Assembly: GCF_014174155.1 (NCBI RefSeq)
Contig: NZ_JABEQM010000001.1
Coordinates: 248,001 to 312,000, forward strand
DNA length: 64,000 nucleotides
Direction of reading: 5' to 3'
Source of the DNA: Gluconacetobacter tumulisoli
Lineage (GTDB): Bacteria > Pseudomonadota > Alphaproteobacteria > Acetobacterales > Acetobacteraceae
In this document: positions 1-64,000 of the stretch, in pieces
Layout: each line of letters begins with the position of its first letter
How positions within the stretch are numbered: position 1 is the first letter of the stretch
Position numbers and translations under genes: made by a program
The notes under the pieces: model-generated
The model's input: only the letters and a program-made list of their open reading frames with translations
Database searches by the model: none
Told to the model about the DNA's origin: nothing

Positions 1-1
1 C

Positions 2-8047
<8,046 letters not shown>

Positions 8048-8062
8048 GCCGCCGGGAATCGG

Positions 8063-8098
8063 AAAAAAGGCCGGGTGGCGACACCCGGCCTTTTTTTT
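8063..8098 (+). terminator. Intrinsic terminator after rpoC
   Basis: A perfect 9-bp GC-rich stem (GGCCGGGTG at 8069-8077 with CACCCGGCC at 8082-8090) closes a GCGA tetraloop and is followed directly by eight T residues. An A-run just upstream could allow weak activity on the other strand. Confidence 0.95.
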
Positions 8099-8238
8099 GG
8101 CCGAGTCCGGGCTGGCGCGAATCGGACAGGTGTGGGATAGGCCGTCAGCACGCGCGGATCTGCCGTCGCCGCATGTCAGATGCGGTGGTCGGACGTGGGT
8201 GTTTCGGCGGAATTCGGCCGCGAATCCCGAGGTACTAC
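8099..8238. other. Intergenic segment with scattered GANTC sites
   Basis: This is the gene-free part between the rpoC terminator and the rpsL promoter. I see no RNA gene or small ORF I would support. GANTC pentamers occur at 8056-8060 (just before the terminator), 8103-8107, 8119-8123, 8222-8226 and 8241-8245, the last inside the promoter -35 region. Confidence 0.6.
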
Positions 8239-8267
8239 TTGACTCCGGGTCGCGCGCCTCGTAGGTT
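8239..8267 (+). promoter_or_regulatory. Probable housekeeping promoter of the rpsL operon
   Basis: TTGACT at 8239-8244 is followed after 17 bp by TAGGTT at 8262-8267, a sigma-70-type pair. Transcription would begin near 8275 and give a leader of about 210 nt before rpsL. The -35 box contains a GANTC methylation site (GACTC, 8241-8245). This is inferred from sequence only. Confidence 0.55.
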
Positions 8268-8386
8268 CCGCGCCCTCGGCTAGCCCCGTCTCGCAGGACG
8301 TCGTTGGCCGTCGAATGCAGCATGCAGGCATGCGGTGCCGTGGCCCTCAGGGGTCGCCAAGGCCGGATGTTAATATGATGCCCAGG

Positions 8387-8403
8387 CGAATGATGCTCAT
8401 TCG
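8387..8403 (+). promoter_or_regulatory. Inverted repeat in the rpsL leader
   Basis: CGAATGA and TCATTCG form a perfect 7-bp stem around a TGC loop, 80 bp upstream of the rpsL start. It is not followed by a T-run, so it is a leader hairpin rather than a terminator. Its role is unknown. Confidence 0.4.
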
Positions 8404-8483
8404 ATGGGATTTTGTTGTGAACGACAGTCGGCAGCCCGATACGCGGTTGGCCGGCCGAAATTTGTAAGGATCGGGAAAGGCGT

Positions 8484-8855
8484 ATGCCGACCATCAACCA
8501 GCTGATCGCCAAAGGCCGCGAGCCCGCAGCCAAGCGCAACAAGGTGCCTGCGCTGCAGGGTTGCCCGCAGAAGCGCGGCGTCTGCACGCGCGTCTACACA
8601 ACGACACCGAAGAAGCCGAACTCGGCCCTGCGTAAGGTTGCCAAGGTGCGTCTGACGAACGGCTATGAGGTCGTCAGCTACATCCCGGGTGAAGGCCACA
8701 ACCTGCAGGAGCACAGTGTGGTCCTGATCCGCGGCGGCCGCGTCAAGGATCTTCCGGGCGTGCGCTATCACATCCTGCGTGGCGTTCTGGATACCCAGGG
8801 TATCGCCAAGCGTCGTCAGCGTCGCTCGCTCTATGGCGCGAAGCGTCCGAAGTAA
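8484..8855 (+). CDS. rpsL: 30S ribosomal protein S12
   Basis: S12 lies at the decoding centre of the small subunit and affects translational accuracy. The 123 residues are full length and highly conserved, including [12 protein letters not shown] and [13 protein letters not shown]. Both lysines that are altered in streptomycin-resistant mutants (in KKPNS and in RVKDLPG) are in the sensitive form. The ATG is preceded by a GGGAAAGG-like ribosome binding site. rpsG follows after 15 bp. Confidence 0.98.
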
Positions 8856-8870
8856 AAGGAATAACCAGGC

Positions 8871-9347
8871 ATGAGTCGCCGTCATCGCGCCGTGAAGCGC
8901 GAGATTCTTCCCGATCCGAAATTTGGTGACGTCGTCATCACGCGCTTCATGAATGCGCTGATGTATGACGGCAAGAAGTCCACCGCCGAAGGCATCGTCT
9001 ATGGTGCCCTTGAGGTGATGCGTCGTCGCGGCGGTGCGTCCGCCGACCCTGTGGTGATGTTCCACGGCGCCCTGGACAATGTGAAGCCGGCCGTCGAGGT
9101 TCGCTCGCGGCGCGTCGGCGGCGCGACCTACCAGGTGCCCGTCGAGGTTCGTGCCGAGCGCCGCCAGGCGCTGGCCATCCGCTGGCTGATCGACGCCTCG
9201 CGCAAGCGCGGCGAGAACACGATGCAGGAGCGCCTGTCCAACGAGCTGCTCGACGCGGTCAACAATCGCGGCGCCGCCGTGAAGAAGCGCGAAGACACGC
9301 ATCGCATGGCCGAGGCGAACAAGGCGTTCAGCCATTACCGCTGGTAA
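8871..9347 (+). CDS. rpsG: 30S ribosomal protein S7
   Basis: S7 nucleates assembly of the 30S head. The 158-residue product opens [20 protein letters not shown] and contains the conserved [16 protein letters not shown] stretch and the [21 protein letters not shown] end. It is co-directional with rpsL. In the usual str operon fusA comes next, but here tuf follows after 94 bp. Confidence 0.98.
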
Positions 9348-9441
9348 GGGCTGCTGGTCCGGTCTAAAGACCGGCACGCTTCCGGTTAGGAACATTTCAA
9401 CCCGACTCCCGGCCTGAACGCCGAGGTAACGGAGACAGACG

Positions 9442-10632
<1,191 letters not shown>

Positions 10633-10654
10633 TCGGCTCTTAGGCAGAACTGGC

Positions 10655-10690
10655 GACCCCGGTCGGAGCGATCCGGCCGGGGTCTCCTTT
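10655..10690 (+). terminator. Long hairpin between tuf and rpsJ (possible attenuator)
   Basis: GACCCCGG (10655-10662) pairs with CCGGGGTC (10677-10684), and an inner CGGA/TCCG stem closes a GCGA loop of the GNRA class. A weak TCCTTT tract follows. The poor T-run suggests partial termination or RNA processing, leaving some read-through into the S10 operon. Confidence 0.5.
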
Positions 10691-10736
10691 GGCGGCTCGG
10701 GTTCCCCCGAACCAGTAAAGTTGGACTGAACAGACG

Positions 10737-11045
10737 ATGGACAACCAGAACATCCGCATTCGCCTGAAGGCGTACGATCATCGGGTGCTCGACAACAGCA
10801 CCAAAGAGATCGTCAACACGGCGAAGCGTACGGGTGCGCGGGTTCGGGGTCCTATCCCGCTGCCGACGCATATCGAACGGTTCACCGTGAACCGCTCTCC
10901 CCACGTGGACAAGAAAAGCCGCGAGCAGTTCGAGATTCGGACTCATCGCCGGCTGCTCGACATTGTCGAGCCGACCCCGCAGACCGTGGACGCCCTCATG
11001 AAGCTCGACCTCGCCGCTGGCGTGGATGTCGAGATCAAACTTTAA
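10737..11045 (+). CDS. rpsJ: 30S ribosomal protein S10
   Basis: S10 is the first gene of the S10 operon and a component of the 30S head; in other bacteria it also joins NusB in antitermination. The 102-residue product begins [19 protein letters not shown] and has the conserved GPIPLPT and HKKSREQFE-type blocks (here [17 protein letters not shown]). It starts 104 bp after tuf, past the hairpin described separately. Confidence 0.98.
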
Positions 11046-11055
11046 GGTCCAGACG

Positions 11056-11739
11056 ATGCGCACCGGATTGATCGCAAAGAAGCTGGGCATGACCCGGCTG
11101 TTTAAGGAAGACGGCACCCATGTGCCTGTCACCGTCCTGCATGTGGATAATTTGCAGGTGGTGGACGTCCGTACCCAGGACCGCGACGGCTACACCGCCG
11201 TGCAGCTGGGTTTCGGCGATGCCAAGGTGAAGAACGTCTCCAAACCGAACCGCGGCCATTTTGCCCGTGTGAAGGTTGAGCCCAAGAAGAAGCTGGCCGA
11301 GTTCCGCGTTGCGGAAGACGCCGTCCTGGAATCGGGCGCCACGCTGTCGGCCGCCCATTTCGTGGTGGGACAGAAGGTCGACGTGACCTCCACCAGCAAG
11401 GGCAAGGGCTTTGCCGGCGCGATGAAGCGCTGGAACTTCGCGGGTCTCGAGGCCACCCACGGCGTGTCCGTCAGCCATCGTTCGCATGGCTCGACCGGTA
11501 ACCGCCAGGACCCGGGCAAGACCTTCAAGAACAAGAAAATGGCCGGCCATCTCGGGTCCGAGCGCGTGACCACCCTCAATCTCGAGGTGGCGGCGGTGGA
11601 TGCCGAGAAGAATCTGCTCATGGTCCGTGGCTCGGTGCCCGGCGGAAAGAACGAGCTGGTTCTGGTTCGTGATGCGATCAAGAAGGCCCGTCATGCCGAG
11701 GCGCCGTATCCGGCGGCCCTGGTTGCGGCTGCGGGCTGA
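11056..11739 (+). CDS. rplC: 50S ribosomal protein L3
   Basis: L3 is an early 23S rRNA-binding assembly protein. I chose the ATG at 11056 ([16 protein letters not shown]), 227 residues, over an upstream in-frame ATG at 11026, because the upstream codon lies inside rpsJ and the L3 family begins at this motif. Conserved stretches include [14 protein letters not shown] and [25 protein letters not shown]. Confidence 0.97.
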
Positions 11740-11751
11740 GGATAGAGGGCA

Positions 11752-12366
11752 ATGGATTACGAGATCAAAACCCTCGATAACGGAAGCGCCGGTACGGCCG
11801 TCCTTCCGGACGAGATTTTCGGGGCGACCCCGCGGGCCGACATCATGGCGCGCGTCGTGCACTGGCAGCTGGCCAAGCGCCGCGCCGGGACGCACAAGGT
11901 CAAGGGGATGGGCGAAGTCTCCGGCACGACCAAGAAGCCGTACCGCCAGAAGGGCACCGGCAGCGCCCGCCAGGGCTCGCTGCGTGCGCCGCAGTACCGC
12001 ACCGGTGGCGCCGTTCATGGCCCGGTCGTCCGTGACCATGGCTATGACCTGCCGAAGAAGGTGCGTCGCCTGGGCCTGATTTCCGCGCTGTCGCAGAAGG
12101 CCGCGGAAGGCAAGCTGGTGGTGCTGGACGCCGCGACCGTGTCGGGCAAGACGTCCGACCTGGCCGCGAAGGTGAAGGCCCTGGGCTGGAAGTCGGTCCT
12201 GATCGTGGATGCTACGGTCGAGGAGAATTTCGGCCGCGCCGCCCGCAACCTGCCGAAGATCGACGCGCTGCCGACCGTGGGCGCGAACGTCTACGACATC
12301 CTCAACCACGATGTGCTGGCGATCACCCGCGCCGGCGTCGAAGGCCTGAAGGAGCGCCTGGCATGA
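11752..12366 (+). CDS. rplD: 50S ribosomal protein L4
   Basis: L4 lines the peptide exit tunnel. In enterobacteria it also represses the S10 operon, but such control is not demonstrated for this lineage. The 204-residue product has the family block [15 protein letters not shown] with the following basic loop ([14 protein letters not shown]). Its stop overlaps the rplW start by four bases, suggesting coupled translation. Confidence 0.97.
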
Positions 12367-12698
12367 CCAACGTGCTCGCAATCCGCAAGAAGGCGGAGCG
12401 CATGTCGCGCGAGGCGATGTACGACATCGTCCGCGCGCCGCTGATCACCGAGAAGGCGACCGCGCTTTCCGAGAAGAATCAGGTGGCCTTCAAGGTCGCG
12501 ATCGACGCCACGAAGCCGGAGATCAAGGTCGCGGTGGAGACGCTGTTCGGCGTGAAGGTCCTGGGCGTGAACACCCTTGTCCAGAAGGGCAAGACCAAGC
12601 GCTTCAAGGGCCGTCCCGGCCAGCGTTCGGATGTGAAAAAGGCGTTTGTGCAGCTTGCCGAGGGTCAGTCCATCGACCTGACCGCGAAGCTGGTCTGA
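12363..12698 (+). CDS. rplW: 50S ribosomal protein L23
   Basis: L23 sits at the tunnel exit and is the docking site for trigger factor and SRP. The 111-residue product carries the core [14 protein letters not shown]. It starts at an ATG overlapping the rplD stop (ATGA). That gives an N-terminal extension of about a dozen residues before the usual start; an ATG at 12402 is the alternative. Confidence 0.94.
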
Positions 12699-12714
12699 CG
12701 CGGGGTAGCAAGAC

Positions 12715-13545
12715 ATGGCACTCAAGCACTTTAACCCGGTCACCCCCAGCCTGCGCGGGACGGTCCTGATCGACCGCAAGGAGCTCTGGAAGGGTAAGCC
12801 CGTCAAGGGCCTGACCGAAGGCAAGAACAAGTCCGGCGGACGCAACAACCATGGGCGCACGACCTCGCGCTTCATCGGTGGCGGCCACAAGCAGTCCTAT
12901 CGTCACGTCGATTTCAAGCGGCGGAAGTTCGATGTGGTCGGCACGGTCGAGCGTCTGGAGTATGACCCGAACCGCACCGCCTTCATCGCGCTGGTGAAGT
13001 ACGAGGACGGCGAGCTGGCGTACATCCTGGCGCCGCAGCGCCTGAAGGTGGGCGACCAGGTGGTGGCCGGCGCGCGCGTCGACATCAAGCCGGGCAACGC
13101 GATGCCGCTGTCGGCCATTCCGGTCGGCACCATCGTGCATAATATCGAGCTGAAGCAGGGCGCGGGCGGCAAGATGGCGCGGTCGGCGGGCACCTATGCC
13201 CAGCTGGTCGGCAAGGATGCCGGCTATGCCCAGATCAAGCTGCAGTCCGGTGAACTGCGCGTCGTTCGCGGCGAATGCATGGCGACCGTCGGTGCGGTGT
13301 CCAATCCGGACAACATGAACCAGCATCTCGGCAAGGCGGGCCGCAACCGCTGGCTGGGTCGTCGTCCGCACAATCGTGGCGTCGTGATGAACCCGGTCGA
13401 CCATCCGCATGGCGGTGGTGAAGGTCGCACCTCGGGCGGCCGTCATCCGGTCACGCCGTGGGGCAAGCCGACGAAGGGTTACAAGACCAGGGTCAACAAG
13501 CGTACGGACAGTCTGATTATCCGTCGCCGGAAGACCGGCAAGTAA
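12715..13545 (+). CDS. rplB: 50S ribosomal protein L2
   Basis: L2 is needed for subunit association and peptidyl transferase function. The 276-residue product begins [15 protein letters not shown] and has the C-terminal signature [26 protein letters not shown], which includes the conserved histidine of the PHGGGEG loop. Length and context are standard. Confidence 0.98.
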
Positions 13546-13557
13546 GGGGCAAAGAAG

Positions 13558-13836
13558 ATGGCACGTTCCGTCTGGAAGGGCCCGTTCGTGGACGGGTATC
13601 TACTGAACAAGGCCGATGCGTCGCGCGCGTCGGGCCGTAACGAGGTGATCAAGATCTGGTCGCGTCGCTCGACAATCCTGCCGCAGTTCGTCGGTCTGAC
13701 GTTCGGCGTCTATAACGGGCGCAAGTTCCTGCCCGTGCAGGTGTCGGAGAACATGGTCGGGCACAAGTTCGGCGAGTTCTCGCCGACTCGTACCTTCACG
13801 GGTCACTCCTCGGACAAGAAAGCGAAGCGGGGCTGA
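13558..13836 (+). CDS. rpsS: 30S ribosomal protein S19
   Basis: S19 is a protein of the 30S head that contacts the subunit bridge. The 92-residue product opens [16 protein letters not shown] and contains [17 protein letters not shown] and [11 protein letters not shown], all family hallmarks. rplV starts 2 bp downstream. Confidence 0.98.
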
Positions 13837-13838
13837 TC

Positions 13839-14243
13839 ATGAGCAAGCCTAAGCATCCCCGCACGCTGGCGGAGACCGAGGCGCAGGCCCTGACGCGCAA
13901 CATCCGCGTCAGCCCGCGCAAGCTGAACCTGGTCGCCGGCCTGATCCGCAACAAGCCCGCGTCGCAGGCCGTGGCGATCCTGACGTTCTCGAAGCGTCGG
14001 ATTGCCCACGACGTCAAGAAGACGCTGGAGAGCGCGATCGCCAACGCCGAGAACAACCACCAGCTGGACGTCGACCAGCTGGTCGTCGTCCGGGCCGAGG
14101 TCGGCAAGTCGATCGTCATGCGCCGCTTCCATGCACGTGGCCGCGGCCGTTCGGCGCGCATCGAGAAGTTCTTCAGCCACCTGAAGATCGTCGTTGCCGA
14201 ACGCGCGGCAGAGGCTGAGACAACCGAGCAGAAGGCGGCCTGA
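13839..14243 (+). CDS. rplV: 50S ribosomal protein L22
   Basis: L22 is a tunnel protein and a known site of macrolide-resistance changes. The 134-residue product contains [19 protein letters not shown] and the extended loop region [20 protein letters not shown]. The C-terminal tail is alanine/glutamate rich. rpsC begins 2 bp downstream. Confidence 0.97.
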
Positions 14244-14245
14244 TC

Positions 14246-14923
14246 ATGGGACACAAAGTCAATCCGATCGGGCTGCGGCTCGGCATCAACCGCACCTGGG
14301 ACAGCCGTTGGTATGCCGGCGCCGACTATTCGCGCCTGCTGCATGACGACCTGAAGCTGCGCTCGCACCTGCGTCGCAAGCTGTCCGGCGCGGGCGTGTC
14401 CCGTGTGGTCATCGAACGTCCGGCCAAGAAGCCCCGCGTGACGATCTATGCCGCCCGTCCGGGCGTCGTGATCGGCAAGAAGGGCCAGGACATCGACGTG
14501 CTGCGCAAGGACCTGGCCCGCATGGCCAAGACCGACGTCGCGCTGAACATCGTCGAGATCCGCAAGCCGGAAATCGACGCGACGCTGGTTGCCGAGAACA
14601 TCGCCCAGCAGCTGGAGCGCCGCGTGGCGTTCCGTCGTGCGATGAAGCGCGCCGTGCAGTCCGCCATGCGTCTGGGCGCCCAGGGTATCCGGATCAATTG
14701 CGGCGGCCGTCTGGGCGGTGCGGAAATTGCGCGCGTCGAATGGTACCGCGAGGGTCGGGTTCCGCTGCACACGCTGCGCGCGGACATCGATTACGGCGTG
14801 GCCACGGCGAAGACCACCTATGGCACCTGCGGTGTGAAGGTGTGGATCTTCAAGGGCGAGATCCTTGCCCAGGATCCGATGGCGCAGGATCGTCGCGCCG
14901 CCGAGCAGGCCCCGCAGCGCTGA
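14246..14923 (+). CDS. rpsC: 30S ribosomal protein S3
   Basis: S3 forms part of the mRNA entry channel and helicase. The 225-residue product begins [20 protein letters not shown], carries the KH-domain GxxG-type segment ([12 protein letters not shown]), and ends with the S3 C-terminal domain ([31 protein letters not shown]). Confidence 0.98.
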
Positions 14924-14978
14924 GCTGCGGGACTTAGGACCGAGAAGGGCGCCAGGCGGCGCGTGAGGATTTAGAGCA

Positions 14979-15395
14979 ATGCTTTCCCCAAAGCGGACAA
15001 AGTACCGCAAGGCCCACAAGGGCCGCATTCATGGGCTGGCGAAAGGCGGGACGACGCTGAATTTCGGTGCGTTCGGCCTGAAGGCCCTGGAGCCGGAGCG
15101 GGTGACCGCCCGGCAGATCGAAGCTTCCCGCCGGGCCATCACCCGCGCGATGAAGCGTGCCGGTCGCGTGTGGATTCGGATCTTTCCCGATCTTCCCGTC
15201 TCGACAAAGCCGGCGGAAGTGCGTATGGGCTCCGGCAAGGGATCGCCGGAGTACTGGGTGGCCCGTGTTAAGCCGGGTCGTATCCTGTTCGAGATCGAAG
15301 GTGTTCCGCCGGAGCTGGCGCGTGAAGCGCTGGCCCTCGGTGCTGCGAAGCTGCCGATCAAGACCAAATTCGTGACCCGTATCGGAGAGGCGTGA
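14979..15395 (+). CDS. rplP: 50S ribosomal protein L16
   Basis: L16 organises the A-site region of the large subunit. The 138-residue product starts [16 protein letters not shown] and contains [22 protein letters not shown] followed by a [10 protein letters not shown] segment. A 55-bp gap separates it from rpsC; rpmC follows after one base. Confidence 0.98.
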
Positions 15396-15396
15396 G

Positions 15397-15636
15397 ATGG
15401 CAAAGGCAACCAAGCCGGCCGATCTGCGTGCCAAGACCGCCGAGGAACTGGAGACGCTTCTCATCGACCTGAAGCGCGAGCAGTTCAACCTGCGGTTCCA
15501 GCGCGCGACTGGCCAGAATGAGGGACAGGCTCGTTTTCGCGAGGTGCGGCGTGATATCGCCCGCGTGAAGACGATCGCGTCCCAGGCGGCGAAGAAGAAT
15601 GCGGCCGGCGCAGGTGCGCCGGCCGCCAAGTCCTGA
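15397..15636 (+). CDS. rpmC: 50S ribosomal protein L29
   Basis: L29 lies near the tunnel exit. The 79-residue product has the helical-hairpin signature [19 protein letters not shown] followed by [14 protein letters not shown], and carries a short alanine-rich C-terminal extension. It is spaced 13 bp from the chosen rpsQ start. Confidence 0.96.
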
Positions 15637-15649
15637 AGGGAGACGGGCG

Positions 15650-15928
15650 ATGCCGAGGCGCGTCCTGACCGGACGGGTGACCAGCGACAAGATGGACAAG
15701 ACGGTCACCGTTCTTGTCGATCGTCGGGTCATTCATCCGCTGTATAAGAAGTTCATTCGTCGCTCCAAGAAGTACGCGGCGCATGATGAACTGAACGAGT
15801 GCAAGATTGGGGACATGGTGCGCATTGAAGAATGCAAGCCGATCTCCAAGCGCAAGACCTGGACCGTGGTTGTCCGGAATGGTGCCCAGCTGGGTGCCGC
15901 CGACGCCGCGTCCGGCGCGCAGGCGTAA
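15650..15928 (+). CDS. rpsQ: 30S ribosomal protein S17
   Basis: S17 is a primary 16S rRNA-binding protein. I chose ATG 15650 ([18 protein letters not shown], 92 residues) because an earlier in-frame start at 15599 lies inside rpmC and would add 17 non-family residues. A GGGAG ribosome binding site lies just upstream. The S17 signature [16 protein letters not shown] is present. Confidence 0.96.
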
Positions 15929-15942
15929 GAAGGGCATAGGCT

Positions 15943-16311
15943 ATGATCCATCCCGAGACCAACCTGGACGTCGCCGATAATTCGGGCGCGCGTCAGGTGC
16001 AGTGCATCAAGGTGCTGGGCGGTTCCAAGCGGAAGACCGCCTCGGTCGGCGACGTGATCGTCGTGTCCGTCAAGGAAGCGATCCCCCGCGGCAAGGTCAA
16101 GAAGGGCGACGTTCACCAGGCGGTGATCGTTCGCACGTCCTACCCGGTGCGTCGCGCCGATGGCAGCGCCATCCGCTTCGACCGTAACGCGGCCGTCCTG
16201 ATCAACAAGCAGCAGGAGCCGATCGGCACCCGCATCTTCGGGCCGGTTGTGCGTGAACTGCGTGCGCGCAAGTTCATGAAGATCATTTCGCTGGCACCGG
16301 AGGTGCTGTGA
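15943..16311 (+). CDS. rplN: 50S ribosomal protein L14
   Basis: L14 contributes to intersubunit bridges. The 122-residue product begins [21 protein letters not shown] and ends in the conserved [24 protein letters not shown]. Its TGA overlaps the rplX ATG by one base. Confidence 0.98.
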
Positions 16312-16631
16312 TGGCTGCGCGTATCAGGAAAGGCGACCAGGTCGTCGTGACCACCGGGTCCTCGAAGGGGATCCAGGGCGAGGTGCTCTCGGTCCGTCCC
16401 GATGACGGCAAGGCGGTTGTCCGTGGCGTTGCGGTGGCCAAGCGCCACACGCGCCCGAACCGCGCGGGCGAGCAGGGCGGCATCATCGAGAAAGAGATGC
16501 CGGTTCACCTGTCGAACCTGAAGCTGGTCGATCCCAAGAGCGGCAAGCCGACGCGCGTCGGTTTCCGGATTCTGGAAGACGGCCGCAAGGTCCGCGTCGC
16601 CAAGGCGACCGGCGAAGTCATCGAAGGCTGA
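16311..16631 (+). CDS. rplX: 50S ribosomal protein L24
   Basis: L24 is an early assembly initiator that binds 23S rRNA, with a KOW-type fold. ATG 16311 ([16 protein letters not shown], 106 residues) is favoured over the adjacent GTG at 16308 because a GGAGG at 16299-16303 is spaced 7 bases from it. The KRHTRPN and [15 protein letters not shown] segments are typical. Confidence 0.96.
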
Positions 16632-16641
16632 GGAGGCGGGG

Positions 16642-17211
16642 ATGTCTGAAGTGCAAGAGACCCGCCAGGTGGCGCGTCTGCAGAAGCTGTATCAGGACGA
16701 GTTGCGCGCGAAGCTGCGCGAGGAGTTCGGCTACAAGAACGTGATGCAGGTTCCGCATCTCGAGAAGATCGTTATCAACATGGGCGTGGGTGAGGCTGCG
16801 GGCGACCAGAAGAAGCTGGACACCGCCGTCGCCGAAATGACGCTGATCGCCGGCCAGAAGCCGGTGAAGACGGTCGCGAAGAAGGCAATTGCCGGCTTCA
16901 AGATTCGCGAAGGTCTGCCGATCGGCTGTAAGGTGACCCTGCGCCGCGCGCGGATGTATGAGTTCCTGGACCGTCTGGTGACCATTGCGCTGCCGCGCGT
17001 CCGCGATTTCCGCGGCCTGCCGGCGAACAAGGGTTTCGACGGCCGTGGCAATTTCGCCATGGGTCTGAAGGAACAGATCATCTTCCCGGAAATCGAGTAC
17101 GACAAGGTCGACGATATCCGTGGGATGGACATCATCTTCGTGACCAGCGCGAAGACCGATGCGGAAGCGAAGGCTCTTCTGAAGGCGTTTGATCTGCCCT
17201 TCGCCGCGTAA
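16642..17211 (+). CDS. rplE: 50S ribosomal protein L5
   Basis: L5 binds 5S rRNA in the central protuberance. The 189-residue product contains [36 protein letters not shown] and the [19 protein letters not shown] block. It is followed by a 104-bp gap, long for this operon, with two small hairpins. Confidence 0.98.
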
Positions 17212-17237
17212 TTGCGGCGTTTGGGGCTTCCGCCAAC

Positions 17238-17292
17238 AGGTCAGAAGACCTATTAGACACGTTGTTTGGAAAACCGTCGGGATGGCCCGACA
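17238..17292 (+). promoter_or_regulatory. Two small hairpins in the rplE-rpsN gap
   Basis: AGGTC/GACCT (17238-17251) closes an AGAA loop, and GTCGGG/CCCGAC (17276-17291) closes an ATGG loop. Neither has a T-run. Most neighbouring gaps in this operon are 1-16 bp, so this 104-bp spacer may be an RNA regulatory site. This is inference only. Confidence 0.35.
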
Positions 17293-17315
17293 GGTTCCGG
17301 AGGGTAGAACAAGGC

Positions 17316-17621
17316 ATGGCCAAGATCTCCGCCGTTAACCGGAATGCCAAGCGTGCGCGCATGGCAGGACGGGACAAGGCTAAGCGGATTGCGCTCAAGA
17401 ACATCATCATGGACCGGACGCTTCCGGTCGAGGATCGGTTCGAGGCATCCCTGAAACTCGCAGAGCTTCCCCGCAACGGTTCGCGCGTGCGCGTGCGCCT
17501 GCGGTGCAAGCTGACCGGGCGCGCCCGCGCCAACTACAGGAAGTTCGAACTCTGCCGCGTGGCTCTGCGCGACCTGGCCTCCAGCGGCCAGATCCCGGGC
17601 ATGGTCAAGTCGAGCTGGTAA
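17316..17621 (+). CDS. rpsN: 30S ribosomal protein S14 (zinc-free type)
   Basis: S14 is a protein of the 30S head. ATG 17316 gives the family start [18 protein letters not shown], 101 residues; an upstream in-frame ATG at 17262 would add 18 non-family residues. The length and the lack of paired CxxC motifs place it in the long, zinc-independent class. The C-terminus [17 protein letters not shown] is typical. Confidence 0.97.
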
Positions 17622-17633
17622 GGGCAGGGAACG

Positions 17634-18032
17634 ATGTCACTTTCTGATCCTTTGGGTGATATGCTCACCCGGATCCGCAACGCGCAGCGCGCGCGTCATG
17701 CGGCCTGCGTGGCGCCGGCGTCCAAGCTGCGTGCCAATGTGCTCGAAGCCCTGCGGCGCGAGGGATATATCCGCGGCTTCGCGCAGGAAGACCTGCGCAA
17801 GGGCGTGGCCCAGTTGCGGATCGAGCTGAAGTACCTGGATGGCGAGCCCGTCATCAAGGAGATCCACCGGGTGTCGAAGCCGGGTCGTCGGGTTTACTCG
17901 AAGATCAAGGAACTGCCCCGGGTCTATGCCGGCCTCGGTGTGTCGATCCTCTCGACGCCGCGTGGCGTTCTCTCGGATGCGGAAGCCCGCGCTGCCAATG
18001 TCGGCGGCGAGGTCCTCTGCCGCGTATTCTGA
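17634..18032 (+). CDS. rpsH: 30S ribosomal protein S8
   Basis: S8 binds the central domain of 16S rRNA and represses the spc operon in E. coli; the same role here is not shown. The 132-residue product starts [20 protein letters not shown] and ends with the [28 protein letters not shown] signature region. Confidence 0.97.
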
Positions 18033-18042
18033 GGAGGGATAC

Positions 18043-18576
18043 ATGTCACGTGTAGGCAAATATCCCGTCGAAATTCCGTCGGGCGTCCAGGTCTCCATCG
18101 TCGATGGCGTCTTCGTGGCCAAGGGCAAGCTGGGCGAGCTGAAGCTGCCGCTGTCCAGCCATATCGAAGCCGAAATCGCCGACAGCAAGGTTTCGGTCCG
18201 TCCGGTCGGCACGGCTGCCCAGGCGCGGATGATGTGGGGCACGACGCGGGCGCTGGTGGCCAGCATGGTCAAGGGCGTGTCCGTGGGCTTCTCGAAGACC
18301 CTCGAGGTAACCGGCACCGGTTACCGTGCGGCGGTCCAGGGCAGCAATCTGGTCATGAACCTCGGTTATTCGCATGACATCGTCTATGCGATTCCGCAGG
18401 GTATCAAGATCACGACGCCGCGTCCGACCGCCATCGTGGTCGAGGGCGTGGACAAGCAGCGGGTCGGCCAGGTTGCCCTGGACATCCGCAGCTTCCGCAA
18501 GCCCGAGCCCTACAAGGGCAAGGGTGTCCGTTACGACACGGAGACCATCCGTCGCAAGGAAGGCAAGAAGAAGTAA
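18043..18576 (+). CDS. rplF: 50S ribosomal protein L6
   Basis: L6 lies near the GTPase centre. ATG 18043, preceded by GAGGAGGG, yields [17 protein letters not shown] and 177 residues, the usual family length; earlier in-frame starts run into rpsH. The C-terminal [24 protein letters not shown] end is typical. The stop overlaps the rplR start by one base (TAATG). Confidence 0.97.
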
Positions 18577-18938
18577 TGAGCACGCAGCAGGATCTGCGGG
18601 AGCGTCGGCGCCAGCGTCTGCGTTTCCAGCTTCGCCGCAAGGGCGGCGGGCGTCCGCGCCTGTCGGTGTTCCGGTCAGGCAAGAACATCTATGCCCAGGT
18701 GATCGACGATGTCGCCGGGCGTACGCTTGCCGCCGCTTCGAGCCTCGACAAGACGCTGCGCGAGCAGCTGAAGAACGGCGCGGACTCGGACGCGGCTGCC
18801 GCTGTCGGCAAGCTGGTCGCCGAACGCGCGGTGGCGGCGGGTGTATCGCTGGTCGTCTTCGACCGCGGTTCGTATCTGTATCATGGGCGTATCAAGGCCC
18901 TGGCGGAGGCTGCCCGCGAGGGCGGTCTCGCCTTCTGA
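18576..18938 (+). CDS. rplR: 50S ribosomal protein L18
   Basis: L18 binds 5S rRNA with L5 and L25. The 120-residue product has the basic N-terminus and the core [20 protein letters not shown], plus [23 protein letters not shown] at the C-terminus. Translation is probably coupled to rplF. Confidence 0.97.
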
Positions 18939-18953
18939 GGAAGGGGTCACGCA

Positions 18954-19529
18954 ATGGCACGTGAACCGAGGGAAGGCGGCCGGGGCGGCCGCGATCGTGA
19001 GCGCGATGGCGACGATCTCGTCGACAAGCTGGTCACGATCAATCGTGTTGCGAAGGTCGTAAAGGGCGGCCGTCGCTTTGCCTTTGCCGCGCTGGTCGTG
19101 GTGGGGGACCAGAAGGGTCGCGTCGGCTTCGGCGCCGGCAAGGCCCGTGAGGTCCCCGAGGCGATCCGCAAGGCGACCGACCGCGCCAAGCGCGCGATGA
19201 TCCGCGTTCCGATGAAGGAGGGCCGTACCCTCCATCATGACGTGGCGGGTCATTTCGGCGCCGGCAAGGTGGTTCTGCGCTCGGCCGACGCCGGCACGGG
19301 CATCATCGCCGGTGGTCCGATGCGCGCCGTGTTCGAGAGCCTGGGCATCAACGACGTGGTCGCGAAATCCCTGGGAACCCGGAACCCGCACAACATGGTC
19401 AAGGCGACGTTCGCCGCGCTGGAGCGTTGCGCCAGCCCGCGTTCGGTGGCCAACCGCCGTGGCAAGAAGGTTTCGGATATCCTGGGGCGCCGCGACGCGA
19501 GCGTGACGGAGGCCGCGGCCGATGTCTGA
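18954..19529 (+). CDS. rpsE: 30S ribosomal protein S5
   Basis: S5 acts in translational fidelity and lines the mRNA entry channel. The 191-residue product has a highly charged Arg/Gly-rich N-terminal extension, then the family core [17 protein letters not shown] and [18 protein letters not shown]. It overlaps rpmD by 8 bases. Confidence 0.97.
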
Positions 19530-19710
19530 GAGCAAGGCAACGATCAAGGTCACCCAGGTGGCCTCGGGCAACGGGCGCAAGCCGGGCCAGCAGGCGACGC
19601 TGGTCGGGCTGGGCCTGAACAAGATCGGCCGCACCCGGGAACTGGAGGATACACCTTCGGTTCGCGGCATGATCACCAAGGTGTCCCACCTGGTGAAGGT
19701 GGAGGGTTGA
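19522..19710 (+). CDS. rpmD: 50S ribosomal protein L30
   Basis: L30 is a small large-subunit protein. The 62-residue product has [27 protein letters not shown], the family signature region. It overlaps the 3' end of rpsE by 8 bases, and rplO begins 1 bp after its stop. Confidence 0.95.
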
Positions 19711-19711
19711 T

Positions 19712-20200
19712 ATGAACCTGAACGAACTGCGCGATAACGCGGGCTCCCGCTATCGCAAGAAGCGTCTGGGTCGCGGCATCGGGTCCGGCAAGGGCAAGAC
19801 GTCGGGCAAGGGCGTGAAGGGCCAGAAGGCGCGTGAAGGCGTGTCCCTGAACGGCTTCGAGGGTGGTCAGCTGCCGCTGTATCGCCGTCTTCCGAAGCGC
19901 GGCTTCAAGAACATCTTCCGCAAGGTCTATGCCCCGGTGAACCTGGGCGCCCTGGACCGGGCGATCGAGACCGGCAAGATCGACGGCAGCGTGGTGGTGA
20001 CCGAGGACGTCCTGCGCAAGGCCGGCCTGGTCGGCACCGGCAAGTTCGCCGGCGTTCGCCTGCTGGCGAAGGGCGAGCTGGCCCGCGCGGTGACCATCGA
20101 GGTTGCCGGCGCGTCGGCCACGGCCATCGCCGCGGTCGAAAAGGCGGGCGGCACCGTCCGGACCGCCGCGTCCACCGCCGAGGCACCTGCCTCCGCGTGA
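19712..20200 (+). CDS. rplO: 50S ribosomal protein L15
   Basis: L15 is a late large-subunit assembly protein. The 162-residue product starts [20 protein letters not shown] and has the glycine/lysine-rich [18 protein letters not shown] stretch. A short alanine-rich tail ends it. A 156-bp gap with its own promoter-like sequence separates it from secY. Confidence 0.97.
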
Positions 20201-20258
20201 CGCGAGCGGGGGTGGATGTCGCCGCCTGGCGCACCACCCCGCCCCGGGGCGTTGTCTC

Positions 20259-20288
20259 TTGCACCGCAGGGGATCGACACCCTACACT
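20259..20288 (+). promoter_or_regulatory. Candidate internal promoter for secY-adk
   Basis: TTGCAC at 20259-20264 and TACACT at 20283-20288 are separated by 18 bp, about 70 bp upstream of the secY start. It resembles a moderate sigma-70 promoter; there is no experimental support. Confidence 0.4.
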
Positions 20289-20306
20289 CTTGTCTGGTTT
20301 GTCATG

Positions 20307-20336
20307 ACAGCGTCCCGTCTCGTGCGGCGACGCTGT
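20307..20336 (+). promoter_or_regulatory. Hairpin in the secY leader
   Basis: ACAGCGTC (20307-20314) and GACGCTGT (20329-20336) are perfect 8-bp arms around a 14-nt loop, ending 20 bp before the secY ATG. TGTTGTG follows, so it is at best a weak terminator; a leader control element is equally possible. Confidence 0.4.
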
Positions 20337-20356
20337 TGTTGTGAAAGGACGGGCGC

Positions 20357-21703
20357 ATGGCCTCCGCGGCCGAGCAGCTGGCTGCCAATCTGAACTTCAG
20401 CTCATTTGCCAACGCAACCGAGCTGAAGAAGCGAATCTGGTTCACCCTGGGGGCGTTGATCGTCTACCGCCTGGGAACCTACATCCCGGTTCCCGGTGTC
20501 GACGCGACGGTCATGGGCCAGCTTCTGGCCCGCCATCAGGGCGGCATCCTCGGCATGTTCGACATGTTCACCGGCGGTGCGCTGGGGCGCATGACCGTCT
20601 TTGCGCTGAACATCATGCCCTATATCAGCGGGTCGATCATCGTTCAGCTGATGTCGGCGGCGATCCCGTCGCTGGAGAACCTCAAGAAGGAAGGCGAGGC
20701 CGGCCGGCGCAAGCTGAACGAATATACCCGCTACCTGACCGTCGTGATCGCGCTGTTCCAGGCCTACGGCATCGCGGTAGGGCTGGAGAACATGCACAGC
20801 GAGGCGGGCGCCGCGGTGATTTCGCCGGGCCTGTTCTTTACCGTGTCGTGCGTGGTGACGTTGCTGGGCGGGACGATGTTCCTGATGTGGCTGGGCGAGC
20901 AGATTACCTCGCGCGGGGTAGGCAACGGCATTTCGCTGATCATCTTCGCGGGTATCGTCGCCAACCTGCCGCACGCGCTGGCCAGCCTGTTCCAGCTTGG
21001 CTACACGGGCGCGCTGTCGCCGTTCTTCGTGCTGGTGTTCCTGGTCCTGGCGGCGCTGACGATCGCGTTCATCGTGTTCATGGAGCAGGCGCAGCGGCGG
21101 GTGGTGATCCAGTATCCGAAGCGCCAGGTCGGCCAGCGGATGTTCGGCGGCGACTCGACTCATATGCCGCTGAAGGTGAATACCGCAGGCGTCATTCCGC
21201 CGATCTTCGCATCGTCGGTGCTGCTGATCCCCGTGACGATCTCGGGTTTCATGAGCGGCAGCTCGATGCCGGGCTGGCTGTCCTTCCTGGGGCAGGAGCT
21301 GGGACAGGGGCAGCCCCTGTACATGCTGTTCTATGCGGCGATGATCGTCTTCTTCTCGTATTTTTATGCGGCGGTGACCTTCAATCCGCAGGAAACGGCG
21401 GACAATCTGCGCAAGCAGAACGGGTTCATCCCCGGCATTCGCCCCGGAGCCAACACGGCGGCGTATTTCGACCGGATCCTGACCCGCCTGACCAGCATCG
21501 GGGCGGCCTATCTGGTGGCGGTCTGCCTGCTGCCGCAGATCCTGATCAGTCATTACAACGTGCCGTTCTATTTCGGCGGGACCAGCCTTATCATCATCGT
21601 GTCGGTCACCATCGATACGGTGACGCAGATCCAGTCGCATCTGGTGGCCCACCAGTACCAGGGCCTAATGCGCAAGGCGCGGGGGAAGGGCAAGATGCGA
21701 TGA
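20357..21703 (+). CDS. secY: Preprotein translocase subunit SecY
   Basis: SecY is the channel of the Sec translocon in the inner membrane. The 448-residue product has about ten hydrophobic segments and the family stretches [28 protein letters not shown] and [22 protein letters not shown]. It follows the ribosomal genes as in most bacteria, and overlaps adk by four bases (ATGA). Confidence 0.98.
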
Positions 21704-22359
21704 ATGTGATTTTCCTTGGCCCCCCGGGGGCGGGAAAGGGCACCCAGTCGAAGCGGCTGGAGACCCGGTACGGCATCGCCCAGATTTCGACCGGAGACAT
21801 GCTCCGGGCCGAAGTGGCGGCCGGAACGGCGATCGGGGTGCAGGCCAAGGCGATCATGGACGCGGGACAGCTGGTTCCCGATGACGTGATCATTGCCATG
21901 CTCGAGTCCCGCATCGAACGCCCGGATTGCGCCAACGGATTTATCCTGGACGGATTCCCGCGGACGGAGGCCCAGGCGGCGGCGCTCGATTCGATGTTGC
22001 GTGCACGGGGCACGCGAATCGATGTCGTGCTGTTTCTGGAGGTCGACGAGGAGGCCCTGGCCGACCGGATTGCCGGGCGGTACACCTGCGCGGATTGCGG
22101 TGCGGGCTATAATGACCTGTTCAAGAAGCCCAAGGTCGAGAATACCTGCGACGTCTGCGGCGGCCACCATTTCGTGCGCCGCGAGGACGACCGGCGCGAT
22201 ACCGTGGCGGCCCGCCTGACGGCGTATCGGCGGCAGACGGCTCCGATCCTGCCCTATTACGAGGCCGAGGGACGCCTGTATCGCATCGACGGCATGGCGG
22301 ACATCGATACGGTCACGGACAAGGTGTTCGAGATCATGGATGGTATCACGAAGAAGTGA
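21700..22359 (+). CDS. adk: Adenylate kinase with zinc-type LID
   Basis: This cytoplasmic enzyme interconverts ATP, ADP and AMP. The ATG at 21700 overlaps the secY stop and gives 219 residues. The P-loop GPPGAGKGT is at residues 7-15 and the DGFPRT motif near 84-89. The LID carries Cys130, Cys133, Cys150 and Cys153, so it is likely a zinc-binding form, as in many Gram-positive enzymes. Confidence 0.97.
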
Positions 22360-22369
22360 TCGTTATTCA

Positions 22370-22397
22370 TTGACTCTGAAGGGCGCGCGGGTATAGT
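22370..22397 (+). promoter_or_regulatory. Strong promoter of the rpsM-rpsK-rpoA-rplQ operon
   Basis: TTGACT at 22370-22375 and TATAGT at 22392-22397, spaced 16 bp, are the best sigma-70-like pair in the ribosomal region. The leader to rpsM would be about 185 nt. The -35 region reads TTGACTC and so contains a GANTC site (22372-22376); another GANTC lies at 22454-22458. Confidence 0.65.
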
Positions 22398-22405
22398 GCG
22401 CGCCC
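22381..22405 (+). promoter_or_regulatory. Inverted repeat around the rpsM-operon -10 box
   Basis: GGGCGCGC (22381-22388) and GCGCGCCC (22398-22405) are perfect arms flanking a 9-base centre that holds the TATAGT -10 hexamer. The geometry fits an operator, or a DNA structure affecting promoter melting. It lacks a T-run, so it is not a convincing adk terminator. Confidence 0.5.
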
Positions 22406-22589
22406 TCAAGGTATCGGCACTCACGGCACGTGGCGTGGAGGTGCTGAGACAACGAATCCGATTGATGATGGGGTTGACCGGCGGTGCCGGCACGTTCACG
22501 ACGCTCCGGCAGAATGGCTGGTGGCGTGGAAAGGCCCCGGCGACGATCTTGTAAGTGCCCGCCGAGCGGGTGGACGAGGAGTAAGTGGC

Positions 22590-22967
22590 GTGGCGCGTAT
22601 TGCCGGCGTGAACATCCCTACCAACAAGCGGGTGACGATTGGCCTGCGTTATATCTATGGCATCGGCGAGACGAAGGCGGAGGAAATCTGCCGTCGTCTC
22701 GACATCCCGGCGGAGCGTCGGGTCAACGAGATGTCCGATGACGAGATCCTGAAGATCCGCGAGCTGATCGACAGCGAATATCGGGTCGAGGGCGACCTGC
22801 GTCGTGAAGTCGCGATGAACATCAAGCGCCTGATGGATCTGGGCTGCTATCGCGGCCTGCGCCATCGTCGCGGCCTGCCGGTTCGTGGCCAGCGCACGCA
22901 CACCAACGCCCGTACCCGCAAGGGCAAGGCGGTTGCGATCGCCGGCAAGAAGAAGGCTACCCGCTAA
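22590..22967 (+). CDS. rpsM: 30S ribosomal protein S13
   Basis: S13 lies in the 30S head and contacts the P-site tRNA. The family start (V/M)[13 protein letters not shown] maps to a GTG at 22590 with GAGGAG at 22576-22581 spaced 8 bases from it; the upstream ATG at 22521 adds unrelated residues. The product is 125 residues and ends with the [14 protein letters not shown] signature. rpmJ is not found upstream. Confidence 0.96.
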
Positions 22968-23058
22968 AGCGGCTTTCGCCGCATTCGCGGCCCGTGTCGG
23001 GCGCCTTCGTGGCGCCAGGCGCGGGTCGCGTCTTTGAACAGACAGGACCAGGAAGACT

Positions 23059-23451
23059 ATGGCGAAGGCTGCTGCTCCGCGTATTCGCAAGAAAGAGCGG
23101 AAGAACATTATCTCGGGGGTGGCGCATGTGCTGTCCACCTTCAACAACACGATGATCACGATCTCCGACGCGCAGGGCAATGCGATCGCGTGGTCTTCCG
23201 CTGGTGCGCAGGGCTTCAAGGGATCGCGTAAATCGACCCCGTACGCGGCCCAGGTCGCCGCCGAGGACGCGGGCCGCAAGGCGCGTGAGCATGGGATGGA
23301 GACGCTGGAGATCGAAGTGTCCGGTCCGGGGTCGGGGCGTGAGAGCGCCCTGCGCGCCCTGCAGGCCGTTGGCTTCTCGATCACGTCGATTCGCGACATG
23401 ACGCCGGTGCCCCACAATGGCTGCCGTCCGCGCAAGCGTCGCCGCGTCTGA
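23059..23451 (+). CDS. rpsK: 30S ribosomal protein S11
   Basis: S11 forms part of the platform and Shine-Dalgarno cleft. The 130-residue product has [20 protein letters not shown], and [15 protein letters not shown] near the end, closing with [11 protein letters not shown]. The 91-bp gap after rpsM contains a small GGCGCC/GGCGCC hairpin (23000-23016). Confidence 0.98.
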
Positions 23452-23472
23452 TCTCCGGGTCTGATTTCGTTT

Positions 23473-23496
23473 TCCGTCCGCGGATTCGCGGACGGA
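23473..23496 (+). promoter_or_regulatory. Strong hairpin between rpsK and rpoA
   Basis: TCCGTCCGCG and CGCGGACGGA form a perfect 10-bp stem with a GATT loop, about 75 bp upstream of rpoA. AGTTGATT follows rather than a T-run, so a processing or regulatory structure is likelier than termination. Confidence 0.45.
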
Positions 23497-23571
23497 GTTG
23501 ATTGTCATCCGGCGCCTGGTCTTACGGGCGCCATCTGCCTTTGCGCAGATCAGTTTTGAAAGGCCATCACC

Positions 23572-24591
23572 TTGGTCCTCCAGAAAAACTGGCAATCCCT
23601 GATCAAGCCGGAGAAGCTGGAAGTCGAGCCGGGCGGAGAGCCGTCGCGCACGGCCACCGTGGTGGCGGAGCCGCTGGAGCGCGGTTTCGGCATGACGCTC
23701 GGCAACGCGATCCGGCGGGTGCTGCTGTCTTCCCTGCAGGGTGCGGCGGTGACGGCGATCCAGATCGACGGCGTTCTGCATGAGTTCTCGTCGGTCGCGG
23801 GTGTGCGCGAGGACGTTACGGACATCGTGCTGAACATCAAGCAGCTCGCCCTGCGCATGCACGGCGAGGGGCCGAAGCGCATGGTCCTGACGGCCACCGG
23901 GCCGGGCGAGGTGCGCGCCGGACAGATCCAGACCGGTCACGATATCGAGGTGATGAACCCCGACCTCGTGATCTGCACCCTGGACGAAGGCGTGAAGTTC
24001 GGGATGGAATTCACGGTGAATCTGGGCAAGGGCTATGTCCCGGCGGCGGCGAACCGTCCCGAGGATGCGCCGATCGGCCTGATTCCGGTGGATGCCATCT
24101 ATTCCCCCGTGCGTCGCGTGTCCTACAAGGTCGAGCCGACCCGCGTCGGGCAGGTGACCGACTATGACCGCCTGCTGCTGACGGTGGAGACTAACGGTGC
24201 GGTGACGCCCGAGGATTCTGTTGCCCTGGCGGCGCGAATCCTGCAGGACCAGCTGCAGCTGTTCATCAACTTCGACGAGCCGCGTCCGGTTCGCACCGAA
24301 GAGCCGCAGGACGACCTGCCGTTCAACCGGAACCTGCTGCGCAAGGTCGACGAGCTGGAATTGTCGGTCCGCAGCGCGAACTGCCTGAAGAACGACAATA
24401 TCGTCTATATCGGCGACCTGGTGCAGAAGACGGAGCAGGAGATGCTCCGCACTCCGAACTTCGGCCGCAAGTCGCTGAACGAGATCAAGGAAGTCCTCAC
24501 CTCGATGGGGCTGTCCCTTGGTATGAATGTGCCGGCCTGGCCGCCGGAAAATATCGAAGACCTGGCCAAGAGGCTCGACGAGCCGTTCTGA
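23572..24591 (+). CDS. rpoA: RNA polymerase alpha subunit
   Basis: This is the assembly scaffold of RNA polymerase and contact for activators. The 339-residue product begins at a TTG ([19 protein letters not shown]), with GAAAGG spaced about 8 bases upstream. The N-terminal domain has [21 protein letters not shown] and the C-terminal domain has [17 protein letters not shown] and [14 protein letters not shown]. rpsD is not present between rpsK and rpoA, as usual in Alphaproteobacteria. Confidence 0.98.
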
Positions 24592-24617
24592 CCCGGTAAA
24601 GACAGGAAGACCTCATC

Positions 24618-25043
24618 ATGCGTCACGGTGTTGCCGGCCGGAAGCTCGGCGTTACCTCGTCCCATCGCGCTGCCATGTTCCGCAACATGGCGGTGGCCCT
24701 GATCAAGCACGAGCAGATCACGACGACCCTGCCCAAGGCGAAGGAACTTCGCCCGGTGGTGGAGAAGCTGATTTCGCTCGGCAAGCGGGGCGACCTGCAT
24801 GCCCGCCGTCAGGCTTATGCGCAGCTCCGTGACGATGTGATCGTCTCCAAGCTGTTCTCGACTGTCGCGGAGCGGTACAAGACCCGCACCGGCGGCTATA
24901 TCCGCGTCCTCAAGGCGGGCATCCGTCATGGCGATGCGGCCGACATGGCGGTGATCGAACTGGTCGATCGCGATGTGGCGGCGAAGGGCCAGGACAGCGG
25001 CCCGAAGCAGGATGTCGAGAGCGAAGACAGCCTCGCGGCCTGA
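24618..25043 (+). CDS. rplQ: 50S ribosomal protein L17
   Basis: L17 is located near the tunnel exit. The 141-residue product starts [24 protein letters not shown] and has [16 protein letters not shown]. An acidic C-terminal tail (about 20 residues) extends past the usual end. It is the last gene of the super-cluster and is followed by an intrinsic terminator. Confidence 0.97.
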
Positions 25044-25071
25044 TTTTCCCTGCCCACAGGGAATGATAAAG

Positions 25072-25097
25072 AACCCGGCCCTGGTGCCGGGTTTTTT
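25072..25097 (+). terminator. Intrinsic terminator after rplQ
   Basis: AACCCGGC (25072-25079) pairs with GCCGGGTT (25086-25093), and a six-base T-run occupies 25092-25097. It closes the alpha operon. Confidence 0.93.
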
Positions 25098-25214
25098 ATT
25101 GTCTTCGCGGCGGAGGCGGCATCCATTGTGCCATCCATCCGGGGTCTATTGACTTTTTCGGCGCATAATATCACCACTCTGGATCGCGAATAAAACGATT
25201 GTGGTAGACGGACG

Positions 25215-26252
25215 ATGAAATCCAGGTTTCTCCGCTTTGGCCTGTATCTGCTGGTCGGGCTGCTGGCCGGTATCGGTCCCGCATCGGCGGCTACGGTGAT
25301 CAGGGTCGGCTATATTCCGGTCCTGGGATCGTCGGCGCTGTTCGTCCTGAACGGCGAGGGGTGGGCGCGCGACGCGGGGCTCGACCTGCGTCTCGTGCGG
25401 TTCCAATCTGGTCCGCAGGCGATCCAGGCCCTGGTGTCGGGCAAGATCGATGCCTATGTCGCCGGCGTCCTGCCGCTGCTGCTGGCCCGTGCACATGGTG
25501 CGGATGTAAAGGTTGTTGCCGCCGGCGCCATCGAGGAACTGGAGGTCGTGGCCCGGGGACCGCTTGCCGCCGGGCTGGGGACCGAGGGCGCGGCTGGCCC
25601 GGCAGGCGACGCGCTGAAGCAGCGTTTTGACGCCTTTTCCCATACTGCGGGGCGGAAGCCCAAGATTGCCACGCAGCCGGTCGGTTCGGTTCCCGATACC
25701 CTGTTGCGGTACTGGCTGAAGCAGCAGAATGGCATCGAGCCCGCCCAGGTGGCGGACATCGTCGGAATCGATATCGACGCGGCGCAGCAGGCCTTCCTGG
25801 CGGGCGCCGTCGATGCGGCCGTGCTGCGGGAACCGGCCTTGTCCGTGGTGCGCAATCGTTTGCCCGAATCCCGCGTGCTGGCCAATGGCCATGACATGAT
25901 GCCGGATCAGCCGGGATCGGTTCTGGCAATCTACCATGGCGACGATCCGGACCGGGCAGTGTGGAAGGAAACGCTGGTCGGTCTGTTCATACGGGCGACC
26001 AACCTGCTGGCGTCGCGCCCCGAGGCTGCGGTTCCCTTCGTGCAGGAGGCCCTCGGCGGGGGGATCCTGGGGCAGGCGGTGATCCTGCAGGCGCTGAAAT
26101 CCTCCGGCAGCCATTTCGTGTCCGACCCATCGACGATCATGGAGTCGGTGCGTCGCCTGCAGGCCTTCGAGGTTGCCAGCGGCACCCTGCGCAAGGCGGA
26201 GCCGGTGGAGGGGCTGTTCGATCTCGACAGCTATCGCCGCGCGCATCCATGA
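25215..26252 (+). CDS. NitT/TauT-type ABC transporter substrate-binding protein
   Basis: This is a periplasmic binding protein of the NMT1/SsuA-like class, 345 residues. It has a clear signal peptide (basic start, hydrophobic core, cleavage after GPASA near residue 26). The mature part opens TVIRVGYIPVLGSSALFVLNG and contains SGPQAIQALVSGKIDAYVAG, a hallmark of the family. It overlaps the permease start by four bases. Relatives bind sulfonates, taurine, nitrate or thiamin precursors; the residues seen do not decide the ligand. An AT-rich stretch (25145-25205) upstream probably holds the promoter. Confidence 0.85.
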   Translation: MKSRFLRFGLYLLVGLLAGIGPASAATVIRVGYIPVLGSSALFVLNGEGWARDAGLDLRLVRFQSGPQAIQALVSGKIDAYVAGVLPLLLARAHGADVKVVAAGAIEELEVVARGPLAAGLGTEGAAGPAGDALKQRFDAFSHTAGRKPKIATQPVGSVPDTLLRYWLKQQNGIEPAQVADIVGIDIDAAQQAFLAGAVDAAVLREPALSVVRNRLPESRVLANGHDMMPDQPGSVLAIYHGDDPDRAVWKETLVGLFIRATNLLASRPEAAVPFVQEALGGGILGQAVILQALKSSGSHFVSDPSTIMESVRRLQAFEVASGTLRKAEPVEGLFDLDSYRRAHP

Positions 26253-27019
26253 GCAGGAGGGTCGGCCACCAGCGGCTGCATCGCCCGTTTCTGGGCGCGG
26301 TGGGGCTAATTGCAATGTTCGGCCTGTGGGAGGCATCGGTCCGGATGGGGCTGGTTTCGTCCGGCCTGTTGCCGGCCCCCAGCGCCCTGATTCCCGCCTG
26401 GCTGGATGAGGTCAAGGGTGGTTTCTGGCAGGGCGCCATCCGCGACAGCATGACGCATTATCTGCTGGGTCTGGTGATCGGGTCGGTTCTGGGGGGCGTG
26501 GCCGGATTGCTGTGCGGCGCCGTGCCGATGCTCGATGCGCTGCTGTCCGGGGTGGTCCGGGTGTTGCGGCCGATTCCGGGCTTGGCGTGGGTGCCGTTCG
26601 CGATCCTGTGGTTCGGCCTGGATACGGCCGGGGCGACCTTCGTCATCGCGATTTCGGTTTTCTGGATCAATTTCTATGCGGCTCATGGCGCGGTGCAATC
26701 CATCGACCGGGATCTGTTCGAGGTCGCGGCGGCGTTCGGGCATGGCGGTTTCGGGGGGCGGCTGTTCAAGGTCGTCCTGCCGGCGGCCATGCCGGGACTG
26801 ATGGCGGGCCTGCGCACCGGTCTGGGCCAGGCGTGGATGTCGGTCGTGGCGGCCGAACTGTTCGGCGTGCCGGGAATCGGAGCGCGGATGATGCAGGCGT
26901 CCAGCCTGCTGGCCACCGACCTGGTGGTGATCTACATGCTGACGATGGCGCTGCTCTATGCGCTGACCGACATGGCGTTCATGCTCGTGCGGAACCGGAT
27001 TCTGGGGTGGCAGGGGTAG
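26249..27019 (+). CDS. ABC transporter permease (NitT/TauT family)
   Basis: This is the inner-membrane permease partner of the preceding binding protein, 256 residues. The start ATG overlaps the upstream stop (ATGA), giving MSRRVGHQRLHRP. There are about six hydrophobic segments, and the BPD-transport EAA-type loop (EVAAAFGHGGFGGRLFKVVLPAAMPGLMAGLRTG region) is present near residues 155-190. An upstream in-frame ATG at 25961 lies within the binding-protein gene and is rejected. Confidence 0.88.
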   Translation: MSRRVGHQRLHRPFLGAVGLIAMFGLWEASVRMGLVSSGLLPAPSALIPAWLDEVKGGFWQGAIRDSMTHYLLGLVIGSVLGGVAGLLCGAVPMLDALLSGVVRVLRPIPGLAWVPFAILWFGLDTAGATFVIAISVFWINFYAAHGAVQSIDRDLFEVAAAFGHGGFGGRLFKVVLPAAMPGLMAGLRTGLGQAWMSVVAAELFGVPGIGARMMQASSLLATDLVVIYMLTMALLYALTDMAFMLVRNRILGWQG

Positions 27020-27024
27020 GCAGC

Positions 27025-27828
27025 GTGTCGAATGGGGAAGAGGCCGCATCGGACGTGATGGTGCGGCTGCGCAATGTCGGCCTGTCCCATGACGGGTCAC
27101 GCAGCTTCATCCTGCGGGGCGTTGATCTGGAAATCCGGCGGGGAGAATTCGTGGCGGTGCTGGGACCGTCGGGCGCCGGCAAATCCACCTTGCTGCGGAT
27201 CGCGATGAAATTGATCGCCCCGACCGAGGGGAAAGTGACGCTTGCCCCGCCGGCGACGGCGCAGGGGCGTCCGGCGGGGCTGGTCTTCCAGGATGCCAAG
27301 CTGATGCCGTGGCGGACTGTCCAGCGGAATGTGGAACTAGGGCTGGAAGGGCTGGCCCTGGGACACGTGGAGCGTCATGCCCGTGCGCTGGACGCGCTGC
27401 GGCTGGTAGGGCTGGCGGAGCAGGCGGGGCGCTGGCCGCGACAATTGTCCGGCGGACAGCGGCAGCGCGTCGGCGTCGCGCGCGCCCTGACGGTGGAACC
27501 CGCCCTGCTGCTGATGGATGAGCCGTTCGGCGCGCTGGATGCGATCACCCGCGCTGGCCTGCAGGAGGAATTGCTGCGTATCTGGGCACAGACGCGCAAG
27601 ACGATCCTGTTCGTGACCCATGATATCGACGAGGCCATGATCCTGGCGGATCGGATCGTCGTACTGGCGGGCCATCCGGCGTCGGTCCGGGGGGATCTGG
27701 CGGTCGGGCCGAGGCCGCGCGACCGGGGCGGTCCGGCGATGCAGATCCTGGCCGAACGCCTGCGCGCGCTGATCGCGGGCGACCCGGACCCGGCCGAAGC
27801 CGGGTACTGGCGCGCGTCCGAAATCTGA
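27025..27828 (+). CDS. ABC transporter ATP-binding protein (NitT/TauT family)
   Basis: This is the cytoplasmic ATPase of the importer. The likely start is GTG 27025 (267 residues), 5 bp after the permease stop with AGGGG upstream; ATG 27058 is the alternative. Walker A is GPSGAGKST, the signature is LSGGQRQR, Walker B is LLLMDEPFGALD, and the H-loop is FVTHDIDEA. The gene completes a binding protein-permease-ATPase set. The substrate is unresolved. Confidence 0.88.
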   Translation: MSNGEEAASDVMVRLRNVGLSHDGSRSFILRGVDLEIRRGEFVAVLGPSGAGKSTLLRIAMKLIAPTEGKVTLAPPATAQGRPAGLVFQDAKLMPWRTVQRNVELGLEGLALGHVERHARALDALRLVGLAEQAGRWPRQLSGGQRQRVGVARALTVEPALLLMDEPFGALDAITRAGLQEELLRIWAQTRKTILFVTHDIDEAMILADRIVVLAGHPASVRGDLAVGPRPRDRGGPAMQILAERLRALIAGDPDPAEAGYWRASEI

Positions 27829-27924
27829 GAGGCCGGTTTAACATCGTCCTGTTGACGACCTGGCGCGCTTTGTCTGGGCGTGCCGCGGCAGCACGCACTC
27901 TCGCCCGATAGAACGAATTTCAAA

Positions 27925-27943
27925 CCATCCTCCGACAGGATGG
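27925..27943 (+). terminator. Small hairpin downstream of the ABC importer
   Basis: CCATCCT and AGGATGG form a perfect 7-bp stem with a CCGAC loop about 100 bp after the ATPase gene. There is no T-run, so terminator function is uncertain. Confidence 0.3.
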
Positions 27944-28024
27944 CTCGCGTCGGGACAGATGTGCGGAACCGAAGGTGGACAATCGTCGGCGCGTCGTCAT
28001 GATTGATCTTATCGAACCCGCCCT

Positions 28025-28042
28025 GGACATGCCGGCATGTCC
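28025..28042. promoter_or_regulatory. Perfect 18-bp palindrome upstream of a CsbD-like gene
   Basis: GGACATGCC is followed immediately by its reverse complement GGCATGTCC, 29 bp before the next ATG. It may be an operator for a dimeric regulator, or a leader hairpin. Confidence 0.45.
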
Positions 28043-28071
28043 GGTGGCCCGTGCGAACAAGGGGAAGCATC

Positions 28072-28326
28072 ATGGTGGAGACCGAACGTTTCGAGACGAA
28101 GCTGGAGGAGGGGATCGGGCGCGTGCAGGACGGAGCGGGCGGTCTGTTCGGCGACCCGGAACTGCAGCTTAAAGGCAAGGTGCGAATCGCATGTGCCAAG
28201 TCGCGCCAGTACTGCACCGAAGCCGGCGACACCGTGCGTGACCTGACGGCCGATCAGCCCCTGCTGGCGCTGGCGGTAGCGTCCGTCATTGGCTTCCTGG
28301 CGGCGTTGCTCTGGTCCCGGCGCTGA
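28072..28326 (+). CDS. Small CsbD/ElaB-like stress protein with C-terminal membrane segment
   Basis: The 84-residue product combines a CsbD-like amphipathic part (FETKLEEGIGRVQDGAGGLFGD, then ELQLKGKV) with a C-terminal hydrophobic helix and basic end (LALAVASVIGFLAALLWSRR), as in ElaB/YqjD proteins that sit on the inner membrane. The ATG at 28072 has GGGGAAG upstream; the ORF continues upstream, but without similarity. It is a paralogue of the gene at 38537. Function in stress is by family resemblance only. It is short and divergent, so confidence is moderate. Confidence 0.7.
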   Translation: MVETERFETKLEEGIGRVQDGAGGLFGDPELQLKGKVRIACAKSRQYCTEAGDTVRDLTADQPLLALAVASVIGFLAALLWSRR

Positions 28327-28365
28327 GGCGCGTCCCGATCGGGCCGGTCGTGCTGTTCCCGCAGG

Positions 28366-28391
28366 GGAACCCGACGGCCCGCCGGAACGTT
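28366..28391 (+). promoter_or_regulatory. EcfG-type general stress promoter for the DUF1328 gene
   Basis: GGAAC (28366-28370) and CGTT (28388-28391) are separated by 17 bp, matching the consensus known for the alphaproteobacterial general-stress sigma factor. It lies 33 bp before the start of the DUF1328 gene. The -35 motif also forms the right arm of a GTTCCC/GGGAAC hairpin (28355-28370). Confidence 0.6.
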
Positions 28392-28424
28392 TTCTACCCA
28401 GGTGATGCAGATGGGGTGTAGAGC

Positions 28425-28598
28425 ATGCTGAAGCTGGCTTTGTTTTTTCTGGTGATCTCGATCATCGCGGGATTGTTCGGCTTCACCGGCATCTCGGCGG
28501 CTTCGGCCGGTATCGCCAAGATCCTGTTTTTCATCTTCATCCTGGCTTTTGTCGTTTTCCTGCTGATCGCCTTGCTGACAGCGCGGACGATATTGTGA
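28425..28598 (+). CDS. Small DUF1328 (YtjA-type) membrane protein
   Basis: This 57-residue protein consists almost wholly of two hydrophobic helices: [20 protein letters not shown], then a glycine/serine turn ([12 protein letters not shown]) and [19 protein letters not shown]. The pattern and length match the DUF1328/YtjA family, whose function is unknown and which is often stress induced. A bidirectional terminator follows. It is read in the same direction as the CsbD-like gene 98 bp upstream but has its own stress-type promoter. Confidence 0.88.
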
Positions 28599-28638
28599 CC
28601 GGGACGGGCGCGGCCTGAACCGAAAACGGCCAGTAACG

Positions 28639-28676
28639 AAAAGGCCCCGGGGCAATCCTGCCCCGGGGCCTTTTTT
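28639..28676. terminator. Bidirectional terminator
   Basis: GGCCCCGGGG (28643-28652) and CCCCGGGGCC (28661-28670) form a perfect 10-bp stem with six T residues on the + side and four A residues on the other side. It serves the DUF1328 gene and, in reverse, the end of the efflux operon. Confidence 0.92.
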
Positions 28677-28711
28677 CATGTCCGATGGTGGTCGCGCGGG
28701 ACCGTGGACGA

Positions 28712-30322
28712 CTACTGGTTCTTGTCCTTCTGGATAAAGGAGGGCAGGAACGGATTGTCAGTCTGCATCGATCCCTTGGAAGGCAGGCGGGAAGCGTTCC
28801 AGCCACCGCCCAGCGCCTGGACCAGATAGACGCTGTCCACCATGCGTTGCTGCTGGATTCCCAGCGCGCTTTCGGCGTTGCTGAGCGCCGTCGTCTCGTT
28901 GGTGATGACGGTGGTGTAGATCTGCGTTCCCGCCAGATACTGGTTCATCGAGACCTGGACGGCCTGGTTGGCGAAGTCCAGCGCGACCTGCTGCTGCCGG
29001 GCCTGGTCCGCCAGGATGCGCAGGTTGGACAGCTGGTCCTCCGTGTTCTGCAGGGCGGTCAGGACGGTCTGGCGATAGGTGGCGACGGCGCTGTCATACT
29101 GGGCGTTGGCCGAATGGACGGCGGCGGTGCGCGACCCGCCGCTGAACAGGACCTCGGACGCGGAAGCGCCGAGCGACCAGATCCGATTGACGACCTGCAC
29201 CAGTTCGCCCACCGGATCGCCGCTGTAGGAATAGCTGGCATTCAGGGTGATGGTGGGGAAGAACGCCGCCATGTCGGCGCCGATCTGCGCGTTATATTGC
29301 TCCATCGCGCGTTCGGCGGCGGCGATGTCCGGGCGGCGCTGCAGCAGGTCGGCCGGCACGCCTACGGGAATGGCGGGGATGGTGCGCGTCAGCGCGCCCG
29401 GGGTGATCGTCAGGTCGGCGGGCGGACGGCCCATCAGGACGGCGATCGCATGTTCATACTGCGCGCGCGCGATCCCGGCCTGGATCAGCGAGGCCTTGTT
29501 CTGTTCCAGCTGGGTCCGGGCCTGCATCACCGCCGTCGGGTCGGCCGTGCCGGCATCGAACTGGTTCTGGGCGATCTGCAGGGCCTGGGTGTTGAACTGC
29601 ACATAGCGGCGCAGCAGGTCCTGCAGCGAATCCTGGTAGCGCAGGTTGAAATACGCCACCGCAAGCTGGGTCTGATAGGACAGGGTGGCGTTGGCCAGAT
29701 CGGCGGCACTGGCCTGCGCTTCGGTCACCTGGCTTTGGATATTGCGGCGGATGCGGCCCCACAGATCCAGGTCCCAGCTGGCGCTGGGACCCATCGAATA
29801 GGTCGTCTCGGTGCTGTTGGTGGCGGTGCCGCTATAGCTGACGAGGCTGCCGCTGGAGGCCGAACGCGATCCCCGCCCCTGGCTGTTGCGGTTGAAGCCC
29901 AGGCTGCCGCTGATGGTGGGGAACAACTGCGCGCGTACGCTGTCGATCATTGCGCGGGCCTGGCGGTAATTGGCCTCGTACATCCGGACGTTCTGGTTGG
30001 AGATCGCGACCTGCGATTCCAGTTTGTCGAGGATCGGGTCGTCATAGATGGTCCACCAGGCGTCCTTCGGCAGTTCCGCCAGGGCGGGACGGGCGCGTTC
30101 CCATCCCGGGGCCGGGGTCAGTTCCTTGAAGCGGGGCGAGGCGACGGCATCCGGGCGGTGATAGGATGGCCCGACCATGCAGCCGGCCAGCGCCATCGGC
30201 GCCAGTGCGACGCCGAGGCCCAGGGAGAGGCGACGCGCGAGGCGATGGGCGATCCGGACAGGACGGCGGAGGCGACACGCGGGCGACGGGGACGGCGGGT
30301 GGGATGGCAGGAACAGCGTCAT
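28712..30322 (-). CDS. Outer-membrane efflux lipoprotein (NodT/OMF family)
   Basis: This is the TolC-like outer-membrane channel for the adjacent RND pump, 536 residues. A lipoprotein signal with lipobox LAGC precedes MVGPSYHRPDA, the standard NodT-family opening. Repeats of the OEP domain follow (for example VRMYEANYRQARAMIDSVRAQLFP and YNAQIGADMAAFFPTITLNASYSYSGD). It starts 14 bp after the second RND gene, so it is the last gene of a four-gene operon. The N-terminus before the lipobox is long (about 48 residues); a later start is possible. Confidence 0.92.
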   Translation of the reverse strand: MTLFLPSHPPSPSPACRLRRPVRIAHRLARRLSLGLGVALAPMALAGCMVGPSYHRPDAVASPRFKELTPAPGWERARPALAELPKDAWWTIYDDPILDKLESQVAISNQNVRMYEANYRQARAMIDSVRAQLFPTISGSLGFNRNSQGRGSRSASSGSLVSYSGTATNSTETTYSMGPSASWDLDLWGRIRRNIQSQVTEAQASAADLANATLSYQTQLAVAYFNLRYQDSLQDLLRRYVQFNTQALQIAQNQFDAGTADPTAVMQARTQLEQNKASLIQAGIARAQYEHAIAVLMGRPPADLTITPGALTRTIPAIPVGVPADLLQRRPDIAAAERAMEQYNAQIGADMAAFFPTITLNASYSYSGDPVGELVQVVNRIWSLGASASEVLFSGGSRTAAVHSANAQYDSAVATYRQTVLTALQNTEDQLSNLRILADQARQQQVALDFANQAVQVSMNQYLAGTQIYTTVITNETTALSNAESALGIQQQRMVDSVYLVQALGGGWNASRLPSKGSMQTDNPFLPSFIQKDKNQ

Positions 30323-30336
30323 CCGGGTCAGGCATC

Positions 30337-33300
30337 CTATTGGCTAAGGGGGCGGCGCCGGCCCATCAGGGTGGCGGCCGCGGAGTGGTATCGGGCCCGG
30401 CACCACGCGCCGAAGCGGTCGAGATAGAGATAGATCACCGGGGTGGTGTAGAGCGTCAGCGCCTGGCTGACGAGCAGGCCGCCGACGATGGCGATGCCCA
30501 GCGGGCGGCGCAGTTCCGATCCGTAGCCGCTGCCGAAGATCAGGGGCAGCGCCCCCAGGGCGGCGGCGAGGCTGGTCATCATGATCGGCCGGAAACGCAG
30601 ATGGCAGGCCGTGCGGATGGCCTCGAGGGGCGTCTGGCCGCCGCGTTCGGCCTCGATCGCGAAATCGACCAGCATGATCGCGTTCTTCTTCACGATGCCG
30701 ATCAGCAGGATCACCCCGATCATGGCGATCAGCGAGAATTCCTCGCCCGCCAGGTCCAGCGCCAGCAGGGCGCCGACACCGGCCGACGGCAATGTGGACA
30801 GGATCGTCAGCGGATGGACGTAGCTTTCGTACAGGATGCCCAGCGTCATGTAGACCGCCGCCAGCGCGGCCAGGATCAGCAGGGGCTCGTTATTGACCGA
30901 TTTCTGGAACTGCGCGGCGTTGCCGGCAAAGCTGCCATGGATGGTCGAGGGTATGTGCAGGCGGACCATTTCACCGTTCATGATCCGGACCGCCTGGTCC
31001 AGCGACACCCCGGTGGCCAGGTTGAACGACACCGTCGTGGCGACCGACTGGCCCTGATGGTTGACGGACAGCGCGGTCAATTGCGGCTGGGTGGTGGAAA
31101 CGATGTCGAGCGGCACCATCGTCTCGGAATTGGTCGACACGGCCGATCCGTTGGAGGCCGAGCTTCCCCCGGCGAGGCTGTTGGCGATCTGGTTGCGGAA
31201 GGACTGCGCACTGAGGCCCGCGGTGGTCGAGGTGGCGGCCGTGGTCGTGACGCGGATGGTGTTGGAACGCGTGCCGCCCCCGGCGGTGCCGCCCGCGACG
31301 CTGACCCAGACCTGCTTCAGGCTGTTGGGATCGTGCCAGAAGCGGGGTTCGACCTCCATCACCACGCGGTACTGGTTCAGCGCGTTGAAGATGACCGAGG
31401 CCGCCCGCTGCCCGTAGGCATCGTAGAGCGTGTTGGATACGAGCTGGGGCGTGATGTTCACTCGCGCCGAGCTGTCGCGGTCCAGCGCGACGTTCAGCGC
31501 CGATCCGCCCTGCTGCACGTCCGAGGAGATGTCCGTGAGCTGCGGATGTTTCTGGAGCGCCGCGACCAGTTTGGGGGTCCAGTCGTACAGTTCGCTCGCC
31601 GAGTCGGCTTCCAGCGTATACTGGTAGGCGGCGTTGCTCTGCCGCCCGCCGATCCGGATCGCGCCGGGGGCCATCGCGAAGAACCGCGCGCCCACCATGT
31701 GCCGCAGGCGCCGGTCGATTCGCGCGATTGTCTCCGTGGTGGGATCGTTGCGCAGCGCCTTGTCCTTCAGCACCACGAAGATGTTGGCCTGGTTCGACGA
31801 TCCGCGTCCCCCCATGAACCCGGTCACGCTGTTGACGTCGCGATCGGCCAGGATCGCGCGCTGCACCTGGTCGATCTTCTGGGTCATGGCCTGGAACGAG
31901 ATGGACTGGTCGCCCTGCAGGTGCCCCATCAGCAGGCCGGTGTCGCTGTCCGGAAAGAAGCCCTTGGGCATATGGACGAACAGGGCCACCATCAGGACGA
32001 TCGTGCAGGGCAGGGAAAGCAGGATCACCCGCCGGTGGGCCAGTGCCCAGTCCAGCGACCGCCCGTACCCCGCCTGCATGGCGTGCAGCGCGTGTTCCAG
32101 CCCGCGCGCGGCAAAATTCCAGGGCCGGGACGACTGGACGGCGTCGCGCGCGGGTGTGTGGGGACGCAGCAGCAGCGCCGCCATCATCGGGCTGAGCGTC
32201 AGCGACAGGATCATCGACACGATGATCGTCGTCGCCATCGTCATCGCGAATTCATGGAACAGGCGTCCGGCCACCCCGCCCAGCAGCAGGATCGGCAGGA
32301 ACACAGCGATCAGCGAGACCGAGATGGAAAAGACGGTGAACGCCACTTCCTGCGCGCCGAGAAGCGTGGCCTCCAGCCGGTTCATGCCGGATTCCAGGTG
32401 GCGGCTGATATTTTCGATCACGACGATGGCGTCGTCGACCACGAAGCCGGTCGAGACCGTCAGGGCCATGAGCGACAGGTTGTCCAGAGAATAGCCCAGA
32501 AGCTGCATCGCCCCGAATGTCGCGATGATCGAGGTCGGCACGACCACGGCGGGGATCAGCGTCGTGCGGGCCGACTGGAGGAAGGCCAGCACCACCAGCA
32601 CGACCAGGGCCACGGAAATGACCAGCGTGTACTGCGTGTCCTTCAGCGCCGCGCGGATGGTGACCGACCGGTCTAGTACCGTGTGCAACTGGACGCTGGG
32701 CGGAAGCGCTGCGCGCAGCGCGGGGATTTCGGCATTGATCTGGTCGATGGTGTGGATGACGTTCGCCCCGGCCTGGGCGAAGATGATGGCGAGCACGGCG
32801 GGCTGCCGGTTGAAATAGCCGGCGTTGCGGACGTCCTCGACCCCGTCGTTGACCGTGGCGATGTCGGACAGGCGCACAGGACGGCTGTTGTGGTAGGCGA
32901 TGATCAGGTCGCGATAGGCCTGGGCGCTGCGGGCCTGGTCGTTGGTGTCCAGGGTGAAGCGCTGGCCGTCCTGGTCGATGAAGCCCTTGGGCGTGTGGGC
33001 ATTGGCCGAGGACAGGGCTGCGCGCACGTCCTCGAACCCGATGCCGAACTTGTACAGCGGCAGGGGATTCATCTCCACCCGCACGGCGGGGAGGGAACTG
33101 CCGCCGACCTCGACCTCGCCGACGCCGCGGATCTGCGACAGGTGCTGCTGCAGGACGTTGGTGGTCAGGTCATACAACTGCGGCATCGTGCTGGTGGCGG
33201 AGGTCAGCGCCAGGATCATGATCGGCGCCCCGTTCGGGTTCGCCTTGAAATAGCTGGGATTCTGGCGCAGCGACGTCGGCAGGTCGGCACGGGCGGCCTG

Positions 33301-33636
33301 CAGCGCGGCCTCGACGTCGCGGGCGGCGCCGTTGATGTCGCGGGTCAGGGCGAATTGCAGGGTGATCCGGGCCTGGTTCTGCGTCGATTGCGACGTCATT
33401 TCCGTCAGGTCGGCGATCTGGCCCAGATGGCGTTCCAGCGGCGCCGCCACCGAACTGGCGACCTCTTCGGGCGATCCGCCCGGCTGCCGGGCCTGGACCT
33501 GGATCACCGGGAAATCGACGTTCGGCAGGTCCGACACCGGCAGCGCGCGATAGCCGATGGCCCCCGCGATCAGCAGCGCCACGGTCAGCAGCGTCGTCGC
33601 GACCGGCCGCAGGACGAACAGACGGACCGGCGTCAC
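30337..33636 (-). CDS. mdtC: RND multidrug efflux transporter, MdtC-like
   Basis: This is a proton-driven inner-membrane pump subunit, 1099 residues. It has 12 predicted transmembrane segments and two large periplasmic loops. Its sequence tracks E. coli MdtC ([55 protein letters not shown]-type blocks), including the TM4 proton-relay aspartates in [16 protein letters not shown] Ser/Thr/Gly-rich insertion at about residues 782-842 makes it roughly 70 residues longer than MdtC. It starts at a GTG overlapping the stop of the MdtB-like gene (GTGA). Substrates are unknown. Confidence 0.93.
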
Positions 33637-36600
33637 GTGGCCGTCCGCGGGGTCGTGGCGTCAGGGCTCCCGGCCGATCCGAAGCGGCGGCGCAGGCGCA
33701 GGCTGATGCGGTCCATCATCAGGTAGATGACCGGCGTGGTGAACAATGTCAGCAACTGGCTGACCAGCAGGCCGCCGACGATGGCGACCCCCAGCGGCCG
33801 GCGCAGTTCGGAACCGGTGCCGCTGCCGATGACCATCGGCAGGGCGCCCAGCATCGCGGCCAGGGTCGTCATCAGGATGGGACGGAAACGCAGCATCGCC
33901 GCGTGGTGGATGGCACGGACGGGTTCCATGCCTTCGACGCGCTCGGCCTCCAGCGCGAAATCGATCATCATGATCGCGTTCTTCTTCACGATGCCGATCA
34001 GCAGCACCAGGCCGATGATGCCCATGACGTCCAGGCCCGCCCCGCTGAACTGCAGCGCCAGCAGCGCGCCGATGCCCGCGGAGGGCAGGGTGGACAGGAT
34101 GGTGATCGGGTGGATGAAGCTCTCGTACAGGATGCCCAGCACGATATAGACGGCCACCAGCGCCGCCAGCACCAGCCACAGCTCGTTGCCCAGGCTGCTG
34201 CGGAATGCCGCGGCCGTGCCCTGGAACGAGGTCTGGAAGCTGGCCGGCAGGTGCATCGACTGCTCGGCCCGGTCGATCGCGTCGGTGGCGGCGCCCAGCG
34301 AATAGCCCGGCGACACGTTGAACGAGATCGTGGTGGCCGGGAACTGGCCCACATGGGTGATCAGCAGCGGTGCGGTGCTGCGGGTCAGCGTGGTGACGGC
34401 GCGCAACGGCACCAGGCCCGAGGTCGGGGTCCGGGTCGGGCCCGACGTGCTGGATCCGGCATTGCCGCTGATGCCCGGCAGGTAGAGCTTGCCGAGCGAG
34501 GCGAGGTCCTGCTGGAAGGCCGGATCGGCCTCCATGATCACGCGATACTGGTTGGACTGCGTGTAGATCGTCGAGATCTGGCGCTGCCCGAACGAGTCAT
34601 ACAGCACGTTGTCGATGGTCTGCGGCGTGATCGAATAACGGGCGCCGGTGGTCCGGTCCAGCGTCACCTGGGCGACCAGCCCCTCGGCCTGGAGGTCGGA
34701 TGTCACGTCCGCCAGCGAGGGTTCCTGCTGCAGGCGGGCGACGAATTTCGGCACCCAGGTGCGGAACTGGTCGTAATCGGGATTTTCCAGCAGGAACTGG
34801 TACTGGGTGGCCGCGACGGTGGTATCCAGCGAGAGGTCCTGAACGGGCTGGAGATAGAGGCGGGCGCCGGGGATGTCCGCGACTTCCTGCTGGATGCGGG
34901 CGGCGATCTGGCTGGCGGTGCCGTCCCGGTCGTCATGCGGGCGCAGGTTGATCAGGAACCGGCCCTGGTTGAGGGTCATGTTCTGCCCGTCGATGCCGAC
35001 GAACGAGGACAGGCTGGTGACGTCGGGATCCTTCAGGATGCGGTCGCCCAGCTGCTGCTGTCGGACTTTCATGGCGTCGAACGACGTCGATTGCGCCATC
35101 ACCGAAATGCCCTGGATCACGCCCGTGTCCTGCACCGGGAAAAACCCCTTGGGAATCGACCAGGCCAGCACGCCGGTCAGGGCCAGGGTGCAGACGAACA
35201 CCAGCAGCGTCAGGGGCTGGTGGCGCAGCACCACGGTCAGCGCACGGCCGTAGGCGGCGATCACGGCCTCGGTCCAGCGTTCGACCGTCGCGGACCAGCC
35301 ACGGGCGTCCGGCCCGTGCGGCCGTTCGCTGAGCAGCCGGGCGCACATCATCGGCACCAGGGTCAGCGACACGACCGCGGACAGGATGATCGTCACCGAC
35401 AGGGTGATGGCGAATTCATGGAACAGCCGGCCGACCACGTCCCCCATGAACAGCAGCGGGATCAGCACCGCGATCAGCGACACGGTCAGCGAGATGATGG
35501 TGAACCCGATCTCGCCCGCGCCCTTGAGGGAGGCGGTCATGCGATCGTCGCCCATTTCGATGTAGCGGGCGATGTTCTCGATCATGACGATGGCGTCGTC
35601 GACGACGAAGCCCGTCGCGATGGTCAGCGACATCAGCGACAGATTGTCCAGCGAGAAGCCCAGCATGTACATCGCCGCCAGGGTGCCGACCAGCGACAGC
35701 GGCACCGACAGGCTGGGGATGATCGTCGCGGGCACGTTGCGCAGGAAGACGAAGATCACCGCCACGACCAGCACCATCGCCAGGGCCAGTTCGAATTCGA
35801 CGTCGGCGACGGAGGCGCGGATGGTCGTCGTGCGGTCGGTCAGCGGCGTGATCGAGATGCCGGGCGGCAGGGCCTTCTGCAATTGCGGCAGGGCGTATTT
35901 GATATTGTCCACGACCGCGATAACGTTGGCGCCGGGCTGCCGCTGGACGTTCAGGACCAGGGCGGGCGTACGGTTCGCCCAGGCGGCGAGCTGCGTGTTC
36001 TCGGGCCCCTGCACGACGGTGGCGACGTCGCGGATGCGGATCGGACCGCCGTTCTGGTAGGCGATCACCTGGTTCATCAACTGCTCGACGCCGCTGATCT
36101 GTCCGTCGATGCGCAGGGTGGAGGCGCGCTGCGCCCCGTCGAACGTGCCGGTGGGCGAGTTGACGTTGACGTTGCCGATGGTCGTGCGCAGCGTATCGAG
36201 ATCGACGCCGAACGAAGTCAGCTTGGGCACGTTGACGCGGACGCGGATCGCCTTGCGGTTGCCGCCCGACAGCGTGACCAGGCCGACGCCGGAGATCTGG
36301 CTGATCTTCTGGGCCAGGCGGGTATCGACGTAATCCTCGACCTCGGTCAGCGGCAGGGTGGACGAGGTGATGCCCAGGGTCAGGACCGGCGTGTCGGCCG
36401 GATTGACCTTGGCATAGATCGGCGGCGCGGGCAGGTCGGTGGGCAGCAGCGAGGCCGACTGGTTGATCGCGGCCTGGACCTCCTGCTCCGCCACGTCCAT
36501 CGACATCGTCAGGCCGAAGCGCAGGGTGACGACCGATGCCCCACCCGACGATTGCGACGTCATCTGGTCCAGCCCCGGCATCTGGCCGAACTGGGTTTCC

Positions 36601-36800
36601 AGAGGCGCCGTGATCGACGTCGCCATGACGTCCGGCCCCGCACCGGGATAGAACGTCTGGACGGTGATGGTCGGGTAATCGACCTGAGGCAGGGCCGAAA
36701 CCGGCAGGAAATGATAGCCCAGCAGCCCCGCCAGCATGATGGCGAGCATCAGCAGCGTGGTGGCGACCGGGCGTTCGATGAACAGGCGGGACGGATTCAC
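33633..36800 (-). CDS. mdtB: RND multidrug efflux transporter, MdtB-like
   Basis: This is the partner RND subunit, 1055 residues. It has MdtB hallmarks such as [31 protein letters not shown] and [16 protein letters not shown], and the TM4 aspartate pair in [14 protein letters not shown]. In E. coli two MdtB and one MdtC form the functional trimer; adjacency and coupled translation suggest the same here. The start is a GTG at 36800, 46 bp after the adaptor gene. Confidence 0.94.
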
Positions 36801-36846
36801 GCACGGGTCTCCGGCATGGGAAAACGGGTCGGGCGGCGGGCGAGGA

Positions 36847-38244
36847 TCACGGCTGTCCCTGTCCGCCCGAACCGCCCGCGCCGCTGGAGGATGCCGGTGC
36901 GCCGTTGCCGCCAGACTGGCCGTGATGGCGGGGCGAATGCGTGCCCGTCGTGTCCGTCGTATCCGGTGTGGTACTGTCCGGCGTGGCGGCGGGGATGGTC
37001 ACCTTCGACCCGGCGTGCAGGCGATCGGTGCCGTCGGTCACGACCGATTCCCCGGCCTTCAGGCCGCTGGTCACGACCACGACGTCGCCATGGGAATGGC
37101 CGGTCTTGACGTCGCGGACCTCGACCGTGCTGTCGGCCTTGACCACGTAGGCGAATGGGCCGTTCGGCCCGGTCTGGATGGCGTTCGCCGGCACCAGCAG
37201 CACGTCATGCTCGGTGTTCACCAGCAGGTGCGCGTTGACGAACTGGTTGGGGAACAGGGTTTCGTCCTGGTTGGGGAAGATCGAACGCATGCGCACGGTA
37301 CCCGTCGACGTGTCGATCTGGCTGTCCAGCACGCTGACGGCGCCGTCAGCGATCTTGCGGGTGTTCGTGCTGTCCCAGGCCTCGACCGGCAGGGCGATTC
37401 CGGTGCGCAGCCGGTCGGCGACGGGGCCGAGCTCGGTTTCCGGCAGGGTGAAAATGACGGAAATCGGCTGCATCTGCGTGAGGATGACCAGGCCGTTGGT
37501 CTGCCCCGCCGTCACGTAATTGCCCATGTCCACCTGGCGGATGCCGACGCGGCCGTCGACGGGGGCGATGATGTGGCAATAGGTGATCTGCAGCTTCTCG
37601 TTGTCGACCAGCGCCTGGTCCTGTTTGACCGTGCCTTCCAGCTGGGCGACCTTGTACTGCTGGTCCACGGCGGTCATGGCGGCGACGCTGTTCTGGCGGA
37701 TCAGCTTCTGGTAGCGCGCATTGTCGATCCGTGCCTGGTCGAGCTGGGCCTGGTCGGCGGCCAGTTGGCCCTGGTACTGCGCCAGAAGCACCTCGTACGG
37801 CCGGGTGTCGATCAGCGCCAGCAGGTCGCCCTGCTTGACGTGCTGGCCCTCGGTGAACAGGACCTTCATCAGATAGCCGTCGACGCGGGTCTGCACCGTC
37901 ACGTTGGTGATCGGGATCACGGTGCCCAGTTCGGTCAGTTCGATCGGCATGTCGCCCGTGCGGACCGCGGCCACGGCGACGGGCTGCACGTCCGCCGCGG
38001 CGTGGCGGCCGCCGTTCCTGCCGCTGCCTCCACCATGGGGGCGCAGGAAAGCCACCGCCACCACGCCGGCTGCGACCAGCGCCGTGCCCCACAGCAGATA
38101 CCGGCGACGCGACGACCCGCCGCGGGTCCCCGATGTCCGTGCCTGTCCGGGTGCTTCCTTGGCGGGCGGGTCAGGCGGGGCCAGTGTCGGTTTATCCATG
38201 TTAGCCAGGTTTTCCTCGTCCATCTGTGACGTCGGGTCCGTCAT
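36847..38244 (-). CDS. mdtA: Efflux periplasmic adaptor, MdtA-like
   Basis: This is the membrane-fusion protein linking the RND pump to the outer-membrane channel, 465 residues. It has a cytoplasmic tail of about 50 residues and one membrane helix ([19 protein letters not shown]). Barrel-sandwich and hairpin segments follow ([41 protein letters not shown]). The C-terminus is a long disordered Thr/Ser/Gly/His-rich tail. First gene of mdtA-mdtB-mdtC-OMF. Start ATG 38244 lacks a clear ribosome binding site; ATG 38223 or 38200 are alternatives. Confidence 0.9.
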
Positions 38245-38473
38245 GCGCGTCGTGCGGCAGTGTTAGCACCTGCGCGGGGAAATGATGTTAAATCCATCTT
38301 ATAGTCGGTATTAAAATGTAACAGTCCCCGCCCGCGTGCCATGGGGTGCGATGGAAAAATGCCCCGACACCGCGCGCCGCGGTATCGGGGTTCGGGCCCC
38401 CGGCCGGGAGTATATCCCGTCGCGGATGGCAGGATTGCGGTCGTCGCGATACCGTTCGCAGCGGCATGCGACA
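38245..38473. other. Divergent intergenic region, efflux operon / CsbD-like gene
   Basis: The stretch 38281-38325 is unusually AT-rich for this genome and contains TATAAG on the - strand (38298-38303), a plausible -10 for mdtA, but no convincing -35 partner. I see no RNA gene or ORF here. Confidence 0.4.
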
Positions 38474-38498
38474 GGAACCGTTGACGCTCCACGCCGTT
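38474..38498 (+). promoter_or_regulatory. EcfG-type general stress promoter for the CsbD-like gene
   Basis: GGAAC (38474-38478) and CGTT (38495-38498) are separated by 16 bp, an exact match to the general-stress sigma consensus of Alphaproteobacteria. It ends 38 bp before the ATG, leaving room for a start site near 38505 and the GAGGAGGG ribosome binding site. Confidence 0.65.
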
Positions 38499-38536
38499 TT
38501 GCCCCAAGCGGCATTACCCCGACAGAGGAGGGAAAC

Positions 38537-38845
38537 ATGACAGAACTCAAGAGCGATGCTTTCGTCGAAAAGGCCAAGGGTGCGGTCGAGGAAGGCTCCG
38601 GCCGCCTGAAGGACGCTGCCGGCGGACTGACCGGCGACCTGGGCCTGCAGGCCGAAGGCAAGGTCGACCAGCTGGCCGGCATGGCGCGACAGGAATTCAC
38701 CGAATTGTATGAGGAAGGTGAAAGCAAGCTGGAACAGGCGGTGCTGTTCGTACAGGACCGGCCGCTGATGTCCGTCGGAATCGCGGCGTTCGTCGGCATG
38801 CTCCTGGGCCTGATCCTGCTGCCGCGCCGCAAGGCCAAGGCCTGA
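38537..38845 (+). CDS. CsbD-like stress protein with C-terminal membrane anchor
   Basis: The 102-residue product has a CsbD-type region (VEKAKGAVEEGSGRLKDAAGG, then LTGDLGLQAEGKVDQ). It ends in an ElaB/YqjD-like hydrophobic segment (LMSVGIAAFVGMLLGLILLPRRK) preceded by the DRPL turn. ATG 38537 with GAGGAGGG just upstream is favoured over the long upstream extension. It is paralogous to the gene at 28072. The role is inferred from family and promoter only. Confidence 0.85.
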   Translation: MTELKSDAFVEKAKGAVEEGSGRLKDAAGGLTGDLGLQAEGKVDQLAGMARQEFTELYEEGESKLEQAVLFVQDRPLMSVGIAAFVGMLLGLILLPRRKAKA

Positions 38846-38856
38846 TCGGCAGTGTC

Positions 38857-38994
38857 GAGTCGCGAGCGGCCCGGCTTTTTCCGTTTGAAAGGACTCGGCG
38901 AAGAATCAGCATCTTGCGCAACACGCCGTAAAAATGGTTTCCATCCATTCATGACGTGATTCGGTGTGCGAATCGGGCGGCAGGCGCTCGATTC
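38857..38994 (+). promoter_or_regulatory. Cluster of six GANTC sites in the rnhB-ccrM leader
   Basis: GANTC, the CcrM recognition sequence, occurs at 38857, 38892, 38903, 38958, 38970 and 38990 within 138 bp. At this GC content, well below one site is expected. In Caulobacter the ccrM promoter region carries GANTC sites and responds to methylation; a similar loop is inferred here. Confidence 0.65.
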
Positions 38995-39007
38995 GTCCCG
39001 GTTCGGG

Positions 39008-39664
39008 ATGGGGTGGATGCCGGATTACACGCGCGAAGCGCAGCATGGCGGTCGGGTCGCCGGGGTGGATGAGGTCGGACGCGGGCCGCTGGCTGGTCCG
39101 GTGGTTGCGGCCGCGGTGCTGTTCGACGCGGGCGTGCCGCGGAAGCTGGCGGCCCAACTGGATGATTCCAAGAAACTGACGCCGGCGGCGCGGGAACGCG
39201 CCTATGTGGCCCTGCACGCCGCGCGTGGCGTGCAGATTGCCGTGGGTGCCGCGTCGGTGGCCGAGATCGCGCGTATCAACATCCTTCAGGCTGCCTTCCT
39301 GGCCATGCGCCGCGCCGTGTTGCGGTTGCCCGTGGCACCGGACCTGGTGCTGGTGGACGGAAATGCCGCGCCTGATTTCGGCTGCCCCGTGCAATGCGTG
39401 GTCGGGGGCGACGGGGAAAGCCTGTCGATCGCGGCGGCGTCGATCGTGGCCAAGGTGGTGCGCGACCGCCTGATGCTGCGCCTGGCGCGGCGCTGGCCTG
39501 CCTACGGATGGGAAAGCAATGCCGGCTACGGCACCGTCCAGCATCGCGACGCGCTGTGCCGGGCGGGGATATCGCCCCATCACCGCGGCGCTTTCGGCTT
39601 GGTTCGCCAACTGTCCCTGGGACTGGTTCCCGATGGCGATTCCGTCCTGCGGGTGGCGTCATGA
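39008..39664 (+). CDS. rnhB: Ribonuclease HII
   Basis: RNase HII removes ribonucleotides from DNA and degrades RNA in hybrids. With ATG 39008 the product has 218 residues; ATG 39017 or GTG 38966 are alternatives. The catalytic motif [12 protein letters not shown] starts at Asp21-Glu22, another acidic residue is Asp117 (LVDGNA), and [15 protein letters not shown] is present near residue 145. Its stop overlaps the ccrM start by four bases; rnhB-ccrM is a common alphaproteobacterial pair. Confidence 0.95.
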
Positions 39665-40755
39665 GCGGCGCGGTGATGATGGAACTCCCCCTCGACCAGA
39701 TCCTGCGCGGCGAATGCGTCGAGGTCATGCAGACATTGCCCGACGGTTCGATCGACTGCATCTTTGCCGACCCGCCCTATAATCTGCAGTTGCGCGGGGA
39801 ATTGCGGCGGCCCGACGACAGCGTCGTGGACGGCGTCGACGACGATTGGGACAAATTCTCGGACCTGGCGGAATATGACCGCTTTACCCGCGCCTGGCTG
39901 GGCGAGGCGCGGCGGTTGCTGCGCAAGGACGGGACGATCTGGGTGATCGGGTCCTATCACAACATCTTCCGCATCGGTGCGATTCTGCAGGATCTGGGTT
40001 TCTGGATCCTAAATGACGTGATCTGGCGCAAGTCCAATCCGATGCCGAATTTCAGAGGGCGGCGCTTCACCAACGCGCACGAGACCCTGATCTGGGCGGC
40101 GCGCGGGCCGGACAGCCGATATCGCTTCAACTACCAGGCCATGAAGGCGCTGAACGATGACGTCCAGATGCGGTCGGACTGGTATCTGCCGCTCTGCACC
40201 GGGGGGGAGCGCCTGCGGAACGAGCACGGGCTGAAACTGCATCCGACGCAGAAGCCCGAAAGCCTGCTGCATCGGGTCCTGATCGCGTCGACCAATGTGG
40301 ACGACATCGTCCTGGATCCGTTCGCCGGGACCGGGACGACCACGGCGATGGCCCGACGGCTGCGCCGGCGCTATATCGGGATCGAACGCCATCCGGATTA
40401 CGCCGAGGCCGCGATCGGGCGGGCCCGGCGCGAACGCCCGGTGCCGCTGGACAGCGTGCTGACCACCCCCGCCCGGCGCGAAACCCCGCGCATTCCCTTC
40501 GGCAGCCTGGTGGAGCGCGGGATCCTGCCGGCGGGCACGATCGTCACCGACCGGCAGCGCCGCGTGTCCGCCACGGTGGCGCCCGACGGGACGCTGGTCA
40601 GCGGGTCGCAGCGCGGGTCGATCCACAAGCTGGGGGCGGTGCTGACCAACGCGCCATCCTGCAACGGATGGACCTTCTGGCATTTCGACCGGAACGGGAC
40701 GATGACACCGCTGGATACCCTGCGGGCCGAGGATATCGCCCAAGGCACGTCCTGA
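39661..40755 (+). CDS. ccrM: CcrM-type adenine-N6 DNA methyltransferase
   Basis: This enzyme methylates adenine in GANTC in Caulobacter and relatives, marking DNA replication state. The 364-residue product starts at the ATG overlapping the rnhB stop. Motif IV DPPY is at residues 37-40, before the cofactor motif DPFAGTGTT at about 219, the beta-class order. A C-terminal domain of about 100 residues ([24 protein letters not shown]) matches the RAMA extension of CcrM. Recognition of GANTC is inferred from family membership. Confidence 0.94.
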
Positions 40756-40796
40756 CCGTCACGCGTCGGCCGAGCGGTCCCCACAGGGCAGGACGG

Positions 40797-40830
40797 AAAA
40801 GCGCGCGGCCGGAGCAATCCGATCGCGCGC
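40797..40830 (-). terminator. Terminator for the ankyrin gene (minus strand)
   Basis: GCGCGCG (40801-40807) pairs with CGCGCGC (40824-40830), with an inner CGGA/TCCG stem closing a GCAA loop. On the - strand the structure is followed by four T residues. ccrM ends on the other side, but there the T-run is missing. Confidence 0.6.
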
Positions 40831-40846
40831 CGGGATGCGGATCGCC

Positions 40847-41458
40847 CTAGCTGCCGCCGAAGCCGAGGAAGCCGATATCCGGCCGGGGGGTGCCGCCCTG
40901 ATCCTGGCGACGGTCGGCGGCCATGACGACGCCCCGGCCGCCCCGATTGTTGCCGTTGATCGTGATATGGCCGCTGCCGTTACGTATGGTGACGCCGGAA
41001 TTGGTGGTCGAGGCGACGGCCATGTGTTCGTCGGACAGCGTGCGCATCGACAGCAGCAGGAAGGTGATGTCGTTGCGGTTCAGGTCGATGGCCATGTCCA
41101 GCGGCGTCTGGCCCAGGACGTTGTGGCCTTCCATGTCGGCGCCGCGGTTCAGGGCTTCCTTCGCCGCGCCGAGACTGCCGCGATTGATCGCGTCGAACAG
41201 GGATGCGGTCGGGTTCAGGTCGGTATTGGCGTGGCCGCTGACATCCTCGTTGGAAACCGCGCCGGGCAGGGCGGCCGGGGGCGCGGCGGCGCGGGCGGCG
41301 CGTCGGGCCTCGGCCTGCTTGGCGGCGTCGGCCGCGTCGGCCTGGGCCTGTTCGTCATCCGCGTCCTGGGCGTGGGCGATGTGCAGGGGGGCGATCATGA
41401 CCGCGCTGCCGCTGAGCAGTGCGAGGAACAGAAGGCGGATACCGGTTCTGACAATCAT
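40847..41458 (-). CDS. Secreted ankyrin-repeat protein
   Basis: The 203-residue product has a signal peptide (MIVRTGIRLLFLALLSGSAV, cleavage after AHA near residue 30) and an acidic/alanine-rich linker. About two ankyrin repeats follow (ASLFDAINRGSLGAAKEALNRGADM, then LGQTPLDMAIDLNRNDITFLLL). The C-terminus is unusual: short Asn/Gly/Thr beta-like units (VTIRNGSGHITINGNN) and a Gly-rich end. The open frame continues upstream to 42412, but only as an antisense shadow of the next gene. It lies 194 bp downstream of the moxR operon. Partner and function unknown. Confidence 0.82.
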   Translation of the reverse strand: MIVRTGIRLLFLALLSGSAVMIAPLHIAHAQDADDEQAQADAADAAKQAEARRAARAAAPPAALPGAVSNEDVSGHANTDLNPTASLFDAINRGSLGAAKEALNRGADMEGHNVLGQTPLDMAIDLNRNDITFLLLSMRTLSDEHMAVASTTNSGVTIRNGSGHITINGNNRGGRGVVMAADRRQDQGGTPRPDIGFLGFGGS

Positions 41459-41652
41459 TTCTCGTCTCGGTGACAGGGGTCGAATCCGGACCGTCGGGAC
41501 GAAGATGTCCGGCAGGGACGGGCCGGGTTGGCCACCGGACGCGGATCCGGCCCCAATTCCATAATCCAGATCAGCATGCGATGCGACGGAAATCGCATGT
41601 CGCCCTTGTGATGTCGGTGTGGTGGCGATGCCGGCGGCGTGTCCGCCCGCCG

Positions 41653-43803
41653 TCATGTCCGGCCTTCGCGCCACCAGGCCAGCAGCAGGGCCGCGCCGGC
41701 GACGAGCAGGGCCACCCATCCGGGCAGCAGGGGCTGCGCGCTGCGTCCCGTCACGATCCGGGCATCGCGGTGGGGAAACCCGATCCATCCCGGCCCCGAC
41801 AGCGTGCCCGATGCGGCCAGGCGCAAGCCGGGGACATCGGGATGCGCCGGATCGTCGCCCAGCCAGCGGACGGCGCCGCCGGTCTGCGTGGCCAGGGGGG
41901 CCAGCAGGGTTGCGGTGGCGCGCAAATCGGCGAATTCCTGCGGGTCGGCCATGGCCGGGGCTGCGAACGCGCGATGCGTGCCGTCGTCGGCGGTCCAGAT
42001 TCCCGGCAGGGCTGCGGGCAGCGTGGCCTCGGACAGGCCGGTGCCCGAGATGTGCAGGGGAACGGATTGCGTCGTGCCGTCCGGCGCGGTGACGGTGACC
42101 GCCCGTGGGCCGGCGGGGGCCGCGGTGCGGTGGACGATCCGCATCCGCCCGTCCGCGATCGTGGCGGTCAGCTGTTCTTCCTCCAACTCCGGTTCCTTCA
42201 TCAGCCAGTGAGAGATCCGGCGCAGCAGTTCCGATTGCGGGCCGCCCCCGCCCTCGCCATGCGACCAGAGCCAGATCTGGTCGGACAGCAGCAGGGCGAC
42301 GCGCCCCCGCTCCACCCGGTCCAGGACCAGCAGGGGGGTGTGGTCGGGGCCGTCCATCAGGACCTGGCCGTGGGCCGAATCGGCCTTCAGCGTCCGGTAC
42401 CACGGTCCCCATTCCGCATCATGTCCCTGGGCGCCGGCGCCCGGCAGGCTGGCGGTCACGGGATGGCGGCGGCCGCTGTCGGTCAGGGCGGGACGGAAGC
42501 GTTGTTCCAGCAATCCGCCGTCGACGGGGACATGGGCGGGCAGGATCTCGCCCACGGGCGTGTCCTGGAGCGAGCCGGGACCGAGGAATTCCGGTCCGCC
42601 GATCAGCAGCAGTCCGCCGCCGTCGCGCACGTAGTTCGCGATGTTTTCCAAATAGGCGCGCGGCAGGATGGCCCGGTTCTCGAAGCCGTCCAGGATGATC
42701 AGGTCGAACTGGCCGATCTTCTGCTGGAACAGTTCGCGCACCGGGAAGGCGATCAGCGCCAGGTCCGACAGCGGCGTGCCGTCATCCTTGTCGGGCGGCC
42801 GCAGGATCGTGAAATGCACCAGATCCACCGACGGATCGGCCTTCAGCAGGCGGCGCCAGACCCGTTCGCCCTGGTTGGGGGTCCCCGATACCAGCAGCAC
42901 CCGCAACCGGTCCCGCACACCGTTGATGCGCACGACGTCCTGGTTGTTGGCGGTCGAGACCTCGCCGGGCAGCGCCGAGGCGGCCAGGCCGACCAGCAGC
43001 GGCCCCGGCCGGGTGACCGGCAGCGTGATGTCCTGGGGGATGCCGGTGCGGACAGTTTCGTGCAACGGGGCCTCGCCGCCGCGCGACAAGGTCAGCGCGG
43101 CGTGGCCATCGGCGGCCGGGTGCGGACCCAGATCGTCGATTTCGACCCGCAAGGTCGCATTCTGGCCGACGATGGCATAGGGCGGGGCCTGGAGGATGCG
43201 CAGGCGGCGGTCGGTTTCCTCGCCGCGCCCGGTCAGCAGGACGTGCAGGGGCAGGGTCGTGCGGCGTCCATCGGCATCGGCGGGGCGCAGATGGTCCGGA
43301 ACGGTCGCCGGCACGTCGTGGTCCTGCCCGTCCGTCACCAGCACCGCCCCGGCAAGGCGCGCCGGCGGAATGTCGGCCGCTGCCTGGTCCAGCGCGGCGA
43401 GCAGGCGCGTGCCGTCGCCGTGCCCGTCGCGCACCGTAACCGTCCGCACGGTCAGGCCGGGGACCCGCGCCGCCGCCTGCTGCATCAGTTCGGCTGCCTG
43501 GCGGGCCGTGGCCGCGCGTTGCCCGATGGACATCGACGGTGACTGGTCGACCAGCAGCAGGGCGGTCTGCGGCAGGGGCTGGCCGGTTTCGCGGATCAGT
43601 TCCGGGCCGGCCAGCCACAGCAGCAGCGCCGCCGCCGCCGCCAGGCGCCACAGCGCGCCCCGCGTCCGGCGCGCCAGCCCTGCGATCGCGGCGGCGGCGG
43701 CCAGGGCGGCCAGGGCATACAGCACGGGCGTCGGTACCAGGGGCGCCCATCCCATCATGTGCCCCATCATGTGATGCAGCGTCGCCAGACCGGGCATCCT
43801 CAT
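41653..43803 (-). CDS. Membrane protein with vWA-like and glutamine-amidotransferase-like domains
   Basis: The 716-residue product has two N-terminal membrane segments, then a MIDAS-type DxSxS motif (LLLVDQSPSMS, near residue 85). A Rossmann-like GATase1 segment follows (FDLIILDGFENRAILPRAYL, then VRDGGGLLLIGGPEFLGPG). One C-terminal membrane helix ends it. Catalytic cysteine of true amidotransferases is not evident. It is the last gene of the moxR-DUF58-DUF4159 cluster, overlapping its neighbour by four bases. It is probably a membrane partner of the MoxR ATPase; substrate unknown. Confidence 0.82.
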   Translation of the reverse strand: MRMPGLATLHHMMGHMMGWAPLVPTPVLYALAALAAAAAIAGLARRTRGALWRLAAAAALLLWLAGPELIRETGQPLPQTALLLVDQSPSMSIGQRAATARQAAELMQQAAARVPGLTVRTVTVRDGHGDGTRLLAALDQAAADIPPARLAGAVLVTDGQDHDVPATVPDHLRPADADGRRTTLPLHVLLTGRGEETDRRLRILQAPPYAIVGQNATLRVEIDDLGPHPAADGHAALTLSRGGEAPLHETVRTGIPQDITLPVTRPGPLLVGLAASALPGEVSTANNQDVVRINGVRDRLRVLLVSGTPNQGERVWRRLLKADPSVDLVHFTILRPPDKDDGTPLSDLALIAFPVRELFQQKIGQFDLIILDGFENRAILPRAYLENIANYVRDGGGLLLIGGPEFLGPGSLQDTPVGEILPAHVPVDGGLLEQRFRPALTDSGRRHPVTASLPGAGAQGHDAEWGPWYRTLKADSAHGQVLMDGPDHTPLLVLDRVERGRVALLLSDQIWLWSHGEGGGGPQSELLRRISHWLMKEPELEEEQLTATIADGRMRIVHRTAAPAGPRAVTVTAPDGTTQSVPLHISGTGLSEATLPAALPGIWTADDGTHRAFAAPAMADPQEFADLRATATLLAPLATQTGGAVRWLGDDPAHPDVPGLRLAASGTLSGPGWIGFPHRDARIVTGRSAQPLLPGWVALLVAGAALLLAWWREGRT

Positions 43804-46616
43804 TCCCCCAGCCGCTTCAGCAGGGCGGGAACATGGACCTGGTCCGCCTTGTAATTGCCCGTCAGGGCATAGAGGACCGCGTTCACACCGAACCGGTACG
43901 CCGTCGTGCGCTGCGTGTCGCCGTCGGGCATGGTGGCATAGGGGGTGTCGCCCTGGGCATCCACCGCCCAGGCATGTGCCCAGTCGCTGGACCCGATGAT
44001 GACGGGGCTGACCCCGTCATTCGCGCTGTCGCCTTCGCGCGAGACCCAGACCGGCAGTCCGCCGTACCGACCCGGAAAATCGTGCAGCAGGTAGAAGGTG
44101 TGGGCCAGCACGTGGTGGTCGTCCAGCCGGGTCAGGGGCGGGATATCCAGCCCCTTCGTCATGCGCCGCAGTGCCGCCGCCGCGCCGGGGGCGGGGGCCG
44201 CGAAACCGGCGCCGGCCGCGCCCGGCGCGGCGGTGGCGGGGTCGACGCCCTGGCTGTCGATCAGCAGGATTCCGCCATGCTGCATGTAGGCGTTCAACGC
44301 GGCGGTCCGTGCCGGATTGGCCGTCGCGTCCGGCGTTACCGGCCAGTAGAGCATCGGATAATAGGACAAATCGTCGCGTTCCGGCACCACGCCGTCCGGA
44401 TGGCCCAGCACGGCGGAGGTCCGGGCGTTGGCGTAGTTCGACAGGCCCTGCAACCCTTCGCGCGAGACCGTGTCCACGTCGTCATGCCCGGTGAGGATAT
44501 AGCCCAGCCGGGTTTCCAGCGCCGCGCCGGGAACCGGAACCCCGCGATCCGGGTCGGTCGCGGCCGACAGCGGCGCCGGCAGCGCGGCCATGCCGGACAG
44601 CACCAGCAGCAGGACGCCGCCGGTCCGGCCCATCCGTCCCGCGCCTATCCGTCCGCCGCGCAGCAGCAGGCTGACGATCGCGTCGACGACCAGCAGCAAC
44701 AGGGCCGCCGCCACCAGCCACGGACCCGGCGCGATATCGTGGACCTGCCCGTCGAGATCCGCGACCTGGCCGATGGCGGCCTGTGCCACGAGGGGACCCG
44801 CCGCATCGCCCACATTCAGCGCGCGCCGCGCCGTGCGCGGGCCATACAACCCCGCCGGGTGCGCGGCCGAGACCGGGGTGGTGCCGAACGCATCGGCAGG
44901 CAGGGCACGGGCGCCCGGTGGCGGGGGGACCAGGATCGCGTCGCTGTCCAGCGTCATGTAGGGGGACAGCAGGCTGTGGTCCGCCGGGGCCTCGATCCCC
45001 GTGGCGCGCTCGGCCAGTCGCCGCAGCATGGCGACGAACAGGCCGGAAAGCGGCAGGTTGGACCAGTCGGCCGTGCCGGTGACGTGGAACAGCACGATTT
45101 CGCCCGACCCCAGGGCGGCATGGGTGACCAGCGGCGTGCCGTCCGCCAGACGCGCCCAGCTATGTTCGTCGAGGTCGGTGGCGGGGCGGGCCAGGACCTG
45201 GCGCGAGATGGTCACGTCGGCGGGGATCGCCAGCCCGTGGAAGGGGGAGGCCGCCGGGAACGGGGCGAGAGGTTCCGGCCTGCCCCACGACATGGCGCCC
45301 CCAAGCTGGCGTTCGCCGTCCATCAGCGGGACGGGCAGAAGCGTATCCTCGATCGTGGAAGACAGGAGGGCGGGCGGCGGAGCGTCCGGCACCTCGGCCT
45401 CCGTCGGCATGTCCGGCGCGGGTGTGCGGTTCAGCAGCGGGCCGGCGAAACGCACCAGCATGCCGCCCTTGCGCACCCAGGCCGCGACGGCGCGCCGGGT
45501 TTCGGGATCGTCCAGCGTGCCGTCCGGGGCGATCAGCACCGAAAGCGGCCGCGCCAGCAGGGCCGCGACACGACCCTCGCGGATCTCGGCGGTGGGCGAC
45601 AGCGCACGGCGCAGGTAGAAAAGCGGGCCGACCAGCGGCGTGTCCGTTCCGCCCACGGACACCAGCCCGACCGGCCGCCGCCGGTCGCCTTCGTCCAGCA
45701 GGCGGACCCCGGCCGGGCCGACCATGTCCTCCAGGACCAGGCGGTCGATCCGGTTGCGCAGTTCGGCGGGCATCGCGACCGAGGCGTCGGCATGGTCGTC
45801 GCCTGCCGGCAGGGAAACCGGAACCAGGCCCAGGACGCCGCCATCGGCGGTTTCGGCGCGGACGGTCATGCGGCGCGGATGCCCGGACGGGACGGCCGCG
45901 ACCGAGACGGCCAGCGCCCCGTCGGCGGGCGGCGTCGGGCGCAGCACGGCGAGAGTGGCGGTCTGCGCACGCAGGGTGCGCACCGGCCCGATGGCGGCCA
46001 GCGCGGTTGCGAACGCGCCGTCGGCCGGTCCGGCCAGGCCGTCCGAGACATAGACGACGGGACCGTGCCAGCCGGCAGCGGCAAGGTCGCGCAGGGCCCG
46101 GGTGGCCGCGGCGCGGTCGGTCGGCCAGGGACGGGCGCGCGTCGTGTCCAGCGCATCGCGCAGCAACGCCGGCGTCATCGGCGCCCCGGCGGCGGGGGCC
46201 TCGCCGGCCAGGCCCGGCGCCGTGGTCAGCAGGCGCGCCTGGCGCCCGGTCCGGCCCGCGCGGTCCAGCACGGCGTCCAAGGCCGCGATGCGCCGCGGCC
46301 AGCCCGGGCTGGCCGCCCAGCCATTGTCCAGGACCAGCAGGACGTCGCCGGCGGCGTCGGTCGTCGTCGCCTGGCGGTCGCGCACGATCAGGGGGCCGGC
46401 GAGCCCGACGATCAGGACGGCCAGCGCCAGGCAGCGCAGCAGCAGCAGCCAGAGCGGCGCGGTCGCGGCGTCGGTCGTCCGGTCGCGCAAGCCGCGCAGC
46501 AGCATGATGGCCGGAAAGACCTGCCGGCGCGGGGCCGGCGGCAGGGCGCGCAGCAGCAGCCAGACGACCGGCAGGATCGCCAGTCCCGCCAGCAGCAGGG
46601 GGGCCTGGAAGATCAT
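43800..46616 (-). CDS. BatA/DUF4159 membrane protein
   Basis: The 938-residue product starts with the BatA aerotolerance-type N-terminus (MIFQAPLLLAGLAILPVVWL, two membrane segments, then VLLVLDNGWAAS in a degenerate vWA region). It has two further membrane helices near residues 620-690 and ends with a DUF4159 domain (LETRLGYILTGHDDVDTVSR, then SYYPMLYWPV). The family is linked to MoxR clusters in Alphaproteobacteria. Function unknown; a role in envelope or complex maturation is inferred from context. Start overlaps the DUF58 stop (ATGA). Confidence 0.87.
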   Translation of the reverse strand: MIFQAPLLLAGLAILPVVWLLLRALPPAPRRQVFPAIMLLRGLRDRTTDAATAPLWLLLLRCLALAVLIVGLAGPLIVRDRQATTTDAAGDVLLVLDNGWAASPGWPRRIAALDAVLDRAGRTGRQARLLTTAPGLAGEAPAAGAPMTPALLRDALDTTRARPWPTDRAAATRALRDLAAAGWHGPVVYVSDGLAGPADGAFATALAAIGPVRTLRAQTATLAVLRPTPPADGALAVSVAAVPSGHPRRMTVRAETADGGVLGLVPVSLPAGDDHADASVAMPAELRNRIDRLVLEDMVGPAGVRLLDEGDRRRPVGLVSVGGTDTPLVGPLFYLRRALSPTAEIREGRVAALLARPLSVLIAPDGTLDDPETRRAVAAWVRKGGMLVRFAGPLLNRTPAPDMPTEAEVPDAPPPALLSSTIEDTLLPVPLMDGERQLGGAMSWGRPEPLAPFPAASPFHGLAIPADVTISRQVLARPATDLDEHSWARLADGTPLVTHAALGSGEIVLFHVTGTADWSNLPLSGLFVAMLRRLAERATGIEAPADHSLLSPYMTLDSDAILVPPPPGARALPADAFGTTPVSAAHPAGLYGPRTARRALNVGDAAGPLVAQAAIGQVADLDGQVHDIAPGPWLVAAALLLLVVDAIVSLLLRGGRIGAGRMGRTGGVLLLVLSGMAALPAPLSAATDPDRGVPVPGAALETRLGYILTGHDDVDTVSREGLQGLSNYANARTSAVLGHPDGVVPERDDLSYYPMLYWPVTPDATANPARTAALNAYMQHGGILLIDSQGVDPATAAPGAAGAGFAAPAPGAAAALRRMTKGLDIPPLTRLDDHHVLAHTFYLLHDFPGRYGGLPVWVSREGDSANDGVSPVIIGSSDWAHAWAVDAQGDTPYATMPDGDTQRTTAYRFGVNAVLYALTGNYKADQVHVPALLKRLGE

Positions 46617-47614
46617 GCCCGCCCCCCGGGCCGGTCCGACAGGGCGGCGTGCAGCGCCAGCAGCGCGTGTTCCGGACGCCGGTCGGTCGTGTGGCGGATC
46701 AGGTCATGGCCGGTCGCCCGGCACAGGGCCGCGATCCGCGCCTGATGGTCGGCGAAGGCAGCCGCGTAGGCCGGGCGCAGCCCCTCGGTCCCCGAGAGCA
46801 GGAGCGGGGCCTCGTCCTCCAGCCCCGCGAAGCGGATGCGGCCGGCGTAGGGCAGGGCCGCTTCCGCCGGGTCGTTGACCAGCAGCAGGTGGGCGCGGGC
46901 CGGCCGTGCCGCCAGGTCGCGCAGCAGTGTTCCGATCGTTTCGGGCAGGGCCAGCCCGTCGCCGATCAGCACGATCCGGGCATGGCGCGGCACCTGTTGC
47001 GGATGGGGCCAGCAGGGTGACTCGGGGGCGTTTTCCAAGGTCCGCAGCAACGCGAGGCCCAGCCGGTCCAGTGCCGTCCGGCCGCCCGGGGGAATGTCCA
47101 CCGGCCCGTCCGGGGTCAGCAGGCGCACGCGTTCCCCCTGGCGCAGCAGCAGGGCCCCGGCCGCCAGCGCCAGCAGGGCGGCGCGGTCCAATTTCGGTGG
47201 CAGGGCGGCATTCGACCGCCAGCGCATCGACGCGCTGGGATCGCACCACAGGCAGATGGTCTGCGCAGCCTCGGCCTCGGTCTCGCGGACATAGGCGCGG
47301 CTGCTGCGGGCGGATTGCCGCCAGTCGATGCGGGTGACCGGTTCGCCCGGCTGGGCCGGCCGGAACTGCCAGAAACTGTCGCCCGGCCCGGCCTGGCGGC
47401 GGCCGTGCGCGCCCGCCGCCACCGTCGCCGCGATATGCGTGGCGGCGACGATCAGCGCGGGCATGCGCGCGGCCAGGCCCTCGGCGGCGGCGGGCAGGGG
47501 GGTGGCGTCGCCGTCCGCGCCGATGGGGCCGACATTACCGGCGCGCGCGGCCGTCGTACGGCGTGCCGCGAACAGTCGGCGCAGCGGGCCGGCCAGGGGA
47601 AAGGAGGGCGTCAC
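46613..47614 (-). CDS. DUF58 protein
   Basis: The 333-residue protein has the DUF58 core: GDSFWQFRPAQPGEPVTRIDW, then RQSARSSRAYVRETE, followed by a vWA-like DPSASM motif. DUF58 proteins are regular partners of MoxR ATPases. It starts 8 bp after moxR and overlaps the DUF4159 gene by four bases, so all four genes are probably translated from one mRNA. Confidence 0.9.
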   Translation of the reverse strand: MTPSFPLAGPLRRLFAARRTTAARAGNVGPIGADGDATPLPAAAEGLAARMPALIVAATHIAATVAAGAHGRRQAGPGDSFWQFRPAQPGEPVTRIDWRQSARSSRAYVRETEAEAAQTICLWCDPSASMRWRSNAALPPKLDRAALLALAAGALLLRQGERVRLLTPDGPVDIPPGGRTALDRLGLALLRTLENAPESPCWPHPQQVPRHARIVLIGDGLALPETIGTLLRDLAARPARAHLLLVNDPAEAALPYAGRIRFAGLEDEAPLLLSGTEGLRPAYAAAFADHQARIAALCRATGHDLIRHTTDRRPEHALLALHAALSDRPGGRA

Positions 47615-47622
47615 CCCGTCGA

Positions 47623-48675
47623 TCAGCCCAGGCGGCGGAGCAGGCTGTCGATCAGGTCCGGCAGGCTGCGGCCTTCGGCCCGGGCGGTGAAGGTCAGGGC
47701 CATGCGATGGGCCAGCACCGGCCGCGCCAGGGCCGCGACGTCGTCGATGCTGGGCGACAGGCGCCCGTCCATCAGCGCGCGGGCGCGGGTGGCAAGCATC
47801 AGTGCCTGGGCTGCGCGCGGGCCGGGCCCCCAGGCCACGGCCTCGCGGATCGTCGGGTCGTCGGTTGTTTCGGGCCGGGCGGAGCGGACCAGGCGCAGGA
47901 TGGCATCGACCACGCTGTCGCCGACCGGCAGCGCGCGGACCAGCCGCTGGGCGTCGACCAGGTCGCCGTCGGTCAGGACGGGGCGCGGCGTGGCGTCATC
48001 GGTCCCGGTGGTGGCCAGCAGCATGGCGCGTTCCGCCGCCGCATCGGGAAAGCCCAGCGGGATCTGGAGCATGAACCGATCCAGCTGCGCCTCCGGCAGG
48101 GGGTAGGTGCCTTCCTGCTCGATCGGGTTCTGGGTGGCCAGGACGTGGAACGGGCGGGGCAGGGGGTGGTCGGTGCCGGCGATCGCCACGCGATGTTCCT
48201 GCATGGCCTGCAGCAGGGCGGACTGGGTACGGGGGCTGGCGCGGTTGATCTCGTCCGCCATCAGCAACTGGCAGAAGACCGGCCCCCGGACGAAGCGGAA
48301 GCTGCGGTGCCCGTGTTCGTCCTCGTCCAGGATCTCGCTGCCGGTGATGTCCGAGGGCATGAGGTCCGGCGTGAACTGCACGCGCCGCGCCTCCAGCCCC
48401 AGCACGGTCCCCAGGGTGGTGACCAGCAGCGTCTTGCCCAGTCCCGGCGCGCCGACCAGCAGGGCGTGGCCGCCCGCCAGGATGCTGACCAGGGTCTGGT
48501 CGATGACATCGTGCTGGCCGTGAATGATGCGCCGGATTTCCGCCCGGGCGGCGCGCAGGCTCTCGCCCAGGCGTTCTGCCAGGGCCGCATCGGCCGGGAC
48601 GTCCGGTTTCGCCGGCGGGGGGGCCGTCTCCGCTGCGAAATCCGTGGCGAGGGGCGTGGCGTCCGATATCGTCAT
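47623..48675 (-). CDS. MoxR-family AAA+ ATPase
   Basis: The 350-residue ATPase has Walker A GAPGLGKT at residues 75-82, Walker B LLMADEIN at 137-144, and the MoxR stretches PSDITGSEILDE and ATQNPIEQEGTYPLPEAQLDRF. MoxR proteins act as chaperones for maturation of complexes, usually with vWA partners such as those encoded downstream. It is the first gene of the minus-strand operon, divergent from DUF1285 across 59 bp. Confidence 0.93.
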   Translation of the reverse strand: MTISDATPLATDFAAETAPPPAKPDVPADAALAERLGESLRAARAEIRRIIHGQHDVIDQTLVSILAGGHALLVGAPGLGKTLLVTTLGTVLGLEARRVQFTPDLMPSDITGSEILDEDEHGHRSFRFVRGPVFCQLLMADEINRASPRTQSALLQAMQEHRVAIAGTDHPLPRPFHVLATQNPIEQEGTYPLPEAQLDRFMLQIPLGFPDAAAERAMLLATTGTDDATPRPVLTDGDLVDAQRLVRALPVGDSVVDAILRLVRSARPETTDDPTIREAVAWGPGPRAAQALMLATRARALMDGRLSPSIDDVAALARPVLAHRMALTFTARAEGRSLPDLIDSLLRRLG

Positions 48676-48698
48676 ATCCGTAATCTGACAGGTCCTGA

Positions 48699-48725
48699 GG
48701 TTTCATCAAGTATGGGGGTTTCATC
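48699..48725. promoter_or_regulatory. 9-bp direct repeat between moxR and DUF1285
   Basis: GGTTTCATC occurs at 48699-48707 and again at 48717-48725, an 18-bp period, within the 59-bp divergent spacer. It could be a binding site for a tandem-binding regulator. Confidence 0.35.
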
Positions 48726-48734
48726 GGGTCGGGG

Positions 48735-49412
48735 ATGATCCCTATATCGGGGGCAGCATGGTCCAGCAGGCGGGTAACGCAGTTGACTGACGATCAGGAT
48801 TCGCCTTTCCGGGAGTCGCGCGCCCCGTGTGCCCTTTCCGGCGTGGAGACATCGCCCTTTTCCTGCGCCCCGCCCAGGGCGCAGGCGCGCGCGTGCGGGC
48901 CGTTGCCGTTCCTGGTCCAGCGCGACGGGACGTGGCTGTATCGCGGCACGCCGATCCGGCGGAAGCCGATGATCTGCCTGTTCGCGTCCGTCCTGCGGCG
49001 GGATGGCGAGGGAACGTACTGGCTGGAGACCCCCGTCGAACGCGGCAGCATCGAGGTCGAGGACGCCCCGTTCGTCGCCGTCGAGATGGATTGGAAAGGC
49101 TGCGGGCGGAATCAGGTTCTGTCCTTTCGCACCAATGTCGACCTGGTGGTGTGCGCCGGGCCCGACCATCCGATCCGCGCCGAGTGGGATGTCCCGTCCG
49201 AGGGATGCGGGATGGGGCCGGTGCCCTACCTGCATGTCCGCGACGGCGAGGGGACCTTCGCCCTGGAAGCCAGGATCGCCCGTTCGGTCTATTACGAACT
49301 GGCGGCGCTGGCGGTTCCCGGAACCTGTCGCGGCGTACCGTGTCTTGGGGTCTGGAGCCGCAACATGTTCTTCCCGCTATCGCGCCTGCCCGTGGGGGAC
49401 GACGCCGCGTGA
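48735..49412 (+). CDS. DUF1285 protein
   Basis: The 225-residue product contains the DUF1285 core: FLVQRDGTWLYRGTPIRRKPM, YWLETPVERGSIEVEDAPFVAVEM and VWSRNMFFPLSRLP. The function of the family is unknown. The stated start at ATG 48735 gives an N-terminal extension; TTG 48783 (LTDDQDSPFRE) with AGGCGGG upstream is an equally likely start. Its stop overlaps the cca start by one base, so the pair is co-translated. Confidence 0.85.
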   Translation: MIPISGAAWSSRRVTQLTDDQDSPFRESRAPCALSGVETSPFSCAPPRAQARACGPLPFLVQRDGTWLYRGTPIRRKPMICLFASVLRRDGEGTYWLETPVERGSIEVEDAPFVAVEMDWKGCGRNQVLSFRTNVDLVVCAGPDHPIRAEWDVPSEGCGMGPVPYLHVRDGEGTFALEARIARSVYYELAALAVPGTCRGVPCLGVWSRNMFFPLSRLPVGDDAA

Positions 49413-50689
49413 TGGCCGGCGGGCAGGCCGGGCAGGGGACGGGGGACGAGGAATGCTATCGCGATGACGGCCTGCTCGACCGGCTGGCGGCGGAACTGCC
49501 GGAAGGGCGGGCGGGGCTGTCACGGATCTGGGCGGTGCTGCCCCGGGCGCGCCTGGTGGGCGGGGTGGTGCGCGACCTGATCGCCGGGCGGGTGGTGTCG
49601 GACCTCGACCTGGCGACGCCCGAGGCGCCGGACCGGGTCATCGCGGCGTTGGCCGGGGCGGGGATCAAGGTCGTGCCGACGGGGCTGGCGCACGGCACGG
49701 TGACGGCGGTCATCGCGGGGCGCCCGTACGAAATCACGACCCTGCGGCGCGACGAACGGACGGACGGCCGCCACGCGGTCGTGGCCTGGACCGACGATTG
49801 GCGCGAGGACGCCGCGCGGCGCGATTTCACGATCAATGCCATGTCCTGCGGGTGCGACGGGGTAGTGCATGATTATTTCGGCGGCCGCGCGGACGTGCGG
49901 ACGGGCCATGTCCGCTTCGTCGGCGATGCCGCGACCCGCATCCACGAGGACGCATTGCGGATCCTGCGCTTCTTCCGGTTTCACGCGCGCTACGGGCGGG
50001 GCGAGCCGGACGGCGCGGCGATGGCGGCGATCGCCGCGCTGGCCGATGGCCTGGCCCGCCTGTCCGTCGAACGGGTCTGGTCGGAACTGCGCCGGATCCT
50101 GGCCGGCCCGGCGCTGATGGAGACATTGGCCCTGATGGAGCGGTCGGGCGTGCTGGCGCGTCTGCTGCCCGAAGGAACGGATCGGCCGGCGCTGGACCGC
50201 CTGCTGGCCACCGGGGCGCCGGCGGACGCGATCCTGCGCCTGGGCGTGCTGGCGCCGGGCGATGCCGGGGGCCTGGCGGCCCGCCTGCGCCTGTCGCGGG
50301 CCGAGGCCGTTGCCCTGTCGTCGGTGCGCGCGGCCCCGGTGCCCGATCCGGCAGCGGACGACGACGCGCGCCGTCGCCTGCTGGCCGACGAGCCGGCCGA
50401 GATCCTGGTCCGGCGCAGCTGGGTCGGGCAGGCGGCGCGGCTGGGCCGGCCGTCCGCGGACTGGGACGAATTGCGCCAGGACCTGACGGCGCGCCCGCGC
50501 CCGGTCTTTCCCCTGGCCGGACGGGACCTGCTGGCGGCCGGCATCCCGCCCGGACCACGGGTCGGCCAGGCCCTGGCCGAGCTGCGCGCATGGTGGATGG
50601 CGGGGGGATGCCGGGCGCGCCGCCAGGCTTGCCTGGCGCGTCTCGGCGAGGGGGCGGCCGACCGCACGGCGGGACCGGCACCGGGCTGA
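49412..50689 (+). CDS. CCA tRNA nucleotidyltransferase / poly(A) polymerase family
   Basis: This enzyme probably adds or repairs the CCA end of tRNAs. ATG 49412 overlaps the DUF1285 stop (TGATG) and gives 425 residues. The class II nucleotidyltransferase signature is complete: LVGGVVRDL from residue 48, DLDLA with the two metal-binding aspartates at 64 and 66, then TTLRRDE and RRDFTINAM. The RNA-binding part RIHEDALRILRFFRFHARYG follows. The alternative of a poly(A) polymerase cannot be excluded from sequence alone. Confidence 0.9.
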   Translation: MAGGQAGQGTGDEECYRDDGLLDRLAAELPEGRAGLSRIWAVLPRARLVGGVVRDLIAGRVVSDLDLATPEAPDRVIAALAGAGIKVVPTGLAHGTVTAVIAGRPYEITTLRRDERTDGRHAVVAWTDDWREDAARRDFTINAMSCGCDGVVHDYFGGRADVRTGHVRFVGDAATRIHEDALRILRFFRFHARYGRGEPDGAAMAAIAALADGLARLSVERVWSELRRILAGPALMETLALMERSGVLARLLPEGTDRPALDRLLATGAPADAILRLGVLAPGDAGGLAARLRLSRAEAVALSSVRAAPVPDPAADDDARRRLLADEPAEILVRRSWVGQAARLGRPSADWDELRQDLTARPRPVFPLAGRDLLAAGIPPGPRVGQALAELRAWWMAGGCRARRQACLARLGEGAADRTAGPAPG

Positions 50690-50699
50690 GGCCTGCGGC

Positions 50700-52580
50700 A
50701 TGGCGCTTTCCTTTGCCGCGGCCAAGTTGTTAAAGGGCAGCATGAACGTCATTCCGCCCACGTCCACCCCCACCCGCGCGGCGGAGCCCGCCGTCCGTCC
50801 GGCCCCGGGGGGCGTGTCCGCCGGGCGGGCCGTCCCCGCGCCGGATCGCAGCACGGCCCTCCTGCGGCGCCTGTGGCGCGAGGAGGTCCGGTGCCATCGC
50901 GGGCGGATCGTCTCGGTCATCCTGCTGACCGTCCTGATGGCGTCCCTGACGGGGTTGTATCCGCTGGTGATCCAGCGGGCGCTGGACATGTTCGCCGCCC
51001 ACGATCCGCGCATCCTGTACCAGGTGCCGGCGCTGGTGATCCTGATCACCGCCGCCAAGGCGCTGTCGCAATACGGCCAGACGGTGGCGGTGCAGGATTT
51101 GGTGCTGATCGTGATCCGGGGCCTGCAGGGAACGATGTTCGCGCATCTGGTCCACACCGACATCTCGCGCATCGAGCGCGAGGCCCCGGCGCAGCTGGCC
51201 GCGCGATTCACGACCGACGCCGTCTCGATCCGCGAGGCGATGATCCGTGCGGTCAATTCGCTGGGCGACGTGGTGACGGTGGCCGGGCTGGTGGTGTCCA
51301 TGTTCTACATGGATTGGGAACTGAGCCTGATCGCCGCCGTACTCTATCCCGTGGCCGCCATTCCCATCCAGCGCCTGGGCAAGAAGGTGCGCCGTGCCTC
51401 GGGCGGCATGCAGGAGCGCATGGGCGAGACCTCGGCCCTGCTGACCGAGAGCTTTTCCCAGGCGCGGACCGTCCGCGTCTATCGCCTGGAACGGAACGAG
51501 GCGGCGCGGGTCGACCAGACCCTCGACCTGCTGCATCTGGCATTGCTGCGGATTGCGCGGGGGCGCGCGCGGGTGGATCCGGTGCTGGAGGTCCTCGGTG
51601 GGTCCGCGGTCGCCGCCGTCCTGGGGTTCGCGGGGTGGCGCGCGGCGCTGGGCGGCGCGACGCTGGGCGATTTTTCGGGCTTCGTCGCGGCCCTGCTGCT
51701 GGCCGCGCGGCCGCTGCGGGCGCTGGGATCGCTGAATGCCGCCCTACAGGAGGGGCTGGCGGGACTGGAACGGGTCTTCGCCATCATCGACGAACCGCCC
51801 GAAATCACCGAGGCCCCCACCGCCCGCGCCCTGCCGTCAGGCGAGGGGCATCTGCGATTCGAATCCGCGTCGTTCGTCTATCCCGACGGGCGGGTCGGGC
51901 TGGACGGCCTGACCTTCGAGGCCCGGCCCGGCCTGACGGTGGCGCTGGTCGGTCCGTCCGGGGCGGGCAAATCGACGGCCCTGTCCCTGATCCCGCGCCT
52001 GCACGATGTCAGCGCCGGACGGATCCTTCTGGACGGCGTCGATCTGCGCGCGCTGCGCCTGTCGGACCTGCGGGACGCCATTGCCTATGTCAGCCAGGAC
52101 ACGTTGCTGTTCGACCTGCCGGTGATCGAGAATATCCGCATCGGCCGTCCCTCCGCGACCGATGCGGAGATCCGCCTGGCGGCCCGTGCGGCCGCGGCGG
52201 AAGGGTTCATCGATGCGCTGCCGGACGGGTTCGGCACCCGCGTCGGACCGGGCGGCCAGCGCCTGTCCGGCGGCCAGCGCCAGAGGGTGGCCCTGGCGCG
52301 GGCGCTGCTGCGCGATCCGCGGGTGCTGCTGCTGGACGAGGCGACCAGCGCCCTGGACAGCGAGAGCGAGGCCCTGGTCCAGGACGCGCTGGCCCGCCTG
52401 CGCAAGGGGCGCACCACCATCGTCGTGGCCCATCGCCTGTCCACCGTGCGGTCGGCAGACCTGGTGGTGGCGATGGCCGATGGCCAGGGCGTCGAATGCG
52501 GTACCCATGCCGAACTGATGGATGCCGACGGCCTGTATGCGCGCATGGTCCGCACCCAGGCTTTCGCGACATCGGCCTGA
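50700..52580 (+). CDS. ABC exporter, fused permease and ATPase (MsbA-like)
   Basis: The 626-residue product has a type-1 exporter membrane domain (about six segments, residues 70-350) and a nucleotide-binding domain. Walker A is GPSGAGKST, the signature LSGGQRQRVALARALL, Walker B VLLLDEATSALD and the H-loop VAHRLSTV. It probably works as a homodimer exporting a lipid, peptide or drug; the substrate is not evident. It starts 10 bp after the tRNA nucleotidyltransferase; ATG 50742 (MNVIPPTS) is an alternative start. Confidence 0.9.
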   Translation: MALSFAAAKLLKGSMNVIPPTSTPTRAAEPAVRPAPGGVSAGRAVPAPDRSTALLRRLWREEVRCHRGRIVSVILLTVLMASLTGLYPLVIQRALDMFAAHDPRILYQVPALVILITAAKALSQYGQTVAVQDLVLIVIRGLQGTMFAHLVHTDISRIEREAPAQLAARFTTDAVSIREAMIRAVNSLGDVVTVAGLVVSMFYMDWELSLIAAVLYPVAAIPIQRLGKKVRRASGGMQERMGETSALLTESFSQARTVRVYRLERNEAARVDQTLDLLHLALLRIARGRARVDPVLEVLGGSAVAAVLGFAGWRAALGGATLGDFSGFVAALLLAARPLRALGSLNAALQEGLAGLERVFAIIDEPPEITEAPTARALPSGEGHLRFESASFVYPDGRVGLDGLTFEARPGLTVALVGPSGAGKSTALSLIPRLHDVSAGRILLDGVDLRALRLSDLRDAIAYVSQDTLLFDLPVIENIRIGRPSATDAEIRLAARAAAAEGFIDALPDGFGTRVGPGGQRLSGGQRQRVALARALLRDPRVLLLDEATSALDSESEALVQDALARLRKGRTTIVVAHRLSTVRSADLVVAMADGQGVECGTHAELMDADGLYARMVRTQAFATSA

Positions 52581-52858
52581 ACACGCGGTCTGGCGGCGAT
52601 CTGGGGCGCTTTTCCTGTGCTTTGGGACGCACGGCCATGACGGCCGCTCCGAGGCTTGGAAAAACACGCCGGACGCGCCGTGCAGTGCGCGCTCTCGCTG
52701 GACAAACCATGTGTCCAGGGCGGGTTCCGGTGCCATCCATCGACACCTGTCCATCGACCCATTGATCGGCCTCCCTCTTTCGATTTCTGGGGGCGATGGA
52801 CGATCTTTGTTTCGGATGCGACCGGGGGCGGTTGATGCGACCTGTTCTTCGTGCCATG
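52581..52858. other. Gene-free stretch before the EmrAB-like genes
   Basis: I see no ORF with convincing family features, no RNA gene and no terminator here. TTGATG at 52832-52837 with a weak CATGAA at 52855-52860 (17-bp spacing) is a possible promoter for the genes downstream. Confidence 0.4.
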
Positions 52859-52883
52859 AATTGACCGACCCGTTCGGTCAATT
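52859..52883. promoter_or_regulatory. TetR-style palindromic operator upstream of EmrAB-like genes
   Basis: AATTGACCGA (52859-52868) and TCGGTCAATT (52874-52883) are perfect 10-bp arms around CCCGT. GACCGA/TCGGTC palindromes of this kind are typical of TetR/AcrR-family repressor sites. The site lies at the likely transcription start, 41 bp before the adaptor gene. No regulator gene is adjacent in this window. Confidence 0.6.
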
Positions 52884-52924
52884 CGTCCGGGCTGGCGGCA
52901 TGATTGGGAAGCAAGAGGAACCGT

Positions 52925-54016
52925 ATGGCCCAGGATGAAGGCGCGACACCGGCCGGTACGCCGGACGAGCCGCGCAGGAAAAAGCCCAACCCGATGCTTC
53001 GGATCGGGCTGGTGGGGTTCCTTGTGGTCGTGGCCGTGGGCGCGGGCACATACTGGTTCCTGACCCGGCATGACGTCGAGACCGATGATGCGTTCACCGC
53101 CGGCCGCGCGGTGACGATCGCCCCGCATGTGCGCGGCTACGTCACCGAGCTGCTGGTGAACGACAACCAGTTCGTGCATGCGGGCCAGGTGCTGGCGCGG
53201 ATCGACGACCGGGATTATCGCGCCGCACGCGACCGCGCGGCGGCGGCGGTGGAACTGGCGGAATCCCAGGCCGCCGGAACGCGCTTCGCCGTGCTGGTGG
53301 CGCAGAAGAACTTCCCCGGCCAGCTGCAGGTGGCGCAGGGGCAGTTGCTCTCGGCGCAGGCGCAGGAATTCAAGGCCGAGACCGATTATCGCCGCCAGCA
53401 CGCGGTCGCGCGCGCAGCGACGACGCAGCAGGACATCGATTACGCCGCCGCCGCGCTGCAGGCCGCGAAGGCCGGGGTGGCCGAGGCGCAGGGCCGCCTG
53501 CAGGTGGCCGAACCGGTCGAGGCCAATATCTCCGACATTCGGACGCGGGTGGGGCAGTACGACGCCCAGATCGCGCAGGCCCGCGCGGAACTGGCGCAGG
53601 CCGATCTGAATCTCGGCTGGACCGAGATCCGTGCGCCGCATGACGGCTGGATCTCGCAGCGCAATATCGAGCGCGGCAGCTTCGTCAATGAAGGGCAGTC
53701 GCTGTTTTCGGTGGTCGAGCCGGAGGTGTGGGTGATCGCCAACTACAAGGAAACGCAGCTGGCGCACATGCGGCCGGGGCAGAAGGTCGATATCGCGATC
53801 GACGCCTATCCATCCCTGGACCTGAAGGGGCATGTGGATTCGATCCAGCTGGGCACCGGCGCGACCTTCAGCGCCTTCCCGCCCGAGAACGCGACGGGCA
53901 ATTACGTGAAGATCGTCCAGCGCGTGCCGGTGAAGATCGTCATCGACCAGGGGCTGCGCGCCGACCTGCCGCTGTCGCTGGGCCTGTCGGTCGAACCCAC
54001 GGTGCACACGAAGTGA
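52925..54016 (+). CDS. EmrA-like membrane-fusion protein (HlyD family)
   Basis: This periplasmic adaptor has 363 residues from ATG 52925, with AAGAGG upstream; a TTG at 52904 is less likely. One membrane helix (LRIGLVGFLVVVAVGAGTYWFL) is followed by HVETDDAF-type DVETDDAFTAGRAVTIAPHV and VRGYVTELLVNDNQFVHAGQVLARID, then a coiled-coil hairpin and the DLNLGWTEIRAPHDGWIS lipoyl half. It is paired with the MFS exporter that overlaps its stop. An outer-membrane partner is not encoded next to it. Confidence 0.93.
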   Translation: MAQDEGATPAGTPDEPRRKKPNPMLRIGLVGFLVVVAVGAGTYWFLTRHDVETDDAFTAGRAVTIAPHVRGYVTELLVNDNQFVHAGQVLARIDDRDYRAARDRAAAAVELAESQAAGTRFAVLVAQKNFPGQLQVAQGQLLSAQAQEFKAETDYRRQHAVARAATTQQDIDYAAAALQAAKAGVAEAQGRLQVAEPVEANISDIRTRVGQYDAQIAQARAELAQADLNLGWTEIRAPHDGWISQRNIERGSFVNEGQSLFSVVEPEVWVIANYKETQLAHMRPGQKVDIAIDAYPSLDLKGHVDSIQLGTGATFSAFPPENATGNYVKIVQRVPVKIVIDQGLRADLPLSLGLSVEPTVHTK

Positions 54017-55608
54017 GCGGGGCCGTGGCCGGGACCGGCGCCGCCCCGGCGGAGCAACCATGGAAGCCCAAATACAACCCGTGGCTGATCGCGGTCATCG
54101 TCACGGTGTCGGCGTTCATGGAAATCCTGGACACGACCATCGTCAACGTCTCGCTGCCGCATATCGCCGGCAGCCTGTCGTCCACCTATGACGACGCGAC
54201 CTGGACGCTGACGTCCTACCTGGTGGCGAACGGCATCGTGCTGACCATCTCGGGCTGGCTGGGCAAGCTGCTGGGGCGCAAGCGCTATTTCATCATCTGC
54301 ATCTTCATGTTCACGGTGTCGTCGTTCCTGTGCGGCATTTCGGGAAGCCTGGCGGAACTGATCATGTTCCGCCTGATGCAGGGCTTCTTCGGCGGCGGGC
54401 TGCAGCCGAACCAGCAATCGATCATCCTGGACACGTTCCCGCCGGAACGGCGGGCGGCGGCATTCGGCCTGACCGCGATCGCGACCATCGTGGCCCCGGT
54501 GATCGGCCCGTCCCTGGGCGGCTGGATCACCGACAATTATTCCTGGCGCTGGATCTTCTTCATCAACGTGCCGGTGGGCCTGCTGGCGACCTTCGCGGTG
54601 TCGGCCGTCGTCGAGGACCCGCCCTGGGCGCGCAAGCAGAAGGCTCCGCTGGACATCATCGGCATCGGCCTGATCGCCATCGGATTCGGCAGCCTGGAGG
54701 TCGCGGTCGACCGGGGCGAGGACGAGGACTGGTTCGGGTCGGACATGATCCGCACCATGGCGGCGCTGGCGTTCCTGGGGATCGGCGGGGCGGTCATCTG
54801 GCTGCTGAAGACCAAGCGTCCGGCAGTGGACCTGCGCGTGTTTAAGGACCGCAATTTCGCGACCGGCACCCTGCTGATCGGCGCGGTCGGCGCGCTGCTC
54901 TATGCGTCCGCGATCATCGTGCCGCAATTCGCGCAGCAGGTCATGGGCTATACCGCCACCCTGTCCGGGCTGATCCTGTCGCCCGGCGGCGTGGCGGTCA
55001 TCATCCTGATCCCGCTGGTGGGCCGGGCGATGAAATACATGACCCTGCGGTCGCTGATCGCGCTGGGGTTCTTCTTCATGGGGGTGGCGCTGTTCTGGTC
55101 GGCGCACCTGGTCCCGGCACTGGACTTCCGGCACCTTGTCTTCTTCCGGATGAGCCAGACCGCCAGCCTGGCCTTCCTGTTCGTCCCGATTTCCACCATC
55201 ACCTACGCGACCCTGCCGCGCGAACTGAATGCCGATGCCTCGGCCCTGTTCAGCATGGCGCGCAATGTCCTGGGGTCGATCGCCATTTCGGGTTCCACGG
55301 CCATGCTGACGGAAATCCGCCAGGCGCACCAGACGCAGATGGTCCACTGGATGACGCCGTTCCACCAGCCGTACGTCGATTACCTGACGCGGGCGCGGCA
55401 GGCGGCATCGAACCGCGGCATCGCATCGACGGCGCTGGATGCCGTTGCCCAGCATCGGCTGTTCCTCGAATATACCCGCCAGATCTCGATTCTCGCCTAT
55501 AACGAGGTGTTCATGATCCTGGGTATCGGTGCGTTCCTGGTGGTACCGTTCTGCTTCCTGCTGTCGCCGATCCGTGGTGGCGGCAAGCGCCCGAGTGCGG
55601 GGCATTGA
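54013..55608 (+). CDS. EmrB-like drug exporter (MFS DHA2, 14 TM)
   Basis: This proton-driven exporter of the major facilitator superfamily has about 14 membrane helices. The likely start is a GTG at 54013 that overlaps the adaptor stop (GTGA), 531 residues. DHA2 motifs are present: FMEILDTTIVNVSLPHIAG, motif A GKLLGRKRYF and motif C-type APVIGPSLGGWITDNYSWRWIFFIN. With the adaptor it forms a tripartite-type export system for hydrophobic toxins or drugs. The substrate is unknown. Confidence 0.93.
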   Translation: MSGAVAGTGAAPAEQPWKPKYNPWLIAVIVTVSAFMEILDTTIVNVSLPHIAGSLSSTYDDATWTLTSYLVANGIVLTISGWLGKLLGRKRYFIICIFMFTVSSFLCGISGSLAELIMFRLMQGFFGGGLQPNQQSIILDTFPPERRAAAFGLTAIATIVAPVIGPSLGGWITDNYSWRWIFFINVPVGLLATFAVSAVVEDPPWARKQKAPLDIIGIGLIAIGFGSLEVAVDRGEDEDWFGSDMIRTMAALAFLGIGGAVIWLLKTKRPAVDLRVFKDRNFATGTLLIGAVGALLYASAIIVPQFAQQVMGYTATLSGLILSPGGVAVIILIPLVGRAMKYMTLRSLIALGFFFMGVALFWSAHLVPALDFRHLVFFRMSQTASLAFLFVPISTITYATLPRELNADASALFSMARNVLGSIAISGSTAMLTEIRQAHQTQMVHWMTPFHQPYVDYLTRARQAASNRGIASTALDAVAQHRLFLEYTRQISILAYNEVFMILGIGAFLVVPFCFLLSPIRGGGKRPSAGH

Positions 55609-56027
55609 GCCCCCTTGCCGCCGACCGGGTGATCCGGGTCGTCTCCGCCGCGATCGTTCAGGCGGGGGCGCTGCTGCTGGTGCGCAAGCGGGGCACGGCG
55701 GCCTTCATGCTGCCCGGCGGCAAGGCGGAGGCCGGCGAGACCGAAATCGAGACGCTGGCGCGCGAACTGGATGAGGAACTGGGCTGCCGCCTGCAGGACG
55801 GTGGCCTCGCGCTGCTGGGCCGTTTCGAGGCGCCGGCCGCCAACGAGCCCGGATTTATCGTGCGGTCCGCCGTCTATCGCGGCGCGCTGGACGACGCGCC
55901 CGCGGTCCGGGCGGAGATCGAGGAGATGTGGTGGTTCGACCTGAAGACCCGCCCGGCGCCGGGCGGGCCGGTCCTGGCACCGCTGCTGCGCGACCACGTG
56001 CTGCCGGCATTGGGAACCTGCGGCTGA
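55605..56027 (+). CDS. NUDIX hydrolase
   Basis: The 140-residue product has a complete Nudix box at residues 39-61 (GGKAEAGE, then LARELDEELG), with Glu45 and the RELDEE metal site. Substrate is not predictable; an MTH1-like nucleotide sanitiser is one possibility. The assigned TTG start overlaps the exporter stop (TTGA); GTG 55629 is an alternative. It converges on rppH with a 16-bp gap. Confidence 0.85.
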   Translation: MSPLAADRVIRVVSAAIVQAGALLLVRKRGTAAFMLPGGKAEAGETEIETLARELDEELGCRLQDGGLALLGRFEAPAANEPGFIVRSAVYRGALDDAPAVRAEIEEMWWFDLKTRPAPGGPVLAPLLRDHVLPALGTCG

Positions 56028-56043
56028 TTCGCGCGCCGGCCGG

Positions 56044-56544
56044 TCAGGGGGTGGCGTAGCAGGCGAAATCGCGGATCAGGATCCGGTAGATCTCGCGCTT
56101 GAAGCCCACGTTGCGATCCGCCAGCGTCGGCAGGTCGACCCATTGCCATACATCGAATTCCGCCGGGTGGTGCGTATCCAGCCGGATGTCCGAATCCGTA
56201 CCCGTGAAACGCAGGGCGAACCATTTCTGCGTCTGCCCGCGATAGCGGCCCCCCAATGCCCGCCCCACCAGTGCCGGCGGCAGGTCGTAGGTCAGCCAGT
56301 CCGGATGGGCGCCGAGGACCACGGCCCGGTCGGTGCCGATTTCCTCGTGCAGTTCGCGCAGCACCGCCTGTTCGGGCTGTTCGTCCGCGTCGATCCCGCC
56401 CTGGGGGCATTGCCAGACGCCCTGGTCGAGCGGGCCGCCCGCGCCCTCCATGTCCGTACGGCGGGCGATCAGCACCTGGCCCGCCGCGTTGAACAGCATG
56501 GCCCCGACATTGCGGCGATAGGGCAGGGAGGAGGTCTCGGTCAC
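56044..56544 (-). CDS. rppH: RNA pyrophosphohydrolase RppH
   Basis: RppH removes pyrophosphate from RNA 5' ends and starts mRNA decay; alphaproteobacterial members were first known as invasion protein IalA and dinucleoside polyphosphate hydrolases. The 166-residue product opens YRRNVGAMLFNAAGQVLIARR and has GVWQCPQGGIDADEQPEQA, with the Nudix box at residues 49-71. GQTQKWFALRF and FDVWQWVDL complete the family pattern. It lies 8 bp after ctpA. Confidence 0.94.
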   Translation of the reverse strand: MTETSSLPYRRNVGAMLFNAAGQVLIARRTDMEGAGGPLDQGVWQCPQGGIDADEQPEQAVLRELHEEIGTDRAVVLGAHPDWLTYDLPPALVGRALGGRYRGQTQKWFALRFTGTDSDIRLDTHHPAEFDVWQWVDLPTLADRNVGFKREIYRILIRDFACYATP

Positions 56545-56552
56545 GGTCGGGC

Positions 56553-57971
56553 TCAGTCGTGGCGCGAGGAAGCGGGCAGCATGGCCTGGGCCGACAGGGG
56601 ATGGCCGGCCATCATGCGGACGATCTTCAACCCCTGCTGAAGCTGGAAATCGGTCGCGGGCTTGGCCAGGTCGAAGGACGGCCAGTTGGCCGGCGGCTGG
56701 TCGGGAATGGACGAGACCGTCGCCGGCATGTCGGTCCGCGCCGGGGGCTTGGCGGTATTGCCGCCCTGGTTCTTGATGATGTGGGCCAGGTCGGCCTCGC
56801 GGATGCTGTAGCCCGGGTCGTCCCGCGTCTCGCGCACCGTGACGTCGGGCACGATGCCCAGGCCCTGGATCGACCGGCCCGAAGGCGTGTAGTACCGGGC
56901 CGTGGTCAGGCGCAGCGCGCCGTCGCCGGGGATCGGCAGGATCGTCTGGACCGATCCCTTGCCGAACGATTTCTCGCCCACCAGGATGGCGCGCTGATGG
57001 TCCTGCAGGGCGCCGGCGACGATTTCGCTGGCTGAGGCCGATCCGCCATTGATCAGCACCACCATGGGCAGGCCGCCGGTGATGTCGGTGCCATGCGCGT
57101 CCCAGCGCTGGCTTTCCTGGGGATGGCGGGCGCGGGTCGAGACGATCTCGCCGTTGCGGATGAAGTCGGAACTGACCTCGATCGCCTGGTTCAGCAGGCC
57201 GCCGGGGTCGGACCGCAGGTCCAGCACCAGGCCGGCCAGCTTGCCGTGCGATTCGGCCTTCAGCTTGCGGAACGCCGCTTCCAGCCCCGGGCCGGTTTCC
57301 TCGTTGAATTCCGAGACGCGGATATAGCCGATGGTGTCGTACAGCGCCGAGCGGATGACCTGGATATGGATGATCGCCCGCGTCATCGTCACGGTGATGG
57401 GCTTGGGCGTCTTCTCGCGGATGATCGTCAGCGTGATCTTGGTGTCCGGCTTGCCGCGCATCCGCTCCACCGCCTCGTCCAGCGGCAGGCCGTCGATGTT
57501 CTTGCCGTCGATGGCGACGATGTAGTCGCCGGGCTTGATGCCTGCGCGGGCCGCCGGCGTGTCATCGACCGGCGAGACGACCCGGATGTGGTTGTCCTCG
57601 CCATGTACCTCCAGCCCCAGGCCGCCGAACTCGCCCTTCGTCCGGGTCTGGAGGTCGGCGTACTGCTTTTCGGTCATGTAGGAACTGTGCGGGTCCAGGC
57701 CGCTCAGCATGCCGTTCAGCGCGTTGACGATGAGGTCGCGGTTCGACACCGGGTCGACGTAATTCGCCTTCACCTGTTCGAGGACATGGCCGAACAGCGA
57801 CAGCAGCCGATAGTTCTCGGCGGGCGAGTCGCTGTCTTTCGCCAGGCTCTCGGCCAGGGCGTGCGAGGTGATCTCGCCGTTCCAGGGGCCGGAGAGATGC
57901 GCGATCTGCGGCCCCGCCGCGATGCCTGCCAGAAAGGCGGTTCCAAGCAGCAGGCCGGTGCGGAACTTCAT
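56553..57971 (-). CDS. ctpA: Carboxyl-terminal processing protease (S41)
   Basis: This periplasmic serine protease has 472 residues from ATG 57971, with an N-terminal signal or anchor (MKFRTGLLLGTAFLAGIAAG). The PDZ domain spans about residues 120-200. The catalytic core has the serine in GGSASASEIVAGALQDH (about 309-325) and the lysine in FGKGSVQ (Lys338). It follows an EnvC-like gene; in other bacteria such pairs act in cell-wall remodelling. The 155-bp upstream gap contains two strong inverted repeats. Confidence 0.94.
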   Translation of the reverse strand: MKFRTGLLLGTAFLAGIAAGPQIAHLSGPWNGEITSHALAESLAKDSDSPAENYRLLSLFGHVLEQVKANYVDPVSNRDLIVNALNGMLSGLDPHSSYMTEKQYADLQTRTKGEFGGLGLEVHGEDNHIRVVSPVDDTPAARAGIKPGDYIVAIDGKNIDGLPLDEAVERMRGKPDTKITLTIIREKTPKPITVTMTRAIIHIQVIRSALYDTIGYIRVSEFNEETGPGLEAAFRKLKAESHGKLAGLVLDLRSDPGGLLNQAIEVSSDFIRNGEIVSTRARHPQESQRWDAHGTDITGGLPMVVLINGGSASASEIVAGALQDHQRAILVGEKSFGKGSVQTILPIPGDGALRLTTARYYTPSGRSIQGLGIVPDVTVRETRDDPGYSIREADLAHIIKNQGGNTAKPPARTDMPATVSSIPDQPPANWPSFDLAKPATDFQLQQGLKIVRMMAGHPLSAQAMLPASSRHD

Positions 57972-58020
57972 GCCGTGTCGTCTCCTGAATGCCGGCCGTG
58001 CCGGATATCGCGGTCGGCCT

Positions 58021-58074
58021 GCATGCCGTGCGGCATGCGTGGCGCAAGGGGTGTGCGGCCGGATGGGCCGCACA
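58021..58074 (-). promoter_or_regulatory. Two inverted repeats in the ctpA leader
   Basis: GCATGCCG/CGGCATGC (58021-58038, 2-nt spacer) and TGTGCGGCC/GGCCGCACA (58052-58074, 5-nt spacer) are perfect. They lie between the EnvC-like stop and the ctpA start. They could be RNA hairpins that separate expression of the two genes, or operators. TATAAG on the - strand just upstream (near 58092-58097) may be a -10 box. Confidence 0.45.
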
Positions 58075-58126
58075 TCCGTTATCGTCCGGGTGATCTTATA
58101 CCGAACTTGGTTCAGGCGAAAACTGC

Positions 58127-59530
58127 CTAGAGAAACGGGGCCGGGTCGACCGCCGCATCGCCGTGGCGCAATTGCACGAACAGGGTCGGCCGACCACCCT
58201 GGCCTGCCCAGTCCGGCATGCGGCCGACGGGCGCGCCTTTCGCCAGCGTCTGGCCGGTGGAGACGGCAAGCGCGCCCAGCCCCGCCAGCACGAAGCGGTA
58301 ATGCCGCCCGCAATCCAGGATTGCCATCTGCCCGTAAGAGCGGAACGGTCCCGCGAAATCGACCTGCCCCGCGCAGGGGGCCCGCACGGCGGCGCCTGCT
58401 GGCGGGGCATAGGTGATGCCCGTGGCAGGCCCGGCCTCGGTCGCGTTGCCCCAGGCGGTGATGACGGTTCCCGGCACCGGCGCGCCGCGTCCGGCGGGCA
58501 TTCCGGCCGGGGGGGCCGTCAGGCCGGGGCCCGGCCCCTGGGCGATGGCCTGCGCGCGGGCGTGGGCGGCGGCGGCCTCGTCGGTGCGGTGCGCGCGGGC
58601 GGCCTCCTGCGCCGCGCGTTCCAGCCGGTCCTCGGCGGCCTGTTCCAGCGCCTCGATCCGAGCGACGGCGTCCTGCAGGCTGGACGCCTGGCGCGCGGCG
58701 TCCTCGACCTGCCGGGCGGCCTGGGTGGCGACGGAACTGGAGCGGCGCTGGTCCGCCCGCGCGCGCTCTGCCGCGCGGGCCACCGTGTCGCGCTGGGCGG
58801 CCTGCTGCCGCCGCAGGTCCGCCAGGCGTGCGCCTTCGCGCGTCAGATCGTCGTCCAGGCGGGCCAGTTCGGCGCGCCGGACGCGAATCGCGCCGGCCTG
58901 CCGCTCCAGCCGCGCCGACAGGCCGCGCACGACCAGCAGTCCGGTGATCGCGCGGTCCGGGGGCAGGGGGGCGGCCAGCAGCGTATCGGCGGGATAGCGC
59001 GCCAGCCGCGCCGCCAGTGGCAGCATCGGCGCCATTTCGGCCGAATCCCGGTCCAGGTCGGCGCGCAGGCGCGCCTGTTCGGCCTGCAGGGTGGCGACCC
59101 GGTCGGCCAGGTCGGCCGTCCGCTGTTCGGTGTCCTGCAGGCGGGCGGTGGCATCCACGGTTTCGGCCGACAGGGCGGCGGCGCGGGCGGTGTCCTGTTG
59201 CGCGCGGGCCTGCGCGGCATTCCGTGCGGCGGTGCGGGCCTGCAGGTCGCGGGATTGCTGCTGCTGCCGGGCGACCAGGGCCTGCTGCTGCGCGCGCGCG
59301 CGTTCGACCTCGCGCCGTGCCGCGGCCGCGGCGGCGTCCGCGCGGGGTGTCGCCGCATGGCCCGGTGCTTGGCCGGCCGGCGCATGATGGACGGGCGAGG
59401 ACCGCGCGGGGGCGCGGCGGGGCGTCCCGTGGGGATCGCCCCAGGCCGGGGCAACGGGGGCCAGCAGGCAGGCCAGCAGGGCCGGGCCGGCCGGCCCCGC
59501 CAGCCCGGCAGGGCGAAGGCGGCGGTTCAG
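58127..59530 (-). CDS. EnvC-like murein hydrolase activator (non-canonical start)
   Basis: The protein has a signal peptide, a long alanine/arginine/glutamine-rich coiled coil and a C-terminal LytM (M23) domain. The LytM metal ligands are not recognisable (GITYAPPAG, LFVQLRHGDAAVDP), as expected for an EnvC-type activator of amidases rather than an enzyme. The first ATG/GTG/TTG is GTG 59158, but the frame continues upstream with uninterrupted coding character to a signal-like segment (NRRLRPAGLAG, then ALLACLLAPVAPAWG). I therefore place the start at CTG 59530, overlapping the gpmI stop (CTGA), 467 residues. ATC 59533 is another option. Confidence 0.75.
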   Translation of the reverse strand: MNRRLRPAGLAGPAGPALLACLLAPVAPAWGDPHGTPRRAPARSSPVHHAPAGQAPGHAATPRADAAAAAARREVERARAQQQALVARQQQQSRDLQARTAARNAAQARAQQDTARAAALSAETVDATARLQDTEQRTADLADRVATLQAEQARLRADLDRDSAEMAPMLPLAARLARYPADTLLAAPLPPDRAITGLLVVRGLSARLERQAGAIRVRRAELARLDDDLTREGARLADLRRQQAAQRDTVARAAERARADQRRSSSVATQAARQVEDAARQASSLQDAVARIEALEQAAEDRLERAAQEAARAHRTDEAAAAHARAQAIAQGPGPGLTAPPAGMPAGRGAPVPGTVITAWGNATEAGPATGITYAPPAGAAVRAPCAGQVDFAGPFRSYGQMAILDCGRHYRFVLAGLGALAVSTGQTLAKGAPVGRMPDWAGQGGRPTLFVQLRHGDAAVDPAPFL

Positions 59531-61113
59531 GATGCCGGTTTCTCGCCCAGCAGCGAGGAGCCGGTCATTGCTGCCGGCTTCGGCAGGCCCATCAGGGCCA
59601 GCAGCGTCGGCGCCAGATCGGCCAGCCGCCCGTCATGCAGGCGGGCCTCCGGCACCCCGGTCAGCACCACCGGGACGACGTTGAGCGTGTGGGCGGTGTG
59701 CGGGCCGCCGGTCGCGGGGTCGAACATCGTCTCGGCATTGCCGTGGTCGGCGGTGACCAGCAGGGCGCCGCGCTGGCGATGGACGGCCTCGATCAGCCGC
59801 CGCAGGCCCCGGTCCACGGCCTCGACGGCCTTGACGGCGGCGCTGAACACGCCGGTATGGCCGACCATGTCGGGGTTGGCGTAGTTCAGGACGATCAGGT
59901 CGTACTTGCCGCTCTCGATCGCCTCGACTGCCTTCGCCGTCAGTTCGGGGGCCGACATCTCCGGCTGCAGGTCGTAGGTCGCCACCTTGGGCGAGGGGAC
60001 CATGATCCGGTCCTCGCCGGGCAGCTGGGCCTCCTTGCCGCCGTTCAGGAAGTAGGTGACGTGGGGATATTTCTCGGTCTCGGCCATGCGCAACTGCCGA
60101 CGTCCGGCACGCGAGACGACCTCGCCCAGCAGGTCGTCCAGCGATTGCGGGGGAAAAAGCACGCCGATCAGCGCCGCCAGCCGGTCGCTGTAGCGTGTCA
60201 TGCCCACGACGGCGGCGAAATGGACGACCCGATCGCGGGGGAAGCCCTCGAAATTCGGTTCCAGCAGCGCGTCAAGCAGCTGGCGGATGCGGTCGGCGCG
60301 GAAATTGAAGGACAGGATGCCATCCCCGTCCTTCATGCCGGCGTATGGCCCGATGACGGTCGGCGGCAGGAATTCGTCGGTGATGCCGTCCTTGTATGCG
60401 GCGTCGAGCACCGCCAGCGGATCGTCGCCATGCGGCCCCTTGGCCGAGACGATGGCGTCATACGCCTTCGTGACGCGGTCCCAGCGCCGGTCGCGGTCCA
60501 TGGCGAAATAGCGGCCCGAGACGGTGGCGATCGCAACCGCGTCCGGCAGTGCCTGGCGCAGGCGCGCGACATAATCCCGGCCGGCATGCGGCGGGGTGTC
60601 GCGGCCGTCGGTAAAGACGTGGAAGGCCACCGGCACACCGGCCTCGACCAGGATCTTCGCCAGCGCCACGGCATGGTCCTGATGGGCATGCACGCCGCCG
60701 GGCGAGACCAGGCCCATCAGGTGACAGGTGCCGCCGCTGGCCTTCAGCGTGTCGATCAGGCCGGTCAGGACGGGATTGGCCGCCAGGCTGCCGTCGCGGA
60801 TGGCGCGGAAGATGCGCGGCAATTCCTGCATCACCACCCGGCCCGCGCCGATATTGAGATGTCCGACCTCGGAATTGCCCATCTGCCCGTCCGGCAGCCC
60901 GACATCCTCGCCGCTGGTCCTGAGGAAGGCATGTGGCCCTTCCTGCCAGAGCCGGTCGAAGGCCGGGGTGTAGGCGGCGTGGACGGCGTTGTCCGACACG
61001 TCTTCCCGCCACCCGAAGCCGTCGAGGATGGCCAGCATGACAGGCCGTCGGGCCTGGGGACTGCCCGGAGGGGCGCCCTGGAGATCGTCCTGGGGGGATG
61101 TCTTGTCGGACAT
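59527..61113 (-). CDS. gpmI: 2,3-bisphosphoglycerate-independent phosphoglycerate mutase
   Basis: This glycolytic enzyme interconverts 3- and 2-phosphoglycerate and needs manganese. The 528-residue product has LAILDGFGWRED (Asp31) and the catalytic serine Ser81 in GQMGNSEVGHLNIGAGR. C-terminal metal-site segments (NYANPDMVGHTG and LVTADHGNAE) are present. It is the first gene of gpmI-envC-ctpA-rppH, a conserved alphaproteobacterial order. Confidence 0.97.
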   Translation of the reverse strand: MSDKTSPQDDLQGAPPGSPQARRPVMLAILDGFGWREDVSDNAVHAAYTPAFDRLWQEGPHAFLRTSGEDVGLPDGQMGNSEVGHLNIGAGRVVMQELPRIFRAIRDGSLAANPVLTGLIDTLKASGGTCHLMGLVSPGGVHAHQDHAVALAKILVEAGVPVAFHVFTDGRDTPPHAGRDYVARLRQALPDAVAIATVSGRYFAMDRDRRWDRVTKAYDAIVSAKGPHGDDPLAVLDAAYKDGITDEFLPPTVIGPYAGMKDGDGILSFNFRADRIRQLLDALLEPNFEGFPRDRVVHFAAVVGMTRYSDRLAALIGVLFPPQSLDDLLGEVVSRAGRRQLRMAETEKYPHVTYFLNGGKEAQLPGEDRIMVPSPKVATYDLQPEMSAPELTAKAVEAIESGKYDLIVLNYANPDMVGHTGVFSAAVKAVEAVDRGLRRLIEAVHRQRGALLVTADHGNAETMFDPATGGPHTAHTLNVVPVVLTGVPEARLHDGRLADLAPTLLALMGLPKPAAMTGSSLLGEKPAS

Positions 61114-61293
61114 GGGTATTCTCTCCCGTGGTTTTGTCCGTCATGATGGCACCAAACGACGGGCTTGCGAAATGCCTTGTCGATGCAAACCTGCGATGGA
61201 TCGTTCAGGCCAGCCCGGCCGACGTTCCCCGGGGAATGTTCCGGCGCGGCGCGGTGCGGCCGTTTTCCACACGATCATGCAGGAGACAGACGG
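61114..61293. promoter_or_regulatory. Divergent spacer gpmI / msrB with a short palindrome
   Basis: The spacer contains the perfect 12-bp palindrome TTCCCCGGGGAA at 61225-61236, embedded in an imperfect 18-mer. No clear sigma-70 pair is seen for either gene. Confidence 0.3.
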
Positions 61294-61689
61294 ATGGAAC
61301 AGGACAAGGCGGGCTGCGGCACGGGATGCGGCGTGCTGACGCCGGAGCAGGTCCGCGTGATGCGCGAACATGGCACCGAACGTCCGGGCTCCAGCCCCCT
61401 GAACGACGAGAAGCGCCCGGGCCTGTATCGCTGTGCGGCCTGCGGAACGCCGCTGTTCCGGTCGGAGACCAAGTATGAGAGCGGCAGCGGCTGGCCATCC
61501 TATTTCGATGCGCTGCCCGGGGCGGTCGAGACCACGGTCGATACCAGCCATGGCATGGTCCGCGTCGAGGTGCATTGCGCGTCCTGCAAGGGTCATCTGG
61601 GCCATGTCTTCCCCGACGGTCCGCGTCCGACCGGGCGGCGATACTGCATGAACGGCGTGGCGCTGGATTTCGTACCCGATACGCAATAG
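61294..61689 (+). CDS. msrB: Peptide-methionine (R)-S-oxide reductase
   Basis: MsrB repairs oxidised methionine in proteins. ATG 61294 (131 residues) has GGAGACAG upstream. Zinc cysteines are Cys47, Cys50, Cys95 and Cys98, and the catalytic cysteine is Cys118 (RRYCMNG). The family blocks [13 protein letters not shown] and [11 protein letters not shown] are intact. An N-terminal CGTGCG motif adds two extra cysteines of unknown role. Confidence 0.95.
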
Positions 61690-61721
61690 GCGCGCCGTCC
61701 GGTGTGATCTAAAAGGGTGCC

Positions 61722-62375
61722 ATGACCGAACGAAAGACATCCCACCCTTCCTCCGTGGTCGTGCTCGACCACCCGCTTGTCCAGCACAAGCTGACGCGTC
61801 TGCGCCAGAAGGCGACCTCCACGGCAGGGTTCCGGCGCCTGACGCGGGAACTCAGCCTGCTGATGGCCTACGAGGCGACCCGCGACCTGCCGCTGGAAGC
61901 GGTCGAGATCGAGACGCCGCTGGAGAAGACCCAGGGCCATCTCCTGTCGGGCAAGAAGCTCTGCCTGGTGTCGATCCTGCGGGCGGGCAACGGGATCCTG
62001 GACGGGATGCTGGACCTCGTGCCCGCCGCCCGCGTGGGACATATCGGCCTGTTCCGGGATCCGACGACCCTGGAGCCGGTCGAATATTACATGAAGCTGC
62101 CCGAGGATATCGCCGAGCGCGTATGCATCGTCGTCGATCCGATGCTGGCGACCGGGCACAGCGCCGCCGCGGCGATCGACCGGCTGAAGCGTGCGGGCGC
62201 CCGGCAGATCGTGTTCGTCTGCCTGCTGGCGGCCCCCGAAGGGGTGGCGTTCCTGTCGGGCGCGCATCCGGACGTGAAGATCGTCACCTGTTCAATCGAC
62301 CGCGAACTGGACGATCACGGCTATATCCGGCCCGGCCTGGGCGATGCCGGCGACCGCCTGTTCGGCACCAAATAG
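61722..62375 (+). CDS. upp: Uracil phosphoribosyltransferase
   Basis: This pyrimidine salvage enzyme makes UMP from uracil and PRPP. The 217-residue product has the PRPP-binding loop [11 protein letters not shown] (residues 137-147), the uracil-binding C-terminus ([21 protein letters not shown]), and the [13 protein letters not shown] stretch. It starts 32 bp after msrB. A dodecin gene lies 65 bp downstream on the same strand. Confidence 0.97.
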
Positions 62376-62385
62376 GGGCCGCGCC

Positions 62386-62410
62386 GGAACCGTCGCCGCC
62401 GGACATCGTT
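62386..62410 (+). promoter_or_regulatory. EcfG-type general stress promoter for dodecin
   Basis: GGAAC (62386-62390) and CGTT (62407-62410) are separated by 16 bp, an exact match to the general-stress sigma consensus. A start site would be near 62416-62420, giving a leader of about 21-25 nt with the ribosome binding site AGGGAG at 62428-62433. Confidence 0.65.
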
Positions 62411-62448
62411 TCCCTTTTCACAGGATCAGGGAGAAAAACGATGTCCGG
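62399..62448 (+). promoter_or_regulatory. 13-bp inverted repeat sequestering the dodecin start codon
   Basis: CCGGACATCGTTT (62399-62411) is the exact reverse complement of AAACGATGTCCGG (62436-62448), which contains the ATG at 62441. The 24-nt loop holds the ribosome binding site. The left arm overlaps the stress promoter -10 motif, so it is transcribed only in RNA starting further upstream, such as upp read-through. Confidence 0.7.
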
Positions 62449-62653
62449 TCATGTGTACAAGGTCCTCGAACTGGTCGGATCGTCGCCCGACACGGTCGAG
62501 GGCGCGATTGCCGCCGCCCTGGGCCGCGCGTCCGAAACTGTGCATTCCATCCGCTGGTTCGAGGTCGTGGGAACGCGCGGCCACGTCGTCGACGGCAAGG
62601 TCAGCCATTACCAGGTCACACTGAAGGTAGGCTTCACCCTCGACGAGGTGTGA
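62441..62653 (+). CDS. Dodecin family flavin-binding protein
   Basis: Dodecins form hollow dodecamers that store flavins or related ligands and protect them. The 70-residue product starts [23 protein letters not shown] and has the ligand-stacking tryptophan in [14 protein letters not shown] and the [12 protein letters not shown] end. A stress-type promoter and an inverted repeat over the start codon lie directly upstream. A longer in-frame ORF upstream is antisense-like noise within upp. Confidence 0.94.
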
Positions 62654-62700
62654 ATGGCTGGCCGTGGATGGTGCCCGAAGGATGCCAAAAAACTGGTTTG

Positions 62701-62746
62701 CAGAGGCGACGCCTCTGGCGGGGCGCGGGAGAGCGCCCCGCGTTTT
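62701..62746. terminator. Paired hairpins between dodecin and ilvA
   Basis: GCGGGGCGC (62718-62726) and GCGCCCCGC (62733-62741) are followed by TTTT, a terminator for dodecin on +. Next to it CAGAGGCG/CGCCTCTG (62701-62717, 1-nt centre) is a 17-bp palindrome, which on - is followed by a T-rich stretch and could terminate ilvA. Confidence 0.75.
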
Positions 62747-63963
62747 CAGACCCGTCGGACGATATAGGTCTTCGACAGTTCGCCCATGATGTCCAGCGCG
62801 TGCGACGGATCGCGGGCCTCGATCATCACTTCCAGTTCCGCCGCCTGAACGCTGGGTGCGGTGAACAGGCGCTGGTGCGAGACCTCGATGATGTTGCCCC
62901 CGGCCTCGCCGATGGTGCGCGAGATGTCGGCCAGGATGCCCGGCCGGTCGGGGATTTCCATCTTCAGGCACAGCAGCCGTCCGTCGCGCAGCAGCGACCG
63001 CAGCAGGGTGTTGGCCAGGATTCGGCTATCGATGTTGCCGCCGGTCACCGGTAGGGCGATCCGTTTGCCCTGGAACAGTTCAGGATAGGTCAGCACGGCC
63101 GCCAGCGCGGTGGCGCCTGCGCCCTCGCTGACCTGCTTGGCGCCCTCGGCCATCAGGGTGATCGCGTCCTCGACCGCGCGTTCGGGCACCACCAGCACGC
63201 GCGACACATGATGGCGGATGACCTCCAGCGGCTGGCGGCCGATCTGCAGGACGGCGATGCCCTCGGCGATGGTGGCGCCGCCGGTGGGCATGATTTCGTC
63301 GCCGGGAAAGGCGGACAGCGACGAATGGCTTTCGACCTGCACGCCAACGACATCTATGCCCGGGCGAAGGGCGGCGGCCACGACCGCGCAGCCCGACAGC
63401 AGGCCGCCGCCGCCGATCGGACCGACGAACATGTCCAGCGGCCCGGCATCCTCGAATAGTTCCAGCGCGAACGTGCCCTGGCCGGCCATGACCGCCGGAT
63501 CGTCGTAGGGGTGGACGAACACGCGCCCTTCGCGCTGGCACAAGGCGTTGGCGTGGGCGGTGGCCTCGGCGAAGCTGCTGCCTTCCAGGACGACGCGCGC
63601 GCCCCAGGCGGCGGTGCGCGTCACCTTGGCCGCCGGGGTGAAGCGCGGCATCACGATGACCGCGTCGATCTCCAGCAGGGCGGCATGGCGGGCCACGCCC
63701 TGGGCATGGTTGCCGGCGGATACGGTGATGACGCCGCGTTCGCGCTCCGCCGGGGTCAGCAGCGCGAGCTTGTTGGCGGCGCCGCGTTCCTTGAACGATC
63801 CCACCGCCTGCAGATTGTCGAGCTTGAGCACGATATCCGCGCCCGTCGCCTTCGACAGGGCATGCGACGGCACGGTGGGCGTCCGCAGGATGCGCCCCTC
63901 GATGCGGGACGCGGCCGCGCGCACGTCATCCAGGGTGATCATGCCCGTCCTCAGCATGTCCAT
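62746..63963 (-). CDS. ilvA: Threonine ammonia-lyase with C-terminal ACT domain
   Basis: This PLP enzyme deaminates threonine to 2-oxobutyrate, the first step to isoleucine, or works catabolically. The 405-residue product has the PLP lysine Lys58 in GSFKERGA, the SAGNHAQGVA loop and the phosphate-binding GPIGGGGLLSGC. An ACT domain at about 325-405 suggests amino-acid regulation. Length fits the short, single-ACT type. ATG 63963 is assigned; ATG 63957 or 63942 are alternatives. Biosynthetic versus catabolic role is not decided by the sequence. Confidence 0.93.
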   Translation of the reverse strand: MDMLRTGMITLDDVRAAASRIEGRILRTPTVPSHALSKATGADIVLKLDNLQAVGSFKERGAANKLALLTPAERERGVITVSAGNHAQGVARHAALLEIDAVIVMPRFTPAAKVTRTAAWGARVVLEGSSFAEATAHANALCQREGRVFVHPYDDPAVMAGQGTFALELFEDAGPLDMFVGPIGGGGLLSGCAVVAAALRPGIDVVGVQVESHSSLSAFPGDEIMPTGGATIAEGIAVLQIGRQPLEVIRHHVSRVLVVPERAVEDAITLMAEGAKQVSEGAGATALAAVLTYPELFQGKRIALPVTGGNIDSRILANTLLRSLLRDGRLLCLKMEIPDRPGILADISRTIGEAGGNIIEVSHQRLFTAPSVQAAELEVMIEARDPSHALDIMGELSKTYIVRRV

Positions 63964-63967
63964 GCCC

Positions 63968-64000
63968 TCAGCCGTAGGTGACGGCCAGGATCTCGTAGGT
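63968..64000 (-). CDS. Possible 3' end of an upstream gene (cut by window edge)
   Basis: The last ten codons before a TGA read TYEILAVTYG on the - strand, ending 4 bp before the ilvA start. This is too short to identify; it may be the tail of a co-transcribed gene, or an open frame by chance. Confidence 0.25.
   Translation of the reverse strand, partial: TYEILAVTYG

Follow-up and report, generated by a model that had tools for sequence, protein, structure and literature searches.

A predicted stress promoter that overlaps one arm of a hairpin over the dodecin start codon behind upp in Gluconacetobacter: a candidate translation lock gated by promoter choice

How might a gene that lies directly behind a metabolic gene, in the same orientation, be reserved for its own stress promoter? 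A locus of Gluconacetobacter tumulisoli, near the end of the 64-kb stretch of DNA that we analyzed (hereafter the window), raises this question. It holds upp, encoding uracil phosphoribosyltransferase (61722-62375, plus strand; open reading frame with PF14681 at E 4.8e-78 and TIGR01091 at 270.7 bits, above cut-off), and, on the same strand and 65 nt further on, a gene for a 70-residue dodecin (62441-62653; PF07311 at E 9.6e-28, NF043052 at 110.9 bits, above the cut-off of 75). Dodecin is described in one source as a flavin-homeostasis protein (PMC8044443).

The upp-dodecin interval and its predicted stress promoter

The initial annotation had placed an EcfG-type promoter motif, GGAAC-N16-CGTT, at 62386-62410, together with a perfect 13-bp inverted repeat that has the dodecin start codon in its right arm, and the sequence is as it claimed. 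The -35 element GGAAC occupies 62386-62390 and the -10 element CGTT 62407-62410; the latter falls within the left arm of the repeat, CCGGACATCGTTT (62399-62411), which would occur solely in RNA begun upstream. The right arm, AAACGATGTCCGG (62436-62448), spans the ATG at 62441-62443. The two arms are 100% complementary over 13 nt with a 24-nt spacer between them, the hairpin starts 23 nt past the upp stop codon, and the Shine-Dalgarno sequence AGGGAG (62428-62433) lies between the arms. The window holds five perfect inverted repeats of at least 13 bp (loop 3-50 nt), of which this is one, against a single one in total in 12 first-order Markov replicas of the window (mean 0.08). The other four lie at 8063-8096, 28639-28674, 43628-43701 and 44177-44233.

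A scan of 61600-62900 found no terminator-like and no sigma-70-like site. An intrinsic terminator was thus rejected as an identity for the hairpin; TCATGTGTAC comes after the right arm. From the shared orientation, the short distance and this lack of a terminator-like site in the scanned interval, we infer that RNA reads through from upp into dodecin, upp being the proposed origin of that RNA. Beyond dodecin, between it and a convergent gene for a PLP-dependent enzyme, a GC-rich hairpin (9-nt inverted repeat 62718-62726 / 62733-62741) is followed by TTTT (62743-62746); this element (62718-62746) was not scored as a terminator by the scan, which requires at least five T in eight, and is possibly the end of the upp-dodecin RNA.

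The promoter motif recurs among relatives. G[GC]AAC-N16-CGTT is present in 14/14 genomes of the genus (Gluconacetobacter, taken with Nguyenibacter). If the spacer may be 16 or 17 nt, 19 of 20 upp-linked dodecins have the motif at the same place (N17 in a single case); some relatives have GCAAC as the -35 box. Mapped start sites of Caulobacter are reported to have the SigT motif GGAAC-N16-CGTT at their -35 region, with one example at -34 (PMC4287350), and from this placement we predict the dodecin +1 at about 62420 (plausible range 62416-62421). For the Sphingopyxis regulon, GGAAC and GCAAC are reported as the two most frequent -35 boxes, and a GCAAC/CGTT promoter served EcfG in vitro transcription (PMC7083833). 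The motif-to-start distance was not found in the available text of a Sinorhizobium start-site paper (PMC3616915).

The genome also carries a general stress locus (L284, 1033-5329; contig C10, 17500-25500), which comprises phyR, two adjacent ECF sigma genes, nepR and a HisKA_2/HWE kinase gene. PhyR matches NF006623 with 282.5 bits, above the cut-off of 240; NepR is right at the cut-off of PF18557 (25.7), and the match of the kinase to PhyK is below cut-off. Both ECF sigma genes exceed the ECF superfamily cut-off only and neither passes a specific NCBIfam cut-off, so that which of the two is EcfG is deduced from the locus. Contig C5 has two further NepR-like matches no more than 1.7 kb apart, one of which does not reach the cut-off. 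The dodecin motif thus resembles alphaproteobacterial EcfG/SigT promoters both in its elements (GGAAC or GCAAC, N16, CGTT) and in the company of phyR, nepR and ECF sigma genes in the genome, and we take GGAAC-N16-CGTT to be a probable working promoter with its +1 near 62420.

Computed folds of long and short RNAs

The hairpin (50 nt) has a folding energy of -27.7 kcal/mol (z -7.1), which none of 200 shuffles equalled. Its minimum-energy fold includes an inner helix, in which UCCCU (62411-62415) pairs with AGGGA (62428-62432), part of the Shine-Dalgarno stretch. The ribosome binding site lies between the arms, as the initial annotation had proposed, but is not simply open in the loop.

The two kinds of RNA were predicted to differ sharply at the start codon: the computed probability that the AUG is unpaired is 0.00 in the long RNA from upp versus 0.78 in RNA from 62420, and opening the start region costs 22.9 kcal/mol in the long RNA versus 8.6 kcal/mol in the short one. 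Neither result depends on a particular choice of ends. Long RNAs begun at 62290, 62240, 62140, 61940 or 61722 and extending to 60 nt past the AUG all gave 0.00, and every 5' end from 62407 through 62424 gave 0.66-0.80, so the fold difference is independent of the exact +1. The proposals that read-through RNA masks the start codon and that promoter-proximal RNA, devoid of the left arm, frees it are thus borne out by computation. Within the ensemble, the Shine-Dalgarno bases 62430-62435 are unpaired at 0.42 in the long and 0.50 in the short RNA, and the long/short values for the three loci with this hairpin type are 0.42/0.50 (L001), 0.80/0.73 (L002) and 0.42/0.49 (L003). Since access to the Shine-Dalgarno stretch differs little between the two RNAs, the lock in the window type rests on the AUG.

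We infer from these folds that long and short RNAs would differ in translation. A rule of thumb for ribosome access, with a coefficient of 0.45 per kcal, translates the computed difference into a several-hundredfold effect, a figure that is illustrative only.

Taking anatomy and folds together, we consider a translation lock gated by promoter choice to be the best explanation of the locus and, on balance, a probable one. The stretch from the -10 element to just before +1 would be complementary to the dodecin start codon, the Shine-Dalgarno stretch, or both. Read-through RNA from upp, having both strands, would fold into a stable hairpin and dodecin would be poorly translated from it. The hairpin would lie over the AUG in the window type; in the commonest type of the genus it would close the Shine-Dalgarno stretch and, for the most part, the AUG as well. 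RNA from the EcfG promoter would begin past the left arm, could form no such helix and would be translated. Dodecin synthesis would consequently depend mainly on an active PhyR-NepR-EcfG cascade, regardless of how strongly upp is transcribed. Of this explanation, computation and comparison cover the anatomy, the fold difference, the compensated recurrence among congeners, the spacing to the promoter motif and the existence of the stress locus in the genome.

Recurrence of the pairing in relatives and its specificity

Dodecin is present directly behind upp in all 14 genomes of the genus, and the hairpin arms have several sequences and registers across them, not one conserved sequence. In the window type (L001-L003), CATCGTTT is paired with AAACGATG; a second type (L007 and L008) has the GTCCGGGCATCGTTTTCC pairing, and a third (L012 and L013) the CATCGTTCTTC pairing with one mismatch. 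In the commonest type (7/14) the register is shifted by one, and the Shine-Dalgarno stretch is covered by pairing of TGTTCCTC(C) with (G)GAGGAACA; four of these seven additionally pair GGGCAT with ATGTCC over the AUG. In these types, the left arms lie downstream of the upp stop codon and finish ahead of the predicted +1, with the -10 element inside the left arm or abutting it.

We compared each pairing with 1000 shuffles in which GGAAC and CGTT were kept, omitting L008 because its start region is the same as that of L007. For 10 of the 13 genus sequences the pairing exceeded the shuffles (p <= 0.009); it was not significant in L004 (0.099), L009 (0.295) and L011 (0.153). L004 has lost the AUG pairing and has no net opening gain (-0.9 kcal/mol), and the long-minus-short opening differences of L009 and L011 (3.5 and 5.8 kcal/mol) indicate a weak lock. 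The largest lock is that of L007, at 25.0 kcal/mol. L009 and L011 also carry an extra inverted repeat (GGAGGCTG...CAGCCTC) in the loop just past the predicted start site, which adds about 23 nt to the leader before the Shine-Dalgarno stretch.

Do the two arms change together? When arms were swapped between sequences, none of 20,000 permutations reached the mean of the cognate arms, with the same outcome for the 11 distinct genus arm pairs and for all 16 (relatedness uncorrected). Likewise uncorrected for relatedness, the cognate arrangement came first of 24 when each hairpin type was represented by a single sequence, first of 720 when L048 and L051 from outside the genus joined the hairpin types, and at rank 14 of 362,880 when L009, L053 and L056 were added. 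In the five sequences with a common register, both sides had changed in 4 of 17 pairs, a number reached by 11 of 500 shuffles, and slid registers gave 0 or 1; one example is a change from C-G to U-A in L003, which goes along with a Gly-to-Asp codon change. RNAalifold, run with one common register on nine sequences, found no compensated pair (covariation term -0.09), which by the usual scoring counts against the lock. We trace this outcome to a shift of register from one hairpin type to another: a base k positions past the C of CGTT pairs with -1-k in one type but with -k in the other. The shuffle, arm-swap and compensation results support the conclusion that the pairing has been kept in the genus through changes of sequence and register.

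Outside the genus we found six upp-linked dodecins, in one of which, L056, upp is about 410 nt away. Pairing was detected in two of the six, L048 (p 0.055), assigned to Acetobacteraceae bacterium KSS8 through a start region identical to that of L167, and L051 (p 0.035). The arms of both occupy the same place and lie over the Shine-Dalgarno stretch instead of the AUG; their opening differences are 14.3 and 4.2, and their AUG is no more closed in the long RNA (unpaired long/short 0.60/0.08 in L048 and 0.32/0.21 in L051). In L053, L056 and L061 the promoter motif is present and the pairing is not significant (p 0.15, 0.56 and 0.48; opening differences -1.0, 4.0 and -4.7). The motif of L056 is GCAAC-N16-CGTT; by eye, this locus has an extra small open reading frame between upp and dodecin (about 1778-2014, minus strand). 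The sixth locus, L052, has neither promoter motif nor lock. Its opening cost of 8.1 is the lowest of 19, level with that of L053 (8.1), which carries the motif, and for this reason says little. A second family search, in which 104 of 397 genomes matched, gave no new upp-linked genome among 30 loci. The expectation that relatives which keep dodecin would also keep the pairing thus held in 10 of 13 sequences within the genus, with changed sequences, and did not carry over to the remaining upp-linked dodecins, where two of six pair over the Shine-Dalgarno stretch, not the AUG. A lock general to the upp-linked dodecins of Acetobacteraceae is not supported, since it is absent in L052, L053, L056 and L061.

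In the same genome as the window, GGAAC-N16/17-CGTT occurs at 73 sites, against 31 for the reverse-pattern control. Twenty of the 73 have a plausible start codon within 110 nt, although not every such frame need be a gene. Dodecin (p 0.002, z -4.2) was the sole one of the 20 with p < 0.05; the other 19 had no significant pairing (p >= 0.07), and a smaller run on 30 of the 73 sites agreed. A wide use of the device by the EcfG genes of this genome is therefore not supported (0/19 others at p < 0.05): unlike the 19, the predicted dodecin promoter doubles as a strand that would close the ribosome binding site. Dodecin also ranked first by opening difference (14.3 kcal/mol), ahead of L047, a doubtful GTG frame (11.9). 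Two of the genome's loci, named from their translations as CsbD-like (L022) and ribosome-hibernation-factor-like (L028), have GGAAC-N16-CGTT 38 and 61 nt ahead of their starts, respectively, and no significant lock on the ribosome binding site.

Dodecin itself was found in 71 of 249 sampled Acetobacteraceae genomes. The median opening cost was 15.6 kcal/mol for 19 upp-linked versus 10.5 kcal/mol for 65 unlinked dodecins (p 5.7e-5). Among the matches listed, the only unlinked dodecins with G[GC]AAC-N16/17-CGTT within 110 nt were L062, L063 and L065, all with GCAAC. Two unlinked dodecins have costly starts of other kinds. That of L095 resembles, by eye, mirror-image ribosome sites of divergent genes; in L129, CACCCACCGG ... 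CCGGTGGGTG closes the start region (25.1 kcal/mol) without an EcfG motif.

Alternative explanations and known systems

Could the hairpin serve another role? It might act mainly for upp, by protecting or defining the 3' end of its mRNA through processing or Rho-dependent ending, with the dodecin start covered merely by position. The great stability of the hairpin and its place 23 nt past the upp stop codon would suit such a role; no terminator-like site was found in 61600-62900, however, and the arms track the dodecin Shine-Dalgarno or AUG and the -10 element in varied registers, which a 3'-end stabilizer would not need. We consider this reading unlikely, and note that a 3'-end role and the lock could coexist in the same hairpin. 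That the arms are a coincidence or by-product seems quite unlikely to us. According to this argument, complementarity to AACG and GGAGG is to be expected of a -10 CGTT and of C-rich start regions, so that separate selection would yield apparent arms; indeed, CGTT and the Shine-Dalgarno sequence are fixed by other constraints and part of the pairing uses both, and outside the genus just two of six upp-linked dodecins pair, one of them at p 0.055. Yet shuffles that preserve the promoter seldom match the pairing of the genus (10/13 at p <= 0.009), the 19 other predicted EcfG-site genes of the genome lack it, and cognate arms outdo swapped ones.

The remaining explanations concern what, if anything, acts on the repeat. 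A long RNA that is a regulated switch, opened by a small RNA, a protein or a ligand with the EcfG promoter as a second input, is compatible with the fold taken alone, but we judge it very unlikely: the arms and loop vary across the genus, unexpectedly for a shared ligand or protein site, and there was no Rfam match at E <= 1 in 62200-62800, a result on which a known RNA family was also rejected. The initial annotation had left two further options beside its main proposal, and both have lost ground. A perfect palindrome overlapping the -10 element could be a DNA operator, at which a dimeric repressor binds over the promoter; this is highly improbable, given that the half-site sequence is not conserved, that the arms change sequence and register between congeners, and that no second copy (up to three mismatches, same spacing) was found within the 64-kb window. 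An RNA thermometer that opens on heat shock would share the closed start region and is scarcely credible here: even at 80 C the AUG stays paired at 0.98 in the hairpin alone, at 45 C long and short RNAs still differ by about 14 kcal/mol in opening cost, and we rejected the thermometer because the helix is too stable to melt in the physiological range.

The proposed lock gated by promoter choice has counterparts in phages. In T4 genes e, soc, 49, I-TevI and segB and in Aeh1 mobE, RNA begun upstream is reported to hide the Shine-Dalgarno sequence, the AUG or both in a helix; RNA from a late promoter close to gene e or I-TevI lacks the 5' strand and is translated, with an effect of about 100-fold for gene e (lysozyme), and similar leaders are predicted in related phages (PMC2988022, PMC3014915). 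Arrangements like that of I-TevI are described for I-TevII, I-TevIII, segB and mobE (PMC2988022). The dodecin locus is alike in three respects: upstream RNA closes the start region (as computed), the 5' strand of the helix is encoded by the proximal promoter and hence would be absent from proximal RNA (given the predicted +1), and the structure is kept in relatives (10/13 in the genus, 2/6 outside). It differs in that dodecin is a bacterial chromosomal gene behind a metabolic gene, upp, with a lock predicted by computation, and in that the gate is a predicted EcfG-type stress promoter where that of T4 is a phage late promoter. The transposase genes of IS10 and IS50 offer another parallel: read-through RNA folds over the start region and the element's own RNA does not. 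This protection serves mobile elements and is not known to be linked to a stress sigma factor.

Our literature search recognized no bacterial chromosomal case of the same device, which does not prove that none is in print; it did not find dodecin together with EcfG, or Gluconacetobacter together with dodecin, and dodecin and PhyR co-occurred only in papers unrelated by title. The comparison supports viewing the putative dodecin lock as a chromosomal, sigma-factor-gated variant of the device known from phage T4. We give roughly even chances to the broader statement that some 35 bp of a bacterial chromosome act at once as a promoter for an alternative sigma factor and as the antisense strand of a lock on translation, that a stress protein behind a metabolic gene is silent at the protein level except from stress-sigma RNA, and that one genus, with perhaps two cases beyond it, has kept both functions together while their sequence and register changed.

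If the explanation is true, RNA abundance would misreport dodecin expression, as upp-dodecin RNA could be plentiful yet untranslated. A simple rule, a -10 region complementary to the start region, would tie operon-internal genes to one sigma factor, and suggested targets for a search are co-directional genes with an alternative-sigma promoter near the start codon and no terminator before that promoter or start. The device of phage T4 late genes would then extend to the alphaproteobacterial general stress response.
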